Origin: Roseivivax sp. GX 12232 | Lineage (GTDB): Bacteria > Pseudomonadota > Alphaproteobacteria > Rhodobacterales > Rhodobacteraceae | Direction: 5' to 3' | Length of the DNA: 64,000 nt | NCBI RefSeq assembly: GCF_021272185.1 | Contig: NZ_JAJSEC010000006.1 | Coordinates: 1-64,000, forward strand | Notes under the pieces: model-generated | Databases searched by the model: none | What the model saw: only the letters and a program-made list of their open reading frames with translations | What the model was told of the DNA's origin: nothing | Position numbers and translations under genes: made by a program | Part shown: in pieces, positions 1 to 64,000 of the stretch | Layout of the letters: every line of letters starts with the position of its first letter | How positions within the stretch are numbered: position 1 is the stretch's first letter

Positions 1-122
1 CGGCCCCTTGGGCCGGCGCTCCTTGGGGCAGTGCGCCTAGCTCACAATGAGCCCTGACTTTGCTGCCATAAAGCGCGCCGCTCGAAGGTCGGCAGCGCCG
101 GCCCCCGGTCCGGCGCGCGCCC
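1..122 (-). repeat. 165-bp interspersed structured repeat, copy A (cut by window edge)
   Basis: On the minus strand this matches copies B-E elsewhere in the window. It has the GC-rich 5' arm (94-122), the conserved core around GCGCTTTAT, and the start of the 3' arm, whose AGCGCC lies exactly 102 bases from the 5' end as in copies B and C. The last 43 bases lie outside the window. It sits upstream of the alkB-like gene. Confidence 0.85.
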
Positions 123-445
123 TCTGGGTGAGAGCGGGGGACAGGCTCGATGTGGTCAGTGGCTTGGCGGATTGGGAAGGTTCAGTGTTGTGACGGATTG
201 GGACGGTTGAAGGGGCTTGGCCAATGCTCTGCGCTCGCCCGTCGGACAGGGCGCTTGGCTGGCGCATCGGGGCGGGCGTCAACGAGGGAGCCGGGTGGTG
301 TTCCGAGTCGGGTCCCAGCCGCAGTTCCTTCTACAGCCACCGCGCCCCTGCCCCACCCCGCGCGCATCTGACCTCTTGCGATACCCCACCACGGGGGTAT
401 CGTTCCGGTTGAGGTTCTGCAGAGCGACACAAGGCCCGCCCCGAC
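123..445. other. Intergenic region upstream of the alkB-like gene
   Basis: No credible gene is seen. The stretch holds two 15-base direct repeats differing by one base (168-182 and 194-208, CGGATTGGGAAGGTT and CGGATTGGGACGGTT) and a perfect palindrome at 379-402 that is listed separately. No clear sigma-70 promoter could be picked. Confidence 0.6.
379..402. promoter_or_regulatory. Perfect 9-bp inverted repeat upstream of alkB-like gene; possible metal/sulfur/formaldehyde-repressor-type operator
   Basis: CGATACCCC and GGGGTATCG flank the six bases ACCACG, 44 bases before the ATG at 446. The TACCCC...GGGGTA pattern resembles operators of the CsoR/FrmR/CstR repressor family as I remember them. 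That assignment is inference; the palindrome itself is plainly visible. It could instead be a small hairpin in the 5' untranslated region. Confidence 0.45.
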
Positions 446-1615
446 ATGTCAGACGCCCATCCGACCGGCCCCGAACCGGGCTTCTTGCCGCCCGAGAAAC
501 TGACCCGCATCAGCGCGGCGCTGCCCTTCTGGATGTCGCTGACGCTGCTGCCGGTGCTCTGGCTGGGCGCCTTCCTCGGCGGCTGGTGGCTGGTGCTGAC
601 GCCGCTCGTCACTTGGTATCTCTTCTCGGCGCTCGACGCGGCACTGGGCCTCAACCTCGAGAACGCCGACCCGCAGACCGGCGAGGACCAGCTCTTCTGG
701 TATCGCCTGATCACCCTGATCTGGTGTCCCCTGCAGGTCGTCACGCTCTTTGCGCTGATCGGCTATGCGACCTCAGCCGAGCATCTCTCCACGCTGGAGC
801 GGATCGCGCTGTTCTTCGGCGTCGGCGTGGTCACCGGGGCGGTGGGGATCAACTACGCCCATGAGCTCATGCACCAGAAGAACGCGGGCGAGCGACGGCT
901 GGCCGACCTTCTGCTCGCGACCGTGCTCTATTCGCATTTCCGCTCGGAACACCTCCTGGTGCATCACCGCTACGTCGGCACCCCGCGCGACACGGTGACG
1001 GCGCGCTACAACGAGGGCTTCCACCGCTTCTACCCGCGCGTCCTCTGGCAGTCGCTACGCTCGGCCTTCGAAGCCGAACGCGCGCTCCTGGCGCGGAAGG
1101 GCCTGCCCTGGACGCATCACCGCAATCCGTTCTGGCTCTACTGGGGGTTGCAGATCGCCTGCCTCGCCGGGGCCTTCGCGCTTGGCGGCTGGGCCGGTGT
1201 CGGGCTCTTCCTGGTGCAGGCCGGGGTGGCGGTCTGGCAGCTCGAACTGGTGAACTACGTGGAGCACTACGGGCTCACCCGCGCCCATCTGGGCGGGGGC
1301 AAATACGAACACGTCAAGCCGCGGCATTCCTGGAACGCGGCGCACAAGGCCTCGAACTGGCTGCTGATCAACCTGCAGCGCCACTCGGATCATCACTACA
1401 AGCCCGACCGGCGCTTCCCGCTTCTGCAGACCTATGACGCCGAGGAGGCCCCGCAGCTGCCGCATGGCTACCCGGTGATGACCGTGGCGGCGATGATCCC
1501 GCCGGTCTGGCGGCGGGTGATGAACCCCCGGGTCCGCGCCTGGCGGCGGCATTTCTATCCCGAGATCACCGATTGGACGGAGTACAACCGCCACGAGACG
1601 CCGATGCCGCGGTGA
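446..1615 (+). CDS. alkB: Alkane 1-monooxygenase-like membrane di-iron hydroxylase
   Basis: A 389-residue integral membrane protein of the AlkB family, which hydroxylates terminal carbons of alkanes with O2 and electrons from rubredoxin. All family histidine boxes are present: HELMH at 139-143, EHLLVHH at 168-174, the NYVEHYGL signature at 270-277, and LQRHSDHH at 310-317. Hydrophobic segments lie near residues 27-63, 87-107, 118-135 and 235-265. Neither rubredoxin nor rubredoxin reductase is nearby, so electrons must come from elsewhere. The ribosome site is weak (AAGG about 12 bases upstream). The gene stands alone and converges on mtlK. Substrate range cannot be told from sequence; related family members act on other hydrocarbons. 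Confidence 0.9.
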   Translation: MSDAHPTGPEPGFLPPEKLTRISAALPFWMSLTLLPVLWLGAFLGGWWLVLTPLVTWYLFSALDAALGLNLENADPQTGEDQLFWYRLITLIWCPLQVVTLFALIGYATSAEHLSTLERIALFFGVGVVTGAVGINYAHELMHQKNAGERRLADLLLATVLYSHFRSEHLLVHHRYVGTPRDTVTARYNEGFHRFYPRVLWQSLRSAFEAERALLARKGLPWTHHRNPFWLYWGLQIACLAGAFALGGWAGVGLFLVQAGVAVWQLELVNYVEHYGLTRAHLGGGKYEHVKPRHSWNAAHKASNWLLINLQRHSDHHYKPDRRFPLLQTYDAEEAPQLPHGYPVMTVAAMIPPVWRRVMNPRVRAWRRHFYPEITDWTEYNRHETPMPR

Positions 1616-1772
1616 GGGTTGGGGCGCGGGGCGTGAGACGCCCGCGCTGGCTCGCGGCGCGCCTCAACGCCGCGCAAAGCGGAACGGAGGTTGCCGCCCG
1701 AGCCCAAGCCCGAGCCGGAGAGGCACAGCGGATGCCGCAGCCGCAGAGACTGCGCCGACCCGCCTCAGCGGC

Positions 1773-3275
1773 TCAGCCGCCACCCCACCCCAATCCCGCC
1801 ATCTGCGCCACATAGGCGCGCAGCGCCGCCTCGGTGCCCTCGGACCAGACGCGGCGGGCCCAGCGGGCGAAAGCCTCGGTGAAGGCCGGGGCCTCCGCCA
1901 GGTCACCGTAGATGACCCGCAAACCGCTCCAGGCCGCGGGGTCCGCGCCGGTGCGGGCGGCGGCCTCGGCCAGCATCTCCCAATGCGGATCGTTGGGCGC
2001 GATCTCGCTGCCGTCCTCGCGGCGCCCGGTGCACATCCGCGCCCAGAGCGCCTCGGCCAGGGCCAGCCCCTCGATGCCCTGCCCCGCGGCAATGCGCTCG
2101 CGGATCATCGGCAGAAGAAAGCCCGCGTGCCGCGAGGAGCCGTCGAAGGCCACGCGCCGCACGGTGTCGACGATGGCGTCATTGGCGAAGCGCCCGGCGA
2201 TCAGCCGGGCGTAACCCTCGGGCGTCATGCCCGGCACCTCGGAGACCTGCGGCGCTATCTCCCGCGTCTCAACCGTGGTGAAGAACGCCGCGATGGCGGG
2301 ATGCGCCATGCAGCCGGCAATGGTCTCGACCGAGAGAAGCTCCCCGGCGTTGGCCAGCAGCTGGTGGCCTGCGTTCAGCATCCGCAGCTTCATCGTCTCG
2401 TAGTCGTGCACCCGGTCCGAGAAGGTCGCCCCCACCCGGTCCCAGTCGGGGCGGCCGGCGCAGAAGTCGTCCTCGATCACCCATTGGCGGAAGTTCTCAT
2501 GGGTGACCGGCGCGGCATCCGCGATGCCCAGCTCGCGGGCCAGGGCGATCTCCTTCGGGCCGGTGGCGGGCACGATGCAATCGACCATGGAGTTGGGAAA
2601 GCTGCATTCCGCCGCGATCCAGTCGGCCAGCGCGGGATCGGAGAGCCGCGCGAGCCCCTCGACCGTCTGGCGCAGGACCGCGCCATTGCCCTGGACGTTG
2701 TCGCAGGAGAGCCCGGTGAAGGGCCCGTGCCCCGCCGCGCGCCGCGCCTTCAGCGCCGCGACCATGGCCCCGAAGGCGGTGCGCGGGGCCTCGGGGTGGG
2801 CCGCGTCGTGACGGATGTCGGGATGCGCGGCGTCGAAACCGCCCGCGGCGTCCCGGTAATAGCCGCCCTCGGTCACGGTCAGCGACACGATGCGGATCGC
2901 CGGGTCGGCCATGCGGGCGATCAGCGTGGCATGGCCCTCTTCGACCGGCAGGAAGTCGATCATCGGACCTGTGACCTCGGCGGCCCGGCCGGAAGGATCG
3001 AGCTCGATCAGCGTGTTCAGGCAATCCTGCGCCAGGAGCTTCTCGCGGGTGGCGGCATCGGCGGGGCGCACGCCCGCGCCGAGGATCGCCCAGTCCTGGG
3101 CTTGGCCCTCGTCCATCAGCCGGTGCAGATACCAGGCCTGATGGGCGCGGTGAAAATTGCCGAGCCCGATGTGCAGGATGCCGGGGCTGAGCGCCGCGCG
3201 GTCGTAGCGCGGCACCCGCACGCCCCGGGGCAGGCGGTCCAGCGTGGCGTTCGACAGCGGGGTCAGCTCATCCAT
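1773..3275 (-). CDS. mtlK: Mannitol 2-dehydrogenase (polyol long-chain dehydrogenase)
   Basis: This 500-residue NAD-dependent dehydrogenase oxidises mannitol (and often arabitol or sorbitol) to the ketose. The nucleotide-binding segment HIGLGNFHRAH is at 35-45. The catalytic set of the polyol-specific long-chain family is complete: K296, N301 and H304 in KLRMLNAGH, with the substrate-binding asparagine of SCDNVQGN at 193. The ATG at 3275 overlaps the end of smoS by 13 bases, which implies translational coupling. It is the last gene of the smo operon. The xylulokinase that I recall downstream in Rhodobacter is absent here. The open frame continues far upstream over smoS, but that part is a shadow. 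Confidence 0.95.
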   Translation of the reverse strand: MDELTPLSNATLDRLPRGVRVPRYDRAALSPGILHIGLGNFHRAHQAWYLHRLMDEGQAQDWAILGAGVRPADAATREKLLAQDCLNTLIELDPSGRAAEVTGPMIDFLPVEEGHATLIARMADPAIRIVSLTVTEGGYYRDAAGGFDAAHPDIRHDAAHPEAPRTAFGAMVAALKARRAAGHGPFTGLSCDNVQGNGAVLRQTVEGLARLSDPALADWIAAECSFPNSMVDCIVPATGPKEIALARELGIADAAPVTHENFRQWVIEDDFCAGRPDWDRVGATFSDRVHDYETMKLRMLNAGHQLLANAGELLSVETIAGCMAHPAIAAFFTTVETREIAPQVSEVPGMTPEGYARLIAGRFANDAIVDTVRRVAFDGSSRHAGFLLPMIRERIAAGQGIEGLALAEALWARMCTGRREDGSEIAPNDPHWEMLAEAAARTGADPAAWSGLRVIYGDLAEAPAFTEAFARWARRVWSEGTEAALRAYVAQMAGLGWGGG

Positions 3276-4036
3276 TGGCCACCATCCACGTTGTAGCATT
3301 GCGCGACGATGTAGTCGGCCTCGGGCGAGGCCAGGAAAACCGCCATGCCGGTCAGATCCTCGGCCCTTCCCATGCGGCCGTAGGGCACGGCGGCGCCGAC
3401 CTCGGCCTTCTTCTGGCCGGGCTTCTTGCCTTCGTATTTGGCGAAGAAGGCGTCGACGCCGTCCCAGTGCTCGCCGTCGACCACGCCGGGGGCGATGGCG
3501 TTCACGTTGATGCCGTGCTGGATCAGGTTCAGCCCCGCCGACTGGGTGAGCGAGATCACCGCCGCCTTGGAGGCGCAGTAGACCGCCACCAGGGGCTCGC
3601 CCCGGCGCCCGGCCTGGCTGGCCATGTTGATGATCCGCCCGCCCTTGCCGCGGTCGATCATGTGCCGCGCCACCGCCTGCATGGTGAAAAGGCAGCCCGC
3701 GACATTGACCCCGAAGACCCGGTCGTAATCGGCGCGGGTGATCTCGGCGATGGGGGAAGCGGTGAAGAGCGCGGCGTTGTTCACCAGGATGTCGATGCCG
3801 CCCAGGGCCTCGGCGCTGCGGGCCACGCCGGCCTCGATGCTCTCCTGGCGGGTGACGTCCATCTCGACGGCAAAGGCCGCCTCGCCCAGCTCGCGCGCGC
3901 AGGCCTCGGCGCGCGCCATGTCGATGTCGGCGATCACCACCCTGGCGCCTTCGCGCAGGTAGGCCTCGGCGAAGGCGCGGCCGATGCCGCGCGCCGCTCC
4001 GGTGATCAGCGCCGTCTTGCCTGCCAGCCGTGTCAT
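3263..4036 (-). CDS. smoS: Sorbitol (L-iditol/galactitol) dehydrogenase, short-chain family
   Basis: A classical 257-residue SDR with the glycine-rich TGAARGIG at 12-19, NNAA at 86-89, structural N111 and the catalytic S140, Y153, K157. It closely resembles Rhodobacter SmoS, which oxidises D-glucitol to D-fructose with NAD and also takes galactitol. Its ATG overlaps the stop of smoK by four bases (ATGA, 4033-4036) and its end overlaps mtlK, so the three genes are likely translated in coupled fashion. Cytoplasmic enzyme feeding imported polyols into ketose metabolism. Confidence 0.95.
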
Positions 4037-5037
4037 GCGATGCGCAGCCCTTCCGCGTCAAAACGATGGATCTGGTCCTCGCGCGGGCTGAGCGAGATCT
4101 TGTCGCCGTGGCGGAAGCTGACCTCGCCCGGAGCGCGGACGGTGAGCGTCTCGGCCAGACCGGTGTCGTGGATATGGAAGAAGGTGTCCGAGCCCAGGTG
4201 TTCGGCCACGCCGACGCGCCCGGTCCAGGGCCCGCCCTCCGAGGTGACCTCGATGTGCTCGGGCCGGATGCCGATGGTGTGGGCCTGGCGCGATGTCGCC
4301 TCGGAGCCTTCGATGAAGTTCATCTTCGGGCTGCCGATGAAGCCCGCGACGAAGAGGTTGCGCGGCGCGCGATAGAGCTCGAGCGGCGAGCCCACCTGCT
4401 CGATCACCCCGGCGCGCAGCACCACGATCTTGTCGGCCATGGTCATCGCCTCGACCTGGTCGTGGGTGACATAGATCATCGTGGTGTCGAGCCGCTTGTG
4501 CAGCTCGGAAATTTCGAGCCGCATGCCGACCCGAAGCGCCGCATCGAGGTTCGACAGCGGCTCGTCGAAGAGGAAGGCCGCCGGCTCGCGCACGATGGCC
4601 CGGCCGATGGCGACCCGCTGGCGCTGGCCGCCCGAGAGCTGCCCCGGCCGCCGGTCGAGGTAGTCGGTCAGGTTCAGCGCCGAGGCCGCCGCCTCGATGC
4701 GGCGGGTCTGCTCGTCCTCGGGCACGCCCGCCATCTTCATCGGGAAGGCGATGTTCTTGCGCACCGACATATGCGGGTAAAGCGCGTAGCTCTGGAACAC
4801 CATGGCCAGCCCGCGCTTGGCCGGGGGGATGTCGGTGGCCGCCGCGCCGTCGATCTCGATGCTGCCCGAGCTGACGTCCTCGAGCCCGGCGATCAGCCGC
4901 AGGAGCGTGGACTTGCCGCAGCCCGAGGGGCCGACGAAGACCGCGAATTCCCCGTCTTCGATGGATAGGTCGAGCGGCGGGATGACCTGAACGTCGCCGA
5001 AGCTCTTGGTGACCTGCTTGAGGGTGATCTGTCCCAT
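4033..5037 (-). CDS. smoK: Sorbitol/mannitol ABC transporter ATP-binding protein
   Basis: A 334-residue ATPase of the CUT1 (MalK/UgpC) type that powers polyol import. It has Walker [10 protein letters not shown] at 36-44, signature LSGGQ at 134-138, Walker B FLFDEP at 155-160 and the switch histidine in YVTHDQ. A C-terminal regulatory TOBE-like region runs from about 235 to the end. Gene order and length match smoK. It starts 10 bases after the smoG stop, with a GGAGACACCG ribosome site. Only a MalK-type regulatory domain hints at inducer control. Confidence 0.95.
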
Positions 5038-5047
5038 CGGTGTCTCC

Positions 5048-5878
5048 TTACTTCACGGCGCCGAAGGTGAGGCCGCGGACAAGTTGTTTCTGGCTGAACC
5101 AGCCCAGGATGAGGATCGGCGCAATGGCCATGGTCGAGGCCGCCGAGAGCTTGGCGTAGAACAGGCCCTCGGGGCTGGAGTAGCTGGCGATGAAGGCGGT
5201 GAGCGGCGCCGCCTTGGCGGCGGTCAGGTTCAGCGTCCAGAAGGCCTCGTTCCAGGCCAGGATGATGTTCAGCAGCACCGTGGATGCGATGCCCGGGATC
5301 GCCATGGGCGTCAGCACGAAGAGGATCTCCTCGCGCAGGCCCGCCCCGTCCATCCGCGCGGCCTCGAGGATCTCGCCCGGGATCTCGCGGAAGTAGGTGT
5401 AGAGCATCCAGACGATGATCGGCAGGTTGATCAGCATCAGCACGATGGTCAGGCCGATCCGGGTGTCGAGCAGCCCGAGCTGGATGAACAGCAGGTAGAT
5501 CGGGTAAAGCACGCCGACCGCGGGCAGCATCTTGGTCGAGAGCATCCACAGCAGGATGTCCTTGGTGCGCCGCGAGGGCACGAAGGCCATGGACCAGGCG
5601 GCGGGCACGGCGATCAGGATGCCCAGGAGCGTCGAGCCCCCGGCGATGATGATCGAGTTCCACAGGAAGCGCATGTAGTCCGAGCGCTCCTGCACCACGC
5701 TGTAGTTCTCGAGCGTCCAGTCGAAGAACAGGAAGACCGGCGGGTCGGCGATGGCGGTCGCCTCGGTCTTGAAGCTCGTCAGGATGGTCCAGAGGATCGG
5801 GAAGAAGATCAGCAGGCCGACCGTCCATGCGGCGAGGCTGTTGATCGTCTTGCGGCGGGTGGTGACGGCGCGGGCCAT
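5048..5878 (-). CDS. smoG: Sorbitol/mannitol ABC transporter permease SmoG
   Basis: A 276-residue inner-membrane permease of the MalG type with about six membrane segments. The EAA loop that docks on the ATPase is visible as [14 protein letters not shown] followed by TPMAIPG near residues 175-205. It pairs with SmoF to form the channel. It lies 13 bases downstream of smoF, with GGAGACCTC before its ATG. The N-terminal positive stretch TTRRKT precedes the first membrane helix. Confidence 0.93.
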
Positions 5879-5891
5879 GGTGAGGTCTCCT

Positions 5892-6758
5892 TCAGGCGTC
5901 GAGGTTCTTGCCGACGATGCGCATCAGGAAGAGCGCGACGATATTGGCGAGGATGACGGCGTAGATGCCGCCCGCGGAGCCCAGGCCGACGTTCTGGCTT
6001 TCGAGAACGCGCTGGTAGATCAGGTAGGTCAGGGTCCGGGTCCCGAAGGAGCCCTGGGTGGTCACGAAGATCTCGGCAAAGATCGACAGAAGGAAGATCG
6101 TCTGGATCAGCACCACCACGGTGATCGCCCGGCTGAGATGCGGCAGGATGATGTAGAAGAACCGCGACAGGGCCGGGGCGCCGTCCATCTCGGCGGCCTC
6201 GAGCTGCTCGCTGTCGAGCGACTGGATCGCGGTCAGCAGGATCAGCGTCGCGAAGGGCAGCCACTGCCAGCCGACGATCAGCACGATCGAGAAGAGCGGC
6301 GCCTCGGAGAGCCATGACACCGGCTCGGCCCCGAAGAATTTCCACAAGTGCGCGAAAAGGCCGTTCACCGGGTCCATGAACATGTTCTTCCAGACCAGCG
6401 CCGAGACGGTGGGCATGACGAAGAAAGGCGCGATGACCAGGATGCGCACCACCCCCTGCCCCCAGATCGGCTGGTCGAGCAGAAGCGCGATCAGCACTCC
6501 GAAGACCACGGTCACCAGGAGCACGCCGCCGACGATGATCAGCGTCGCCTGGACCGCGGGCCAGAAGCTCGAGGAGGTGACGAAGCGGGCGTAGTTCTCG
6601 AAGCCGACCCAGCCCAGGTCACCGCCGCGCAAGGGCAGGTAGCGCTTGAACGAGAAGTAGAGCGTCATCGTCAGCGGGACGAGCATCCAGCCCAGGAGCA
6701 GGATGACGGCGGGCGCCATCATCAGGCGGGCGGCGGAGCGGGCGTGTTGCGTGGCCAT
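5892..6758 (-). CDS. smoF: Sorbitol/mannitol ABC transporter permease SmoF
   Basis: A 288-residue MalF/UgpA-type permease. Hydrophobic segments start near residue 13, and the EAA loop reads EAAEMDGAPALSRF with ILPHLS after it. Like UgpA-type proteins it lacks the long periplasmic insertion of E. coli MalF. It is separated from smoE by a 198-base gap holding a strong hairpin, which suggests lower expression of the membrane components than of the binding protein. Confidence 0.93.
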   Translation of the reverse strand: MATQHARSAARLMMAPAVILLLGWMLVPLTMTLYFSFKRYLPLRGGDLGWVGFENYARFVTSSSFWPAVQATLIIVGGVLLVTVVFGVLIALLLDQPIWGQGVVRILVIAPFFVMPTVSALVWKNMFMDPVNGLFAHLWKFFGAEPVSWLSEAPLFSIVLIVGWQWLPFATLILLTAIQSLDSEQLEAAEMDGAPALSRFFYIILPHLSRAITVVVLIQTIFLLSIFAEIFVTTQGSFGTRTLTYLIYQRVLESQNVGLGSAGGIYAVILANIVALFLMRIVGKNLDA

Positions 6759-6956
6759 GATCTCATCCTTCCAGGACAGGCGCCGGGCGGGCGGCCATGT
6801 GATCGGAGCGCGGGGGCGCGCGATGCGGGCGGGCGTCGGGGGCTCGGGCCGCGCAGCGGGCGCCGGCAGCGGGCGGGCGCCGGGACAGGCGCGGCGCGCG
6901 CGGGGCAGCGGTCCCCGGGGGGCGGGCGGGCCGCCCCCCGGGTCGGGAGGAAGGCG
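6759..6956 (-). promoter_or_regulatory. Intercistronic hairpin between smoE and smoF
   Basis: The gap is exceptionally GC-rich. A perfect 12-bp stem lies at 6914-6925 and 6931-6942 (arm CCCGGGGGGCGG on the plus strand) with a five-base loop, 14 bases after the smoE stop. No T-run follows, so it is more likely an mRNA stabiliser or partial attenuator of the kind seen after binding-protein genes. Such hairpins raise binding protein over permease; that role is inferred here. Confidence 0.6.
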
Positions 6957-8264
<1,308 letters not shown>

Positions 8265-8336
8265 CAGTTCCTCCCTTTCGAGCCGAAGTGCTCAAGAGAA
8301 ACCTTGCGGGATTCCTTACCGCGCGTCAACAAAAAT

Positions 8337-8350
8337 TTTACGCGCGCAAA
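8337..8350. promoter_or_regulatory. Candidate operator 1 of the smo LacI-type regulator
   Basis: TTTACGCGCGCAAA is a near-palindrome (12 of 14 positions symmetric) with a central CG, typical of LacI-family sites. It lies in the smoE promoter region just past the regulator stop. The same 14-mer with one change recurs at 9403-9416 before the regulator itself. Confidence 0.65.
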
Positions 8351-8362
8351 TTTACGAGGTTT

Positions 8363-9388
8363 TTAAGCGGAAGCGCGCAGGATCAGCCGCGCCGGGACCA
8401 GGGTTTCCTGGCGCTCGGGCAGCCGCCCGCCGGCCTCGATCAGCGCGAAAAGCGATTCGACGGTGTTCTTGGAGACCGATTCGTAGTCATGCGCCGCGGT
8501 GGTCAGCGGCGGGCAGGTGAAGCGCGAGAAGGGGTGATCGTCCTGCGAGGCGACGCGGATGTCGCAGTCCTCGCCGATGCCGACCTTCACGCCCTTTTCC
8601 CAGCAGGCAGACAAAAAGCCGATCGCCAGGCGGTCATTGCTGCACAGAACCGTGTCGGTGGGCAGCGCCTTGCGCTCCAGCACCTCGAGCCCGCCGCGGC
8701 GGCCGATCTCCTCGAAGGCCCAGCCCTCGCCCGCGACCGAGATCACATGCGGCTCGAGGCCCAGCTTCTCCATCCGCGCGAGATAGGCCAGGCGGCGCTT
8801 GTTGGCGTTGGGGTTCGCCGGGTGGCGCATCTCGAAGAAGGCCGGCGGCTCGCCGCTGCGGGTCAGATAGTCGACGGTCTGGTCGACGAAACTGTTGTTG
8901 TCCGAGCCGATGAAGGCCGCGCCCATGCCGTCGATATTGCTGTCGAAGAGCACCGTCGGCACGTCCTTGCAGAACTTCTCGATGGCGCCCCGGTCGGAGG
9001 CCCGGCCAAGCGGCGCCAGCAGCACCCCCGCGGGCTTCAGCGCGCGCAGGTCGTTCAGGATGTCGACCTCGAGCTCGGTCTTGCCGTGCGCCGAATAGAG
9101 CGTCGGGCGCAGCCCGGCGGCGATGCAGCGTTCCTCGAGGTTGCGCGCGATCTCGGCGAAGAAGGGGTCGGCCAGGTAAGGCACCACGATGCCGATGTTC
9201 TTGGTCAGCCGCCGGTTCTGGTTCACCGCGTAGATGTTCGGCTGGTAGTCGAATCGCTCCAGCGCCTTCTCGATCTTCTCGCGGGTCGAGGCGCGCACAC
9301 TGGTTGGATCGTGGAAATACTTGGAGATCGTCGGCCGCGAGATCCCGCTGACGGCGGCGAACTCCTCCATGTTCTTGATCTTGGCCAC
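8363..9388 (-). CDS. LacI-family transcriptional regulator of the smo polyol operon
   Basis: A 341-residue LacI/GalR repressor. The N-terminal helix-turn-helix reads MEEFAAVSGISRPTISKYF with the hinge-like EKALERFDYQPN, followed by a periplasmic-binding-protein-like sensor domain. I chose the GTG at 9388 because GGGGA sits about 5 bases upstream and the product then begins MAKIKNMEEF like other LacI proteins. A TTG at 9400 would add four residues. Its position ahead of smoE and the paired operators imply that it controls the operon and itself, with a polyol or its product as effector. Confidence 0.9.
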   Translation of the reverse strand: MAKIKNMEEFAAVSGISRPTISKYFHDPTSVRASTREKIEKALERFDYQPNIYAVNQNRRLTKNIGIVVPYLADPFFAEIARNLEERCIAAGLRPTLYSAHGKTELEVDILNDLRALKPAGVLLAPLGRASDRGAIEKFCKDVPTVLFDSNIDGMGAAFIGSDNNSFVDQTVDYLTRSGEPPAFFEMRHPANPNANKRRLAYLARMEKLGLEPHVISVAGEGWAFEEIGRRGGLEVLERKALPTDTVLCSNDRLAIGFLSACWEKGVKVGIGEDCDIRVASQDDHPFSRFTCPPLTTAAHDYESVSKNTVESLFALIEAGGRLPERQETLVPARLILRASA

Positions 9389-9402
9389 GAGCGTCCCCAA
9401 AA

Positions 9403-9416
9403 TTTACGCGTGCAAA
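9403..9416. promoter_or_regulatory. Candidate operator 2 of the smo LacI-type regulator
   Basis: TTTACGCGTGCAAA differs by one base from operator 1. It lies 15 bases before the regulator's GTG start, which suggests autoregulation. The flanking sequence also shares an A/T-rich run on the left side. The two sites are 1,066 bases apart, so looping between them is conceivable. Confidence 0.62.
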
Positions 9417-9616
9417 GATTTTGACCCAGCTGGCAAGTTTGGTCAATCTTCCGGCGGCCCGATGCGCGCGGTCTCGCGGGCGGCCCGAAGCGGGGTGGCG
9501 GCCCCGGACAGGCCCGGCGCGCAACCCGCGGGGCGAGGTTTACCCCAGCCCCGGGCGAAGCGGAACCGCCAAGCGGGGCCCGCGCTTAACGGCGGCTCCC
9601 GGCACAGCCCCGGCCA

Positions 9617-9652
9617 CAAAAAACCGCCCGAGACCTTGGGCCCCGGACGGTT
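9617..9652 (-). terminator. Rho-independent terminator of the F0 ATP synthase operon
   Basis: Read on the minus strand, AACCGTCCG pairs with CGGGCGGTT around a GC-rich loop and is followed by a run of T. It lies 28 bases after the atpF stop. Confidence 0.85.
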
Positions 9653-9680
9653 CGATCTTCCTGTCCCTCGGAAGGTCGGT

Positions 9681-10244
9681 TCAGTGCAGCTTCTTGCCCA
9701 CCGTGTCGATCGCCTCGTCGATCAGCTTGGCCTTCTCGGCCGAGCCCATCTTCTGCGCCACGACGTCCCGCGCGGCGGCGGTCGCGATGGCAATGGCGCG
9801 GTCACGGACCTCTTTCACCGCCTGCTGTTCCGCCGAGGAGATCTGGTCCTCGGCCGCGGCGATGCGGCGCTCGATGGAGCGCTGAAGATCGGCCTTGGCC
9901 TGTTCGGCGTTGGCCTTGGCGTCGTCGCGCGCCTTGGCGACGATGCGGTCGGCCTGGTCCTGCACTTCGCGGCTCTTGCGCTCGTAGCTGGCCAGAAGGC
10001 TCTGGGCCTCCTCGCGCAGGGCGCGCGCCTCGTCGAGCTCGGAGCGGATGCCCTGGGCGCGGTCGTCGAGCAGCTTCGACACGAGGCCCGGCACCTTGAA
10101 GTAGAACAGCACGCCGATGAAGACGAGAAAGGCGATGAGCACCACGAAGTCGGTGTTCTTCAGCGAGAAGAACACGTCGCCCGCGGCCAGCGAAGGCGTG
10201 GCGGCCAGGGTGAGCGGAGCGGAAATCGCGATCAGCTTTTTCAT
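9681..10244 (-). CDS. atpF: F0F1 ATP synthase subunit b
   Basis: Subunit b forms, with b', the peripheral stalk that links the membrane F0 motor to F1. The product has 187 residues: a short cleavable-looking N-terminus MKKLIAISAPLTLAATPSLA, a membrane segment about 30-48 (DFVVLIAFLVFIGVLFYF), then a long charged amphipathic helix. I prefer the ATG at 10244 because AAAGGG lies 8 bases upstream. A GTG at 10253, overlapping the b' stop, would add three residues (MTE) but has no usable ribosome site. Last gene of the operon. Confidence 0.95.
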   Translation of the reverse strand: MKKLIAISAPLTLAATPSLAAGDVFFSLKNTDFVVLIAFLVFIGVLFYFKVPGLVSKLLDDRAQGIRSELDEARALREEAQSLLASYERKSREVQDQADRIVAKARDDAKANAEQAKADLQRSIERRIAAAEDQISSAEQQAVKEVRDRAIAIATAAARDVVAQKMGSAEKAKLIDEAIDTVGKKLH

Positions 10245-10249
10245 CTCGG

Positions 10250-10801
10250 TCACCCTTTCAGCCGCTGGTCGACGGCGCTGTCGATCTCGCCCTGATCCGC
10301 CGAGGCGCCCAGTGCCGCGACAAGCGCAGCGGTGGTGTCCTTGGCGACCGCCTCGACATTGGCGAGGGCGGAATCGCGGATCGCGGCGATTTCCTTCTCC
10401 GATTCCGCCGTCTTCGCGGCGATCTCGGCATCGGCCTTGGCCTGCGCATCGGCGACCTGGGCCTTGATCTCGTCGCGGGTCTCGTCGGCGATCTTCTGGG
10501 CCTCGGAGCGCGCGTCGGCGAGGGCCTTCTCGTAGGCGTCCTCGGCCTCGGCCGCCTGTTTCTTCAGGTCTTCGGCTTTGGTGAGGTCATTGGTGATCGT
10601 GCCCTGACGCTCGGCCAGCACGGCCGCGATCCGCGGCAGCGCGACGCGCGACAGGATGAAGTAGATGACCACGAGCGTGAGGACCAGCCAGAAGACCTGG
10701 TTCCACACCCAGTCGCCGCAGAGCTGCGGCATGCCGATGGCAGAGCCGTCGGGGCCCACGCAGGCACCGGCGATCTCCTCGGCAATCGGTTCGGTCGCCA
10801 T
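10250..10801 (-). CDS. atpF': F0F1 ATP synthase subunit b'
   Basis: A 183-residue paralogue of subunit b, as found in photosynthetic bacteria and alphaproteobacteria. It lacks a signal-like N-terminus, has one membrane segment ([21 protein letters not shown], about 35-55) and a long alanine-, glutamate- and lysine-rich coiled stalk. With AtpF it makes a heterodimeric stator. Located between atpE and atpF, the usual order. Confidence 0.95.
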
Positions 10802-10884
10802 GGCGTCCTCCGGTTGATGTCTGGATCACTGCGGGCGGTGCCGGAGACCGGCGCCGCCCACGCGCAAGGATCTATCCTAGCGGA

Positions 10885-11109
10885 TTACACCGCGAACATC
10901 AGCAGGAGCGAAACGAGGAACGCGAAGATGCCCAGAGCTTCGGCGAATGCGATGCCGATGAAGAGGGTCGCGGTCTGCGATGCGGCCGCCGAGGGGTTGC
11001 GCAGGGCGCCGGCCAGGTAGTTGCCGGCCACGTTGCCCACCCCGATGGCGGCTGCGCCGGAACCGATTGCTGCGAGGCCTGCGCCGATGTGTGCGAGATC
11101 GCCTTCCAT
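10885..11109 (-). CDS. atpE: F0F1 ATP synthase subunit c
   Basis: A 74-residue hairpin proteolipid that forms the rotor ring. Helix 1 is glycine/alanine-rich ([17 protein letters not shown]), the polar loop is RNPS (37-40) and the ion-binding carboxylate is E57 in [10 protein letters not shown]. There is no Na+-type Q/E/S/T set, which points to protons. The ATG at 11109 has an excellent AAGGAGT ribosome site. The frame remains open further upstream, but that extension is not family-like. The strong site fits the high copy number of subunit c. Confidence 0.97.
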
Positions 11110-11214
11110 GGTGTTACTCCTTACGAATTGGAAGTTGCGTTCGTTGGTGACATTCGGCGCTGTCGCGCCGCGCGGGAGAGCGGGCCGCCGCAAGGGCCGC
11201 CCGCGCGCCCCGGA

Positions 11215-11979
11215 TCAGTGATGCGGATGCAGCGCGTCCTTGAGGTACACGCAGGTCAGGATGGTGAAGACATAAGCCTGGATGAAGGACACCAGGATCT
11301 CCAGCCCGTACATGGCGGTGATCGCCAGGACCGCGATGGGCGAGACCGCCGCGATCGCCGCGAAGCCCGCGAAGACCTTGATCACCGCGTGGCCGGCCAT
11401 GAGGTTGCCCGCCAGACGAATGGAGTGGCTGACCGGGCGCACGAAGTAGGAGATCAGCTCGATCACCGCGAGGATCGGCCGCAGCGCCAGCGGCGCCGAG
11501 CTGACCCAGAACAGGCCCAGGAAGCTCATGCCGTTCTTCACGAAGCCCAGCACCGTGACCGAGATGAAAACCGCCAGCGCCAGCACCACGGTGACCGCGA
11601 AATGCGAGGTGGTGGTGAAGGCCATCGGGATCAGCCCGAGGAAGTTCGCCAGGACGATGAACATGAAGAGCGTCATGATGTAGGGGAAATACTTCACGCC
11701 CTCCTTGCCGGTGACGTCCTCGACCATCTTGTAGACGAAGCCGTAGGCCAGTTCCGCGATCGACTGGGCGCGCGAGGGGATGATCGCGCGGGCGCTGGTG
11801 CCGAGCACCAGCAGGCCGATGACGCAGAGCACGGTGATCGCCAGCCAGAGCGTCACATTGGTGATCGTGAACATGCCCACCGGACCGTCGCCGAAGAGCG
11901 GCGAGACGATGAATTGGTCCATCGGGTGGAAGACCAGGCTGCTGCCTTCGCCTTCAGCAGCTGCGGTTTCAGTCGCCAT
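11215..11979 (-). CDS. atpB: F0F1 ATP synthase subunit a
   Basis: A 254-residue membrane subunit providing the proton half-channels. The essential arginine is R188 in [14 protein letters not shown]. The C-terminal helix pair [27 protein letters not shown] is intact. Its start overlaps the atpI stop region by 11 bases, so translation is probably coupled. A 105-base gap separates it from atpE. Confidence 0.96.
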
Positions 11980-12313
11980 GCGTGTTCCCCTCGTCCTCTT
12001 CGGCCGTCTCGGCCAGGCGTTTCTCTTGGATTTCCTTGGCCGAACGCATCATCACGTTCACCCCGGCCGCGAAACCCAGCATCGTGAACAGCACCAGAAG
12101 CCAGGGGCTCGTGCCCAGGAGGCTGTCGAGCCCAAATCCGATGCCAAAGCCGATCCCCAATCCGGCGACCAGCTCGGTAACCATGCGCCAGGCGTGTTGG
12201 GCCTGGCTGTAGTGCTCCTCCTGGTGGCGTTTGGGCGGCGCCTTCGCCGCCTTCATTGCCGCGATCTTCTCGTCGAGCGACGCCATGCGCCGTTTTCGGT
12301 CGTGGTCTTCCAC
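11969..12313 (-). CDS. atpI: ATP synthase assembly protein I (AtpI)
   Basis: A 114-residue AtpI/Atp1-like protein with a charged N-terminus ([13 protein letters not shown]) and two membrane segments (about 48-67 [19 protein letters not shown] and 73-90 [18 protein letters not shown]). It assists c-ring assembly. I chose GTG 12313 because related proteins carry a similar charged D-R-R leader. An ATG at 12286 would give 105 residues, and neither start has a strong ribosome site. First gene of the operon. Confidence 0.85.
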
Positions 12314-12424
12314 GTCGGATCGGCCCCATTCGGAGTTTGGCTGGTTGCTATGCGCCCCCCGGCTTCGAGTCAAGCGGCAGGCCGCCGCAGGGAGTGGGTC
12401 GGTAAGCCATTGGAATTGCTTGCC

Positions 12425-12440
12425 TTTGGCAGGTGCCAAA
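12425..12440. promoter_or_regulatory. Palindrome between atpI and arsR-type gene
   Basis: TTTGGC and GCCAAA are separated by AGGT in the divergent intergenic region. Outer bases TGCC (12421-12424) and GGCA (12445-12448) extend the symmetry imperfectly. It could be an operator for the ArsR-type protein or for the atp operon. The binder is unknown. Confidence 0.45.
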
Positions 12441-12569
12441 CCGAGGCACCACCATCCGCCCGGCCCGCGCTGGGCCCAAACCCCGCCCGCGCGCATATTC
12501 AACCGCCAAGTTGACAATGGTCTCGCGCCCGCTTGACGGCACCGCCAACTCGGGCGCAACTGCCGGCCC

Positions 12570-13001
12570 ATGTCGCATGACCTCGACCTCATCTTCGCCG
12601 CGCTCGCCGATCCCACCCGGCGGCAGATCCTCGCCATGCTGCTCGAGGACGACATGGCCGTGAGCGACGTGGCCGAGCCCTTCGAGATGTCGCTGGCGGC
12701 GATCTCCAAGCATCTCGCGATCCTCGCCGGCGCGGGGCTGATCAGCCAGGACAAGCGCGGGCGGTTGAAGTGGTGTCAGCTCGAGCCGGACGCTTTGCGC
12801 GAGGCGGCGGTCTGGATGCAGGGCTTCGGCCAGGTGGAGCCGATCAACCTCGACGCCTTCGAGCGGTTCCTGGAGGCGGAGCTGTCCCCCGGGAAGTCCG
12901 CCGAGGCGGTCCCGGGCGAGGCCCCGGACGACTGGCTGGAGCCCGCGACGCCAGCGGAGGGCGGCGCGACCGGCGAAGAGCGCGGCGAGCGCGGGGGGTA
13001 G
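12570..13001 (+). CDS. ArsR-family winged-helix regulator
   Basis: A 143-residue protein. Residues 1-85 form an ArsR-type winged helix (FAALADPTRRQILAMLL, then VSDVAEPFEMSLAAISKHLAILAGAGLI). Residues 100-143 are an acidic, low-complexity tail rich in E, A, P and G. The usual metal-binding ELCVCDL motif is missing; the equivalent stretch reads MAVSDVAEP, so it is unlikely to be a classical arsenic or metal sensor. It resembles the subgroup often paired with an AHSA1/SRPBCC gene, but no such partner is adjacent. It is transcribed away from the atp operon. Confidence 0.85.
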   Translation: MSHDLDLIFAALADPTRRQILAMLLEDDMAVSDVAEPFEMSLAAISKHLAILAGAGLISQDKRGRLKWCQLEPDALREAAVWMQGFGQVEPINLDAFERFLEAELSPGKSAEAVPGEAPDDWLEPATPAEGGATGEERGERGG

Positions 13002-13016
13002 GCCCGGCGCGATGGC

Positions 13017-13063
13017 GGGGCAGTCGTGCCGGTTTGGCGAGTGCGGGCACGCCCTGCCCCTTT
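13017..13063 (+). terminator. Probable terminator after the arsR-type gene
   Basis: GGGGCAG and GTGCC pair with GGCAC and CTGCCCC around a 14-base loop with one internal mismatch, followed by TTT. It lies 16 bases after the stop. Confidence 0.45.
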
Positions 13064-13195
13064 GGCGGCTACGGAGGGCTCTCGCTCGCTCAGCAGCGGA
13101 GAGGCGCTCTCACCGGCCCGGCGGCATCAGGACTCTCGCCCGTCCAGCGGCGACTGAGCGCTCCCGCCCCATCACATCACGCGAGCCCGCCCCCC

Positions 13196-14077
13196 TCAGG
13201 ACAGCCCCTGCTCCGTGACATAGGCCTTCAGATGCTTCAGGAAGGCCTGCACCTTCGCGGTCCGGTGCAGGTCCACATGGGTCACCAGCCAGGTGTTCGA
13301 GACCCAGTCCTCGAGCGGCGGCATGACCTCGACCAGCCGGTCGTCGCCCTCGGCGGCGCGCACCGAGACGAAGCCGATGCCCACCCCGTCCGAGACCGCC
13401 CGCTCCGTCACGCGGCTGTCGGCGGCGCGGAAGACGATGCGCTCCCGGGGGATGTTCTCCTTCATCCAGCGGAAGAAGGGCGCGCGGTTCTCGATGTTCT
13501 CGGGGCCGACGAAACGGTGCTTCAGCATGTCCTCTGAGGTGGCCGGCCGCCCCTCCTTCTCGATGTAGTCGACCGAGGCGTAAAGCGCGACATACTGCTT
13601 CATAAAGGCCTGCACGACGTTGTCGGGCTCCTCGGGCTTGGGCCCGGCCCGAAGCGCGATATGCGCCTCGCCGTATTCCAGCCGGAACACCCGGTCGTCG
13701 GTCAGGTAGCGCACGATGACCTCGGGATGGGCCGCCTGGAAGGAGGCGATGGCCGGCACCAGGAGCGGCGCGAAGTTGATCAGCGAGGTCACCATGAGCT
13801 CGCCCGAGACCTCGGAGCCCCGGCCCTTGATGCGGCTGGCGAGCTGGTGGAACTGCTCGTCGGTGGTCTGGGCGACGCGCAAGAGGTCCTGGCCCGCCTC
13901 GGTCGGCGTGTAGCCCCGCGCGTGGCGCTGGAAGAGCTTGACCCCGAGCCGCCCCTCGAGCGCGTCGATATGGCGGATCACCGTGGCGTGGTGCACGCCC
14001 AGCGCATCCGCCGCCCCCGAGACCGTGCCCATGCGCGCCACCTGGAAAGCGGTGCGAACCTCGTCCCAGTTTTCCAT
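13196..14077 (-). CDS. LysR-family transcriptional regulator
   Basis: A 293-residue LTTR. The N-terminal helix-turn-helix includes TVSGAADALGVHHATVIRHIDALEGRLGVKLFQR (about residues 18-52), followed by the effector domain. The ATG at 14077 is backed by AAAGGG 6 bases upstream; the frame is open further but without family similarity. It is divergent to azoR across 119 bases, so it probably controls azoR. It belongs to the subgroup with an HH...R recognition helix seen in azoreductase- or quinone-linked LTTRs. That link is inference. Confidence 0.9.
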   Translation of the reverse strand: MENWDEVRTAFQVARMGTVSGAADALGVHHATVIRHIDALEGRLGVKLFQRHARGYTPTEAGQDLLRVAQTTDEQFHQLASRIKGRGSEVSGELMVTSLINFAPLLVPAIASFQAAHPEVIVRYLTDDRVFRLEYGEAHIALRAGPKPEEPDNVVQAFMKQYVALYASVDYIEKEGRPATSEDMLKHRFVGPENIENRAPFFRWMKENIPRERIVFRAADSRVTERAVSDGVGIGFVSVRAAEGDDRLVEVMPPLEDWVSNTWLVTHVDLHRTAKVQAFLKHLKAYVTEQGLS

Positions 14078-14129
14078 CTCAGGCCCTTTTCTTTGTGCAT
14101 CCACCCACAGTTCTTGTTCATTTGGGCTT

Positions 14130-14149
14130 CTTGAGTGCGGAAATGCAAG
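14130..14149. promoter_or_regulatory. Candidate LysR-type box between the LTTR gene and azoR
   Basis: CTTG and CAAG flank 12 bases (inner TTG...CAA dyad), fitting the interrupted-dyad layout of LTTR sites. It lies 47 bases before the azoR ATG and 53 bases from the LTTR start. Confidence 0.5.
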
Positions 14150-14196
14150 TGACAGATACGAGGGGTCACGCAACATTTCCTCATGAGAGGCCCGAG

Positions 14197-14778
14197 ATGA
14201 CCCAGACCGTTCTTCACATCGATACCTCCGCGCGCCGCGAGGGCTCGGTTTCCCGCGACCTGACCGCCCGCGTCGTCGACCAGCTCGGCGCCGACAAGGT
14301 GATCGAGCGCGACCTCGCCACCCCGCTGCCAGCGGTCGACGCCGAGTGGATCGGCGCCAATTTCACCCCCGAGGCCGACCGCAGCGAGGACCAGCGCGCC
14401 GCGCTGGCGCTTTCCGACAGCCTGATCGAGGAGCTGCGCGCCGCCGACACGCTGGTGATCGGCGTGCCGATCTACAACTTCGGCACCCCGGTCAGCTTCA
14501 AGACCTGGATCGACCTGGTGGCTCGCGCGGGCGTCACCTTCCGCTACACCGAAGAGGGTCCCGAGGGCCTGCTGACGGGCAAGCGCGCCATCGTGGTGGT
14601 GGCCTCCGGCGGCACCCGTGCCGGCTCCGACATCGACTTCGCCTCGACCTACGTGCGCCACGTGCTGGGCTTCATCGGCATCACCGACGTCGAACTGGTG
14701 AGCGCCGACCTGCTGATGGTCGACCCCGAGGCGGCGATGAAATCCGCCGAGGACCAGCTGGCGAAGCTGGCGGCTTGA
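14197..14778 (+). CDS. azoR: FMN-dependent NADH:quinone oxidoreductase / azoreductase
   Basis: A 193-residue flavodoxin-fold AzoR. It reduces quinones and azo compounds by two electrons with NAD(P)H, which defends against electrophilic quinones. Visible are the phosphate-binding HIDTSARREGSVSRDLT (residues 7-23), the PIYNFGTPVSFKTWIDLVARAG flavin segment near residues 90-111 and VVVASGGT near 133. The ATG at 14197 follows GAGAGG. The frame extends upstream to 14095, but that part has no family similarity. The divergent LysR regulator suggests quinone-responsive induction. Confidence 0.95.
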   Translation: MTQTVLHIDTSARREGSVSRDLTARVVDQLGADKVIERDLATPLPAVDAEWIGANFTPEADRSEDQRAALALSDSLIEELRAADTLVIGVPIYNFGTPVSFKTWIDLVARAGVTFRYTEEGPEGLLTGKRAIVVVASGGTRAGSDIDFASTYVRHVLGFIGITDVELVSADLLMVDPEAAMKSAEDQLAKLAA

Positions 14779-14913
14779 GGCTGGGGGCGGTGCGCGCCTG
14801 AGGAGGTTTGGGCGTGTGCGTGGGGGGACTGGCTTTTGGAGTTGGGCCCTGAAGCAGGGTGGCTTGCCGGCGATCCTGCCCCTGCTGCCTCATACTGCAA
14901 AGACGTTCGTGAG

Positions 14914-14946
14914 AAAGGGGGCACGGCTGCGGTCGTGCCCCTTTTT
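14914..14946 (+). terminator. Rho-independent terminator downstream of azoR
   Basis: A stem of about 11 bp (AAAGGGGGCACG against CGTGCCCCTTT) with an eight-base loop is followed by TTTTT. It lies 136 bases after the azoR stop. Confidence 0.85.
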
Positions 14947-15019
14947 GCGTTCAGACAGATGGGCGGCTGCGTCTCGCTCGGTGATGCTGCTCGCGCCTCC
15001 TCAGAGAGGCTTCGCTTCT

Positions 15020-15210
15020 CCACTCTGCTCCTCCAACCCTCCTCTCAAATATCTTCTCATCGCTTCTCGCCTCCTGCCGTCTCCTCTCGTCCCCCTTGCT
15101 CTCCTCCCCTCTCGTGTCGTCTCCTTTGCTCCCCTCTCCTGCCTTCATTTCCCCGTCTTCCCCTAACTTTCTCTTCCCTCCCCTACCTTTCCCTCCTGCC
15201 CTCCGCTCGC
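15020..15210 (+). repeat. Low-complexity polypyrimidine tract
   Basis: About 190 bases are strongly C/T-biased on the plus strand, built of irregular TCTCC, CTTCC and CCCTC units. There is no fixed period, so it is not a simple microsatellite. It differs from all surrounding sequence, lies directly before repeat copy B and encodes nothing recognisable. Confidence 0.75.
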
Positions 15211-15278
15211 CGCAGCGCCGCCCTCCGCGTGACCTGACACAAGGCAAGTCCCCGCCCCCTCTCAACCAGCTCAACAAA

Positions 15279-15443
15279 GGGCGCGCGCCGGACCGGGGGC
15301 CGGCGCTTATGACCTCTGAGCAGGGCGCTTTATCCCAGCAAGGTCAGGACTAGGAGATAGCTATGCGCGCCACTCCAAGGAGCGCCGGCCCATCGGGCCG
15401 GTCCGGCGCGCGCCCGGCATCTTCGATGCTATTCGGGCGCAAG
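15279..15443 (+). repeat. 165-bp interspersed structured repeat, copy B
   Basis: Complete copy. The 5' arm (15279-15307) is complementary to the 3' arm (15381-15415) over 29 bases with a six-base bulge. The core has GCGCTTTAT and TGACCT...AGGTCA. A 3' hairpin at 15410-15440 reads GCGCCCG-GCATC-TTC-GATGC-TATT-CGGGCGC. Here the inner stem has T-A where copies C, D and E have C-G, a compensatory change. Confidence 0.88.
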
Positions 15444-15586
15444 ACGCGCGAGCCTGGCGACCTTTGGCCTGAGGAAAACCGCAGAATGCAGCCCGGGGTG
15501 CACAGGCTCAGAACGCATCACCCCTGTTGATTGGCGACCCTGCATCTCAATCCCCGCCCTCCGCCGCCATCACCCCTCGCGACAGA

Positions 15587-15751
15587 GGGCGCGCGCCGGG
15601 CCGGGGGCCGGCGCTGCTGACCTCTGGGCGAGGCACTTTATGGCAGCAAGGTCAGAGCTAGGGGCATGCTATGCACGCCATCCAAAGGAGCGCCGGCCCA
15701 AGGGGCCGGTCCGGCGCGCGCCCGGCACCTTCGGTGCTGTTCGGGCGCAAG
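15587..15751 (+). repeat. 165-bp interspersed structured repeat, copy C
   Basis: Complete copy, same length as B, with its 5' arm at 15587-15615 and 3' arm at 15689-15723. It shares CACCCCTCGC(A/G)ACAGA just before the 5' arm with copy D. Similarity to D also continues loosely for about 35 bases past the 3' end (an ACGTGG...GGTGG pattern). Confidence 0.88.
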
Positions 15752-16002
15752 AAGGAGGGCAAACACGTGGTGGTGGGCGGTACGCATTTGATGGTGGGTG
15801 GTGCGCGGTGACCGCGCCAGGTGCAGCCTTGGCGCACTGGCCCCGGGAGACTACCGCTCCCGAAGCTCAGAGCGAGTGCTGGGCAGCCGTCCACCAATCC
15901 GCCGTCCCGCCGACCCGGTGCTTCACCCTCCCACCGCTCAGCCCGCCAACAGCGCAGCCCACCCGTTGCTCGGCCTCCCTCCGCCCCACAACACCCGCAC
16001 CC

Positions 16003-16031
16003 TTGACTCCCCCGCTCCGCGCGCGTATCGC
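16003..16031 (+). promoter_or_regulatory. Candidate sigma-70 promoter for ffh
   Basis: TTGACT (16003-16008) and TATCGC (16026-16031) are 17 bases apart. This is the best-spaced pair in the 460 bases before ffh and would give an untranslated leader of about 175 bases. Confidence 0.4.
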
Positions 16032-16043
16032 GCCTCGATAACT

Positions 16044-16065
16044 CCGGAAGTGGCAGAACTTCCGG
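16044..16065 (+). promoter_or_regulatory. Perfect 8-bp hairpin in the probable ffh leader
   Basis: CCGGAAGT and ACTTCCGG flank GGCAGA, just downstream of the candidate promoter and 150 bases before the ffh ATG. It may be an RNA hairpin or a protein-binding dyad. Confidence 0.45.
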
Positions 16066-16214
16066 TCCCATGGGCTTGGCCCGGGATCGCCCTCCGTCAG
16101 CGCGTTGCGCCCACGGGGGCGCTACTGGTTTGAGCCTGCGCCATTTGCGTGGCGCGCCCGCAGTCCCCACCTCGGGGGCAGTGGACAACGGAAGATGAAG
16201 GGGGCGGAAGCGCC

Positions 16215-17729
16215 ATGTTCGAGAACCTGTCAGATCGCCTGGGCGGCGTCTTCGACCGGCTGACCAAGCAGGGCGCCCTCAGCGAGGAGGACGTCAGGAC
16301 CGCGCTGCGCGAGGTCCGCGTGGCCCTGCTCGAGGCCGACGTCTCGCTGCCGGTGGCGCGCGCCTTCATCAAGTCGGTCGAGAAGAAGGCCACCGGCGCC
16401 GCGGTCACCAAGTCGGTGACGCCGGGCCAGCAGGTGGTGAAGATCGTCCACGACGAGCTGATCACCGTGCTCGCCGGCGAAGAGGGCGCCGACCCCGGCG
16501 ACCTGCGCATCTCCAACCCGCCCGCGCCGATCCTGATGGTCGGCCTGCAGGGCGGCGGCAAGACCACCTCCACCGCCAAGCTCGCCAAGCGCCTGACCGA
16601 GCGCGACCGCAAGAAGGTGCTCATGGCCTCGCTCGACGTGCAGCGTCCGGCGGCGATGGAGCAGCTCGAGATCCTCGGCAAGCAGATCGGCGTCGACACC
16701 CTGCCGATCGTCAAGGGCGAGGACCCGGTCGCCATCGCCAAGCGCGCCAAGACCCAGGCGAGCCTCGGCGGTTACGACGTCTACATGCTCGACACCGCGG
16801 GCCGGCTCTCGATCGACGAGGAGCTGATGACCCAGGTCGAGGCGGTGCGCGACGTCGCCAACCCGCGCGAGACGCTCCTGGTGGTCGACGGCCTTACCGG
16901 CCAGGACGCGGTGCATACCGCCGAGAACTTCGACCTGCGCATCGGCATCTCCGGCGTCGTGCTGACCCGGATGGACGGCGACGGCCGCGGCGGCGCGGCG
17001 CTCTCGATGCGCCAGGTCACCGGCAAGCCGATCAAGTTCGTCGGCCTCGGCGAGAAGATGGACGCGCTCGAGACCTTCGAACCCGAGCGCGTCGCCGGCC
17101 GCATCCTCGGCATGGGCGACATCGTGGCGCTCGTGGAGAAGGCGCAGCAGACGCTCGAGGCCGAACAGGCCGAGCGCATGATGAAGCGCTTCCAGAAGGG
17201 TCAGTTCAACATGAACGACCTGAAGATGCAGCTCGACCAGATGCTGAAGATGGGCGGCATGGAAAGCATGATGTCCATGATGCCCGGCATGGGGAAGATG
17301 GCCAAGCAGATGGAAGGCGCGGGCATGGACGATTCGGTCCTGCGCCAGCAGATCGCGCTGATCAACTCCATGACCAAGAAGGAGCGCGCCAACCCCCAGC
17401 TTCTGCAGGCCAGCCGCAAGAAGCGCATCGCCAAGGGCTCGGGCCTCGAGGTCTCGGAGCTGAACAAGCTTCTGAAGATGCAGCGGCAGATGGCCGACAT
17501 GATGAAGAAGATGGGCAAGATGAGCAAAGGCGGCGCGCTGAAGCAGGCCATGCGCGGCATGTTCGGCAAGGGCGGCATGCCCCCGGGCATGGATCCCTCG
17601 CAGATGGACCCCAAGCAGCTCGAGGCCGCGGCCAAGGCCATGGGCGGCAAGGGCGGGATGCCCGGCGGCATGGGCGGCATGGGCGGCGGCCTTCCCGGCG
17701 GTCTTTCGGGCTTCGGCAAGAAGAAGTGA
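16215..17729 (+). CDS. ffh: Signal recognition particle protein Ffh
   Basis: A 504-residue GTPase that binds 4.5S RNA and signal sequences and brings ribosomes to FtsY at the membrane. The N domain spans 1-95. The GTPase has G1 GLQGGGKTTS (110-119), DTAGR (193-197) and TRMDGDGRGG (251-260). The M domain from about 310 is rich in methionine and ends in a Gly/Met-rich tail. The ATG at 16215 follows GGGGCGGAAGCGCC; the longer frame from 16149 is not family-like. It heads the ribosome-maturation cluster. Confidence 0.97.
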   Translation: MFENLSDRLGGVFDRLTKQGALSEEDVRTALREVRVALLEADVSLPVARAFIKSVEKKATGAAVTKSVTPGQQVVKIVHDELITVLAGEEGADPGDLRISNPPAPILMVGLQGGGKTTSTAKLAKRLTERDRKKVLMASLDVQRPAAMEQLEILGKQIGVDTLPIVKGEDPVAIAKRAKTQASLGGYDVYMLDTAGRLSIDEELMTQVEAVRDVANPRETLLVVDGLTGQDAVHTAENFDLRIGISGVVLTRMDGDGRGGAALSMRQVTGKPIKFVGLGEKMDALETFEPERVAGRILGMGDIVALVEKAQQTLEAEQAERMMKRFQKGQFNMNDLKMQLDQMLKMGGMESMMSMMPGMGKMAKQMEGAGMDDSVLRQQIALINSMTKKERANPQLLQASRKKRIAKGSGLEVSELNKLLKMQRQMADMMKKMGKMSKGGALKQAMRGMFGKGGMPPGMDPSQMDPKQLEAAAKAMGGKGGMPGGMGGMGGGLPGGLSGFGKKK

Positions 17730-17871
17730 TGATGTCGCGGGCGGCATATCCTCTCGCGCCCGGCGCGGCGCAGGGCGCGGTCGCTTCGGCGGGCCGCGGT
17801 GTCGCCTGCGCGCGCGCCACGGCGGCACGCCGCGCCGCCCTGCCCGCGCGCCGCGCGGCGGAGGCAGGCGC

Positions 17872-18402
17872 ATGAGCCTCACCAACGCCCCCACCCTCTC
17901 GACCGAGCGGCTGATCCTGCGCGGCCCCCGCCGCGAGGACGCCGAGGCCGTCATGGCCTTCCTCATGGACCCCGCCCGCGCCGAGGGCTTCGGCCATATC
18001 CCGCAGCGCGGCGAGGCCTGGCGCTGGTTCGCCATGCTGGTCGGCCACTGGCACTGGCATGGCTACGGCTATTTCGTCATCGAGGACCGCGAGACCGGCC
18101 GCCCGGCGGGCATCTGCGGCATCTGGAACCCCGAGACCTGGCCCGAGCCGGAACTGGGCTGGGTGGTCTTCGACGGCTTCGAGGGCAAGGGCTTGGCTTA
18201 TGAGGCCGCCATCCGCGCGCGCCGCTGGGCCTATGACGACCTCGGCATGACCACGCTGACCTCGAACATCGTGCCCGGCAACGACCGCTCCAAGCGGCTC
18301 GCGACCCGCCTCGGCGCGGTCTACGAGCGCACCTACCACAACGAGAACATGGGCGAGGACGAGCTTTGGCGGCACCCCTCTCCCGAGGAGCTCGGGGCAT
18401 GA
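17872..18402 (+). CDS. GNAT-family N-acetyltransferase (RimJ/RimL-like), first of a pair
   Basis: A 176-residue acetyltransferase_3-type protein. It begins with the typical TERLILRGPRREDAEA and has the acetyl-CoA region GFEGKGLAYEAAIRARRWAYDDLG (about 121-144) and a late N-x-R-S-K-R motif. The substrate is unknown. RimJ/RimL relatives acetylate ribosomal protein N-termini, and the position between ffh and rpsP makes that attractive but unproven. Its stop overlaps the start of a paralogous gene (ATGA, 18399-18402). Confidence 0.9.
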   Translation: MSLTNAPTLSTERLILRGPRREDAEAVMAFLMDPARAEGFGHIPQRGEAWRWFAMLVGHWHWHGYGYFVIEDRETGRPAGICGIWNPETWPEPELGWVVFDGFEGKGLAYEAAIRARRWAYDDLGMTTLTSNIVPGNDRSKRLATRLGAVYERTYHNENMGEDELWRHPSPEELGA

Positions 18403-18932
18403 GCGAGCGCGTCTTCCTGCACACCGACCGGCTGACCCTGCGGCCGCTGCGCGCCGGCGATTTCGACGGCTATGCCGCCTATTACACCGGGCCGCGCGCG
18501 GCCTATGTCGGCGGGCCGATCTCGCGCAGCGACGCCTTCTCGCGGTTCTGCGCGATGATCGGCCACTGGCAGATGCGCGGCTTCGGCCGGCTGGCGATCT
18601 GCCGCAAGGAGGACGACAGCCGCGCCTTCGGCCACGCCGGGCTGATGCAGCTCGACGACCACCGCCTGCCCGAGCTGACCTGGACCCTCTGGGAAGCCGA
18701 GGCCGAGGGCCAGGGCTATGCCCGCGAGGCCGCCCGCGCGGTGCGCGACCATGCCTTCCAGCAGCTCGGCCTCGAGACCGTCAGCGCCGTGGTGCACCGC
18801 GAGAACGCCGCCTCGGCCCGGATCGCGGAACATATCGGCGGGACGCGCGACGCGGCCCTGCCGACCCGCTTCGCCGACGAGGTGGCCTTCCGCTTCGACC
18901 GCGCCCGCATCCTCGAAGGGGCCCCGGCATGA
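18399..18932 (+). CDS. GNAT-family N-acetyltransferase, second of a pair
   Basis: A 177-residue paralogue of the preceding protein. Both share TxRLxLRxxR at the N-terminus and an F-A-M-(I/L)-x-G-H-W...G-F/Y-G block (here FCAMIGHWQMRGFG). The acetyl-CoA site GQGYAREAARAVRDHAFQQLG lies near 105-125. The ATG overlaps the upstream stop, so the two are translationally coupled. The earlier in-frame ATG at 18366 lies inside the neighbour and is unlikely. Substrate unknown. Confidence 0.9.
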   Translation: MSERVFLHTDRLTLRPLRAGDFDGYAAYYTGPRAAYVGGPISRSDAFSRFCAMIGHWQMRGFGRLAICRKEDDSRAFGHAGLMQLDDHRLPELTWTLWEAEAEGQGYAREAARAVRDHAFQQLGLETVSAVVHRENAASARIAEHIGGTRDAALPTRFADEVAFRFDRARILEGAPA

Positions 18933-18989
18933 CCCGGATCGACGCACCCCTTCGCACCTCCATCCGTCCGGCAAGGAAAGGCCCGGCCC

Positions 18990-19301
18990 ATGACTGACAG
19001 CAAAAGCGCAGATCCCGTGGCCGCGGCCGCCGAGCTTCTGAAGCACCACCGCGAGTCGATCGACCGGCTCGATGCGATCCTGGTCTTCACCCTGGCCGAA
19101 CGGTTCAAGCACACCCAGTCCGTGGGCGTGCTGAAGGCCGAACACGGCCTACCCCCCTCCGATCCCGCGCGCGAGGAAAACCAGATCGCGCGGCTCGAAT
19201 CCCTGGCGAAAGAGGCCGACCTCGACCCGAGCTTCGCCAGGAACTTCCTGAATTTCATCATTCAGGAGGTCATCCAGCACCACCGAAAGCACCAATCCTG
19301 A
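18990..19301 (+). CDS. Chorismate mutase, AroQ type
   Basis: A 103-residue all-helical protein of the monofunctional AroQ class that converts chorismate to prephenate for Phe/Tyr synthesis. Family features include R-x-x-I-D-R-L-D (21-28), F-K-x-T-Q-x-V-G-x-L-K (38-48) and the C-terminal helix. There is no signal peptide, so it is cytoplasmic. Between ffh and rpsP is the usual alphaproteobacterial place for this gene. The start ATG is 57 bases after the GNAT stop. Confidence 0.9.
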
Positions 19302-19350
19302 GGCCGGGACGACCGGCCCGAAAGAACAGCCAGACAAAGGAGATACCCTC

Positions 19351-19728
19351 ATGGCACTGAAAATTCGTCTCGCCCGCGGCGGCTCCAAGAAGCGCCCCCA
19401 TTACGCCATCGTTGTGGCCGACAGCCGCATGCCGCGCGACGGCCGCTTCATCGAGAAGCTCGGCACCTACAACCCGCTCCTGCCCAAGGGCGACGAGCGC
19501 CGGGTGATCATGGACATCGAGCGCGCCAAGGCCTGGATCGCCCAGGGCGCCCAGACCACCGACCGCGTGTCGCGCTTCCTCGAAGCCGCCGGCGAGGTCG
19601 ACAAGAAAGAGCGCAGCAACCCCAAGAAGGGCACCCCGGGCAAGGCCGCCCAGGAGCGCGCCGCCGCGCGCGCCGAGAAGGCCGCCGCTGCCGAGGCGCC
19701 CGCAGAGGAAGCCGCCGCGGAGGAGTGA
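19351..19728 (+). CDS. rpsP: 30S ribosomal protein S16
   Basis: A 125-residue S16 with the diagnostic N-terminus [38 protein letters not shown]. It is longer than the roughly 80-residue E. coli protein because of a lysine-, then alanine- and glutamate-rich tail (about 88-125) typical of alphaproteobacteria. A strong AAGGAGATA ribosome site precedes the ATG. A terminator follows, so it ends the ffh-proximal transcript. Confidence 0.97.
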
Positions 19729-19756
19729 TCCTTCCGCGCGCTGCGCATGAGATGAG

Positions 19757-19795
19757 AAGGCGCGCGGGGTTTCGGCCCTGCGCGCCTTTTCTTTT
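19757..19795 (+). terminator. Rho-independent terminator after rpsP
   Basis: AAGGCGCGC pairs with GCGCGCCTT around GGG-TTTCGG-CCC and is followed by TTCTTTT. It is 28 bases after the stop. Beyond it, up to 20092, I see no gene or other motif. Confidence 0.88.
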
Positions 19796-20092
19796 GCGGG
19801 GGGCTTTGGCCTGCGGTCCTGCCGTGCGCGGCGATCGTGTTTTTGAATGCACACCGGATTTGGCCGCCCGCGGCTGCCTTCCGAAACAACCCCGCTCGCG
19901 GCCCCCGGATTATCCCCGCCCCTGCCCGCTTTCCCGGCGCCAGCCGCCTCGAAAGACGCGGTTTTTCGCCGGCCTGACGCCACGGCATCGGCGGAAACTG
20001 GCCAAGCCCCCGCCCGCGCACTAGACCTTGCAGGAAGACCCCTGCGCGCGACCTGCGCGCTCCCCACGACGCAGCTTCCCGAAAGGCCTTTC

Positions 20093-20866
20093 ATGCTCCG
20101 CAGTCTTCTTGCCGTCCCGGCCCTCGCCGCCTGCCTGACCACGCCCGCCTTCGCCCAGAGCGGCTCCGACGCGCCCGCGCTCAGCTTCACCCTGCGCGGC
20201 GGCGTCGCCTCGGGCCCGGCCTATTTCGGCGCCGAGGAATACGAGGTGAAGCCCGACATCGGCTTCGGCCTGCAATCGGCCAACATCGGCCCGCTGCGCT
20301 TCGGCGATCCCGACCCGCAGGCCGAGAAGACCGGCCTCGGGCTGCGCGGCTCCTTCCGCTACATCGCCGCGCGCGACGCCAGCGAGCATGACCTGCTGAC
20401 CGGCCTCGACGACATCGACGCCGCGGTCGAGCTGGGCCTGGGCCTCGGCTATGCCTCCGAGCATTTCATGGCCTTCGCCGACCTGCGCCAGGGCTTCGGC
20501 GGCCACACCGGCGTCGTCGCCGAGGCGGGCGCCGACGCGATCTTCCGCGCCAGCCCCGAGCTGACCCTGACCGCCGGGCCGCGCGTGCTCTTCGGCAACG
20601 GCGAATACACCGACACCTATTTCGGCGTCTCGGGCTCCGAGGCCTCGGCCCTGAACCCGGCCTATGACGCCGACGGCGGGCTCGTTTCGGCCGGCATGGA
20701 GTTCGGCGCGATCTACCAGATCGACGAGAACTGGGGCGTCGAGACCGCGGTCACCTGGGACCGCTACATGAACGATGCCGCCGACAGCCCGATCGTCGAC
20801 AATGGCCGCCGCGACGACTGGGGCGCCCGGGTGGGTCTGACCCGCAGTATCCAGATCGGCCGCTGA
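20093..20866 (+). CDS. MipA/OmpV-family outer-membrane protein
   Basis: A 257-residue exported beta-barrel protein. A signal peptide ends near residue 20 (TTPAFA). The mature part has alternating aromatic strands and features of the MipA/OmpV family: [26 protein letters not shown] near the N-terminus, [24 protein letters not shown] in the middle, and a closing [15 protein letters not shown]. Such proteins are porins or scaffolds for murein synthesis, and the actual role here is unknown. The ATG at 20093 follows GAAAGG. It sits, after a terminator, between rpsP and rimM. Confidence 0.88.
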
Positions 20867-20948
20867 GCCCTCCCCCGATTGCGCTTTGCCCCTCCGGCGC
20901 GGTAAGCACCGGGTCGGAGATGGGCACAAGCGACGGGCGAGGCACAGG

Positions 20949-21455
20949 GTGAGCGACAGGATCTGCGTGGGCGTGATCGGCGGGGCGTTCGGCGTGCACG
21001 GCGAGGCACGCATCAAGAGCTTCACCGCCGAGCCCGAGGCCATCGCCGATTACGCGCCCCTCGAAAGCGAGGACGGCGCGCGCAGCTTCGAGCTGCAGAT
21101 CACCCGGCCGGTGAAACAGGGCTTCGCGGCGCGGCTTTCGGGCGTCCGCTCGAAGGAGGACGCCGACGCGCTGAAAGGCGCGCGGCTCTACGTGCCGCGC
21201 GACCGGCTGCCGCAGCTGCCCGACGACGAGTTCTACCACGCCGACCTGATCGGGCTCGAGGTCTATGACACCGGCGGCGTGGTGCTGGGGCGGATCAAGG
21301 CGGTCCTGAACCACGGCGCGACGGATTTGCTGGAGGTCGGGCGGCCCGGAGGCTCGCAGACCGCGCTCCTGCCGTTTACGCGCGAGGCGGTGCCCACGGT
21401 GGATCTGACCGCGGGTCGGATTGTTGCGGATCCCCCGGAGGGGATTTTCGACTGA
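20949..21455 (+). CDS. rimM: Ribosome maturation factor RimM
   Basis: A 168-residue RimM. The N-terminal barrel carries [22 protein letters not shown], and the C-terminal PRC-barrel part has [14 protein letters not shown] and the final [11 protein letters not shown]. It binds S19 and assists 16S rRNA processing of the 30S head. I chose GTG 20949 because the product then begins right before the conserved V-G-V-I-x-G. GAGG lies about 8 bases upstream. The longer frame from 20886 adds unlike residues. Confidence 0.94.
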
Positions 21456-21941
21456 GGAGGGGGCTTGGGGTCGTTAGACGTTGGGCCTTCTGCTCCCCAA
21501 GAAGTCATCAACAAACGCCCGACCTCCTCAGCAGCCAGTCGAGCTTGTCTCCGCAGACCGCCTGCGCCTCCCCCCCCTGTCACAGCCCCAGGCAAACCGA
21601 CCCTTAGCCACCCCTCGCAACAGAGGGCACGCGCCGGACCGGGGGCCGGCGCTGCTGACATCCGAACGAAGCGCTTTATCCCCGCAAGGTCAGGGCTAGC
21701 GGCGATCTATGCGCTTCGCCCACAAGAGCGCCGGCCCATCGGGCCGGTCCGGCGCGCGCCCGGCACCTTCGGTGCTATTCGGGCGCAAGAAGCTGGGGCG
21801 TAACGTGGCGGGTGGTGCGTGATGGCCTTGGCCGAGGCCACCTTGCCTATCACCCCAACAGCCCACACCCATCCCCCCCTTTGCCAACCCGCCGCCAAGC
21901 CTCTAAAGGACGCGGCGGATACCTCACTTCGGGACAGGCTC
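21456..21941 (+). other. Intergenic region between rimM and trmD
   Basis: These 486 bases separate two genes that usually lie close together. They hold repeat copy D (21625-21789) and the presumed trmD leader. Frames crossing it (such as the upstream extension of trmD) are products of the repeat and not family-like. Confidence 0.7.
21625..21789 (+). repeat. 165-bp interspersed structured repeat, copy D
   Basis: Complete copy with both arms, the GCGCTTTAT core and the 3' hairpin (GCACC-TTC-GGTGC inside GCGCCCG...CGGGCGC). It is preceded by CACCCCTCGCAACAGA as in copy C. It lies inside the ribosomal maturation operon, on the coding strand between rimM and trmD, so it should be transcribed with them. 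Confidence 0.88.
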
Positions 21942-22721
21942 ATGCGCTCTCACGGCCGCAAATCCATCCAGGCCACCTCGGCCCCGCGCGATCTCATGGC
22001 CGAGAAGCGCCTCTCGGAGACCTGGACCGCGCAGGTGGTCACGCTGTTCCCCGAGGCCTTCCCGGGCACGCTGGGCCTCTCGCTCACCGGCCGCGCGCTG
22101 GACGAGAACCGCTGGCAGCTCGACACGCTGCATCTGCGCGAGTTCGGCGAGGGCAAGCACCGCAACGTCGACGACACGCCGGCGGGCGGCGGCGCGGGCA
22201 TGGTGCTGCGCGCCGACGTGATGGAGCGCGCGCTGAGCGAAGCGCGCGGGCGGATGCCCGAGGAGGCGCCGATCCTCTACCTCTCGCCGCGCGGCGCGCC
22301 CTTCACCCAGGCCCGCGCCCGGCGCCTTGCCGAGGGGCCCGGCATGACGCTGATCTGCGGCCGCTTCGAGGGGCTCGACGAACGGGTGATCGAGCACTTC
22401 GGCATCGAGGAGGTCTCGCTCGGGGACTACGTGCTGACCGGCGGCGAGATCGCCGCGCAGGCGATGATCGACGCCACCGTGCGGCTCCTGCCCGGGGTCT
22501 TGGGCAACGCCGCCTCGACCGAGGAGGAAAGCTTCTCCGAGGGGCTGCTGGAACATCCGCAATACACCCGCCCGGCGGTCTGGCAGGGCCGGCCGATTCC
22601 CGAGGTGCTGCTCTCGGGCAATCACCGCGCCATCGCGGAGTGGCGGCGCGCGCAGTCCGAGGCGCTGACCCGCGCCCGGCGCCCCGACCTCTGGGCCGCC
22701 CGCGAGGACGGCGAGGACTGA
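21942..22721 (+). CDS. trmD: tRNA (guanine37-N1)-methyltransferase TrmD
   Basis: A 259-residue SPOUT methyltransferase that methylates G37 of tRNAs and prevents frameshifting. The knot region is intact: LSPRGAPF, ICGRFEGLDERVIEH, then SLGDYVLTGGE. An N-terminal lead GRKSIQATSAPRDLM precedes the core WTAQVVTLFPEAFPG. I recall this lead in related Rhodobacteraceae, so ATG 21942 (GGGACAGG upstream) is chosen over the 41-residue-longer frame at 21819. Confidence 0.94.
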   Translation: MRSHGRKSIQATSAPRDLMAEKRLSETWTAQVVTLFPEAFPGTLGLSLTGRALDENRWQLDTLHLREFGEGKHRNVDDTPAGGGAGMVLRADVMERALSEARGRMPEEAPILYLSPRGAPFTQARARRLAEGPGMTLICGRFEGLDERVIEHFGIEEVSLGDYVLTGGEIAAQAMIDATVRLLPGVLGNAASTEEESFSEGLLEHPQYTRPAVWQGRPIPEVLLSGNHRAIAEWRRAQSEALTRARRPDLWAAREDGED

Positions 22722-22823
22722 GCCCGGGCGGCGCTTTTCCCCCTTGATCGACGCGGACCAACCCCCTATACGGCGCGGGTCGGTCGGCCCCGCCTGGGGT
22801 CGGCTCACTGGCCCGTGCGCCAA

Positions 22824-22844
22824 GGCGTGACGCTTCGACACGCC
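22824..22844 (+). promoter_or_regulatory. Hairpin in the trmD-rplS gap
   Basis: GGCGTG and CACGCC flank nine bases. With the hairpin at 22946 it is part of a structured stretch ahead of rplS. Confidence 0.35.
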
Positions 22845-22945
22845 GCGGGGTGGCCGGGCCCGGATACGGAAAAGACGTTGTGACCTCCTGCGGGCGCCAA
22901 GGCGGACCCGACCGAAGACCGGAGCTCTCGGAACGCGAGACACCT

Positions 22946-22962
22946 TCACGGGGCAACCGTGA
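22946..22962 (+). promoter_or_regulatory. Hairpin just upstream of rplS, possible L19 leader element
   Basis: TCACGG-GGCAA-CCGTGA is a perfect 6-bp stem ending 19 bases before the rplS ATG and next to the GGAGAG ribosome site. Leader control of L19 is known in other phyla. Whether this hairpin plays that role is inference. Confidence 0.4.
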
Positions 22963-22981
22963 GCAGAGATGGAGAGATCAG

Positions 22982-23389
22982 ATGGACCTGATCGCAGAAC
23001 TCGAGGCGGAACAGATCGCCTCGCTCGGGAAGGACATTCCCGACTTCAAGGCCGGCGACACCGTGCGCGTCGGCTACAAGGTGACCGAAGGCACGCGCAC
23101 CCGCGTGCAGAACTTCGAAGGCGTGTGCATCAGCCGCAAGAACGGCCATGGCATCGCCGGCTCGTTCACCGTCCGCAAGATTTCCTTTGGTGAGGGCGTC
23201 GAGCGCGTGTTCCCGCTCTACTCCACCAATATCGACGCGATCACCGTGGTCCGCCGCGGCAAGGTGCGCCGTGCGAAGCTGTACTACCTGCGCTCGCGCC
23301 GCGGCAAGTCGGCCCGGATCGCCGAGGACGTCAACTACAAGGCCCTCAAGGGCGACGGCAAGAAGCCGGTGCAAGGATCGTCGACATGA
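22982..23389 (+). CDS. rplS: 50S ribosomal protein L19
   Basis: A 135-residue L19 with the family blocks [50 protein letters not shown] and [16 protein letters not shown] short basic tail follows. The ATG at 22982 has GGAGAG upstream; the longer frame from 22850 is leader. Its stop overlaps the rpmE start by four bases. Confidence 0.97.
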
Positions 23390-23607
23390 AAAAGAACCTT
23401 CATCCCGAATACCACGTCGTCACCGTCAAGATGACCGACGGCAGCAGCTTCGAGACCCGCACCGTCTGGGGCAAGGAAGGCGACACGCTGACGCTGGACA
23501 TCGACCCGACCGTGCACCCGGCCTGGACCGGTGGCTCCTCGCGCCTGATGGACCAGGGCGGCCGCGTCTCGCGCTTCAAGAAGAAGTACGAGGGCCTGGG
23601 CTTCTGA
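23386..23607 (+). CDS. rpmE: 50S ribosomal protein L31
   Basis: A 73-residue L31 starting [19 protein letters not shown]. It lacks the CxxC zinc motif, so it is the zinc-independent (C-minus) form. The ATGA overlap with rplS indicates coupled translation. A terminator follows. Confidence 0.95.
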
Positions 23608-23637
23608 TCGCCCGTCCCCTCGCGGAAAGTTTACGGG

Positions 23638-23665
23638 ATCGCCGCCCTTCGGGGCGGCGATTTCG
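23638..23665 (+). terminator. Rho-independent terminator after rpmE
   Basis: ATCGCCGCCC-TTCG-GGGCGGCGAT is a perfect 10-bp stem with a TTCG tetraloop, followed by TTCGTGTTC. It is 30 bases after the stop and ends the trmD-rplS-rpmE transcript. Confidence 0.85.
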
Positions 23666-23761
23666 TGTTCGGGGCCCCTCATTGCCCCGCCGGGCCGCAT
23701 CGACAGCCCTGCCCCCGCCCGCTAGAACCCCCTTCATCGCGAAGGGACAGACGGGCCGACC

Positions 23762-24328
23762 ATGCGGAACATCCTGACACGCGCGCTGTGCCTCGGCGCC
23801 CTGCTCCTGCTGGCCGCCTGCGCCGCGGCGCCGCTGCCCGACAGCACCAGCCGCCAGGACGAGATCGCCGCGCTGACCCGCGCCTTCCGGGCGCTCGACG
23901 CCGAGGTCGACCCCGAGGAGGCCGCCCGCGCCGCGCGGATCGCCGTCACCTACCCGCTGGAATTGCGCGCGCTCTACGAGATCGAGGACAGCCCGGTGGT
24001 GCACAACACCAAGGTCAACGCCGGGCTGAAGCCGCGCGGGCTCTGCTGGCACTGGGCCCAGGACATGGAGCGGCGGATGCGGCAGGAGGACTTCCAGACC
24101 CTCGATCTGCACCGCGCCGTGGCCCCGCCGCGCAACCTGATGCGGCTGGAGCATTCGACGCTGATCATCTCGGCCGAGGGCGACGGCTACCGCGAGGGGC
24201 TGGTGATCGACCCCTGGCGCTACGGAGGGGTGCTCTACTGGGGCCCGACCGAGGAGGACGCGCGTTACGACTGGTTGCCCCGCCGCGAGGTGCTGGCCGC
24301 CAAGGGCATCTACCTCGCGCCGGAGTGA
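23762..24328 (+). CDS. Lipoprotein with a possible Cys-His-Asp (transglutaminase-like) site
   Basis: A 188-residue protein with a lipoprotein signal (LLLLAAC, acylated Cys at 20). Conserved-looking blocks are GLCWHWAQDMERRM, RLEHSTLIIS and GLVIDPWRYGG. Their order Cys...His...Asp recalls the transglutaminase/papain-like fold, but I cannot confirm a family. It stands alone, starting 155 bases after rpmE and past its terminator. Function unknown; the envelope location follows from the lipobox. Confidence 0.75.
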   Translation: MRNILTRALCLGALLLLAACAAAPLPDSTSRQDEIAALTRAFRALDAEVDPEEAARAARIAVTYPLELRALYEIEDSPVVHNTKVNAGLKPRGLCWHWAQDMERRMRQEDFQTLDLHRAVAPPRNLMRLEHSTLIISAEGDGYREGLVIDPWRYGGVLYWGPTEEDARYDWLPRREVLAAKGIYLAPE

Positions 24329-24431
24329 GCCGGCGCGGAGCGGGCCGCGCAATTAAGGGGGGCGTAGCCGCTGCGCGCCCAAAGCCCACTTACCTTCCGG
24401 TCGCCCGCACCTTCCGCCCCGACAGCGCGCC

Positions 24432-26183
24432 CTACCGATACCGGTGCAGCGTCGCGTCGAAGGCGCCCATCTTCAGATCCTGGCGGTAGTAGGCCTGGTC
24501 TTGGCGCATCCGCGCCACCGCCTCTTCGGCGAAGCGCAGCGTGTCCTCGATGAAGAGCCGCTCGGGCGCCACGGCCTCGAGGATGCTCTCCTCGATGTCG
24601 TAGTCGAGAAGGCCTGCGTCGTCCGAACGCGCATGGGCCAGCGCCAGCGCCCAGCCGCAGGCATGGGCGTAACGCTTCCAGGTCTTCTTCGAGAGATCGT
24701 CGAGGTCAATGTCCTCGCGGAAGGGTGCGCGCTCGCGGGACATGAAACTGAGCCCGTCGATCTCCGCGCTGCCGTAGAAGACATCGCCATCCGAAAGATG
24801 CACCGACTGGCCATGGGCGATGCGCTCGGCCTTGGTGCCCGCGTCGAAGTCATGCGGCGGCACCAGTCCTTCGAGCGCCGAGCGCCGGGCCTGCTTGAAC
24901 TCGACGATCAGGTCGTCGCTGGCATCCCGCGACGGGCCCTCGAGCAGGCAGTAGTAGCGCGGCAGCCCCAGCGAGGCGGTGCCCTGCCCGTGCCGCATCG
25001 CGACGTCCTTGACCCGCAGCGTGCCCGCGCGGCCCTCGGGGCGGATGCCGTTGGCCTTGGCCAGCGCGTCGATCAGCCCCTGGAACTCGTCGCGGCGCGA
25101 AGAGATCGGCGTCAACTCGTCATTGGCGCGGAAGCCCCGCCCGCTGTCGTCGAGGTAGCGCTTCTGCAGCCAGTCCGCGCGCTTGGTCCGGGCCTCCTCG
25201 AAGAGCCGCCGGATCACCTTGGGCGCGTTGTCCTCGCGCATCTGGGCGTGGATCTCGGTCTCGTGCCGGGCGAAATGGCGAATCCCGTCGAGATAGCCGC
25301 GCAGGAACTTGCGGGCGATCTTCTTCTGGCGCTTGCGCTTGTGCCCGCCCTCTTCCTCGGCGGCGATCAGGAAGCCCGTGGCGCCGCGCTTCAGATCCCA
25401 GGAGAAGGGCGCGTAGATCGCGTCGTCGAAGTCGTTGACCCCGAAGATCGGCACGTTGTCGGCATTGGGCATCACCCCGAAGTTCGAGGGATGCACGTCG
25501 CCCAGCGCCAGCACCGTCGGCATCCGCGCGTCGGCGCCCAGCATGTCGCGATGGAACAGGAGCGAGGTGCCCCGGAAGAAGGAGAAGAGCGAGCCCGCGA
25601 GCTTCTCGAACTTGTCGCGGGTGCCATGGGCGCGCTGGTCGATGCGCAGGGCGTGGTCCTCGAGGATCGTGCGCCGGACGTGTTCGCGCCGCGCCTGGCC
25701 GGTGAGGTCGGCGGGCCGGAACATGAAGGGCGCCTCGACGTAGCGCGCGGCCAGCGCGCGGTAGGCCTCGAGCTGGCTGCCGATCTTCTCCTTGTGGTCG
25801 GGGGTCTCGGCGGCGGGGGGGACGGGTGCCGTGGTGGCGGCGTCAGCGGGCTTGGCGCTGGTTGCGGTGCTTTTTGCTGCGCCGCGCTTCGTCGAGGCCG
25901 TCTTGGTGCCAGTGCTCTTCGCCGCGCTGCGCTTCTCTGGGGCTGCCGTGGCGCTGGAGGTCTTCGCCGCGCCACGCTTCGCCGGCGCCGCTTTGGTGCC
26001 GGCGCTTTTCCGGCTTTGGCTCGCGGCGCTCTTCGTTGTCCGCTTGGCTGGCGCGCCCCCCTTGCTCTCGGCAGCCTGCGCTGCGCGGGTCGGCGTCTCG
26101 GCCTTGCCCTCGCCCTCGGTGGCTTTCCCACCGCGCCGAGGCGTCCGGCCAGCCGCGGATTGTGATCTCGGGCTCTTCGACAT
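24432..26183 (-). CDS. DUF2252 family protein with a histone-H1-like N-terminal tail
   Basis: A 583-residue protein. Residues 1-130 are basic low complexity: K, A, S and T with repeated KRGAAKS/KRSAAKS units and many AAK and PAK steps, like bacterial H1-type tails. Residues 150-583 match DUF2252, a kinase-like fold family of unknown function. Visible blocks are FFRGTSLLFHRDM, LGDVHPSNFG, VNDFDDAIYAPFSWDLKR and YFGSAEIDG-like YGSAEIDGLSFMSRE. The HPSN and DFDD blocks look like the catalytic and metal-binding loops of aminoglycoside-phosphotransferase-type kinases (inference). The ATG at 26183 is preceded by AAAGGACAG; the further 30 codons upstream look unlike protein. Divergent from the next gene. 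Confidence 0.85.
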   Translation of the reverse strand: MSKSPRSQSAAGRTPRRGGKATEGEGKAETPTRAAQAAESKGGAPAKRTTKSAASQSRKSAGTKAAPAKRGAAKTSSATAAPEKRSAAKSTGTKTASTKRGAAKSTATSAKPADAATTAPVPPAAETPDHKEKIGSQLEAYRALAARYVEAPFMFRPADLTGQARREHVRRTILEDHALRIDQRAHGTRDKFEKLAGSLFSFFRGTSLLFHRDMLGADARMPTVLALGDVHPSNFGVMPNADNVPIFGVNDFDDAIYAPFSWDLKRGATGFLIAAEEEGGHKRKRQKKIARKFLRGYLDGIRHFARHETEIHAQMREDNAPKVIRRLFEEARTKRADWLQKRYLDDSGRGFRANDELTPISSRRDEFQGLIDALAKANGIRPEGRAGTLRVKDVAMRHGQGTASLGLPRYYCLLEGPSRDASDDLIVEFKQARRSALEGLVPPHDFDAGTKAERIAHGQSVHLSDGDVFYGSAEIDGLSFMSRERAPFREDIDLDDLSKKTWKRYAHACGWALALAHARSDDAGLLDYDIEESILEAVAPERLFIEDTLRFAEEAVARMRQDQAYYRQDLKMGAFDATLHRYR

Positions 26184-26287
26184 CCTGGTTCTGTCCTTTA
26201 CCTTGCCCTCAACCGACAACGCGCCGGGGTCGGACAAAGGTCCCTGACCGTCCCGGCGCGCGCACAACACCACAGGGAAAGGCGCGG

Positions 26288-27205
26288 ATGATGATCCTCA
26301 GACGGCTCTTCAAGGCGGTCCTCGCCGTGGTCGCCCTCCTGGCGCTGGTCGCCTGCGCGCTGCAGGTCGGCCATTCCACCGACAGCACCCTGCCGCCCCG
26401 CGAAGAGGGCACGCTGCGCGTCGCCACCCACAACGTGCATTACATCTGGGCCAACCGCGCCGAGGGCGCCTGGTCGCGCGCCGACTGGGCCAGCCGCGCG
26501 CCGGCCATGGATGCCGCCTTCAAGGCGCTCGACGCCGACATCGTGGCCTTCCAGGAAATGGAAAGCTTCGCGGGCGGCAATTCCGACGAAGAGAACCTGG
26601 CCCGCGACTACCTGCTCGCGCGCAACCCGGGCTATTCCGCCGCCGCCGTCGGCGACTGGCGCAGCTTCCCCTCGACCCAGCCGATCTTCTACCGCAGCGC
26701 GCGGCTCGAGCAGATCGACCAGGGGTGGTTCTTCTTCTCCGACACGCCCGACGTGATCTATTCGCGCACCTTCGACGGCTCCTACCCGGCCTTCGCCTCC
26801 TGGGCGCGGTTCCGCGACCGCGACGGCGGGCAGAGCTTCACTGTGATGAACCTGCATTACGAATACAGCAGCGGCTCGAACCGCCTGAAGTCCGCAGAGC
26901 TGACCGCCGAGAGGCTCGGCCCCCGCCGGGCCGAGGGGCCGGTGATCCTGACCGGCGATCTGAACGCCCGGCGCGGCGCGCCCACGGTGGAGATCCTCGC
27001 AGAGACCGGCCTGCGCTTTCTCGAGGTGCCCGGCGCGACCTATCACTTCGACCGCGGGCTGAACCTCTTTGGCGCGATCGACCATATCGCGCTCAGCCCC
27101 GAGCTGACCCTGGAGGCCGGGCCGGTGACGCTGCAGAAGCGATTCGCCGGGGAATGGCCCTCGGATCACTACCCGGTGGTGGCCGATATCGCCTTCGGGT
27201 CGTGA
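26288..27205 (+). CDS. Endonuclease/exonuclease/phosphatase-family protein, membrane-anchored or exported
   Basis: A 305-residue EEP-fold protein. An N-terminal hydrophobic segment (about 8-24, ending VACAL) looks like a signal anchor or lipoprotein signal. The DNase I-like motifs are present: THNVHY near 47, FQEMES near 92, TGDLNARRG near 223, AIDHIA near 260 and SDHYPVVADI at the end. It likely hydrolyses a phosphodiester or phosphomonoester outside the cytoplasm; substrate unknown. The start is one of two adjacent ATGs (26288, 26291). The long frame upstream to 25826 is the shadow of the DUF2252 gene. Confidence 0.88.
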   Translation: MMILRRLFKAVLAVVALLALVACALQVGHSTDSTLPPREEGTLRVATHNVHYIWANRAEGAWSRADWASRAPAMDAAFKALDADIVAFQEMESFAGGNSDEENLARDYLLARNPGYSAAAVGDWRSFPSTQPIFYRSARLEQIDQGWFFFSDTPDVIYSRTFDGSYPAFASWARFRDRDGGQSFTVMNLHYEYSSGSNRLKSAELTAERLGPRRAEGPVILTGDLNARRGAPTVEILAETGLRFLEVPGATYHFDRGLNLFGAIDHIALSPELTLEAGPVTLQKRFAGEWPSDHYPVVADIAFGS

Positions 27206-27311
27206 CCCCGAGGCCGCGATTCGCGGCTTGCGGGCTGCGCGCACTTCACTTGTGGGGTCCCCCAAGATACCGTAGCGCCTGATCTGATACGGGGAATATC
27301 TGGGGACAATC

Positions 27312-28121
27312 GTGGCGCATATCATCGTTGTGGGGAACGAAAAGGGGGGCGCGGGCAAGTCGACCGTGTCGATGCATATCGCCTCGGCGCTGGTGCGTCT
27401 GGGCTATCGCGTCGGCGCGCTGGATCTCGATCTGCGCCAGCAGAGCTTTGGCCGCTACGTCAACAACCGCCGCAATTACGCCGCCTCGGCCGGCATGGAA
27501 TTGCCGGTGCCGACCTATATCGAGCTGCCCGAGATCGACAAGGACAGCCTGCCGCCGGGCGAGAACCTCTATGATCACCGGCTGTCCGCCGCCATCGCCA
27601 CGCTGGAGCCCGATTCCGACTTCGTGCTGATCGACTGCCCCGGCTCGCACACCCGGCTGAGCCAGGTGGCGCATTCGCTGGCCGACACGCTGGTCACGCC
27701 GCTCAACGACAGTTTCGTCGATTTCGACCTCTTGGCGCATATCGCCTCGGACGGGGTCAAGATCGAGGGCCCCTCGGTCTATTCCGAGATGGTCTGGAAC
27801 GCCCGCCAGCTGCGCGCCCAGGCCGGGCTCACGCCGATCGACTGGGTGGTGCTGCGCAACCGGCTCGGCGCCCAGCAGATGGTCAACAAGCAGAAGATGG
27901 AAAAGGCGCTCGACCGGCTGTCGAAGCGCATCGGCTTCCGCATCGCGCCGGGTTTCTCGGAACGGGTGGTCTTCCGCGAGCTCTTCCCGCGCGGGCTGAC
28001 GCTGCTCGATCTCAAGGACGTGGGCGTCAAGCAGCTCAACATCTCCAATATCGCCGCCCGGCAGGAGCTGCGCGAGCTTCTGAAGGCGCTGAACCTGCCC
28101 GGCGTCGAGGTCAGCCTCTGA
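27312..28121 (+). CDS. mipZ: Division-plane positioning ATPase MipZ
   Basis: A 269-residue ParA/MinD-family ATPase. The deviant Walker A is KGGAGKST (11-18) and the switch DLDLRQQSFGRY is near 38-49. DFVLIDCPGSHTRLSQ forms the Walker B/A' part. Length and RYVNNRR, LNDSFVDFDLL and WVVLRNRL identify MipZ, which forms a gradient from ParB at the poles and blocks FtsZ there. GTG start at 27312. A small membrane protein follows with TGATG overlap. Confidence 0.95.
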   Translation: MAHIIVVGNEKGGAGKSTVSMHIASALVRLGYRVGALDLDLRQQSFGRYVNNRRNYAASAGMELPVPTYIELPEIDKDSLPPGENLYDHRLSAAIATLEPDSDFVLIDCPGSHTRLSQVAHSLADTLVTPLNDSFVDFDLLAHIASDGVKIEGPSVYSEMVWNARQLRAQAGLTPIDWVVLRNRLGAQQMVNKQKMEKALDRLSKRIGFRIAPGFSERVVFRELFPRGLTLLDLKDVGVKQLNISNIAARQELRELLKALNLPGVEVSL

Positions 28122-28321
28122 TGGCCGGGAACGGGCCCGGCCGGGGCGAGCTGATCTTCCGGCTGTGCTTCAGCATCGGCGGGCTGGGCCTGCTGGCCGC
28201 CGCGGTGGCGATCCGGGGCATGCCGCGCGGCGCCGCGCTCTTCGAGGTCTTCGGCATCGCCGGGGTCTTCTTCCTCGGCACCGCGCTCTGGTCGGCCTGG
28301 CGGCTCTGGACCCGGCGCTAG
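28121..28321 (+). CDS. Small two-helix membrane protein downstream of mipZ
   Basis: A 66-residue protein with two hydrophobic segments (about 11-30 and 39-58) and a basic end WRLWTRR. Its ATG overlaps the mipZ stop by one base (TGATG), so it is probably co-translated. I do not recognise a family. A role linked to MipZ is suggested only by position. Confidence 0.7.
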   Translation: MAGNGPGRGELIFRLCFSIGGLGLLAAAVAIRGMPRGAALFEVFGIAGVFFLGTALWSAWRLWTRR

Positions 28322-28388
28322 CCCCCTTGCCATTCCCGCCCCGGGCGGAAATTCTCGCCCCCGGATGTGACCCAGGCGGGAGGATGGC

Positions 28389-29156
28389 ATGGCGGCACCG
28401 AAGAACCCCTTCAAGGCGGCGCTGGCGGCGGGCGAGCGGCAGATCGGGCTCTGGATGGGCTTTGCCGATCCCTATGCCGCCGAGGTGGTGGCCCGCGCGG
28501 GCTTCGACTGGCTGCTGATCGACGGCGAACACGCGCCCAACGACCTGGCCGCCATCGCCCGGCAGATGCAGGTCATCAGCCCGCACAGCCACCCGATCGT
28601 GCGCCTGCCCATGGGCGAGCCCTGGCTGATCAAGCAGGTGCTCGACACCGGGGTGCAGACGCTGCTGATCCCCATGGTGAACTCCGCCGAGGAGGCCCGC
28701 GCGCTGGTCCGCGCCATGCGCTACCCGCCCGAGGGCATCCGCGGCATGGGCGGCGCCTTGGGCCGCGCGACTAACTTCGGGCGGGACAAGGATTACGTCG
28801 CCAGCGCCAACGACCAGATGTGCCTGATCGTGCAGGTGGAGACCGGCGCCGCGCTCGAGGCGCTGGACGAGATCCTCGCGGTCGAGGGCGTCGACGGGGT
28901 CTTCGTCGGCCCCGCCGATCTGTCGGCCGACCTGGGCTACCCGGGCCGCGCCGATGCGCCCGAGATGCGCCAGGTGGTGGCCGAGACGCTGGCGCGCATC
29001 GCCGCCTCGGAGAAGGCCGGCGGCATCATCGACTTCTCGGACGCGGCCATCGCGGCGCATTTCGAGGCCGGGGCGCAATTTGTGGCCGTCGGCGCGGATG
29101 TGACCTTCCTGGCCCAGGGGCTGAGCGCGCTTTCGGCAAAATGGCGCGGGCGTTAA
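28389..29156 (+). CDS. HpcH/HpaI-type class II aldolase
   Basis: A 255-residue metal-dependent pyruvate aldolase of the HpaI/GarL/RhmA group, which cleaves 2-keto-4-hydroxy acids to pyruvate and an aldehyde. Visible are LIDGEHAPND (catalytic/arginine-loop region near 41-50), QTLLIPMVNSAEEA, the metal-ligand segments VQVETGAALE and VDGVFVGPADLSADLG, and the closing FVAVGADVTFL. The closest named substrate is 4-hydroxy-2-oxoheptanedioate, but no homoprotocatechuate pathway genes are near, so the physiological substrate is open. Confidence 0.92.
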   Translation: MAAPKNPFKAALAAGERQIGLWMGFADPYAAEVVARAGFDWLLIDGEHAPNDLAAIARQMQVISPHSHPIVRLPMGEPWLIKQVLDTGVQTLLIPMVNSAEEARALVRAMRYPPEGIRGMGGALGRATNFGRDKDYVASANDQMCLIVQVETGAALEALDEILAVEGVDGVFVGPADLSADLGYPGRADAPEMRQVVAETLARIAASEKAGGIIDFSDAAIAAHFEAGAQFVAVGADVTFLAQGLSALSAKWRGR

Positions 29157-29191
29157 CCCTTACTTGAGAGGTCGCGCGGCAGGATGCGGGC

Positions 29192-29608
29192 ATGGTGATC
29201 CGTGTCCTGGCCCTGCTCGCGGCCTGTTTCTGTCTGTCCTGCAATTCCGGCGGCCCGGGGTTTTCCGGTCTGCCCGCAGAGACGGTGACGCAGGACGGCT
29301 CGCGCTTCCTCCTCCGCCGCGACGGCCCGCTTCTGGAGGCGCAGCGCGTCTCGCCGGAATGGCTGCCGCGCTTCCAGCCGGTGGCGCGCAAGGCCGGCAC
29401 GGCCGCGGAACGGCGCACCGGCTGCCGGGTGGCCTGGGTGACCGGCGACCAGGCGATGATGCTCCTCGGCCTCGCCTGCCCCGGCGGCCCCGACCCGCCG
29501 CCGCCCCCGCGCAACCGCTACTGGAGCTGCGAGGCGCTGACCCAAAGCCGCGACCTCGGCGGCGGCCTCACGGCGAGCGACATCGCGCTGAGCTGCCGGC
29601 GGCGGTGA
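29192..29608 (+). CDS. Small putative lipoprotein, unrecognised
   Basis: A 138-residue protein with an N-terminal hydrophobic stretch and lipobox-like CLSC (Cys 17). It has four further cysteines (GCRVAW, LACPG, WSCEAL, LSCRRR), consistent with two disulfides in the periplasm. No family recognised. It lies just before the GCGGT microsatellite and converges with a GNAT gene. Confidence 0.6.
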   Translation: MVIRVLALLAACFCLSCNSGGPGFSGLPAETVTQDGSRFLLRRDGPLLEAQRVSPEWLPRFQPVARKAGTAAERRTGCRVAWVTGDQAMMLLGLACPGGPDPPPPPRNRYWSCEALTQSRDLGGGLTASDIALSCRRR

Positions 29609-29725
29609 GGGTTTGGGGTGGGTTGGCGTGGTGGTGAAGGTTGGGCGAGGAGGTTACGCCCGGCGACCGGCGGTGTGGAGGCCACCTCCCACCACCAGCA
29701 GACCTGATGTAGCGCCCTGCAACCT

Positions 29726-29815
29726 GCGGTGCGGTGCGGTGCGGTGCGGTGCGGTGCGGTGCGGTGCGGTGCGGTGCGGTGCGGTGCGGTGCGGTGCGGT
29801 GCGGTGCGGTGCGGT
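29726..29815. repeat. Pentanucleotide microsatellite, 18 perfect copies of GCGGT
   Basis: 90 bases of uninterrupted GCGGT lie between convergent genes. It ends 10 bases from the stop of the minus-strand GNAT gene at 29826 and 118 bases after the stop of the lipoprotein gene. The perfect, uninterrupted units imply recent expansion and likely length variation. Confidence 0.97.
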
Positions 29816-29825
29816 GAAAGATCCC

Positions 29826-30353
29826 TCAGCTCTGCTCACCGCCAAGGCGCTTCTCGAAGAACAGGCTCGAACGGTTGGGCACATAAGGCGGAAAGACCCC
29901 GCGCTCGCTGAAACCCGCCCGCTCGTAGAGCCGTCGCGCCGCGTCCAGGCCGCGCCCGGTCTCCAAGCGCAGGACGGTGAGGCCCTCGGCCCGCGCTTCG
30001 GTCTCGAGATGGGCGAGAAGCTCCTCGCCCACCCCGCGTCCGCGGGCGGCTTCGCTGACGAAGAGGGATTTTACCTCGCCGGTGCGCTCGGGGGCGCGCC
30101 CGGCACGGTCCTCGCGTTTGAGCGCCACGGTGCCTAAAACCTCGGCATCATCCAGAGCCGCACCGTCGAGCGCAACGCCCTCCACCCCCTCAAACGCCGC
30201 CCAGAGCGTCACCTCGGGCGCGGCGAGCGCGGGCAGGTCCAGGAACGCATTCTCCTCGGGCGGGAACATCGCCTGCATCAGCGCGTGGCTCTGGCGCAGA
30301 ACCGCCGCGATCGGGGGCGAAAAGGGGTCGACCTTTGCGATGCGGAGGGGCAT
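29826..30353 (-). CDS. GNAT-family N-acetyltransferase
   Basis: A 175-residue acetyltransferase. The acetyl-CoA motif A is VKSLFVSEAARGRGVGEELLAHLETEA (about 93-120), with a following RRLYERAGFSERG. The N-terminal half is less typical. Substrate unknown. Its 3' end abuts the GCGGT repeat, and its start faces the smc promoter region. Confidence 0.88.
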   Translation of the reverse strand: MPLRIAKVDPFSPPIAAVLRQSHALMQAMFPPEENAFLDLPALAAPEVTLWAAFEGVEGVALDGAALDDAEVLGTVALKREDRAGRAPERTGEVKSLFVSEAARGRGVGEELLAHLETEARAEGLTVLRLETGRGLDAARRLYERAGFSERGVFPPYVPNRSSLFFEKRLGGEQS

Positions 30354-30552
30354 GGGGCGGCCTGTCTCTTGCTGCTGCGCGGCACAGAGAACCCGTGGTT
30401 CGCGCCGCGGTCAACCATGCCAAATCTCGCTCATCCGCCGATATCTTGTGGATAACGAGCGGATCACCGCCATATGAGCGGCATTTTGTTTGACTCGCCG
30501 CGACCCGCGCGGCCACCATCGTCGTCAAACGCGGAATCGGGGGCCCGGGCCT

Positions 30553-33500
30553 TTGCGCTTTTCGAAACTCAAACTCACCGGCTTCAAAAGCTTCGTGGAC
30601 CCCACGGACCTGATCATCGCCGACGGGCTGACCGGCGTCGTCGGGCCCAACGGCTGCGGCAAGTCCAACCTGCTCGAAGCGCTGCGCTGGGTCATGGGCG
30701 AGAACCGCCCCACCGCCATGCGCGGCGGCGGCATGGAAGACGTGATCTTCGCGGGCTCGGGCTCGCGCCCGGCGCGCAACTTCGCCGAGGTCACGCTGCA
30801 GATCGACAACAGCGAACGGCTCGCCCCCTCGGGCTTCAACGACAGCGACCAGCTCGAGATCATCCGCCGCATCACCCGCGACGCGGGCTCGGCCTACAAG
30901 GCCAACGGCAAGGACACCCGGGCGCGCGACGTGCAGATGCTCTTCGCCGATGCCTCGACCGGGGCGCAGTCGCCGGCGCTGGTCCGGCAGGGCCAGATCT
31001 CCGAGCTGATCAACGCCAAGCCGAAGTCGCGGCGCCGCATCCTCGAGGATGCCGCCGGCATCGCGGGCCTCTACCAGCGCCGCCACGAGGCGGAGCTGAA
31101 GCTGAAGAACACCGAGGCCAATCTCACCCGCGTCGACGACGTGATCGAGGGGCTCGCGAGCCAGCTTTCGAGCCTCGCGCGGCAGGCCCGGCAGGCCGCC
31201 CGCTACCGCGCCATCGGCGAGGAGCTGCGGCAGGCCGAGGGGCTGCTTCTCTACCGCCGCTGGCGCGACGCCGACACCGCCCGCGCCCGCGCCGAAGAGG
31301 CCCTGCGCGAACGCGTCAGCGGCGCCGCCCGTGCCGAGAAGGCCGCGCGCGAGGCCGCCACCCAGCGCGAGGCCCAGGAAGAGCGCCTGCCGCCGCTCCG
31401 CGACGAGGAATCCGTCGCCGCCGCGATCCTGCAGCGGCTGACCGTGGAGCGCGACACGCTCAAGGACGAGAAGGCCCGCGCCGAGGATACGATCAACACG
31501 CTGACCCGGCGCATCGACCAGCTCACCCATGACATCGACCGCGAGAGCGGCTTGAACCGCGACGCCGGCGAGACCATCGAACGGCTCGAATGGGAGGCCC
31601 GCGAGCTGGCCCGCGCCGGCGAAGGCCACGAGGACCGCGTCGCCGAGGCTTCGGAGGCCGCGCATGACGCGGCCGCGGTCCTGCAGGACCGCGAGGGGCT
31701 CTTGTCCGAGCGCACCGAGGATGTCGCCCGGCTCGCCGCGCGCCACCAGTCGGCGCATCGCTACCTCGCCGACATGCAGAAGACCCTCGACCGCCACGAG
31801 GGCGAGGCCGCCCGCGCCCGCGACACCGTGCGCGAGGCCGAGGCGCGGCTCGAGGCCACGACCGACCGCAAGACCGCCGCCGCCGAGGAGCTGGCCCAGG
31901 CCCAGGACACCGCCGCCCGCGCCGAGGAGGTCCTCTCCGAGGCCGAGGCCGCCCGCGCCGAGACCCAGTCGCGCGAGGCCGAGGCGCGCAGCGAACGCAG
32001 CTCCGCCGAGGGCGAGCTGAACGCGCTCAGCGCCGAGGTCACGGCGCTGGCGCGGCTTCTCGACCGCGACACCGCCGAGGGCGGGCAGATCCTCGACCGG
32101 CTGCAGGTCGAACAGGGCTTCGAAAAGGCGCTCGGCGCCGCGCTCGCCGACGATCTGCGCGCCCCCGAGGTGGAGGCCGACGGCCCCTCGGGCTGGACCG
32201 TGCTGCCGGCCTATGACGCCGCCCAGCCACTGCCCCAGGGGGTCACCGCGCTGACCCAGCATGTCTCGGTGCCCGACGTCCTGGAACGCCGGATGAGCCA
32301 GATCGGCCTGGTCGAGCCCGAGGACGGCACGGCGCTGCAGCGCCACCTGAAGCCGGGCCAGCGGCTGGTCAGCCGCGACGGCGATCTGTGGCGCTGGGAC
32401 GGCTACCGCGCCTGGTCCGAGGACATGCCCTCGGCCGCGGCGCTCAGGCTCGAGCAGCTGAACCGCCTCGAGGCGCTGAAGCAGGAGGTCAACCGCGCCG
32501 AATCGCAGCTCGCCGGCGCGCGCCAGGCGCATGAGGCGCTGCAGACCCGGCTGGCCGATCTGACCCGCGCCGACAAGGAGGCCCGCGAAGCCCGCCGCGC
32601 CGCCGACCAGGCGGTGACCGAGGCGAGCCGGACGCTGAACCGCGCCGAGGCCGACCGCGACATGGCCGAAGGGCGGCTCGACAGCGCGCGGCTCTCGGTC
32701 GGGCGCCACGAGGACGAGGCCACCGCCGCGCGCAAGCAGGTCACCGAGGCCGAGCGCAGCGTCGCCGAGCTGGGCGACCTCGAGGCCGCCCGCGCCGAGG
32801 TCGAGGACATCAAGCTGACCGTCGAGGCGGCGCGGATGACCATGATGGCCAAGCGCTCCGCCCATGACGAGCTGCGCCGCGAGGGCGAGGCCCGCACCGC
32901 CCGCAGCCAGCAGGTCACCAAGGAGCTCTCGGGCTGGCGCCACCGGCTCGAGACCGCCAAGGGCCGCAGCGCGGAACTGGCCGAGCGCAAGGACCTGGCC
33001 GCCGAGGAACTGGCCGAGGCCAAGGACCGGCCGGCCGAGCTCGAGGCGCAGCACGACAAGCTCAGCCGCTCCATCGAGGAGGCCGAGGCCCGCCGCCGCA
33101 CCGCCGCCGACACCCTGGCCGAGGCCGAGACCCTGCTGCGCGACGCCGTGACCGGCGAGCGCGAGGCCGAACGGCTGGCCTCCGAGGCGCGCGAGGCCCG
33201 CGCCGCCGCCGAGGCCCGCGCCGAGGCTGCCCGCGAGGCGGTGACGACCGCCGCCGAGCGCATCGACGAGGAACAGGAAACCACCCCCGAGGCGCTGCTG
33301 ACCCGGCTCGACGTCACCCCCGAGGAGATCCCCGCCGCCGACCAGATCGACACCCAGGTCAACGCGCTGAAACGCCAGCGCGACGCGCTCGGCGCGGTCA
33401 ACCTGCGCGCCGAGGAGGACGCCCGCGAGGTCCAGGAGGAACACGACACGCTCGCCAGCGAGAAGGCCGACCTCGAAGAGGCGGTGAAGGCCCTGCGCAC

Positions 33501-34008
33501 CGGCATCTCCTCGCTCAACCGCGAGGGCCGCGAGCGGCTCCTGACCGCCTTCGAGCAGGTGAACGCCAATTTCTCGATGCTCTTCACGCATCTCTTCAAC
33601 GGCGGCGAGGCGAACCTCGTCATGGTCGAAAGCGACGACCCGCTGGAAGCCGGGCTCGAGATCATGTGCCAGCCGCCGGGCAAGAAGCTCTCGACCCTGT
33701 CGCTCCTGTCGGGCGGTGAGCAGACGCTGACCGCGCTGGCGCTGATCTTCGCGGTCTTCCTCGCGAACCCCGCGCCGATCTGCGTCCTCGACGAGGTCGA
33801 CGCGCCGCTCGACGACGCCAATGTGACCCGCTTCTGCGACATGCTCGACGAGATGTGCCGCCGCACCGACACGCGCTTTTTGATCATCACCCACCACGCG
33901 GTGACCATGGCGCGCATGGACCGGCTCTTCGGGGTGACGATGCAGGAACAGGGGGTCAGCCAGCTTGTCTCGGTCGACCTCAAGAAGGCCGAGAAGATGG
34001 TGGCCTGA
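30553..34008 (+). CDS. smc: Chromosome segregation ATPase SMC
   Basis: A 1151-residue SMC with Walker A GPNGCGKSN (31-39), long coiled coils (about 165-490 and 660-1000), a hinge around 500-620, ABC signature LSGGEQ (1052-1057) and Walker B ICVLDEVDAP (1077-1086). It compacts and resolves the chromosome. The TTG at 30553 gives MRFSKLKLTGFKSFVDP, which fits the family. The GTG/ATG-like frame from 30490 adds 21 basic residues not seen in SMC. No scpA or scpB is in the window. Confidence 0.96.
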   Translation: MRFSKLKLTGFKSFVDPTDLIIADGLTGVVGPNGCGKSNLLEALRWVMGENRPTAMRGGGMEDVIFAGSGSRPARNFAEVTLQIDNSERLAPSGFNDSDQLEIIRRITRDAGSAYKANGKDTRARDVQMLFADASTGAQSPALVRQGQISELINAKPKSRRRILEDAAGIAGLYQRRHEAELKLKNTEANLTRVDDVIEGLASQLSSLARQARQAARYRAIGEELRQAEGLLLYRRWRDADTARARAEEALRERVSGAARAEKAAREAATQREAQEERLPPLRDEESVAAAILQRLTVERDTLKDEKARAEDTINTLTRRIDQLTHDIDRESGLNRDAGETIERLEWEARELARAGEGHEDRVAEASEAAHDAAAVLQDREGLLSERTEDVARLAARHQSAHRYLADMQKTLDRHEGEAARARDTVREAEARLEATTDRKTAAAEELAQAQDTAARAEEVLSEAEAARAETQSREAEARSERSSAEGELNALSAEVTALARLLDRDTAEGGQILDRLQVEQGFEKALGAALADDLRAPEVEADGPSGWTVLPAYDAAQPLPQGVTALTQHVSVPDVLERRMSQIGLVEPEDGTALQRHLKPGQRLVSRDGDLWRWDGYRAWSEDMPSAAALRLEQLNRLEALKQEVNRAESQLAGARQAHEALQTRLADLTRADKEAREARRAADQAVTEASRTLNRAEADRDMAEGRLDSARLSVGRHEDEATAARKQVTEAERSVAELGDLEAARAEVEDIKLTVEAARMTMMAKRSAHDELRREGEARTARSQQVTKELSGWRHRLETAKGRSAELAERKDLAAEELAEAKDRPAELEAQHDKLSRSIEEAEARRRTAADTLAEAETLLRDAVTGEREAERLASEAREARAAAEARAEAAREAVTTAAERIDEEQETTPEALLTRLDVTPEEIPAADQIDTQVNALKRQRDALGAVNLRAEEDAREVQEEHDTLASEKADLEEAVKALRTGISSLNREGRERLLTAFEQVNANFSMLFTHLFNGGEANLVMVESDDPLEAGLEIMCQPPGKKLSTLSLLSGGEQTLTALALIFAVFLANPAPICVLDEVDAPLDDANVTRFCDMLDEMCRRTDTRFLIITHHAVTMARMDRLFGVTMQEQGVSQLVSVDLKKAEKMVA

Positions 34009-34050
34009 GGCGCCCCGCGGGCCCCGCCCAAGCGGCAGGGCCCGGCGCCT
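34008..34050. terminator. Hairpin between convergent smc and lytic transglycosylase genes
   Basis: AGGCGCC (34008-34014) and GGCGCCT (34044-34050) enclose further complementary GGGCCC segments. It has no T-run, but the position between convergent stops suits a bidirectional terminator. Confidence 0.4.
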
Positions 34051-34059
34051 GGATCTTGC

Positions 34060-35235
34060 TTACAGCCGATTCAGCAGCTCGCGCGTCGGCCAGGCGTCCG
34101 CCGGCAGGCCCAGCTCGCGCTGGACGTCGCGCACCGCCGCGCGGGTGCCCGCGCCGAGGATGCCGTCGGCGCCGCCCACGTCATAGCCGCGCGCCTGCAG
34201 CTTTTCCTGGAGCCGCACCATCTCTTCGCCCGAGAGACCGGGCGCGGGATTGCCCGCGTCGTAGATCCCCGCGCCCTCGAGGCGGGTGGCGAAATAGGCG
34301 GCGGTCAGCACATAGGTGAAGCTCTTGTTCCACTCGAAGAGCACCGGGAAATTGGGATAGGCGAGGAAGGCCGGGCCGTCCTTGCCCTGCGGCAGCAGGA
34401 TCGAGGCGGGCAGGTCCGGGCGGTCGATCTCGCCGTCGCGGGCGCTGACGCCCATGGCGGCCCAGTCGCCCGCGGGCTTCCGGGTTTCGAGCCCGGTCTG
34501 ATACCAGTCGAACTCCGCCGGCAGCGAGACCTCCTCGAGCCAGGGCTCGCCCGCGCGCCAGCCGAGATCGGCCAGCATCGCCGCGCCGGACATCAGCGCG
34601 TCCTCTTCAGAGGTCTTCAGCGTCACCTTGCCGTCGCCGTCGCCGTCGATCCCGTTGGTCAGGATGTCCTCGGGCAGCATCTGCACCATGCCGATCTCGC
34701 CGGCCCAGGCGCCGGTGGTGGTCGCCGGGTCGAAATCGCCGCGTTCGGCCAGTTCCATCGCGGCGAAGACCTGCGGGCGGAAGAGCTCGGGGCGGCGGCA
34801 GTCATGCGCCAGGGTCGCCAGCGCGTCGGCGGTGTTGAAGTCGCCCTGCACCGCGCCGAAGTCCGTCTCGAAGGCCCAGAAGGCCAGGAGCACGCCGCGC
34901 GGCACGCCAAAGCGCTCCTCGATGCGGTCGAAAGTGGCATCGTAGCGCTCGCCCATCTGGCGGCCCCGGTCGAGCCGGTTCTGGCTGATCAGGCGGCGCG
35001 AGAAGTCGATAAAGGGCGCCTGGAAGATGCCCTGGCGGCGGTCGGCGGCCAGGACCGACTGGTCGCGGCTGACCGAGGCCAGGAAACGCTCGGCGCTGGC
35101 GGGCGCGATGCCGCGCGCCACGGCCTCCTCCTTGAGGCCGGCCTTGAAGGCGGTGAAATCGCCGCCGCAGGCCTGTGCGAAGGCCGAGGCGGGCATGGCC
35201 AGGAAGGCCAGCGCTAGGGCGGTCGTTCGGAACAT
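34060..35235 (-). CDS. Lytic murein transglycosylase (MltB-like) with C-terminal peptidoglycan-binding domain
   Basis: A 391-residue exported enzyme. A signal peptide ends near residue 20 (ASAFA). The SLT_2/MltB catalytic domain has its catalytic Glu at E123 in AFWAFETDFGAVQGDF. The C-terminal PG_binding_1 repeat is at about 340-391 (LQEKLQARGYDVGGADGILGAGTRAAVRDVQ). It cleaves the glycan to 1,6-anhydro-muropeptides in the periplasm. The ATG at 35235 follows GGGGGAAA; earlier starts are not signal-like. Confidence 0.93.
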   Translation of the reverse strand: MFRTTALALAFLAMPASAFAQACGGDFTAFKAGLKEEAVARGIAPASAERFLASVSRDQSVLAADRRQGIFQAPFIDFSRRLISQNRLDRGRQMGERYDATFDRIEERFGVPRGVLLAFWAFETDFGAVQGDFNTADALATLAHDCRRPELFRPQVFAAMELAERGDFDPATTTGAWAGEIGMVQMLPEDILTNGIDGDGDGKVTLKTSEEDALMSGAAMLADLGWRAGEPWLEEVSLPAEFDWYQTGLETRKPAGDWAAMGVSARDGEIDRPDLPASILLPQGKDGPAFLAYPNFPVLFEWNKSFTYVLTAAYFATRLEGAGIYDAGNPAPGLSGEEMVRLQEKLQARGYDVGGADGILGAGTRAAVRDVQRELGLPADAWPTRELLNRL

Positions 35236-35323
35236 GGGTTTCCCCCGGTGTGGTTCTGAAATCGCGCGGTCTCTAGCAGCGCCGGGGCGGGCTGGGAAGC
35301 GCGCCGCCCCGGGCATGGCCCGC

Positions 35324-36313
35324 TCAGGCGGCCTTCAGCCGGTCGCGGCCATGCGGCGCCATCAGGTCGAGCGCCGGGCCCATGGGCACGATGCGGTGCG
35401 GGTTCACCGACTCGTGGCTGTAGTGGTAGTGCCGCACGATGTGGTCGAAGTTCACCGTCTCGGCGACGCCGGGCCACTGGTAGAGCTCGCGCAGGTAGCC
35501 CCAGAGATGGGGGAAATCCACGATCCGGTTGCGGTTGCACTTGAAGTGGCCGTGGTAGACCTTGTCGAAGCGGATGAGCGTGGTGAAGAGCCGCCAGTCG
35601 GCCTCGGTCACCCGGTCGCCCATGAGATAGCGGTTCTCGGCCAGCCGCTCCTCGATCCAGTCCAGCGTCTCGAAGAGCGGATAGACCGCGGCGTCATAGG
35701 CCTCTTGCGAGGTGGCGAAGCCGGATTTGTAGACGCCGTTGTTCACCGTGTCGTAGATCCGCGCGTTCACCGGTTCGATCGCCTCGCGCAGCTCCTCGGG
35801 CCAGTAGTCGTCGCGGTTGCCGGTCAGCCCGTCGAAGGCCGAGTTGAACATGCGGATGATCTCGGCCGATTCGTTCGACACGATGGTCTCGCGCTCCTTG
35901 TCCCAGAGGATCGGCACGGTGACCCGGCCGGAGATCTCGGGATCGGCCTTGAGGTAGATGTCCCGCGCGAAGGGCAGCCCGTAAAGCTGGTCCCCGGTGG
36001 CGCCGGGATAGTCGCTCTCGAAGGTCCAGCCGTCCGAGAGCATGTCGGGATGCACCACCGAGACGCCGATGTGCTCCTCGAGCCCCTTGAGCTTGCGGAA
36101 GACCAGCGCCCGATGCGCCCAGGGGCAGGCATAGCTGACATAAAGGTGGTAGCGCCCGCTTGCCGCCGGGAAGCCGCCCTCGCCCGAGGGGCCAGCGCTG
36201 CCGTCGGGGGTGATCCAGTTGCGGAACTTGGTCTCGGAGCGGACGAATTTCCCGCCCGTCTTCGAGGTGTCGTACCACTGGTCTTTCCATTCGCCGTTGA
36301 CGAGCTTGCCCAT
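35324..36313 (-). CDS. Glutathionyl-hydroquinone reductase (Xi-class GST)
   Basis: A 329-residue YqjG/PcpF/EcmB-type protein. The active cysteine is C63 in VSYACPWAHRAL, and the Xi-class signatures include NNGVYKSGFATSQEAYD and DFPHLWGYLRELYQ. It reduces glutathionyl-hydroquinones to hydroquinones, so it works with glutathione made by the ligase at 54632. Cytoplasmic. It is divergent to deoC across 198 bases and has GGAGGAACTC before the ATG. Confidence 0.95.
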   Translation of the reverse strand: MGKLVNGEWKDQWYDTSKTGGKFVRSETKFRNWITPDGSAGPSGEGGFPAASGRYHLYVSYACPWAHRALVFRKLKGLEEHIGVSVVHPDMLSDGWTFESDYPGATGDQLYGLPFARDIYLKADPEISGRVTVPILWDKERETIVSNESAEIIRMFNSAFDGLTGNRDDYWPEELREAIEPVNARIYDTVNNGVYKSGFATSQEAYDAAVYPLFETLDWIEERLAENRYLMGDRVTEADWRLFTTLIRFDKVYHGHFKCNRNRIVDFPHLWGYLRELYQWPGVAETVNFDHIVRHYHYSHESVNPHRIVPMGPALDLMAPHGRDRLKAA

Positions 36314-36511
36314 GAGTTCCTCCTATCGCTTGGATCAGAAACTATGGGCCCCGCCCGGCGGGTCCATGCCGCCTGCGCGGAGAGGCTTTGCGCCAGCGCA
36401 CAATCGCGCCTTGCGCGGGCCCGCGGCCCGGGTGACGTGACGGAGCGGCACTTCTTGCTCCCGGCTCCGGGCCATGCGACTTTCCGGCCAAGACAAGGAA
36501 AGACCGGCCAC

Positions 36512-37495
36512 ATGCAAAGCACAACGACCGCGACGCTCCTGCCGCAGACCGTCGAGCCCCGGAACCCCGGGACCGCGCTCGACCTCGACTGGGTGATGCG
36601 CGCGACCGCCAACCGCTCGGCCATCGAACGGCGCGCCGCGACGCTGCCGGGACGGCGCAGCGTGAAAAAGGACCACCAGGCCGCCTGGCTGGCGCGGGCG
36701 ATCTCGATGATCGACCTGACCACCCTGGCGGGCGACGACACCGAGGGACGGGTGCGCCGGCTCTGCGCCAAGGCGCGCCAGCCGGTGCGCGCCGACCTCC
36801 TCGAGACGCTGGGGCTGACCGGGCTGACCACCGGGGCGGTCTGCGTCTACCACGACATGGTGGCGCCCGCGGTCTCCTGCCTCGAAGGCTCGGGCATTCC
36901 GGTCGCCGCGGTCTCGACCGGCTTTCCCGCCGGGCTCTCGCCCTTCCACCTGCGGCTGGCCGAGATCGGCGAAAGCGTGGAGGCCGGCGCCCAGGAGATC
37001 GACATCGTGATCTCGCGCCGCCACGTGCTGACCGGCAACTGGCAGGCGCTCTACGACGAGATGCGCGCCTTCCGCCAGGCCTGCGGCGAGGCGCATGTGA
37101 AGGCGATCCTCGCGACCGGCGAGCTGGGAACCCTGCAGAACGTCGCCCGGGCGAGCCTGGTGTGCATGATGGCCGGGGCGGATTTCATCAAGACCTCGAC
37201 CGGCAAGGAAGGCGTCAACGCCACCCTGCCCGTCAGCCTGGTGATGATCCGCGCGATCCGCGACTTCCACGAGGCCACCGGCTTCCGCGTCGGCTACAAG
37301 CCCGCGGGCGGCATCTCCAAGGCCAAGGACGCGCTGACCTACCTGGCCTTGATCAAGGAGGAGCTGGGCGACGACTGGCTGTCTCCGCATCTCTTCCGCT
37401 TCGGCGCCTCCAGCCTTCTGGGCGATATCGAGCGGCAATTGGAACACCATGTTACCGGGGCCTATTCGGCGTCCTGGCGGCATGCGATGGCGTGA
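36512..37495 (+). CDS. deoC: Deoxyribose-phosphate aldolase
   Basis: A 327-residue class I DERA. The Schiff-base lysine is K227 in ADFIKTSTGKEG, with the helper YKPAGGI lysine further on and D164 in EIDIVI. It is longer at the N-terminus than E. coli DeoC, as in the eukaryote-like branch. It splits 2-deoxyribose-5-phosphate into glyceraldehyde-3-phosphate and acetaldehyde. AAGGAAAG lies 11 bases before the ATG. The next gene, an aldehyde dehydrogenase, starts 7 bases after its stop and would remove the acetaldehyde. Confidence 0.95.
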   Translation: MQSTTTATLLPQTVEPRNPGTALDLDWVMRATANRSAIERRAATLPGRRSVKKDHQAAWLARAISMIDLTTLAGDDTEGRVRRLCAKARQPVRADLLETLGLTGLTTGAVCVYHDMVAPAVSCLEGSGIPVAAVSTGFPAGLSPFHLRLAEIGESVEAGAQEIDIVISRRHVLTGNWQALYDEMRAFRQACGEAHVKAILATGELGTLQNVARASLVCMMAGADFIKTSTGKEGVNATLPVSLVMIRAIRDFHEATGFRVGYKPAGGISKAKDALTYLALIKEELGDDWLSPHLFRFGASSLLGDIERQLEHHVTGAYSASWRHAMA

Positions 37496-37502
37496 GGCGA
37501 AC

Positions 37503-39839
37503 ATGGGCGTGAAAGAGATCTTCGAGACGATGGACTATGGCCCCGCCCCCGAGGCGGCCGGCGACGCGCTGGCCTGGATCACCGACCAGGGCGCGCGCTT
37601 CGGGCATTTCATCGACGGCGGCTTCACCAAGCCCGGCGAGACCTTCGAGACCACGAACCCCGCCAATGGCGAGGTGCTGGCCGAGATCACCCAGGGCACC
37701 GAGGACGACGTCGCCACCGCGGTCGCCGCCGCGCGCAAGGCCCAAGCTGCCTGGGAAAAGCTCGGCGGCCCCGGCCGCGCGCGGCACCTCTACGCGATTA
37801 CCCGGCTTCTGCAGAAGCACTCGCGGCTCTTCGCGGTGCTCGAGAGCCTCGACAACGGCAAGCCGATCCGCGAGAGCCGCGACATCGACATCCCCACCGC
37901 CCAGCGGCATTTCTACTACCACGCGGGCTGCGCCCAGCTCATGGAAGAGACCGTGCCCGGCCGCGTCGCCCATGGCGTCTGCGGCCAGGTGGTGCCCTGG
38001 AACTTCCCGCTCCTGATGCTGGCCTGGAAGGTCGCCCCGGCGCTGGCCATGGGCAACACCGTGGTGCTGAAGCCGGCGGAATGGACCTCGCTCACCGCGC
38101 TTCTCTTCGCCGACATCTGCCGCCAGGCGGGCCTGCCCAAGGGCGTGGTCAACATCGTCACCGGCGATGGCGCCACCGGCGCGGCGCTGGTCGCCTCGGA
38201 GGTCGACAAGGTGGCCTTCACCGGCTCCACCGAGGTCGGCCGCAAGATCCGCCAGGCCACCGCCGGCAGCGGCAAGGCGCTGACCCTCGAGCTGGGCGGC
38301 AAGTCGCCCTACATCGTCTTCGAGGACGCCGATCTCGACAGCGCGGTCGAAGGGCTGGTCGATGCGATCTGGTTCAACGGCGGGCAGGTCTGCTGCGCGG
38401 GCTCGCGGCTTCTGGTGCAGGAGGGCGTCGCCGAACGCTTCCACGCCAAGCTCACCGCGCGGATGGACAAGCTGCGCCTCGGCGATCCTCTCGACAAGTC
38501 GATCGACGTGGGCGCCATCGTGCATCCCGAGCAGCTCGCCCGGATCACCTCGCTGGTCGAGGGCGCCGAGGGCTCGGTCTACCGCGCCGCCTGTCCGGTG
38601 CCCGAGGGCTGCTTCTACCCGCCGACGCTGATCTCGGACCTCTCGCCCGCCTCCCCGCTCATGCAGGAGGAGATCTTCGGCCCGGTCCTGGTCTCGACCA
38701 CCTTCCGCACGCCTTCCGAGGCGGTGGAACTGGCCAACAACACCCGCTACGGGCTGGCCGCCTCGGTCTGGTCCGAGAACATCAACGTCGCGCTCGACAT
38801 CGCGCCGAAGCTGGTCGCGGGCGTGGTCTGGGTGAACGGCACCAACATGTTCGACGCCTCCGCCCCCTTCGGCGGCATGCGCGAGTCGGGCTTCGGCCGC
38901 GAGGGCGGGCCCGAGGGGCTGCTGGCCTACACCAAGCCCGCGGGCAAACCGAAGGCCAAGAAGCGCATCGCGCCCTTCGCCGGTGCCGAGGCCGAGCCGC
39001 AGCCGGTGGACCGCACCGCCAAGCTCTTCATCGGCGGCAAGCAGGCGCGGCCCGACGGCGGCTACGCGCAGGTTGTCTATGACGCCAAGGGCCGGGTCCT
39101 CGGCCAGGCGCCCATCGCCAACCGCAAGGACGTGCGCAACGCCGTGGAGGCCGCCCGCGCCGCCAAGGGCTGGTCCGGGGCCACCGCGCACAACCGCGCG
39201 CAGGTGCTCTATTACCTGGGCGAGAACCTCTCGGCCCGCGCGTCCGAACTGGCCGCGCGTCTCGACGCGATGACCGGCAGCAAGACCGGCGCCAAGGAGG
39301 TCGAGACCGCGATCACCCGGCTTTTCGAGGCCGCCGCCTGGGCCGACAAATTCGCCGGCGAGGCCCGCGCCGTGCCGATGCGCGGCCTGGCCATGGCGCT
39401 GCGCGAGCCGGTGGGTGTCCTTGGCGCGCTCTGCCCCGACGAGGCGCCGCTGCTGGGGCTGGTGTCGCTCATGGCCCCGGCGCTCGCCATGGGCAACCGG
39501 CTGGTGCTGGTGGCCTCCGAGCCCTTCCCGCTGATCGCCCAGGAAGTGACCCAGCTTCTCGAGACCTCGGATGTGCCCGCGGGCGCGGTGAACCTGTTGA
39601 CAGGCCCGCATGCGGACCTCGCCAAGACGCTGGCCGATCACGCCGATCTCGACGCGCTCTGGAGCTTCTCCGGGGCCGATCTCTCGGGCGAGATCGAGCG
39701 CCGCGCGGCGGGCAATCTCAAGCGCACGCTGGTCGACCAGGGCCGCGAGCGCGACTGGTTCGGCCCCGAGGGCGGCGCCCGCGCCTTCCACGATGCCGCC
39801 ACCGAGGTGAAGTCGGTCTGGGTGCCTTATGGCGCCTGA
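37503..39839 (+). CDS. Two-domain aldehyde dehydrogenase, ALDH16 type
   Basis: A 778-residue protein. Residues 20-500 form a complete ALDH domain with general base E263 (TLELGG) and catalytic cysteine in GGQVCCAG (C297/C298). Residues 515-778 form a second, shortened ALDH-like domain without a recognisable catalytic cysteine segment. This architecture is that of ALDH16, whose bacterial members keep activity in the first domain. With deoC directly upstream it probably oxidises acetaldehyde from deoxyribose breakdown; substrate is inferred from context. Confidence 0.93.
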   Translation: MGVKEIFETMDYGPAPEAAGDALAWITDQGARFGHFIDGGFTKPGETFETTNPANGEVLAEITQGTEDDVATAVAAARKAQAAWEKLGGPGRARHLYAITRLLQKHSRLFAVLESLDNGKPIRESRDIDIPTAQRHFYYHAGCAQLMEETVPGRVAHGVCGQVVPWNFPLLMLAWKVAPALAMGNTVVLKPAEWTSLTALLFADICRQAGLPKGVVNIVTGDGATGAALVASEVDKVAFTGSTEVGRKIRQATAGSGKALTLELGGKSPYIVFEDADLDSAVEGLVDAIWFNGGQVCCAGSRLLVQEGVAERFHAKLTARMDKLRLGDPLDKSIDVGAIVHPEQLARITSLVEGAEGSVYRAACPVPEGCFYPPTLISDLSPASPLMQEEIFGPVLVSTTFRTPSEAVELANNTRYGLAASVWSENINVALDIAPKLVAGVVWVNGTNMFDASAPFGGMRESGFGREGGPEGLLAYTKPAGKPKAKKRIAPFAGAEAEPQPVDRTAKLFIGGKQARPDGGYAQVVYDAKGRVLGQAPIANRKDVRNAVEAARAAKGWSGATAHNRAQVLYYLGENLSARASELAARLDAMTGSKTGAKEVETAITRLFEAAAWADKFAGEARAVPMRGLAMALREPVGVLGALCPDEAPLLGLVSLMAPALAMGNRLVLVASEPFPLIAQEVTQLLETSDVPAGAVNLLTGPHADLAKTLADHADLDALWSFSGADLSGEIERRAAGNLKRTLVDQGRERDWFGPEGGARAFHDAATEVKSVWVPYGA

Positions 39840-39959
39840 CCGGCTCTCGCCGGCCTCAAGGCCCTGTCATTGAGATTTCATGCCCCCGATGCTATCTTTA
39901 CACCACGCCTCGCGCGGGAGCGTATCCCCGCGCCGTAACCGAAGGAGGACATCGTCCTG

Positions 39960-40373
39960 TTGCCACACGCGTCCGCGGCGTCCACCGCTGAACAGGGCGG
40001 CCCCGTGACGGGCCCGACCCATGCAGATCACTCGAGCGAGGACACCCTCGCCCTGATCCGCAAGTCCCTCGATGACATGAAGGCCGACGACACCGTGCAG
40101 ATCGACCTGCGCGGCAAATCCGCCATGGCCGATTACATGGTGGTCTGCTCGGGCCGCTCCTCGCGCCAGGTCGGCGCGATCGCCGACAAGGTGGTCGAGG
40201 ACCTGAAGCAGGCGCATGGCCTGCTCTCCAAGGTCGAAGGCAAGGAAACCGGCGATTGGGTGCTGATCGACAGCGGCGACGTGATCGTCCATGTCTTCCG
40301 CCCGGAAGTCCGCGAGTTCTACCAGATCGAGAAGATGTGGGTGCCCACGCCCACCGGCCGCACGCCCCAGTAA
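39960..40373 (+). CDS. rsfS: Ribosomal silencing factor RsfS
   Basis: A 137-residue RsfS/Iojap protein that binds L14 and blocks subunit joining in poor nutrition. Family blocks are VQIDLRGKSAMADYMVVCSGRSSRQVGAIAD and GDVIVHVFRPEVREFYQIEKMW. The TTG at 39960 is chosen because AAGGAGGA lies about 11 bases upstream. A GTG at 40005 would remove 15 poorly conserved residues. rlmH follows with a one-base TAATG overlap. Confidence 0.92.
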   Translation: MPHASAASTAEQGGPVTGPTHADHSSEDTLALIRKSLDDMKADDTVQIDLRGKSAMADYMVVCSGRSSRQVGAIADKVVEDLKQAHGLLSKVEGKETGDWVLIDSGDVIVHVFRPEVREFYQIEKMWVPTPTGRTPQ

Positions 40374-40843
40374 TGCGGCTGCATCTCTGCGTCGTCGGGC
40401 GGCTCAAGCGCGGGCCGGAGAAGATGCTCGTCGACGACTACCTCGACCGCGCCCGCAGGGCCGGGCGCGCGCTCGGGATCTCTTCCGTCCAGCTCAACGA
40501 GGTCGAGGACCGCAAGGGGGGCGGCCCGGCGGCCGAGGCCGCGCTTCTGCGCGGCGCCCTGCCGCGCGGCGCGCTGACCTGCTGTCTCGACGAACGCGGG
40601 CGGCGGCTCTCCTCGCCGGGCTTCGCCGAGACGCTGGCGGGCTGGCGCGACACCGGGCGGCAGGACGTGGCCTTCGTGATCGGCGGCGCCGACGGGATCG
40701 ACCCCACGCTCCGCGACGAGGCCGAGATGACGCTGGGCTTCGGCGAGATGGTCTGGCCGCATATGCTGGCGCGCGTGATGCTCTCGGAACAGATCTACCG
40801 CGCCACCGCGATCCTTGCTGGCACGCCCTACCACCGGGCGTGA
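40373..40843 (+). CDS. rlmH: 23S rRNA (pseudouridine1915-N3)-methyltransferase RlmH
   Basis: A 156-residue SPOUT methyltransferase with MRLHLCVVGRLKRGPE at the start, the SAM-binding VAFVIGGADGID, and the closing HMLARVMLSEQIYRATAILAGTPYHRA. It methylates helix 69 of 23S rRNA on 70S ribosomes. Overlap with rsfS implies coupled translation. Confidence 0.96.
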   Translation: MRLHLCVVGRLKRGPEKMLVDDYLDRARRAGRALGISSVQLNEVEDRKGGGPAAEAALLRGALPRGALTCCLDERGRRLSSPGFAETLAGWRDTGRQDVAFVIGGADGIDPTLRDEAEMTLGFGEMVWPHMLARVMLSEQIYRATAILAGTPYHRA

Positions 40844-41299
40844 CCGGGCGGCTTTAACGCCACATTAACCCTCCCGCCCGCAATCTGCCCCGGCGGAACA
40901 GGCGGGAGCGCCGATGGCCGCGCCCGGTCATGCGGCCAATGGGGCTCCCCCTCTGGCAGCAGACCAGGCCTCGCCGGTCACCACCGGCGGGGCCACTCCC
41001 GCCCCCTCAGGCGCGGCACCAACATTTCAAGAAAGCAGGCCAACCCCGGCGACTTCCGCGGCCCCAACGCGGCCCCCGACAACAAAAAAGCCGCGCCCCA
41101 CCCCGGACACGGCCCCTCACAATCCAACCCCCAAAAAACAGACCAAACCCGCGCGCCTCGCCGGGGCAAATGCACCCCGCCCCGCAGCATGACCGGGCCG
41201 AAAATACTCTCCCGCCGAAGGCGCACCGGAGACCGGGGCCCCCGGCCCCGGGCGACATGACATGCGCGGGCGGCCCATAAGGCCGCCCGCTCCGCCAGA
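40844..41299. other. Intergenic region between rlmH and the aminotransferase gene
   Basis: A proline- and alanine-rich open frame (40914-41192) exists but has no recognisable domain and an A- and C-heavy composition unlike neighbouring genes; I do not call it. The right part is the aminotransferase terminator region. Confidence 0.6.
41200..41290 (-). terminator. Compound terminator downstream of the aminotransferase
   Basis: On the minus strand after the stop at 41300 comes a perfect 10-bp stem (GCGGGCGGCC/GGCCGCCCGC, 41266-41290, loop of five), then further GC-rich hairpins, then GAGTATTTTCGG. The layout parallels the one at 46791-46876. Confidence 0.65.
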
Positions 41300-42484
41300 T
41301 CAGATGCCCACGTCGATGATCGCGCGCGCCAGTTTCGGCACGGTCTCGGCGTTCAGCCCGGCGATGTTCATCCGGCTGTCGCCGACCATGTAGACCCCGT
41401 GCTTCTCGCGCAGCGCCTCGACCTTCTCGGGCCCGACGCCCAGGCGCGAGAACATGCCGCGGTGCTGGGCCAGGAAGCCGAAGCGGTCCGAGCCCGAAAG
41501 CTCGCGCAGCTCGCGCGCGAGCTGTTCGCGCAGCTCCAGCATGCCCAGGCGCACCTCCTCGAGCTCGGCCTCCCAGTCGGCGCGCAGCTTGTCGTCGCCG
41601 AGGATCATCAGCACCAGCCGCGCCCCATGGTCCGGCGGGAAGGAGAAGTTCTGCCGGTTGAGATAGGCCAGCGTGCCCTGATTGGTCTTGTGCCGCCCGG
41701 CCTCATGGGCGACCGCCATCAGGCAGCCGGTGCGCTCGCGGTAGATGCCGAAGTTCTTCGAGCAGGAGGCCGCGATCAGCACCTCGGGGCAATGCGCCGC
41801 GATCAGCCGGGTCGGGCCGGCATCGGCCTCGAGCCCGTCGCCGAAGCCCTGGTAGGCGATGTCGATCATCGGCACCGCGCCGGTCTTGTTCACCAGGTCG
41901 GCGACCTCTTTCCACTGCTCCATGGTGAGATTCGCGCCGGTCGGGTTGTGGCAGCAGCCGTGCAGCAGCACGATGTCGCCTTTGCCCGCGCCCGCGAGGT
42001 CTTCCATCATGCCGTCGAAATCCACGCCACCGGTCTCGGCGTCGAAATACCGGTAGGGCACATGCGCGATGCCCATGTGCTTCAGGATCGACAGGTGGTT
42101 GGGCCACGTCGGATCGGAGACGAAGACCCGCGCCTCGGGGTTGGCCATGCGCACCAGGTCGAAGGCCTGGCGCACCGCGCCGGTGCCGCCCGGGGTCGCG
42201 ACCCGCGCCACGCTGTCGAGCGAGACCGCGTCGCCCAGGACCAGCGAAGCCATGCGCTCGCCGAAGAGCGGATCGCCCGCCAGCCCGGTATAGGCCTTGG
42301 TCTGCTCCTCGTCCCAGAGCCGCTTCTCGGCCGCCTTGACCGCCCTCATGATCGGGGTGTTGCCGCTGGCGTCCTTGTAGACGCCGACGCCGAGGTCGAT
42401 CTTCTCCTCGCGCGGGTCTTCCTTGTAGGCCTGCATCAGCGCCAGGATCTTGTCGGCGGGTTGGTCCTTGAGATGTTCGAACAT
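41300..42484 (-). CDS. Aromatic/aspartate aminotransferase (class I, TyrB/AspC type)
   Basis: A 394-residue PLP enzyme of subgroup I-alpha. The PLP lysine is K243 in AASCSKNFGIYRERTG. Others are ATPGGTGAVRQAFDL, HGCCHNPTGANLT and the C-terminal RMNIAGL arginine. It transfers amino groups between aspartate or aromatic amino acids and 2-oxoglutarate; relatives in Paracoccus and Rhodobacter prefer aromatic substrates. The ATG overlaps the sulfurtransferase stop by one base (TGATG), which couples it to a gene that uses a cysteine-derived transamination product. Confidence 0.95.
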   Translation of the reverse strand: MFEHLKDQPADKILALMQAYKEDPREEKIDLGVGVYKDASGNTPIMRAVKAAEKRLWDEEQTKAYTGLAGDPLFGERMASLVLGDAVSLDSVARVATPGGTGAVRQAFDLVRMANPEARVFVSDPTWPNHLSILKHMGIAHVPYRYFDAETGGVDFDGMMEDLAGAGKGDIVLLHGCCHNPTGANLTMEQWKEVADLVNKTGAVPMIDIAYQGFGDGLEADAGPTRLIAAHCPEVLIAASCSKNFGIYRERTGCLMAVAHEAGRHKTNQGTLAYLNRQNFSFPPDHGARLVLMILGDDKLRADWEAELEEVRLGMLELREQLARELRELSGSDRFGFLAQHRGMFSRLGVGPEKVEALREKHGVYMVGDSRMNIAGLNAETVPKLARAIIDVGI

Positions 42485-43338
42485 CAATCTTCTCCGGTTG
42501 CGACGGGCAGGGTCGGAAACTGGCCCCATTCGGACCAGGACCCGTCATAGAGGGAATGGTCGCGCTTGCCGAAGCGCTCCATGGCGAGGCTCAGCACCGC
42601 GGCGGTCACGCCCGAGCCGCAGGAGGTGATCGCGGGTTTGCCGAGATCGACGCCGGCGGCCTCGAAGGCGGCGCGCAGCGCCTCGGGGGATTTCAGCGTG
42701 CCGTCGCCGTTCAGAAGCGCGGTGAAGGGCAGGTTCTTGGAGCCCGGGATATGGCCCGCGCGCAGCCCCGGGCGCGGCTCGGGGTCGCTGCCGGCGAAGC
42801 GCGCCGCCGGGCGGGCGTCGATGATCTCGTGATCGCCGAGCTTGGCGGCCGAGGAAACCTGGGTGACGTCGCGCACCAGATGCGCCTGGCGCCGCACGGT
42901 CATGTGCCGGTCGCGGATCACCGGGGCCATGTCCTCGACCGGATGGCCCTCGGCCTGCCACTTCGGGAAGCCGCCGTCGAGCACCGCCACATCCATGTGG
43001 CCCATGAGCTTGAACATCCACCAGACCCGCGCGGCCGAGAACAGACCCGCGCCGTCGTAGACCACCACCTGGTGGCCGTCACCGATGCCGAGCGCCCGCA
43101 TCCGCGACATGAACTTCTCGGGCGGCGGGGCCATATGCGGCAGCTCCGAGCGCGCGTCGCTCAGCGCGTCGATGTCGACATGGCGCGCGCCGGGGATATG
43201 GGCCGCCTCGTATTCGGCCTTGGCGTCGCGCTGCATGGCCGGCAGATACCAGCTCGCGTCGATGACCCGCAGGTCGGGGTCGTTCAGATGCTGGGCCAGC
43301 CAGTCGGTCGAGACGAGGGTCCGGGGATCGTCGGTCAC
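42484..43338 (-). CDS. sseA: 3-mercaptopyruvate sulfurtransferase
   Basis: A 284-residue protein of two rhodanese domains. The catalytic C240 sits in the loop CGSGVT, the form typical for mercaptopyruvate rather than thiosulfate (CRKGVT). It moves sulfur from 3-mercaptopyruvate to thiols or cyanide. GTG 43338 has GAGGTGG 6 bases upstream; a GTG at 43347 is an alternative three codons earlier. The adjacent aminotransferase can make mercaptopyruvate from cysteine, so the two may form one pathway (inference). Confidence 0.93.
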   Translation of the reverse strand: MTDDPRTLVSTDWLAQHLNDPDLRVIDASWYLPAMQRDAKAEYEAAHIPGARHVDIDALSDARSELPHMAPPPEKFMSRMRALGIGDGHQVVVYDGAGLFSAARVWWMFKLMGHMDVAVLDGGFPKWQAEGHPVEDMAPVIRDRHMTVRRQAHLVRDVTQVSSAAKLGDHEIIDARPAARFAGSDPEPRPGLRAGHIPGSKNLPFTALLNGDGTLKSPEALRAAFEAAGVDLGKPAITSCGSGVTAAVLSLAMERFGKRDHSLYDGSWSEWGQFPTLPVATGED

Positions 43339-43403
43339 TTTCGCCACCTCGGTCAGGTCAGGGTCGCTCCAGTGCTTAGAACGGGGCCCCCCGAGAGGCA
43401 AGT

Positions 43404-43880
43404 TCAGCCGTTCTCCTTCAGGAGCCGCTGCTTCTGCCGGTTCCAGTCCCGCTTGGCGGCAGTCTCGCGCTTGTCGACGGTCTTCTTGCCCTTGGCCAGC
43501 GCGATCTTGATCTTCGCGATGCCGCGGTGATTGAAGTAGAGGACCAGCGGCACCAGCGTCATGCCCTTGCGGCTGGTCTCGTTCCAGAACTTCGCCAGCT
43601 CGCGCTTCGAGGCCAGGAGCTTGCGCGGCTGCCGGTCCTCGTGGCCGAACATCGCCTGCTCGTAGGGCGCGATGTAAGAGTTGATCAGCCACAGCTCGCC
43701 GTCCTTCACCTCGGCGTAGCTCTCGGCGATATTGGCCTGGTTGAGACGCAGCGACTTCACCTCCGAGCCCTGCAGCACGATGCCGCATTCGACGTCCTCC
43801 TCGATCTTGTAATCGAAGCGGGCGCGCCGGTTCTCGGCGATCACCTTGTAGTTCGGGTTGTCGTCTTTCTTCTTGGCCAT
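43404..43880 (-). CDS. smpB: SsrA-binding protein SmpB
   Basis: A 158-residue SmpB that delivers tmRNA to stalled ribosomes. Core blocks: [50 protein letters not shown] and the basic tail [20 protein letters not shown]. The ATG at 43880 gives MAKKKDDNP, as in relatives. No ssrA gene was found nearby. It lies 65 bases upstream of sseA on the same strand. Confidence 0.96.
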
Positions 43881-43949
43881 GGCCCGGCTGGCTATCCTCT
43901 TGGCGCGTCTCTGTCCATCCACCCTATCTAAGCCTTCGGGGCGCGGATT

Positions 43950-46463
43950 TCACCCGCCGCCGGCGGCCAGTTCGTCGAGGTAGGGCACCTGAATGCCGCG
44001 TTTCTCGGCGCTCTCGCGCACCGCCTTCTGCATCGGCTTGGAGCGCCGCAGGAGCCGCCGGAAGCGCCGCTCGTCCAGCGCCAGGAGCGTCGAGGGCGCG
44101 ATGGCGCGCACCTCGCTGCGCCGTGCGGTCTTGGTCAGCATGGCGAGCTGCCCGAACAGCTCGCCCCGCCCGAGCCGGTAGCTGACCCCGCGGCTGCGCA
44201 GCTCCACCGCGCCCGAGGCGATGAAATAGACCGTGTCCGGCGCCGCGCTGCGGCTCAGGATCGTGTCGCCCTCGGCGGCGTAGCGGGTGACCAGCGCCCG
44301 CGAGAGCCGCCGCAGCGTCGCCTCGTCGAACTCCGAGAAGAGCGGGAACTGCCGCGCCACCTCGGCCTTCTGCATGACGATGTCGAGCGCCGGGCGCCGG
44401 TCCTCCCGGGCCATGCGGCGGGCGAGGCGCTGCGAGAGGTCGGTGTGCAGCTCGACCCCGATCAGCCCTTCCTCCAGCAGCTCGTCGTATTCGCGCCGCT
44501 CGAGCCGCATGGCGGTGCGCCGGATGAAGCGCCGCTCGAGCTCCTCGGCGTAGCCCGGGTATTGCAGCCGCAGCCCGTCGAGCGCCTGTTCCACCATTTC
44601 GGTGCGCCGCGCGAGCAGCTCGTGCAGCAGCTCCGCCACCCGCCGGCCGTGAATGCGGCGGATGCGCTGGTCGATGAAGGCGTCGAGGTCGCGCAGCACC
44701 AGCCCCTGCAGCAGCAGCACCTCGAAGCGGTCCGCCGTCAGCCGCCCCAGCGGCCCCGAGATCCGCAGCCGGTTGAAGAGCCAGAGCGACAGCCGGAACG
44801 AGCGGTTCAGCCCCACCGCCCCGCGCGCCGCCCGGCGATAGCCCAGCCGCCCGGACTGCCGCGCGCCCTCGACCAGCCGGTCGACGTCGGTCAGGATCCG
44901 GTCCGCCAGCCGCGAGGAGACCGCGCGCTCCTTCAGCCGTTCCAAGACGATGTCCCGCTCGGCGCTGGCCAGCGCCACCAGCCCCAGGGTGATCCGGTCG
45001 CGGTCGAGCACGTCGACCGAGCTTTCGGCCTCCTTCACCGCCCCGTCGAGCCGCTCGCCGAAGCTTTTCGCCTCCGAGCGCACGATGTCGTGGCTGAGAT
45101 CGTAGGAGCGGGTGCGCTCGGCCACCTCCTCGCGGACGGTCTGCAGCGCCACGGCGACCACCTGCTTGGCCAGCGCCGCATCGAGCGGCGAGAGCTTGTC
45201 GAGCCCCAGCCGCCCGATCATCCAGCGCAGCGTCGTGCCCTGCACCACCAGGGTGAAGAGCGTGTAGCCGGTGGCGAGGATGCCGACCATGCGCTGGGTC
45301 TCGGCGGGCACCCGCAGGCTCTCGGTCACCGCCAGCGCCAGCACCAGGGTCACCGCGCCGCGCAGCCCGCCCCAGAGGATCGCCACCCGGTAGGGCCGCT
45401 CCACCGGCGGCGAGATCCTCAGCTTCGCCAGCACCGGCAGGAGCCCGAAGAGGATCACCGCCCGCGCCCCGAGCGCCGCCAGCGCCACGAAGAGCGTCAG
45501 CGCCACGTCGATCAGCGTCACGTCCTGCAGGAGCCGCGGGATCAGAAGCGCCGCCAGCACGAAGATCAGCCCGCCCGCCCAATGCGACAGGAGCACCCAG
45601 ACCTCGCGCATGTTGGCCCAGCTCGTCGGGCTGATCGCCCCGGGCGCGGCGACGGTCATGGTCATGCCCGAGGCCACCACCGCGATGACGCCCGAGGCGC
45701 CGAACATCTGCTCGGCGGCGATATAGGCGAAATAGGGCAGCGCCACCGAGATCGAGATCTGCGCCGCCTCGTAGCGGTCGAAGAAGGACATGATGAAGAC
45801 CGCGAAGCGCGCCAGGACGAAGCCCACCACCGCGCCGCCCAGGAGCAGCCCCGGGAACTGCAGCACCGCGTCGCGCAGCGAGGGGTCGGGCACCCCGCGC
45901 ATGACGAAGCCCATCAGGAGGCCGAAAAGCGCGATGGCCGCGGCGTCGTTCATCAGGCTCTCGCCCTCGATGATCCGCGCCAGCCGCCGCGGCGCGGCGA
46001 TCGAGCGGAAGATCGAGACCACCGCCGAGGGATCCGTGGTCGAGATGATCGCCGCCAGGAGCAGGCAGGCGATGAGGTCGATGCCGCTCACGAAGGCCAG
46101 CGCGTAGCCCACCACGAGCGTCGAGAAGAAGACCGCCACCACCGCCAGGACCAGGATCGGCACCCAGTCGTCGGCCATGCGCCTGAGGTTCATGCCCAGC
46201 GTCACCTGGAACAGCAGGGTCGGCAGGAAGACATAGAGGAAGACGTTCGAGCGGATCGGGAAATCCAGGATCGCCGAGGCCACCGGGTTCAGCGCATCGG
46301 TCAGCTCGGTGCGCAGGAAGAAGGAGGCCAGCAGGCCCAGCACGATGCCGATCAGCGCCAGGATCACCGTGTAGGGCAGCCGCAACCGCCCCGCGAGCGG
46401 CTCGGCCACGCCCAGGATCAGAAACAGCGCCGCGATGATCGCGATGACGACGACAACATCCAT
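43950..46463 (-). CDS. CPA1 Na+/H+ antiporter fused to a cyclic-nucleotide-binding-like domain
   Basis: An 837-residue protein. Residues 1-420 form a 12-helix CPA1 exchanger with STTDPSAVVSIFR, EGESLMNDAAAIALFG (ion-binding D in ND) and ILWGGLRGAVTLVLAL. Residues 430-690 are a long helical cytoplasmic region. Residues 705-810 are a CRP-like beta-roll (ESG-type VYFIASGAVELRSRGVSYRLGRGELFGQLAML). The layout resembles plant SOS1 and sperm NHE. The roll keeps GELFGQ, but the cAMP-binding RxA part reads TKTARRSEVRA. The ATG at 46463 starts MDVVVVIAII. A heptanucleotide repeat lies 116 bases upstream. Confidence 0.92.
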   Translation of the reverse strand: MDVVVVIAIIAALFLILGVAEPLAGRLRLPYTVILALIGIVLGLLASFFLRTELTDALNPVASAILDFPIRSNVFLYVFLPTLLFQVTLGMNLRRMADDWVPILVLAVVAVFFSTLVVGYALAFVSGIDLIACLLLAAIISTTDPSAVVSIFRSIAAPRRLARIIEGESLMNDAAAIALFGLLMGFVMRGVPDPSLRDAVLQFPGLLLGGAVVGFVLARFAVFIMSFFDRYEAAQISISVALPYFAYIAAEQMFGASGVIAVVASGMTMTVAAPGAISPTSWANMREVWVLLSHWAGGLIFVLAALLIPRLLQDVTLIDVALTLFVALAALGARAVILFGLLPVLAKLRISPPVERPYRVAILWGGLRGAVTLVLALAVTESLRVPAETQRMVGILATGYTLFTLVVQGTTLRWMIGRLGLDKLSPLDAALAKQVVAVALQTVREEVAERTRSYDLSHDIVRSEAKSFGERLDGAVKEAESSVDVLDRDRITLGLVALASAERDIVLERLKERAVSSRLADRILTDVDRLVEGARQSGRLGYRRAARGAVGLNRSFRLSLWLFNRLRISGPLGRLTADRFEVLLLQGLVLRDLDAFIDQRIRRIHGRRVAELLHELLARRTEMVEQALDGLRLQYPGYAEELERRFIRRTAMRLERREYDELLEEGLIGVELHTDLSQRLARRMAREDRRPALDIVMQKAEVARQFPLFSEFDEATLRRLSRALVTRYAAEGDTILSRSAAPDTVYFIASGAVELRSRGVSYRLGRGELFGQLAMLTKTARRSEVRAIAPSTLLALDERRFRRLLRRSKPMQKAVRESAEKRGIQVPYLDELAAGGG

Positions 46464-46578
46464 ATCCCCTGAGCTAGCGCGTCCCGGCCCAGAGCGGAAT
46501 CCCAAATCCCGCCCGCCGCGCCGCGACGCCCTCCCCCCGCAGCCCCGCCGCACAGCCCGCAGGCGTTACGCGTCGGAC

Positions 46579-46620
46579 GTCAGGCGTCAGGCGTCAGGCG
46601 TCAGGCGTCAGGCGTCAGGC
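46579..46620. repeat. Six perfect tandem copies of GTCAGGC
   Basis: A 42-base heptanucleotide array, preceded by degenerate copies (GCGTTAC, GCGTCGGAC). It lies 116 bases before the antiporter start, where length change could alter promoter spacing. Confidence 0.95.
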
Positions 46621-46790
46621 GAGGCAGCGCAATCGCTCGACGACACGCCACACCAAAAAAACCTCACCCGGCTCGTCCGACACGCCCCAGGCGCCACAAG
46701 CCCCCTTCACCCCGCGCGCCACCAGCACACCGCCGCCCATAAGCGCGCCCAGACCCCAACACGCGCCACACCCCGCAGCTTCAGCTTGGC

Positions 46791-46876
46791 AAAAATACCT
46801 CGGGGGTGAATGCGGGCCAATGGCCCGCTGAGGGGGCAGCGCCCCCCCGGTCCGGGACGCCGCAGGCGGCCCGGAC
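46791..46876 (-). terminator. Triple-hairpin compound terminator after the glycosyltransferase
   Basis: Read on the minus strand there are three hairpins in series: stem GTCCGGG (46850-46856/46870-46876), GGGGGC (46832-46837/46841-46846) and GCGGGCC (46812-46818/46822-46828). They are followed by CCCGAGGTATTTTTGCC. It lies 60 bases after the stop at 46936. Confidence 0.7.
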
Positions 46877-46935
46877 CCACAAGAAAACGCCCCGCCCTCA
46901 ACCAATTCCTCCCGTCAGGCCCAACGCCCACAACG

Positions 46936-48184
46936 TCAACCCGCCCCCAGATACCTCCGGATCAGCGCGCTGCGGTGGGCGAAGACGCGGTCGGCGTCGA
47001 AGGGGGTGCCGTCGCGGGCGGCGCGGGTGATGAGATCGGCGAGGGCCACGCGGTCGCGGGCGAGCCTGGCCAGCTCACCCGCCAGTTCGCGCACCGCGCC
47101 GCGGGCAACGAGGCGGCCGCCGCCGGCGGGTCGGATCAGGTCGCGGGCATAGGCGTCGGCATAGCCGAGGATCGGGGTGCCGGAGACCAGCGCCTCGATC
47201 AGGTTGCGGGGGCTCTCGGGGGTCAGGTGGCAGAAGAGCAGCACATGGGCGGCGCGGCAGGCCTCGAGCACCGCGGCGCGGTCGCCCAGGAAGCCGGGGA
47301 AGCGCACGTGGTCCTCGAGCCCGAGGCGGGCGCATTCGGCCTCGACTTCGGCGCGGGACGGGCCCTCGCCGATCCAGCGGGCCTCGAAGGCGATGCCCGC
47401 GTCGCGCAGGGCGGCGAGCGTGGCGAGCCAGTCCATCGGCCCTTTCATCGGCGCGAGCCGCCCGACGTAGAGGATCTGCAGCGGGCCCTCGCCCGCCCGG
47501 GCGATCTTTGCCGCCAGGGCCTCGGGAGTGATGTGATCGGCGCGGGTCAGGGAGATGTCGTGCACCATCTCGGCCCGGCGGGCTTGCGGCGCATAGGTCT
47601 CATAGGTCTCCTGCCCGTGGAAAAGCCCCAGCGTCGCGCGGCGGATCGCCATGCGCTCGAGCAGCGCCGTCGGCCCGGCGTAGAGCCGCGCGCGCAGCGC
47701 AACCCTTCGGTTGGGCGCGCGCTGCTCGGCGCGCAGCACCGCGGATTCCACCCGGTCGGTCCAGACCGCGAAGGGCCGGCCCCGGCGGTGCGCCAGAAGG
47801 GACGCGACCGACCCCCAAGTCACCGAAGAGCCCGCCGATGGCGAAGCTCAGGTAGTCGGCCTGATCGATCAGAGCGCCGATCTGGCGCAGCCCTGCGGGC
47901 AGGGCGCGCAGGAAGGCGTCGGGGCGATAGGCGGCGGGAATGGGTGCGAGGCGCAGCCGGTCCGCAAGCGGGTCGAGCGCGGTCGCAGGCCGGTAGCCCG
48001 GGGGCGGCGGGCCCGGCAGCTCGGGCATGAGGGCGGTGACATGGGCGAAGTTGTCGGCCCAGCGGCGCAGCCCCGCGACGGCCTGGCCTTCGACGTGCAG
48101 GCCCGAGGCGTCGCGGTACAGCGGCACCGGCGCGTAGATCAGAAGGCGGCCCGCGCGGGTCTCCCGCGCCGGGGCGGCTGTCAC
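46936..48184 (-). pseudogene. Glycosyltransferase (GT4-like) broken by a single-base frameshift
   Basis: Two frames together encode one glycosyltransferase of about 415 residues. The first part (48184 to about 47820) reads RLLIYAPVPLYRDASGLHVEGQA...YLSFAIGGLFGD. The second continues WGSVASLLAHRRGRPF...ILYVGRLAPMKG...FPGFLGD...SPRNLIEALVSGTPILGYADAYARDLI. The join is at plus-strand 47817-47820, where one extra T on the coding strand (GACTTGGGG instead of GACTGGGG) shifts the frame. The GTG start overlaps the plsC stop (GTGA). Either the gene is newly inactivated, or the extra base is a sequencing error or a programmed shift. Confidence 0.8.
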
Positions 48185-48936
48185 CGGAGGGCCCGGGCGG
48201 GACGCAGGCCCTCGGGGCCGCCGGCCTCTTCGAGGAGCCGGTCCGAGGCGCCCTCGACCTCGGTCTCGAGCCGGGCGAGGAAGCCGCGCTTGTCGGTGCC
48301 CGCGGCGATGCGCGGCAGAAACTCCACCACCGCCGTGCCGGGGCGGCGGTAGATGCCCTTGCGCTGCCAGGTCACCCCGGCGTTGGTCGCCACCGGCACG
48401 CAGTCCTGGCCGAGCTGTTCGAAAAGCACCGAGGTGCCGACCTTGTAGGGTGCCTTCACCCCCGGCGCGACGCGGGTGCCCTGGGAATAGATGATCAGCT
48501 GGCCGGCCTCGGCGCGGCCCTTCTCGACATCGGCGACCATCTTGCGGATCGCCTGGCCGCGCTTGCCCCGATCGACCGGCACGCAGCCGATCTTCAGCGC
48601 GTATTGCCCGATGATCGGCGCATACATGAGCTCGCGCTTCATGATGAACTTGCCCGCCGGCACCGCGTAGAAGATCAGGATGATGTCGAGGAAGCTCTGG
48701 TGCTTGGCGGCGATGACCACCTCGTCCTGCGGCACCTCTCCGCGGATCTCGTAGGTCAGGCCGATCATCCAGCGCGCGGTCCAGAGCGTGAAGCGGCACC
48801 AGGTCTTGCAGGCCGCGCGGGCGCCCCGCGCCGAGACCAGCGCCCAGGGGAAATAGGCGATGCCGATCACCAGCATCGCGGTGTAGATCGTCACGATATG
48901 CGCGAGCGAGCGCAGCCATTGCAGCGCATGGGCCAT
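48181..48936 (-). CDS. plsC: 1-acyl-sn-glycerol-3-phosphate acyltransferase
   Basis: A 251-residue PlsC-type enzyme making phosphatidate from lysophosphatidate. The catalytic HX4D is H79-QSFL-D84, and the substrate-binding block reads SQGTRVAPG (usually EGTR). One N-terminal membrane segment is at about 13-33. It overlaps ftsX by one base (TGATG) upstream and the glycosyltransferase by four bases downstream. This places lipid and glycolipid enzymes after the division ABC genes. Confidence 0.93.
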   Translation of the reverse strand: MAHALQWLRSLAHIVTIYTAMLVIGIAYFPWALVSARGARAACKTWCRFTLWTARWMIGLTYEIRGEVPQDEVVIAAKHQSFLDIILIFYAVPAGKFIMKRELMYAPIIGQYALKIGCVPVDRGKRGQAIRKMVADVEKGRAEAGQLIIYSQGTRVAPGVKAPYKVGTSVLFEQLGQDCVPVATNAGVTWQRKGIYRRPGTAVVEFLPRIAAGTDKRGFLARLETEVEGASDRLLEEAGGPEGLRPARALR

Positions 48937-49841
48937 CAGGCGAGATCCTCCAGAACCCGGCGGGCCGCGGCCCGCGTTGCAACAAGCGCGACCAGCGCGG
49001 CGAGGCTCGGCACCGCCAGCGGCCAGAGCCAGCCCGCGCCCTCGAAGCCCAGGCCGGTCAGCACGCCGCCGGTGTCGCCGGTGTCGGGCATCAGCGTCAC
49101 CGCCAGCACCCCGAGCCCGGTGCCCGCCGCCGCGCCCATGAGCGCACGCAGGGTGAAGCGGCGCACGAAGGCCCCGGCGATATAGGCGTCGGTGGCGCCG
49201 ACCAGCCGCAGGACCGCGATCACCTGGGCATTGGCGGCCAGCGCGGCATTGGCCGCCAGGGTCACCATGGCCGCCATGGCCCCCGCGATCAGCAGCAGCG
49301 CCGCCGCCCCGAGCCAGCGCAGCCCGCCCGCCGCCGCCAGGAGCGGCTCGCGCCAGCGCGCGTGATCGTCGAACACCGCCCCCGGCACCTCGGCCTGGAG
49401 CCTGAGCCGCAGCCCCGCGGCATCGAGCCTTTCCGGGCCCTCGGCGATCTCGATGAGCTGCGGCACCGGCAGCTGGTCGAGCGGCAGGTCGGGGCCGAAC
49501 CAGGGCTCGAGAAGCCCGCGCTGCTCGCTGTCGCTGAGCGCCCGGGCCTCGGCCACGCCGGGCGTGGTGGACAGGATCTCCAGCGCGCGGGCGGTCTGGC
49601 GCGGCATCTCCTCGGCGGGCGCCGAGATCCGCAGCGTGGCCGAACGCGCCAGCTCGTCGCCCCAGCGGTCAGCGAGCCGCCCGGCGGCCAGCGACAGCGC
49701 CAGGGCGAAGACCGCGAGAAAGGCCATGGCCGCCGCCGAGAACAGCGTCAGCTGCACCGTGAAGCCCGAGGGCGGGACCACCCGGTCGGCCCCCGCCTCG
49801 CGCGAGAAGGCGGCGGAGATATCGGCGCGCATCCCGCTCAC
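48936..49841 (-). CDS. ftsX: Cell division protein FtsX
   Basis: A 301-residue membrane partner of FtsE. There is one helix at about 30-50 (LTLFSAAAMAFLAVFALALSL), an extracytoplasmic loop (about 55-175), and three C-terminal helices. VIAVLRLVGATDAYIAGAFVRRFTLRALMGA is the FtsX-family coupling region. FtsEX activates septal murein hydrolases. GTG 49841 overlaps the ftsE stop (GTGA). An ATG at 49832 three codons later is possible. The frame continues upstream as a shadow of ftsE. Confidence 0.92.
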   Translation of the reverse strand: MSGMRADISAAFSREAGADRVVPPSGFTVQLTLFSAAAMAFLAVFALALSLAAGRLADRWGDELARSATLRISAPAEEMPRQTARALEILSTTPGVAEARALSDSEQRGLLEPWFGPDLPLDQLPVPQLIEIAEGPERLDAAGLRLRLQAEVPGAVFDDHARWREPLLAAAGGLRWLGAAALLLIAGAMAAMVTLAANAALAANAQVIAVLRLVGATDAYIAGAFVRRFTLRALMGAAAGTGLGVLAVTLMPDTGDTGGVLTGLGFEGAGWLWPLAVPSLAALVALVATRAAARRVLEDLA

Positions 49842-50515
49842 AGGTCGGCCCCCGCGAGCTGCAGCCGCCGGTTCGAGATCCGCAGCACCCGGGCCTGCAC
49901 ATGCGCCTTGGCGGCGCGGATCAGGCTCAGGTCGTGGGTGGCGATCATCACCGTCTTGCCCATGCGGTTGAGCTCGATCAGGAGCCGCAGGAGCCGCTGG
50001 GACATGTCCCAGTCGACGTTGCCGGTGGGCTCGTCGGCCAGGATCACGTCGGGCGACATGATCACCGCCCGCGCTAAGGCCGCGCGCTGCCGCTCGCCGC
50101 CCGAGAGCTCGGGCGGCAGCGCATGGGCGCGGTCGGTCAGCCCGACCCAGGTCAGAAGCTCGCTCAGGTCCGATTCCATCGCCGCATTGGCCTCGCCCGC
50201 GACGGTCAGCGGCAGGGCGACGTTCTCGGCGACCGAGAGGTGATCGAGGAACTGGCAGTCCTGGTGCACCACCCCGATCCGCCGCCGCGCCAGGGCCACG
50301 CCGTCGCGGCCGATCCGGGTGACGTCGCGGTCGAAAAGACGCACCTGCCCCGCGGTCGGCAGCAGCGCGCCGTAACACAGCTTCAGAAGCGTGGTCTTGC
50401 CCGCCCCCGAGGGGCCGGTCAGGAAATGGAACGAGGCCGGCGGCAGGCTCAGCGACAGCTCGGAAAGCAGTTCGCCCCCACCGTAGCTATAGGCCACCTG
50501 GTCGAATTCGATCAC
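49838..50515 (-). CDS. ftsE: Cell division ATP-binding protein FtsE
   Basis: A 225-residue ABC ATPase with Walker A GPSGAGKTT (34-42), signature LSGGERQR, Walker B VILADEPTGNVD and the H-loop IATHD. FtsE works with FtsX to couple cytokinesis with murein hydrolysis. It is the first gene of the ftsE-ftsX-plsC-glycosyltransferase run and is divergent to a zinc-ribbon protein gene. Confidence 0.96.
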   Translation of the reverse strand: MIEFDQVAYSYGGGELLSELSLSLPPASFHFLTGPSGAGKTTLLKLCYGALLPTAGQVRLFDRDVTRIGRDGVALARRRIGVVHQDCQFLDHLSVAENVALPLTVAGEANAAMESDLSELLTWVGLTDRAHALPPELSGGERQRAALARAVIMSPDVILADEPTGNVDWDMSQRLLRLLIELNRMGKTVMIATHDLSLIRAAKAHVQARVLRISNRRLQLAGADL

Positions 50516-50666
50516 GCCTGTTCCCTCGCACTCCGGGCCATGTTGTGCCCGAGCATCGGCCCGGTTTCAATCCGGAGCCGCGCCGAAAACGGCTTTAACC
50601 GGGGGGGCCGCCAGCCTATTGTTTCGCAACGATGATGGTTTGTCCGGCAAGGGTTTCGCGAATTCG

Positions 50667-51494
50667 ATGCGACTGATCTGCCCCAATTGCGGCGCGCAAT
50701 ACGAAGTTCCGACGGAAGTCATCCCCGAGGCGGGCCGCGACGTGCAGTGTTCGAACTGCGGGCACACCTGGTTCGAGCATCATCCCGATTTCGCCCCCGA
50801 GGACGATCCCGCCCCCGACGACATCACCCCCCGGCCCGCGCCCGAGGCGCATGAGACCCCCGAGGACGAGGGCCTGCCGCCGCCCGAGGAAGGCCCCGCG
50901 CCGGGCGCCGCTGCCACCGCGCCGCGCCGCGAGCTCGACCCCGAGGTCACCAATGTCCTGCGCGAGGAGGCCCGCCGCGAGGCGCTCGCCCGCCGCGCCG
51001 AGGGCGGCACGATCGAAAGCCAGCCCGACCTGGGCCTCGACGCGCCGGCCGAGGACGAGGAAGCCGAGCGCGCGCGCCAGTCCCGCGCCCGGATGGAGAA
51101 GATGCGCGGCCCCGAGGGCGAGGCGCCCTCTGCGCCCGCGCCCGCCGAGGCGACGCCCGAGCAGCCCGACCCCAATGCCCGCAGCGGCATGCTGCCGGAT
51201 GTCGACGAGATCAACCAGACGCTGCGCTCGGCCGGCGACCGCCGCCCGGTCGAGACCCCGCAGGGCCGCGCGCCCGACCCCGAGGACCGGGGCCGTTCGG
51301 GCTACGGGCGCGGGCTGATGCTGGTCCTGGTGCTCGCGCTTCTCGCCGGGGCGGCCTATGTCTACGCCGCGCCGCTGGCCGAGATGGCCCCCGCCGCCGC
51401 CCCCGCGCTCGAGGGCTACGTGGCCCAGGTCAACGACCTGCGCGCCTGGCTGCAGGCCACCGTCGAGGGGCTGACCGCCCCCGCCGAGGGCTGA
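50667..51494 (+). CDS. Zinc-ribbon (MJ0042-type) membrane protein
   Basis: A 275-residue protein. The N-terminal zinc ribbon has C5, C8, C28 and C31 (CPNCGAQYEV and CSNCGHTW). A long acidic Pro/Glu/Ala-rich disordered middle runs from 40 to 205. One membrane helix is at about 217-236, with a short C-terminal periplasmic part. Members of this family lie next to ftsE in alphaproteobacteria; function is unknown. ATG 50667 places the ribbon at the N-terminus, while the frame to 50619 adds 16 unlike residues. Confidence 0.88.
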   Translation: MRLICPNCGAQYEVPTEVIPEAGRDVQCSNCGHTWFEHHPDFAPEDDPAPDDITPRPAPEAHETPEDEGLPPPEEGPAPGAAATAPRRELDPEVTNVLREEARREALARRAEGGTIESQPDLGLDAPAEDEEAERARQSRARMEKMRGPEGEAPSAPAPAEATPEQPDPNARSGMLPDVDEINQTLRSAGDRRPVETPQGRAPDPEDRGRSGYGRGLMLVLVLALLAGAAYVYAAPLAEMAPAAAPALEGYVAQVNDLRAWLQATVEGLTAPAEG

Positions 51495-51573
51495 TCCGCG
51501 GAAATCCCGGCGTCGCTTACCTTTTGGTAAGCCCTGCTCCCTACCCTGCCGGCATCCCGGTAGGAGGTGCGGC

Positions 51574-51909
51574 ATGTTGCTGGAAGCGGAAGATATCGGC
51601 GCGATCCGCGTGGTCCACGTCTTGGCAGAGCGGATCGACGCCGCCGCCACGATCGAGTTCAAGGACGCGATGCGCGCGGTCACGGCGGGCGCGCCGGGGC
51701 GCATCTTGCTGAACCTGGGGCAGGTCGGCTTCGTCGACTCCAGCGGTCTCGGCGCCATCGTCGCGGTGATGAAACACCTCGAAGCGGGCCAGGAGCTTGA
51801 GCTGGTGCGGCTCAACCCCACGGTGGACACGGTCTTCCGGCTGACCCGGATGGACACGATCTTCCGCATCCATGACACGCTTGACGCGGGGATCGCCGAA
51901 GATGCCTGA
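51574..51909 (+). CDS. STAS-domain anti-anti-sigma factor
   Basis: A 111-residue single STAS domain like SpoIIAA/RsbV. The phosphorylation site is in VGFVDSSGLGA (S56 or S57). Unphosphorylated it should bind the downstream anti-sigma kinase and free its target. GGAGGTGCGGC precedes the ATG. It overlaps the next gene by 8 bases. Confidence 0.93.
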   Translation: MLLEAEDIGAIRVVHVLAERIDAAATIEFKDAMRAVTAGAPGRILLNLGQVGFVDSSGLGAIVAVMKHLEAGQELELVRLNPTVDTVFRLTRMDTIFRIHDTLDAGIAEDA

Positions 51910-52402
51910 GAACGCCGCCGCCCGGACCGGTGCCCAGGATCGCACCCAGAATCGCATCCAAGACCGCACCTCGAACCGCCCCCAGCCCGGGGTGGTGCTG
52001 TTCTACACGCTGCCCGCAGCGCTCCTCTCGGTGCGCGAGACCTGCCGCCGTTTCGAGGCCGACCTGATCGGCGCGGGCTTCGAGGCCGCCCCTGCGGGCC
52101 GCGTCGCCCTGGTCTGCGCCGAGGCGCTGAACAACGTCGTGGAACATGGCCAGCACGCCGAGGGCGCGGGCGAGCTGCGGCTGGAATTCTCCAGCGGCCG
52201 CCGCTGCCGGCTGCGCATCGCCGACCGCGGCAGCCCGGTGCCCGCCTCGGTCTTCCGCAAACCGGCCCCGCCGGTGATCGAGGGCAAGGTCGGCCTGCCC
52301 GAGGGCGGCTTCGGGCTGTCGATCATCCACAGCCTCTCCGACGAGGTGCGCTACATGCGCCGCGGCCAGGAGAACGTGCTGGACATCGTGCTGGCGCCCT
52401 GA
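51902..52402 (+). CDS. Serine-kinase anti-sigma factor (RsbW/SpoIIAB-like HATPase)
   Basis: A 166-residue GHKL ATPase with N-box CAEALNNVVEHG, G1 ADRGSPVP and G2 GGFGLSIIHSLSDEV. The first 30 residues are a hydrophilic lead rich in R, Q, N and T (ARTGAQDRTQNRIQDRTS). It probably phosphorylates the upstream STAS partner. The usual third members (a PP2C phosphatase and a sigma factor or response regulator) are not adjacent. Confidence 0.92.
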   Translation: MPENAAARTGAQDRTQNRIQDRTSNRPQPGVVLFYTLPAALLSVRETCRRFEADLIGAGFEAAPAGRVALVCAEALNNVVEHGQHAEGAGELRLEFSSGRRCRLRIADRGSPVPASVFRKPAPPVIEGKVGLPEGGFGLSIIHSLSDEVRYMRRGQENVLDIVLAP

Positions 52403-52999
52403 GGGGTGGGTGGCGAGAGGGTGTTTGGGGTGCGCTGAGTTGGCGCTGCGGGTGGGCCGGGCAACGGCTGAACGAGGCTCAGCGCGTACGGGCAAGAACG
52501 GCGTGGGCTCAGGCGCGCCACTGACCTTTCCCGGATCCCGACCTGGTCGGCCGATCTCAGCCCCAGGTCTGGTCGCCTGATCCCGGCTCCCGACTTGATC
52601 GCCTGATCCCATCCCCCGGACTGACCGCCCGGCAGCCCTCGCCTACCGCCGCGACCTGCCCCACCGCGGCCACCTCCCGCCTCATGGTTGCACCGATTCC
52701 ACCCCGCGACAGCCCTTCCGCGCGCCACCAGCCCCTCTTTCTTCCCCAACAAAACAACGCCTTACACGGCATCCACGCCCGCCGCACCCCGCGCCTCAAA
52801 AAGACCCCTTTCCCTGCTCAAAAGCGACACAGAGCAAGGCGATAACTCTCCCTGTAGCTGCAATATGCTTCCCTCGGCGTCGCGTCGTAATAGCCCCCAC
52901 CCAGTGCGCGGCGCCGAGGTCTTCCCCCTCCCTTCCCGAGATTGACGCCCGAAGGATCTGCAGTAGGCTCGCGCCAGTGCAGCCCCGGGGGAGATATTC
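52403..52999. other. Intergenic region before the gamma-glutamyltransferase gene
   Basis: About 600 bases without a credible gene. It includes a degenerate four-unit 26-bp tandem repeat at 52536-52639. The stretch 52690-52900 is relatively A/C-rich and lower in GC than the surroundings. Confidence 0.6.
52536..52639. repeat. Degenerate tandem repeat, four units of 26 bases
   Basis: Units start at 52536, 52562, 52588 and 52614. Units 1-3 share a TCCCGAC-T-GTCGCC-TGATCCC pattern (18-19 of 26 matching in pairs) and unit 4 is weaker. Non-coding. Confidence 0.55.
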
Positions 53000-54574
53000 A
53001 TGCGCGACTTCCACCTGCCCAGCCGTTCCGCCGTCTTCGCGGAGAACGGCATGGCGGCCACCTCGCATCCGCTGGCCGCCGCCGCCGCGATCGACATCCT
53101 CAAGGCCGGCGGCTCGGCCATGGATGCGGCCATCGCCGGCGGCGTGCTCCTGGGGCTCTGCGAGCCGCAGATGACCGGCATCGGCGGCGACTGCTTCGCG
53201 CTGGTCTCCGAACCCGGGCAAGGCGTCACCGCGGTCAACGGCTCGGGCCGCGCGCCCGCCGGCGCCAGCGCCGAGACCCTGCGCGCCGCGGGCCACGAGA
53301 CCGTGCCGGTGCATTCCGCCCAGGCCGTCACCCTGCCCGGCGCCGTCGACGCCTTCGCCCGGATGTCCGAACGCTGGGGCAAGCTGGGTCTGGCCCAAAG
53401 CCTCGCCCCCGCGATCGCCTACATGGAGGAGGGCGTGCCCGTCGCCCCGCGCGTCGCTTTCGACTGGGCGGGCCAGCACAAGGTGCTGCAGGGCGCGGCG
53501 CGCGACCACTTCCTGCCCGGCGGCGAGGCCCCGCGCCCCGGCACCCGCTTCGCCCTGCCTGGCCAGGCCGAGGTCCTGCGCCGCATCGCCCGCGACGGCC
53601 CGAAGGCCTTCTACGAAGGCGAGGTCGCCGAGGACATGCTGGCGAGCCTCCGCGCCCTGGGCGGTGCCCACACCGCCGAGGATTTCGCCGGGGTCGAGGC
53701 CACCTTCGGCGCGCCGATCTCGGGGCACTACGCCGGCACCGAACTGCTCGAGCATCCGCCCAACGGCCAGGGCGCGACGGCGATCCTGCTCCTCAACATC
53801 CTGAAGCACTTCGACCTCGCCGCGCTCGATCCCTTCGGGGCCCAGCGCGCCCATATCGAGGCCGAGGCCACCAAGTTGGCCTATGACGCGCGCAACCGCT
53901 TCCTGGCCGATCCTGACCATATGACCCGGCTCGACCACATGCTCGACCCCGCCACCGCCGAGGCGCTGGCGGGGCTGATCGACCCGCGCCGCGCCCAGGG
54001 TGCGACCACGCAGATCGCCGAGGCGGTGCACAAGGACACGATCTACATCACCGTGGTCGACCGCGACCGCATGGCCGTCTCGCTGATCTATTCGATCTTC
54101 CACGGCTTCGGCTCGGGGATCGCCTCGGAGAAATTCGGCATCCTGTTCCAGAACCGCGGCGCGGGCTTCTCGCTGACCGAGGGCCACGCCAACGAACTGG
54201 CCCCGGGCAAGCGCCCGATGCACACGATCATCCCGGCCATGCTGCAAGATGACGGCGCGGTCAGCATGAGCTTCGGCGTCATGGGCGGGCAGTATCAATC
54301 CACCGGCCACGCGCGGATGGTCAGCAACTGGCGCGACTACGGGCTGGCCCCGCAGGACGCGCTCGATGCGCCGCGCGCCTTCGCCGACGGGCAGGTCCTG
54401 CAGGTCGAACGCGGCTACCCCGAGAGCGTGCGCCGCGAACTGGCCGACATGGGCCACGAGGTGCAGGTGCCCGATGGCCCGATCGGCGGCGCCCAGGCGA
54501 TCCGCATCGATGCGGAAGGCGTGCTGGAAGGCGCCTCGGACCACCGCAAGGACGGCATCGCGCTGGGGTATTGA
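53000..54574 (+). CDS. Gamma-glutamyltransferase-family Ntn hydrolase
   Basis: A 524-residue GGT-family protein with the N-terminal GMAATSHPLAAAAAIDILKAGGSAMDAAI and GIGGDCFAL. The likely autoprocessing nucleophile is the Thr of HKDTIYITVVD near residue 347. RMAVSLIYSIFHGFGSGI follows, then PGKRPMHTIIPAML. No signal peptide is seen, so it is probably cytoplasmic. It resembles the oxamate-amidohydrolase or cephalosporin-acylase side of the family as much as true GGT, so the substrate is uncertain. It converges on the glutamate-cysteine ligase gene. Confidence 0.88.
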   Translation: MRDFHLPSRSAVFAENGMAATSHPLAAAAAIDILKAGGSAMDAAIAGGVLLGLCEPQMTGIGGDCFALVSEPGQGVTAVNGSGRAPAGASAETLRAAGHETVPVHSAQAVTLPGAVDAFARMSERWGKLGLAQSLAPAIAYMEEGVPVAPRVAFDWAGQHKVLQGAARDHFLPGGEAPRPGTRFALPGQAEVLRRIARDGPKAFYEGEVAEDMLASLRALGGAHTAEDFAGVEATFGAPISGHYAGTELLEHPPNGQGATAILLLNILKHFDLAALDPFGAQRAHIEAEATKLAYDARNRFLADPDHMTRLDHMLDPATAEALAGLIDPRRAQGATTQIAEAVHKDTIYITVVDRDRMAVSLIYSIFHGFGSGIASEKFGILFQNRGAGFSLTEGHANELAPGKRPMHTIIPAMLQDDGAVSMSFGVMGGQYQSTGHARMVSNWRDYGLAPQDALDAPRAFADGQVLQVERGYPESVRRELADMGHEVQVPDGPIGGAQAIRIDAEGVLEGASDHRKDGIALGY

Positions 54575-54631
54575 GCCCCCGCGCGCCCGGCCCGGGCCCC
54601 GGTCAGCGCGCCGGGGCCAGACCCCGGCCCC

Positions 54632-56002
54632 TCAGTAGGAATATTCCGCGAAGACCGGCCGCACGTCACCGTCCCAATCCGCGTGGAAGCGGCGGATCAG
54701 CTCGTCGGCGGGCGCCTCGCCGCTTTCGATGCTGTCCTGCAGGGCGTTCAGGAAATGCGTCTCGTCGGGCAGGAGGCCCCCGGCGCCGGGCCGCGCCCGC
54801 GCCTTCAGCCCGCCGCGCGCCAGGTCCAGCACCTCGGCGGCCAGCTCGCGCATGTGGCGTCCGCCGACCTCGGCGGCAAGGCCATCGGTCGCGGCGGCGA
54901 CGCGCCAGGCCTCGCGGGTCTCGGCGTCCCAGTCCTTGGCGATGTCCCAGGCCGCATCGAGCGCCCCCTGGTCGTAGGTCAGCCCGACCCAGAAGGCCGG
55001 CAGCGCGCAGAGCCGCCGCCAGGGGCCGCCGTCGGCGCCGCGCATCTCGATGAACTTCTTGATCCGCGCCTCGGGGAAGATCGTGGTCAGATGGTCCGCC
55101 CAGTCCGAGAGCATCGGCTTCTCGCCCGGCAGCGCCGGCAGCTCGCCCTTGAGGAAGTCGCGGAAGCTCTGGCCCAGCGCGTCGACGTAGCGGCCGTCGC
55201 GGTAGACAAAATACATCGGCACATCGAGCGCGTAGTCGACCCAGGATTCAAAGCCGAAGCCCTCGTCGAAGACGAAGGGCAGCATGCCCGTGCGGTCGGC
55301 GTCGAGGTCGCGCCAGATCCGGCTGCGCCAGGACTTGTGGCCGTTCAGCCCGCCCTCGAAGAACGGCGAATTGCCGAAAAGCGCGGTCGCCACCGGCTGC
55401 AGCGCCAAGGCCACGCGCAGCTTCTGCACCATGTCGTGCTCGGAGGCGAAATCGAGGTTCACCTGCACGGTGCAGGTCCGGTACATCATGGATTTCCCCA
55501 TGGTGCCGACCTCGTCCATGTAGCGGGTCATCAGCCGGTAGCGCCCCTTGGGCATCATCGGCATGTCCTCGTGGCGCCAATGCGGCGCGGCGCCGAGGCC
55601 GATGAAGCCAACGTCTAGCTCGTCGGCCACGTCGCGCACCTGGGCGAGGTGCAGGTTCACCTCGTCGCAGGTCTGGTGGATCGTCTCGAGCGGCGCGCCG
55701 GACAGTTCGAGCTGTCCGCCGGGTTCGAGCGAGACGTTGGCCCCGTCCTTCTCGAGCCCGATCAGATGGCCCGACTCCTCGATCGGGGCCCAACCGTGGC
55801 GGTCGCGCAGCCCCTCGAGTACCGCGCGCACCGATTGCCGGCCCTCGTAGGGCAGCGGCTCCAGCGTGTCCTTCAGGTAGCCGAACTTCTCGTGCTCGGT
55901 GCCGATGCGCCAGTCTTCGCGCGGCTTGCAGCCGGCTTCGAGGTATTCCGCGAGCTGGCCGTGATGCTCGATCGGACCGCCGCCGCTTTGAGGTATGGAC
56001 AT
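54632..56002 (-). CDS. gshA: Glutamate-cysteine ligase, plant/alphaproteobacterial type
   Basis: A 456-residue class II (GCS2-like, plant-type) enzyme making gamma-glutamylcysteine, the first step to glutathione. Blocks seen: WRIGTEHEKFGY, VSLEPGGQLELSGAP, MYRTCTVQVNLDFASE, GNSPFFEGGLNGHKSWRSRIW and MRGADGGPWRRLCALPAFWVGL. Two glutathione-using enzymes of this window (GHR at 35324 and a GST at 62807) depend on it. Faces the GGT-family gene tail to tail. Confidence 0.96.
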   Translation of the reverse strand: MSIPQSGGGPIEHHGQLAEYLEAGCKPREDWRIGTEHEKFGYLKDTLEPLPYEGRQSVRAVLEGLRDRHGWAPIEESGHLIGLEKDGANVSLEPGGQLELSGAPLETIHQTCDEVNLHLAQVRDVADELDVGFIGLGAAPHWRHEDMPMMPKGRYRLMTRYMDEVGTMGKSMMYRTCTVQVNLDFASEHDMVQKLRVALALQPVATALFGNSPFFEGGLNGHKSWRSRIWRDLDADRTGMLPFVFDEGFGFESWVDYALDVPMYFVYRDGRYVDALGQSFRDFLKGELPALPGEKPMLSDWADHLTTIFPEARIKKFIEMRGADGGPWRRLCALPAFWVGLTYDQGALDAAWDIAKDWDAETREAWRVAAATDGLAAEVGGRHMRELAAEVLDLARGGLKARARPGAGGLLPDETHFLNALQDSIESGEAPADELIRRFHADWDGDVRPVFAEYSY

Positions 56003-56067
56003 CTGGACGCTCCGTTCAACTCAGCCCCGGGTTTGGGCGACAGGCATGGGCAGGTTCTTCCTGGGTG

Positions 56068-56592
56068 TCAATGCAACCGCCGGGCGCGGGGCGCGGGCCC
56101 GTCCCGGCGCCACAGCGGGGCGATCCCGCCGCCGCCGGCCTCGAGCGCGCGCAACATGGCGCCCGTGTCGAAGCCCGGCAGCCCCGCGAAGGCATCGAAG
56201 AGCCGGTCGGCGCCGCTGGCCGTCACCGGAATGTGAAGCGCGGGCCCGCCCTCGTGGTCGATGCGCCAGTGCCGGGGATGCGAGGCCCGGTCGAGCGAGA
56301 CCGCCGTCACCTCGTCGAGCGCCGCGGTGCCGCCAGAGAGCGGGCCGAAGTAGCTGAGCTGCCGCTCGGTGACCTCGACGATGCCGGGCCCGTCGCCCGC
56401 GCCGCGGAACCGTCCGCGCTGCACCCCGAGCCCGAGAAGCAGGAGGCCCAGCGCCACCAGCGCCCAGCCGAAGGCCGCCGCGAGCCAGCCAAGCGCGCCG
56501 AGCGCCACGAGAAGCCCCAGGGCCAGCACCGCGCCCCCCGCCAGCGCCTCGCGCCAGCGCATCAGGGCCGCGTGCGCCTCGGGCCGGATCAC
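56068..56592 (-). CDS. Two-helix membrane protein downstream of rsmE, unrecognised
   Basis: A 174-residue protein with two hydrophobic segments (about 18-37 and 40-57), then a soluble domain with VTERQLSYFGPLSGG and AVSLDRASHPRHWRIDHEGG that looks like a small beta-rich domain. GTG start at 56592 overlaps the rsmE stop (GTGA). Widespread in relatives as a hypothetical protein, as far as I recall. Function unknown. Confidence 0.8.
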   Translation of the reverse strand: MIRPEAHAALMRWREALAGGAVLALGLLVALGALGWLAAAFGWALVALGLLLLGLGVQRGRFRGAGDGPGIVEVTERQLSYFGPLSGGTAALDEVTAVSLDRASHPRHWRIDHEGGPALHIPVTASGADRLFDAFAGLPGFDTGAMLRALEAGGGGIAPLWRRDGPAPRARRLH

Positions 56593-57326
56593 GTCCAGTC
56601 TCCGAGCCGCATCTGCCAGAGCGTCAGCGCCGCCACTGCGGCGGTATCGGCGCGCAGGATGCGCGGGCCGAGCCCCGCCACGGCGGCGAAATCGAGCCCG
56701 TGCAGCCGGGCGCGTTCACCCTCCGAGAAGCCGCCCTCGGGGCCAATCAGCACCGCCCAGGGCGCGCCGCGCCCCTCGGCCTCGGCGAAACGGGCGGCGC
56801 GTGTCTCGGGGCCATGGGCCTCGGCCTCGTCGCAGAACATCAGCCGCCGGTCCCCGGGCCAGTCGCGCAGGAGCTGCGAGAGCTTGGCCAGCGGCGCCAC
56901 CTCGGGCACGAAACAGGCGCCGCATTGCTCGGCCGCCTCGCGGGCATGGGCCTGCAGCCGGTCCTGGCGGATGCGTTCGGAATTGGTGAACTCGGTCGTG
57001 ACCGGCAGGAGCCGCCGCACCCCCATCTCGACCGCCTTTTCGACGATGAAATCGGTGCGCGCCTTCTTCACCGGCGCGAAGAGCAGCCAGAGGTCGGGCG
57101 GCATCTGCTGGGCCCGGGTCTGCTCCTCGACGACAAGCGTGCCGCCGCGCTTGCCCGCCTCGGCCACGCTGGCGCGCCATTCGCCGTCACGCCCGTTGAA
57201 CAGGTGCAGCACGGCCCCCGGCGCCAGCCGCATCACCCCGAAAAGGTAATGCGCCTGCTCCCGCGCGAGCGCCAGCTGTTGTCCCGCCCCGAGGGGCTCG
57301 TCTACATAGAGCCTGACCTGAGCCAT
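56589..57326 (-). CDS. rsmE: 16S rRNA (uracil1498-N3)-methyltransferase RsmE
   Basis: A 245-residue SPOUT methyltransferase with an N-terminal PUA-like part (HYLFGVMRLAPGAVLHLFNGRDGEW) and SAM-site blocks LLFAPVKK, VLIGPEGGFSEGE and GPRILRADTAAVAAL. It methylates U1498 at the decoding site. Only 11 bases separate its start from that of the divergent ubiA. Confidence 0.96.
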   Translation of the reverse strand: MAQVRLYVDEPLGAGQQLALAREQAHYLFGVMRLAPGAVLHLFNGRDGEWRASVAEAGKRGGTLVVEEQTRAQQMPPDLWLLFAPVKKARTDFIVEKAVEMGVRRLLPVTTEFTNSERIRQDRLQAHAREAAEQCGACFVPEVAPLAKLSQLLRDWPGDRRLMFCDEAEAHGPETRAARFAEAEGRGAPWAVLIGPEGGFSEGERARLHGLDFAAVAGLGPRILRADTAAVAALTLWQMRLGDWT

Positions 57327-57337
57327 GGGGGGACCCT

Positions 57338-58297
57338 ATGACCCGACCGGGAGAAGTGCCAGAGGGCCAGATCGCCGATGCGGTCAAAGGCAACTGGGTG
57401 GACCGCCACGCGCCCGAGGCGCTGAAGCCCTATTTCCGGCTGTCGCGCCTCGACCGGCCGATCGGCACCTGGCTCCTGCTGCTGCCCTGCTGGTGGGGGC
57501 TGTTCCTGGCCATGGCCACGACCGGGACCGCCTCCTGGCACGACGCCTGGATCTTCGCGGGCTGCGGCATCGGCGCGGTGCTGATGCGCGGCGCGGGCTG
57601 CACCTGGAACGACATCACCGACCGCGACATCGACGGTTCGGTCGCGCGCACCGCCAAGCGCCCGATCCCGGCGGGTGACGTCAGCGCGAAACAGGCCCTG
57701 GCCTGGGGCGTGGGACAGTGCCTCCTGGCCTTCCTGATCCTCTTGAGCTTCAACGCCGCAGCGATCCTTCTCGGCATCCTCGCGCTGGTGCCGGTGACGA
57801 TCTATCCTTTCGCCAAGCGCTTCACCTGGTGGCCGCAGATCTTCCTGGGGCTCGCCTTCAACTGGGGTGCGCTCCTGGCCTGGACGGCGCATACCGGCAG
57901 CCTCGGGGTGCCGGCGGTGCTGCTCTATGTCGCGGGCATGGCCTGGACGCTCTTCTACGACACGATCTACGCCCACCAGGACAAGGAAGACGACGCGCTG
58001 ATCGGGGTGAAATCCACCGCGCGGCTCTTCGGAGAGATGACGCCCCGGGTGCTGGTGATCTTCCTCGTGACCGCGCTGGCGCTCATGGCGACGGCGGTCT
58101 GGGGCGCGCTCGGCGCGGCGGGGGCGGCTTCGCTGGGGCTGGCGCTGGCCGGCGTCGCGGCCTTCGGGGCGCATATGGCCTGGCAGCTCTCGCGGGTGGA
58201 CCTCGACAATCACGACGTGCTTCTGGCACTCTTCAGATCCAACCGGGACGCGGGGCTTCTGCCTGTGCTGTTTTTCGCCTGTGCGGCGATCCTGTGA
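57338..58297 (+). CDS. ubiA: 4-hydroxybenzoate polyprenyltransferase UbiA
   Basis: A 319-residue membrane prenyltransferase for ubiquinone synthesis, with about eight or nine helices. The two aspartate-rich motifs are NDITDRDIDGSVARTAKRPI (about 89-108) and YDTIYAHQDKEDD (about 207-219). GGGGGGA lies 6 bases before the ATG and inside the 11-base gap shared with rsmE, so its promoter must overlap the rsmE coding region. Confidence 0.95.
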   Translation: MTRPGEVPEGQIADAVKGNWVDRHAPEALKPYFRLSRLDRPIGTWLLLLPCWWGLFLAMATTGTASWHDAWIFAGCGIGAVLMRGAGCTWNDITDRDIDGSVARTAKRPIPAGDVSAKQALAWGVGQCLLAFLILLSFNAAAILLGILALVPVTIYPFAKRFTWWPQIFLGLAFNWGALLAWTAHTGSLGVPAVLLYVAGMAWTLFYDTIYAHQDKEDDALIGVKSTARLFGEMTPRVLVIFLVTALALMATAVWGALGAAGAASLGLALAGVAAFGAHMAWQLSRVDLDNHDVLLALFRSNRDAGLLPVLFFACAAIL

Positions 58298-58356
58298 TTG
58301 CAGCCTTGCCCGCCGCCGCTTAAGACACTTCCGGTTCAGGCAATTGCAGGTTTGAC

Positions 58357-60264
58357 ATGCGCCTTTCGACTTTCGCCACGCTGACCGGCACATTCGTCGG
58401 CGCCGCCGCGCTTTCGGTGGTGGCCGCCAGCCTTTCGGCCCGTGTGGTCGAGGACAGCTCCGCCGCCGGAGTGGCCCGCATCCTCGAAGAGGACGGCATC
58501 ACCTGGGCCGGGGTGGACGCCAACGGGCTCCAGCTTTTCGTGCATGGCACCGCCCCTTCCGAGGCCGACCGCTTCCGCGCGCTTTCGCTGGCGGGCCAGG
58601 TGGTCGATGCCGCCCGGGTCATCGACGAGCTGAACGTGGTCGAGCCCGAGGCGATCAAGGCGCCGCGCTTCTCGGTCGAGATGCTGCGCAACGACGACCG
58701 GATCTCGCTCATTGGGCTGGTGCCCACGAGCTACGACCGCGAGGCGCTGATCGACGGGCTGATGCCGCTGGCCGACGACCCCGAGGATCTCTCGGACCTG
58801 CTGGAAAGCGCCGATTTCCCCGCGCCCGAGACCTGGGGCCCGGCGATGCGGTTCGCCGCCTTCGCGCTCGCGGATCTGCCGCGCGCGAAGATCTCGGTCA
58901 ATGCCGACCGGGTGCTGATCGAGGCCATGACCGAAAGCGCCGAGGACAAGCTGCGGCTGACCTCGAAGCTCAAGCAGGCCGCCCCCGAGGACGTCGAGCT
59001 GCAACTCGCCATCGAGGCGCCGCGGCCGGTCTTCTCGCCTTTCCCGCTGCAGATGGTCATCGACGAGGAGGGCGCCCGGCTCACCGCCTGCGCCGCCGAT
59101 TCCGAGACCGCCCGCGCGCAGATCCTGAACGCCGCGCGGCTGGCCGGGGCGGCGCCCGAGAGCGAATGCACCCTGGCGCTTGGCGTGCCCTCCCCGCAAT
59201 GGGGCAAGGCCGTGGCCGAGGCCATCGGGGCGCTTTCGGACATCGGCCAGGGCAGCCTGACCTTCTCCAACGCCGACATCGCGCTGGTGGCCGCCGAGGG
59301 CACGCCCGCGGACCGCTTCGACCGGGTGATCGGCAGCCTCAAGGGCGATCTGCCCGAGGCCTTCGTGCTCGATGCCGTGCTGCCCGAGCCGCCGAACGAG
59401 GATGACGCTCCGCTCGAGTTCGTGGCCACGCTCAGCCCCGAGGGCCAGGTCGCCCTGCGCGGGCTGATCGACAACGAGGTCACCCGCACCGCGATCGACG
59501 GCTATGCCCGCGCGGCCTTCGGCTCGGCCTCGATCCAGCTGGGTGCCCGCGTCGACGACCGACTGCCCGAGGGCTGGCGCGCGCGGGTGCTGGCCGCCCT
59601 CGACGGGCTGTCGCGGCTCGAGAACGGCGCCGCGGTGGTGACGCCCGGGCGGATCGAGATTTCCGGCGACACCGGCAACCCCGACGCCTCGGCCGAGATC
59701 ACCGCGCTGCTGTCCGAGAAGCTCGGCACCGAGAATTTCGAGCTCGACGTGACCTACAAGGAGAAACTCGACCCGACCAAGGGCATCCCGACGCCCGAGG
59801 AATGCGTGGCGCAGATCAGCGTCATCATCGGCGAGCGCAAGATCACCTTCGAGCCCGGCTCGGCGACGCTGGACGGCTCGGCCAAGGACATCCTCGACGA
59901 GGTCTCCGAACTTCTGAAGATCTGCGGCGACATCCCGCTGGAGATCCAGGGCCATACCGACAGCCAGGGCCGCGAGGTGATGAACCAGCAGCTCAGCCAG
60001 GAACGCGCCCAGGCGGTGCTGATCGCCCTGGCCGACCGGCGGGTGCTGACCTCCTCCTACCGCGCGGTGGGCTACGGCGAGGAAGAGCCGATCGCCGACA
60101 ACGACTCCGAGGAGGGCCGCGAGGCCAACCGCCGGATCGAGTTCACCCTGATCCAGCCCGAAGAGACGCCCGAGGAAGAAACAACGCTCGAAAGCGTTGA
60201 AGCCGCGCCCAAAGATGGGGCAGAAGAAGACGGCGGGGCAGGGTCGGACGAGGACACGGAGTGA
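58357..60264 (+). CDS. OmpA-family protein with large N-terminal periplasmic region
   Basis: A 635-residue protein. A signal-anchor-like segment lies at 7-28. Residues 40-480 are a long periplasmic region starting with a BON-like segment (AGVARILEEDGITWAGVDANGLQLFVHGTAPSEADRFRAL). An OmpA C-terminal peptidoglycan-binding domain is at about 485-595 (ITFEPGSATLDGSAKDILDEV, IQGHTDSQG, NQQLSQERAQAVLIAL, NRRIEFTL). The acidic tail reads EETPEEETT. It likely tethers the envelope to murein. The small coiled-coil gene after it overlaps by four bases. Confidence 0.9.
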   Translation: MRLSTFATLTGTFVGAAALSVVAASLSARVVEDSSAAGVARILEEDGITWAGVDANGLQLFVHGTAPSEADRFRALSLAGQVVDAARVIDELNVVEPEAIKAPRFSVEMLRNDDRISLIGLVPTSYDREALIDGLMPLADDPEDLSDLLESADFPAPETWGPAMRFAAFALADLPRAKISVNADRVLIEAMTESAEDKLRLTSKLKQAAPEDVELQLAIEAPRPVFSPFPLQMVIDEEGARLTACAADSETARAQILNAARLAGAAPESECTLALGVPSPQWGKAVAEAIGALSDIGQGSLTFSNADIALVAAEGTPADRFDRVIGSLKGDLPEAFVLDAVLPEPPNEDDAPLEFVATLSPEGQVALRGLIDNEVTRTAIDGYARAAFGSASIQLGARVDDRLPEGWRARVLAALDGLSRLENGAAVVTPGRIEISGDTGNPDASAEITALLSEKLGTENFELDVTYKEKLDPTKGIPTPEECVAQISVIIGERKITFEPGSATLDGSAKDILDEVSELLKICGDIPLEIQGHTDSQGREVMNQQLSQERAQAVLIALADRRVLTSSYRAVGYGEEEPIADNDSEEGREANRRIEFTLIQPEETPEEETTLESVEAAPKDGAEEDGGAGSDEDTE

Positions 60265-60590
60265 ACCGGATCGAATTCATCATCACCACGGCGATCATCC
60301 TCTTCGTGGCCTTCTGCCTGGGCTGGTTCGCCAATTGGCTCGTGCATCGCTTCACCCGGGTCAGCCAGACCGACCTCTCCGAGCTCGAGAAGATGAGCCA
60401 AGAGCTGCACGAGGCCGAGGAGACCCGCGACCAGGCGATCACCTATCTGCAGCAGCGCGAGGCCGAGCTGACCAACCAGCTTGCCCAGACCGAAGCCGAG
60501 CTGGCCGCCGCCATGGAGGGCCTGCGCGAGGCCCGCCACGAGGCCGAGGAGCTGCGCGCCTATTTGGAGCGCTCGCAGGCGAGCGGGTGA
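60261..60590 (+). CDS. Small membrane protein with C-terminal coiled coil
   Basis: A 109-residue protein. One membrane helix lies at 5-25 (EFIITTAIILFVAFCLGWFANWL), then a charged coiled coil (about 40-105) rich in E, Q, A and L. GTG start at 60261 overlaps the OmpA-family stop (GTGA), so the two are coupled and may form one envelope complex (inference). No family name known to me. Confidence 0.82.
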   Translation: MNRIEFIITTAIILFVAFCLGWFANWLVHRFTRVSQTDLSELEKMSQELHEAEETRDQAITYLQQREAELTNQLAQTEAELAAAMEGLREARHEAEELRAYLERSQASG

Positions 60591-61147
60591 GGGGGGCTGT
60601 TGGGAGCTAATCCGACGGGATCGTCCGCTGCCTGAATGGCTGCCGCTGTTGGAGAGGTCGGTTGTCGCGCGTGACTGGATGAGCCCCGGCCTGAAGCCCG
60701 GCCCCAGGATCACAACCGTCGGCCTCTGCTCCTGAAGACCCGACGACACCCCCAAAGCTGCTCCATCATACCCCCTCACAACCTTACCCCCTGCCTGCGC
60801 CCGAATAGCACCGAAGGTGCCGGGCGCGCGCCGGACCGGCCCGATGGGCCGGCGCTCCTTGGGATGGCGCGCTCAGCTCCCCCCCTAGCCCTGACATTGC
60901 GTGGATAAAGCGCCTCGCTCAGAGCGCAGCAGCGCCGCCCCCCGGCCCGCCGCGCGCCCGGCACCTTCACCCCGGCCTGGGGCGCTCCTTGCCGGATCAC
61001 AGGGGGCGCCCGGGTTCACCCAACATCAACCGTCTCCAAATCCCACCGGGCTTGCCCCTCAACGGCGACCCTGAGCCCCAGCCAGACGCCCGCTCTACGG
61101 CCGCCCGGTCCCCCGCGCGCCCGGCACCTTCACCCGAGGGCCACCCC
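60591..61147. other. Intergenic region holding repeat copy E and repeat fragments
   Basis: Beside copy E (60794-60959), two short fragments of the repeat's 3' part lie on the plus strand around 60945-60970 and 61107-61130 (CGCGCGCCCGGCACCTTCA). No gene is seen. Confidence 0.65.
60794..60959 (-). repeat. 165-bp interspersed structured repeat, copy E (166 bp, more diverged)
   Basis: On the minus strand it has the 5' arm (60931-60959, several changes), the GCGCTTTATCC core, an intact 3' arm (AGCGCCGGCCC-ATC-GGGCC) and the 3' hairpin GCACC-TTC-GGTGC. One base longer than B-D. Confidence 0.82.
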
Positions 61148-61444
61148 CTACCGCTTCCGCCGCCCTCCGGCCGAGCGCTTGTGAAACGCCGGCGGGCGCT
61201 TGGCGACCCAGGCGAGGAACCCCGAGAGCTCCGGGTGCGCGCGCAGCGCCTCGGGCGTGTTTAGCTCGCGGGCCAGCTCGGCCTCGGTGAACCGCGCGTG
61301 GATCTCGTTGTGGCAGATCTGGTGCAACAGCACGACCGGCCCGCCCTTGCCGCCTTTGAGCTTCGGGACCAGATGATGCAGGCTGCTCTTCGCCTCGGGC
61401 GGAATGGGCCGCAGGCAAAGCGGGCAGATCGGATCGTCAACCAT
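61148..61444 (-). CDS. Small HNH-endonuclease-like protein
   Basis: A 98-residue protein with CPLCLRPIPPEAKSSLHHLVPKLKGGKGG and VVLLHQICHNEIHARF. This gives a CxxC zinc pair, the HH of the HNH motif and a following N-x-x-H. Such small HNH proteins are common in alphaproteobacteria; whether this one cuts DNA is unknown. ATG 61444 overlaps the divergent flavoprotein start codon on the other strand. The frame to 61627 is its shadow. Confidence 0.8.
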   Translation of the reverse strand: MVDDPICPLCLRPIPPEAKSSLHHLVPKLKGGKGGPVVLLHQICHNEIHARFTEAELARELNTPEALRAHPELSGFLAWVAKRPPAFHKRSAGGRRKR

Positions 61445-62645
61445 GACAGCCAAGATGGCAGCCCCCGGCGGGGGATCAAGCGCGCTGGTGATCGGCGGCG
61501 GGCCGGCGGGGCTGATGGCCGCCGAGGCCCTGCTCGATGCCGGCTGGCGAGTCACCCTGGCCGAGCAGAAGCCCTCGCTCGCGCGGAAGTTCCTGATGGC
61601 GGGGAAATCCGGGCTGAACCTGACCAAGGCCGAGCCCGCCGAGGAGTTCCTGAAGGCCTATGGCGCGGCGGCCGACTGGCTCGCGCCGATGCTCGCCGCC
61701 TTCGGCCCCGAGGCGGCGGTGCGCTTTGCCGAGGAGCTGGGCCAGGAGGTCTTCACCGGCTCCACCGGGCGGGTGTTCCCGAAAGTCATGAAGGCCTCGC
61801 CGCTCCTGCGCGCCTGGCTGGCGCGGCTGGAGGCCAAGCGCCTGGAGGTCCGCACCCGCTGGCGCTGGACGGGCGGCGCGGGGCCCTTCATCTTCGACAC
61901 GCCCGAGGGGCCGGTCACGCGCGCACCGGATGTCGCGGTGCTGGCCGCCGGCGGGGCGAGCTGGCGGCGGCTCGGCTCGGACGGCGCCTGGGCCGGACAT
62001 CTCGAGGCCGAGGGTCTGGAGCTCACCCCCTTCGCGCCAGCCAACGCGGGCCTGAAGGTCGACTGGTCGCCGCATATGACCCGCCATTTCGGCGCGCCCC
62101 TGAAGAACATCGCACTGACGGCAGGCGACATCACCGCACGCGGCGAGGCGGTGATCTCCGCCCGGGGGCTCGAGGGCGGCGGGCTCTACCCGCTCTCGCC
62201 CGCGCTGCGGCAGGGGGCGGCGCTGACCCTCGACCTCGCGCCCGACCGCACGGTGGAGGCGCTGGCCCGGCGGCTCGCGCGGCCGCGCGGCAAGGACAGC
62301 CTGTCGAACTGGCTGCGCAAGGCGCTGAAACTCTCGCCGCAGGCCCAGGCGCTGGTCATGGAATGCGCCCGCCCCCTGCCCCGGGAGCCCGAGGCGCTGG
62401 CCCGGCTCCTGAAGGCCCTGCCGGTCGCGCACGCGGGGCTGCGGCCTTTGGACGAGGCGATCTCCACCGCCGGCGGGCTGCCGCGGGCGGCGCTGGACGA
62501 GGGGCTCATGCTGCGCGCCAAGCCCGGGGTCTTCGCCGCCGGAGAGATGCTCGACTGGGAAGCGCCGACGGGCGGCTACCTGCTGACCGCCTGCATGGCG
62601 ACCGGCCTCTGGGCCGGGAGGCACGCGGCGCGGCATGGCGGGTAA
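61443..62645 (+). CDS. HI0933/PP_4765-type flavoprotein (NAD(P)/FAD-dependent oxidoreductase)
   Basis: A 400-residue FAD protein. The dinucleotide site is VIGGGPAGLMAAEAL near 17-31, with QKPSLARKFLMAGKSGLNLTKAEP of the HI0933 family. The C-terminal FAD block reads GVFAAGEMLDWEAPTGGYLLTACMATG. It fits the uncharacterised PP_4765 flavoprotein subgroup. Reaction unknown. ATG 61443 or 61455 (MAAPGGG) could be the start; neither has a clear ribosome site. The first overlaps the HNH gene start codon. Confidence 0.88.
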   Translation: MTAKMAAPGGGSSALVIGGGPAGLMAAEALLDAGWRVTLAEQKPSLARKFLMAGKSGLNLTKAEPAEEFLKAYGAAADWLAPMLAAFGPEAAVRFAEELGQEVFTGSTGRVFPKVMKASPLLRAWLARLEAKRLEVRTRWRWTGGAGPFIFDTPEGPVTRAPDVAVLAAGGASWRRLGSDGAWAGHLEAEGLELTPFAPANAGLKVDWSPHMTRHFGAPLKNIALTAGDITARGEAVISARGLEGGGLYPLSPALRQGAALTLDLAPDRTVEALARRLARPRGKDSLSNWLRKALKLSPQAQALVMECARPLPREPEALARLLKALPVAHAGLRPLDEAISTAGGLPRAALDEGLMLRAKPGVFAAGEMLDWEAPTGGYLLTACMATGLWAGRHAARHGG

Positions 62646-62806
62646 GCCTCAGGCGGGCGCAGGCGGCGCGGTATGGTGGCTAGAGCTCAGGCTGGCGCAG
62701 GCGGCGCGGCCGGGCAGCACGGCATTCTAACGATCGGCGTCATGCCTGCGCATGTCGCGCGTCACCCAAGCGCCTCCATCGCCCTCACGTCTGCCCGCGC
62801 GGCGCC

Positions 62807-63397
62807 CTAGGGCAGCGCGGCCGCCCGCCGGTAGGCCTCGCGGTCGCGCAGGCGGCGGGTGTAGGCCTTGAAGGCCTCGGGCGGGTCGGGGAACTTCGCC
62901 ACCCGCGCCCAGCCGCCGCAATGGCACAGGATGATGTCCGGCACGGTCATCTCCTCGCCCATGATATAGGGCCCCTCGATGCCCGCGGTGATGCGTTCGA
63001 GGTTGGCGGCGAACTCGGACTTCAGGCTGTCCTTCACCTCGGGCACGCGCTTGTCCTCGGGCAACACGAAACTGTGCCGCGCGGCGGTCCAGATGATCGC
63101 GTCGAGCTCGTCGAGGATGCGGAAGGTCCAGCTGTCCTGCACCGCGCGCTCGGGCGTGCCGGCAGGACAGGTGAAGGCGCCGTGGCGGTCGGCCAGGAAG
63201 GTCAGGATCGCCGCCGAATCGGGGATCGCGCGGCCATCGGCCAGCAGCACCGGCACCTTGCCGAGGGGGCTCGCTTCGCGGACCTCGGCGCTTTGCGGGC
63301 CGACGGGCAGATGTTCGTAATCGACCCCCAGCTCCTCGAGCAGCCAGAGCGGGCGGAAGGCACGGGTCTTGGCGGTGCCGATCAGGGTGTAGCGCAT
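62807..63397 (-). CDS. Glutathione S-transferase
   Basis: A 196-residue GST. The thioredoxin-like N-domain has MRYTLIGTAKTRAFRPLWLLEEL, LGKVPVLLADG and the glutathione-binding IPDSAAILTFLADR (S at about 61). A helical C-domain follows (YIMGEEMTVPDIILCH, the N-capping box). It conjugates or transfers glutathione to unknown substrates. Confidence 0.93.
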   Translation of the reverse strand: MRYTLIGTAKTRAFRPLWLLEELGVDYEHLPVGPQSAEVREASPLGKVPVLLADGRAIPDSAAILTFLADRHGAFTCPAGTPERAVQDSWTFRILDELDAIIWTAARHSFVLPEDKRVPEVKDSLKSEFAANLERITAGIEGPYIMGEEMTVPDIILCHCGGWARVAKFPDPPEAFKAYTRRLRDREAYRRAAALP

Positions 63398-63519
63398 GGG
63401 AAAGACGGCCTTCTTGCAAGTCGGGGCCGGAGGCTGCCAGCCCTGCCTTCAGAGTGGCCGAAGCCCCCCGGCTCCGCAACAGCGCCGATCCGGGGCGGCC
63501 TGAGACGACCCAGCGCCGA

Positions 63520-64000
63520 TCAGCGCCGCGCCAGCATCGCGAGCCGGATCAGCGTGCGTTCGACCAGCGCCATCTGCGGGGCCTTCTGGCCCGCCGAGCG
63601 CAGCGACAGGTCGGTGTCGGTCAGGATCGTCAGCGCCTGTTCGAGCTTGCGCCCGCCCCAGCCCTGGGCCTGGCGGATCATCCGGTCGCGGCGCGGCCCG
63701 AAGACCGGCGGCCGGGCCCGGCCCATGCCCGCCTGCGGCCCGCCGGGATCGGCGGCGGCGGCATGCAGCACGCGGAAATGCCGGGTCGCCATGATCACCA
63801 GCGTCACCGCGTTGGTGCCCTGGGCGCCGAGGCGCTGCATCACCGGGCCGATCTCGTCGGTGCGGCCCTCGGCCACCACATGCAGGATCTCGTCGACATC
63901 CGCCTCGGTCGAGGTCGGCGCCATGAGCGCCACTTCCGCCGCGCTCAGCGGGCTCTCGTCGCCGATCTTGTAAAGCGCGACCTTCTCGATGGTCTGGCGG
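63520..64000 (-). CDS. holA: DNA polymerase III subunit delta, 3' part only
   Basis: The last 160 residues of HolA, running off the window's right edge, where the frame continues upstream of the internal ATG at 63933 (RQTIEKVALYKIGDESPLSAAEVALMAPTS). Seen are the PTSTEADVDEI hinge, the collar-domain LVIMATRHFRVLH and the closing ERTLIRLAMLARR. In the clamp loader, delta opens the beta clamp. The internal ATG is not the true start. Confidence 0.88.
   Translation of the reverse strand, partial: RQTIEKVALYKIGDESPLSAAEVALMAPTSTEADVDEILHVVAEGRTDEIGPVMQRLGAQGTNAVTLVIMATRHFRVLHAAAADPGGPQAGMGRARPPVFGPRRDRMIRQAQGWGGRKLEQALTILTDTDLSLRSAGQKAPQMALVERTLIRLAMLARR

Follow-up and report, generated by a model that had tools for sequence, protein, structure and literature searches.

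Large extragenic palindromic elements, apparently undescribed so far, in Roseivivax sp. GX 12232 and other Rhodobacteraceae

Bacterial MITEs of the Correia, NEMIS, ERIC and RUP type carry inverted repeats, are intergenic and are comparable in length to the element analysed here. Rho-dependent or bidirectional 3'-end hairpins place a strong stem between convergent genes, and integron attC sites fold as palindromes of single-stranded DNA, oriented with respect to replication. In REPs with a RAYT the stem measures 20-50 nt and carries GTAG at the foot (PMC8266576); their subfamilies have alternative complementary stem residues (PMC3733652, PMC8266576), and G-T pairs are reported to be frequent in REPs (PMC3733652). 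CGTC-tagged REPs are 20-40 bp long with a terminal CGTC, and are reported to predominate in Alphaproteobacteria and to have no dedicated transposase (PMC3733652). The main text of PMC3733652 does not mention Rhodobacter, Roseo- or Ruegeria.

We analysed a window of 64,000 nucleotides from Roseivivax sp. GX 12232 (contig NZ_JAJSEC010000006.1, positions 1 to 64,000), in which an earlier note had pointed out five copies of a structured repeat. Like REPs, BIMEs and REPINs, this repeat is a high-copy extragenic palindrome, often downstream of genes, with proposed mobility as single-stranded DNA, and it shares the alternative complementary stem residues between subfamilies. It differs in its length of 165 bp versus 20-50, its 75-base variable core, its three-strand X arrangement, its rare G-U pairs, its lack of GTAG enrichment and a genome without Y1/RAYT. 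The CGTC REPs are likewise described as palindromic repeats of Alphaproteobacteria with no dedicated transposase, but they are 20-40 bp long, and CGTC is not enriched at the ends of the element (in 137 copies, 6 left ends and 2 right ends, versus 9 and 11 in the far flanks).

Length, terminal inverted repeats that pair as a stem and intergenic location recall MITEs, whereas no target duplication was detected, the tail hairpin is asymmetric and the fold covaries across genera. A strong stem at convergent-gene positions is also found in 3'-end hairpins, but the element reaches hundreds of copies and a C-rich leader is weak or absent outside the home species. With attC sites the element has in common a folded single-strand palindrome and replication-linked orientation; however, it is dispersed over the chromosome, its arms are near-invariant, and no integron cassette arrays were seen in the stretches read.

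The earlier note could name no repeat family for these copies, and this was upheld. Rfam at the gathering threshold returned the ffh sRNA alone in the window and nothing on the element. The single hit of a permissive scan in four relatives, at chance level (MIR7486, E=2.4), reached the edge of one element. The literature search, whose coverage excluded most subscription papers, found no description of the family. Thus, this family of 165-base hairpin-forming elements is apparently undescribed so far.

Anatomy and copy number in the home genome

All five copies were confirmed at the positions in Table 1, and they aligned end to end with a mean column identity of 86%. Copies 2-4 are exactly equal in length, and the complementary arms and the separate 3' hairpin are both real. 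Copy 2 folds at -98.6 kcal/mol, compared with -75.1 +/- 4.4 for shuffled sequences (z=-5.3). The core motifs ascribed to every copy held in part: TGACCT...AGGTCA is exact in copies 2 and 3 only, and the core word reads GCACTTTAT in copy 3. By eye, the outer-stem extension GAAGGTGCC/GGCACCTTC at copy 5 resembles copies of R. sediminis.

Table 1. Positions of the element copies, their parts and the ffh gene in the window
Feature	Positions	Strand	Remarks
Copy 1	1..122	-	3' end cut by window edge; R1 match 92.1 bits
Copy 2	15279..15443	+	complete, 165 bp; first of direct pair; R1 159.9 bits
5' arm, copy 2	15279..15307	+	columns 1-29; strand X5 = first six bases GGGCGC; from profile and pairing
Core, copy 2	15308..15381	+	columns 30-103, variable; contains GCGCTTTAT; between-copy identity 0.75
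3' arm, copy 2	15382..15415	+	columns 104-137; X' = last six bases GCGCCC
Tail hairpin, copy 2	15416..15440	+	GCAYC-TTC-GRTGC, then GGGCGC = X3'' (columns 157-162)
Copy 3	15587..15751	+	complete, 165 bp; second of direct pair, gap ~144 bp
Ffh (SRP54) gene	16215-17729	+	Pfam
Copy 4	21625..21789	+	complete, 165 bp; between rimM and trmD
Copy 5	60794..60959	-	complete, 166 bp; R1 135.1 bits
GAAGGTGCC, adjoining 5' side of copy 5	60960..60968	-	lengthens outer stem vs GGCACCTTC; by eye

Five copies in 64 kb is true for the window but understates the family. Allowing up to 3 mismatches, a 3'-arm pattern with 33 fixed positions is found 227 times in the home genome (4.12 Mb in 38 contigs, 99.7% complete), on the forward strand in 107 cases and on the reverse strand in 120. 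This number counts arms and not full elements; the reversed pattern has 0 matches in the whole genome. Together with a covarying stem (see below), these matches show a family that is neither limited to five copies nor lacking structural support. A first whole-genome search had given 319 candidates, 40 of which were scored. The fetched stretches yielded 142 hits, of which 137 were complete elements and the other 5 partial or cut. The complete copies are 165 bp long in 125 cases, 166 in 7 and 164 in 5, and no two of them are identical.

The element consists of a stem of about 29 + 34 bases around a variable core, which is about 75 bases long and contains the conserved loop word TTTAT, and then the tail hairpin. 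Across 125 copies, columns 104-140 are near-invariant except for columns 115-116, and the tail-hairpin pair 142-148 is C-G or T-A in 122. Core columns 30-103 in the same copies have a mean between-copy identity of 75%, and mutual information between core columns is down to background within ~10 bp, the tail-hairpin pair excepted. Either the core sites are saturated among few allowed states, or short tracts are exchanged between copies. At G000:C1:90722-90907, a full element is followed by a tail-only array, in which the tail-hairpin region alone occurs three times at 73-bp spacing.

Adjacent copies less than 1.5 kb apart are always in direct orientation (29/29 pairs). In 15 of these 29 close pairs the left flanks resemble each other more than in 95% of random pairs, and mean core identity is 0.81 over the close pairs versus 0.76 for random copies. 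Hypermutation of the core was considered: 22 tandem pairs differ mostly by common family variants (74%, versus 78% in random pairs), and the tandem-pair differences prove neither core hypermutation nor exchange. The core as a guide to the flanks was rejected, with a top mutual information of 0.15 on the left and 0.21 on the right against a null of 0.15 (the 99.9th percentile, over thousands of comparisons). The right-side peak of 0.21 comes from columns 164 and 166, at the edge of the element, and left-right flank values reach 0.22.

Base pairing and distribution across the family

Alignment A5 comprises 38 copies. Eight of them come from Roseivivax and 30 from outside the genus, with one in Pararhodobacter and 29 in other genera of the family. 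Of its 1091 stem cells 95.7% are paired, and both sides have changed at 19 of 29 stem pairs, the covarying secondary structure expected of a structured RNA. The covariation score is 0.307 versus 0.077 +/- 0.009 for shuffled alignments, and it is lost when the partner strand is slid. Covarying cells number 115 versus 33 in shuffles, a value reached by 0/500 shuffles. These results support the view that the palindrome has been kept base-paired across genera of the family. The purity of the arms may be due to selection acting on the fold, or else to the correction of quasipalindromes by hairpin templating, which is an established mutational process.

At the foot of the stem there is a triple of short strands, with X5 at the start of the element, X' closing the 3' arm and X3'' past the tail hairpin. 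X5 exactly complements X' in 31/38 rows and the tail repeats the complement of X' in 34/38, with both relations together in 30/38. The X type is CGGGC in 21 rows, CGCGC in 12 and another in 5, and X matches between rows of unlike type amount to 166/852. Since both complements are present and largely preserved, X' is able to pair with X5 or X3''. In R. lentus (G005) and in G008, some copies fit the model over about positions 11-136 only, and the short copies inspected by eye lack X5 and keep the tail. The short subfamily, at loci L286-L302 in these two genomes, is partly tandem, with a ~224-bp period at L297.

Such a fold might suggest a multicopy structured RNA gene or a riboswitch-like RNA that would alternate between X'-X5 and X'-X3'' pairing, and a structured RNA was among the readings offered in the earlier note. 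The strong covariation, the correspondence of X5, X' and X3'' in 30 of the 38 rows, the near-fixed length and the conserved TTTAT would suit it. However, G-U pairs make up ~2% of cells. The consensus fold of an overlapping 38-copy set has 938 Watson-Crick, 17 G-U, 3 A-C and 23 other cells, and the home-genome arms have G-U and A-C in equal number, 24 each. The low G-U share fits DNA at least as well as RNA; the GU:AC ratio across genera, 17:3, slightly favours an RNA that is read on this strand, while that of the home genome is 24:24. Moreover, orientation and distance to genes are not fixed (30 co-directional sites are sense and 21 antisense), and Rfam has no match at threshold. A host RNA or regulator is also unexpected because copy number spans 0 to >200 in one genus. 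Thus the conserved fold stands, and an RNA gene is an unlikely account of it.

Model R1 matches 72 of 149 genomes of the family, the home genome included, with 19 candidates scored per genome. At E <= 0.01 it counts 150 matches in the home genome, where all candidates were scored, and 71, 40, 33, 5, 4, 2, 0 and 0 in the other eight members of the genus, figures that may include second-strand hits of the same palindrome and of which the smallest may be partly chance. Copies are thus found both elsewhere in this genome and in other Rhodobacteraceae, and copy number within Roseivivax ranges from 0 to >200. In a class-wide survey of low sensitivity, which scored 8 candidates per genome and whose negatives are therefore weak, model R2 matched 4/337 genomes including the home genome, all in the same family. 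Plasmids and phages searched for the element gave no match, and an exact 26-base pattern was absent from viral contigs. A plasmid or phage origin was dropped, as neither gave a match.

Gene context and inheritance of sites

The intergenic position proposed from the window holds for all 137 complete copies read in the home genome, which are free of overlap with the predictions of our own gene caller; with the cruder caller used for relatives, an ORF lies over the element at 5/40 loci. Among 132 copies with both neighbours, 48 are convergent, 40 co-directional sense, 27 co-directional antisense and 17 divergent, and by site (n=104) the numbers are 39, 30, 21 and 14. Convergent gaps make up 74/502 of those in the fetched stretches, a background drawn from around elements, and 28% of gaps >=300 bp, against which the elements reach 36%. 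Therefore, the convergent excess of the home genome hinges on the choice of background. In relatives, 21/37 elements are convergent (40 loci, 3 without one neighbour). The median gap is 725 bp with an element and 85 bp without, and thus DNA beyond the element itself has accumulated.

These positions might indicate a bidirectional 3'-end module, whose stem would terminate or protect transcripts from either side and which would have spread because it is useful. In the home genome the 30-60 bp before the stem are C-rich and G-poor on both sides, like Rho loading sites, and the regions 150-300 bp out are G-rich reading inward on both sides, weakly so in relatives. Together with the convergent counts and the identical 5' arms at three same-orientation shared sites (see below), this favours such a module. 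Nevertheless, the hairpin is not trailed by a U run, 14/104 home-genome sites are divergent, 2/9 genus members have no R1 match, and the convergent excess shrinks against the longer gaps. Other genera and species show the C-rich leader weakly or not at all, and a Rho terminator is therefore doubtful as the family-wide mechanism. We regard a 3'-end module as the main rival reading, serious but less likely than the DNA element favoured below.

The flanks of the fetched home-genome copies (+/-300 bp) have a reverse-complement-symmetric GC skew, C-rich just before and G-rich just after the element and reversed farther out, and this skew is found in all four gene contexts.

The elements that the window carries before ffh and between rimM and trmD were missing from relatives. 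Eight relatives in the genus have no R1 match in their 20-kb ffh stretches, and 1/80 named ffh loci holds an element. By eye, the gap before ffh is ~1.2 kb here versus ~60-190 bp in three relatives with the same left gene, and the rimM-trmD spacing is 10 bases in G001, a Roseivivax genome with zero R1 matches, and ~490 here. An ffh sRNA motif (RF01793, 66 bits) lies at 16076-16127 (+), directly upstream of the Ffh gene. The enlarged gap upstream of ffh also contains a pyrimidine-rich low-complexity stretch (15000-15230), absent from the gaps of four relatives. Two further observations concern annotation. The record at locus L216 (JAFKDC010000001.1) is titled Enemella evansiae, an actinobacterial name, and encodes an Ffh 86% identical to that of the window; it is probably a mislabelled assembly. 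A 95-base tRNA-Glu prediction at 57182-57276 (-), inside a predicted gene (56589-57326), is probably a false positive.

Element sites are partly lineage-specific and partly shared, and shared sites carry the same or a different subfamily. For R. lentus and G008, 15 loci of the former were examined against 15 fetched in the latter, and 8 of the R. lentus loci share their site with an element of G008. At three same-orientation shared sites (L102/L109, L283/L196 and L285/L290) the 5' arms are identical, the 3' arm and tail are 82-98% alike, the cores 82-90% and the flanks 52-87%; at one of these three, a flank (87%) has diverged less than the core (82%). At two other same-orientation sites, L287/L298 and L289/L302, the elements are just 66% and 68% alike, and therefore a shared site is not always one inherited element. 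At one shared site (L297/L294), one species has at least two copies in tandem where the other has a single copy. Two shared sites hold opposite orientations. At L195/L202 the arms are only 71-74% alike, which points to a probable independent occupation instead of in-situ inversion. At L299/L286 in-situ inversion is possible, judging by arms that are 97-100% identical beside a core at 68% and flanks at ~50%. Given identical arms at some shared sites and divergence at others, some elements were inherited and some shared sites re-occupied or replaced.

Orientation and mode of spread

The octamer GGGNAGGG, an FtsK-orienting motif of E. coli, is sharply polarised by replichore in Roseivivax and marks replication direction more clearly than GC skew in G008:C1 and the home-genome contigs. 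In twenty 12-kb samples of G008, it occurs 32 times on the plus and 2 times on the minus strand at 0-1.8 Mb, and 1 and 25 times, respectively, at 1.95-3.7 Mb. Elements of the home genome oppose it at 67 of 101 usable sites (66%, p=0.0013), 7 of 108 sites being excluded for a missing marker, in what was the third polarity test tried, after GC skew and contig heterogeneity. In a larger tally, summed by hand with a binomial test, 95/141 sites are opposed; it omits three marker-less contigs and includes a few copies of unchecked completeness. In G008, 15/25 elements are opposed, which is not significant. GC skew gave a weak, window-dependent polarity (p=0.12, 0.04 and 0.008), heterogeneity between contigs gave p=0.0012, and the unevenness of gene strand between contigs was not significant (p=0.08).

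Hundreds of extragenic palindromes with a replication-biased orientation, as expected for single-stranded DNA transposition, are what a classical REP/REPIN mobilised by a RAYT (Y1 HUH) transposase would produce, and the repeat is indeed high-copy, extragenic and palindromic. A RAYT-dependent palindrome, one of the earlier suggestions, nevertheless found no backing. Y1_Tnp is absent from the 99.7% complete home genome. The element is in 9/15 family genomes with Y1 and 63/134 without (p=0.42), and 63 of the 72 element-bearing genomes lack Y1_Tnp, figures for which two 149-genome samples, one for the element and one for Y1, were treated as the same set. In addition, GTAG stands at 1 left and 3 right ends of 137 copies, equal to the far flanks, and the element is far larger than a REP. 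Mobilisation by a RAYT is thus highly improbable.

A MITE, that is, a deletion product of a TIR transposon that would be moved by the DDE transposase of that transposon, is a very unlikely source. The MITE-like description was right about a non-autonomous, variably amplified element, and inverted-repeat ends, intergenic sites and copy numbers very unlike between species agree with it. The ends, however, carry no direct-repeat signal: among 124 home-genome copies no target duplication was found, the longest flank match being 4.68 versus 4.69 in a null of re-paired flanks, while long inverted flank matches (9+ bases) are slightly in excess (5.6% vs 3.0%). The element also extends ~25 bp past one inverted repeat, asymmetrically and with its own hairpin, covariation across genera implies retention of the fold, and the neighbour proteins beside 40 copies show four pairwise similarities and no recurring family. 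A simple dead MITE is unexpected because the arms are near-invariant, the length is near-fixed and compensatory pairs cross genera.

We therefore favour a non-autonomous hairpin DNA element, because its features resemble REP/BIME while the home genome lacks Y1 and the occurrence of Y1 does not follow that of the family. We give a probability of about 0.5 to the reading that these are large extragenic palindromic DNA elements, Rhodobacteraceae-wide and REP/BIME-like, spread via folded single-stranded DNA by a putative factor. On one strand of the replication fork the stem would fold into a single-stranded hairpin, which a putative host or mobile enzyme would copy or insert. Insertions would persist in intergenic gaps, convergent ones above all. 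The arms would then be held perfect by selection or hairpin-templated correction, and meanwhile the loop-like core would drift, perhaps with exchange between copies. Several observations count against this DNA element: occupied gaps grew by >165 bp with no exact empty site seen, elements at two same-orientation shared sites are only 66-68% alike, the GU:AC ratio across genera leans slightly to RNA, and orientation is biased modestly, at 66%, without reaching significance in G008. The conserved arms at other shared sites and the convergent preference also fit a host function, and the DNA-element and 3'-end readings may both hold. It is rather unlikely, though conceivable, that the elements form a new class of replication-oriented bistable hairpins with no HUH/RAYT, which would be copied from folded single-stranded DNA at the fork, with arms continually repaired by hairpin templating and the core acting as a freely recombining cassette common to the hundreds of copies in one genome.

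Extragenic palindromes are usually ascribed to RAYT transposases, and the large family described here does not track RAYT. In a major bacterial family that is largely marine, about half of the genomes sampled carry the element. Its range of 0 to >200 copies in one genus is a natural series for studying how palindromes spread and are retained, and the contrast of near-invariant arms with cores near linkage equilibrium could be used to tell selection, templated correction and gene conversion apart.
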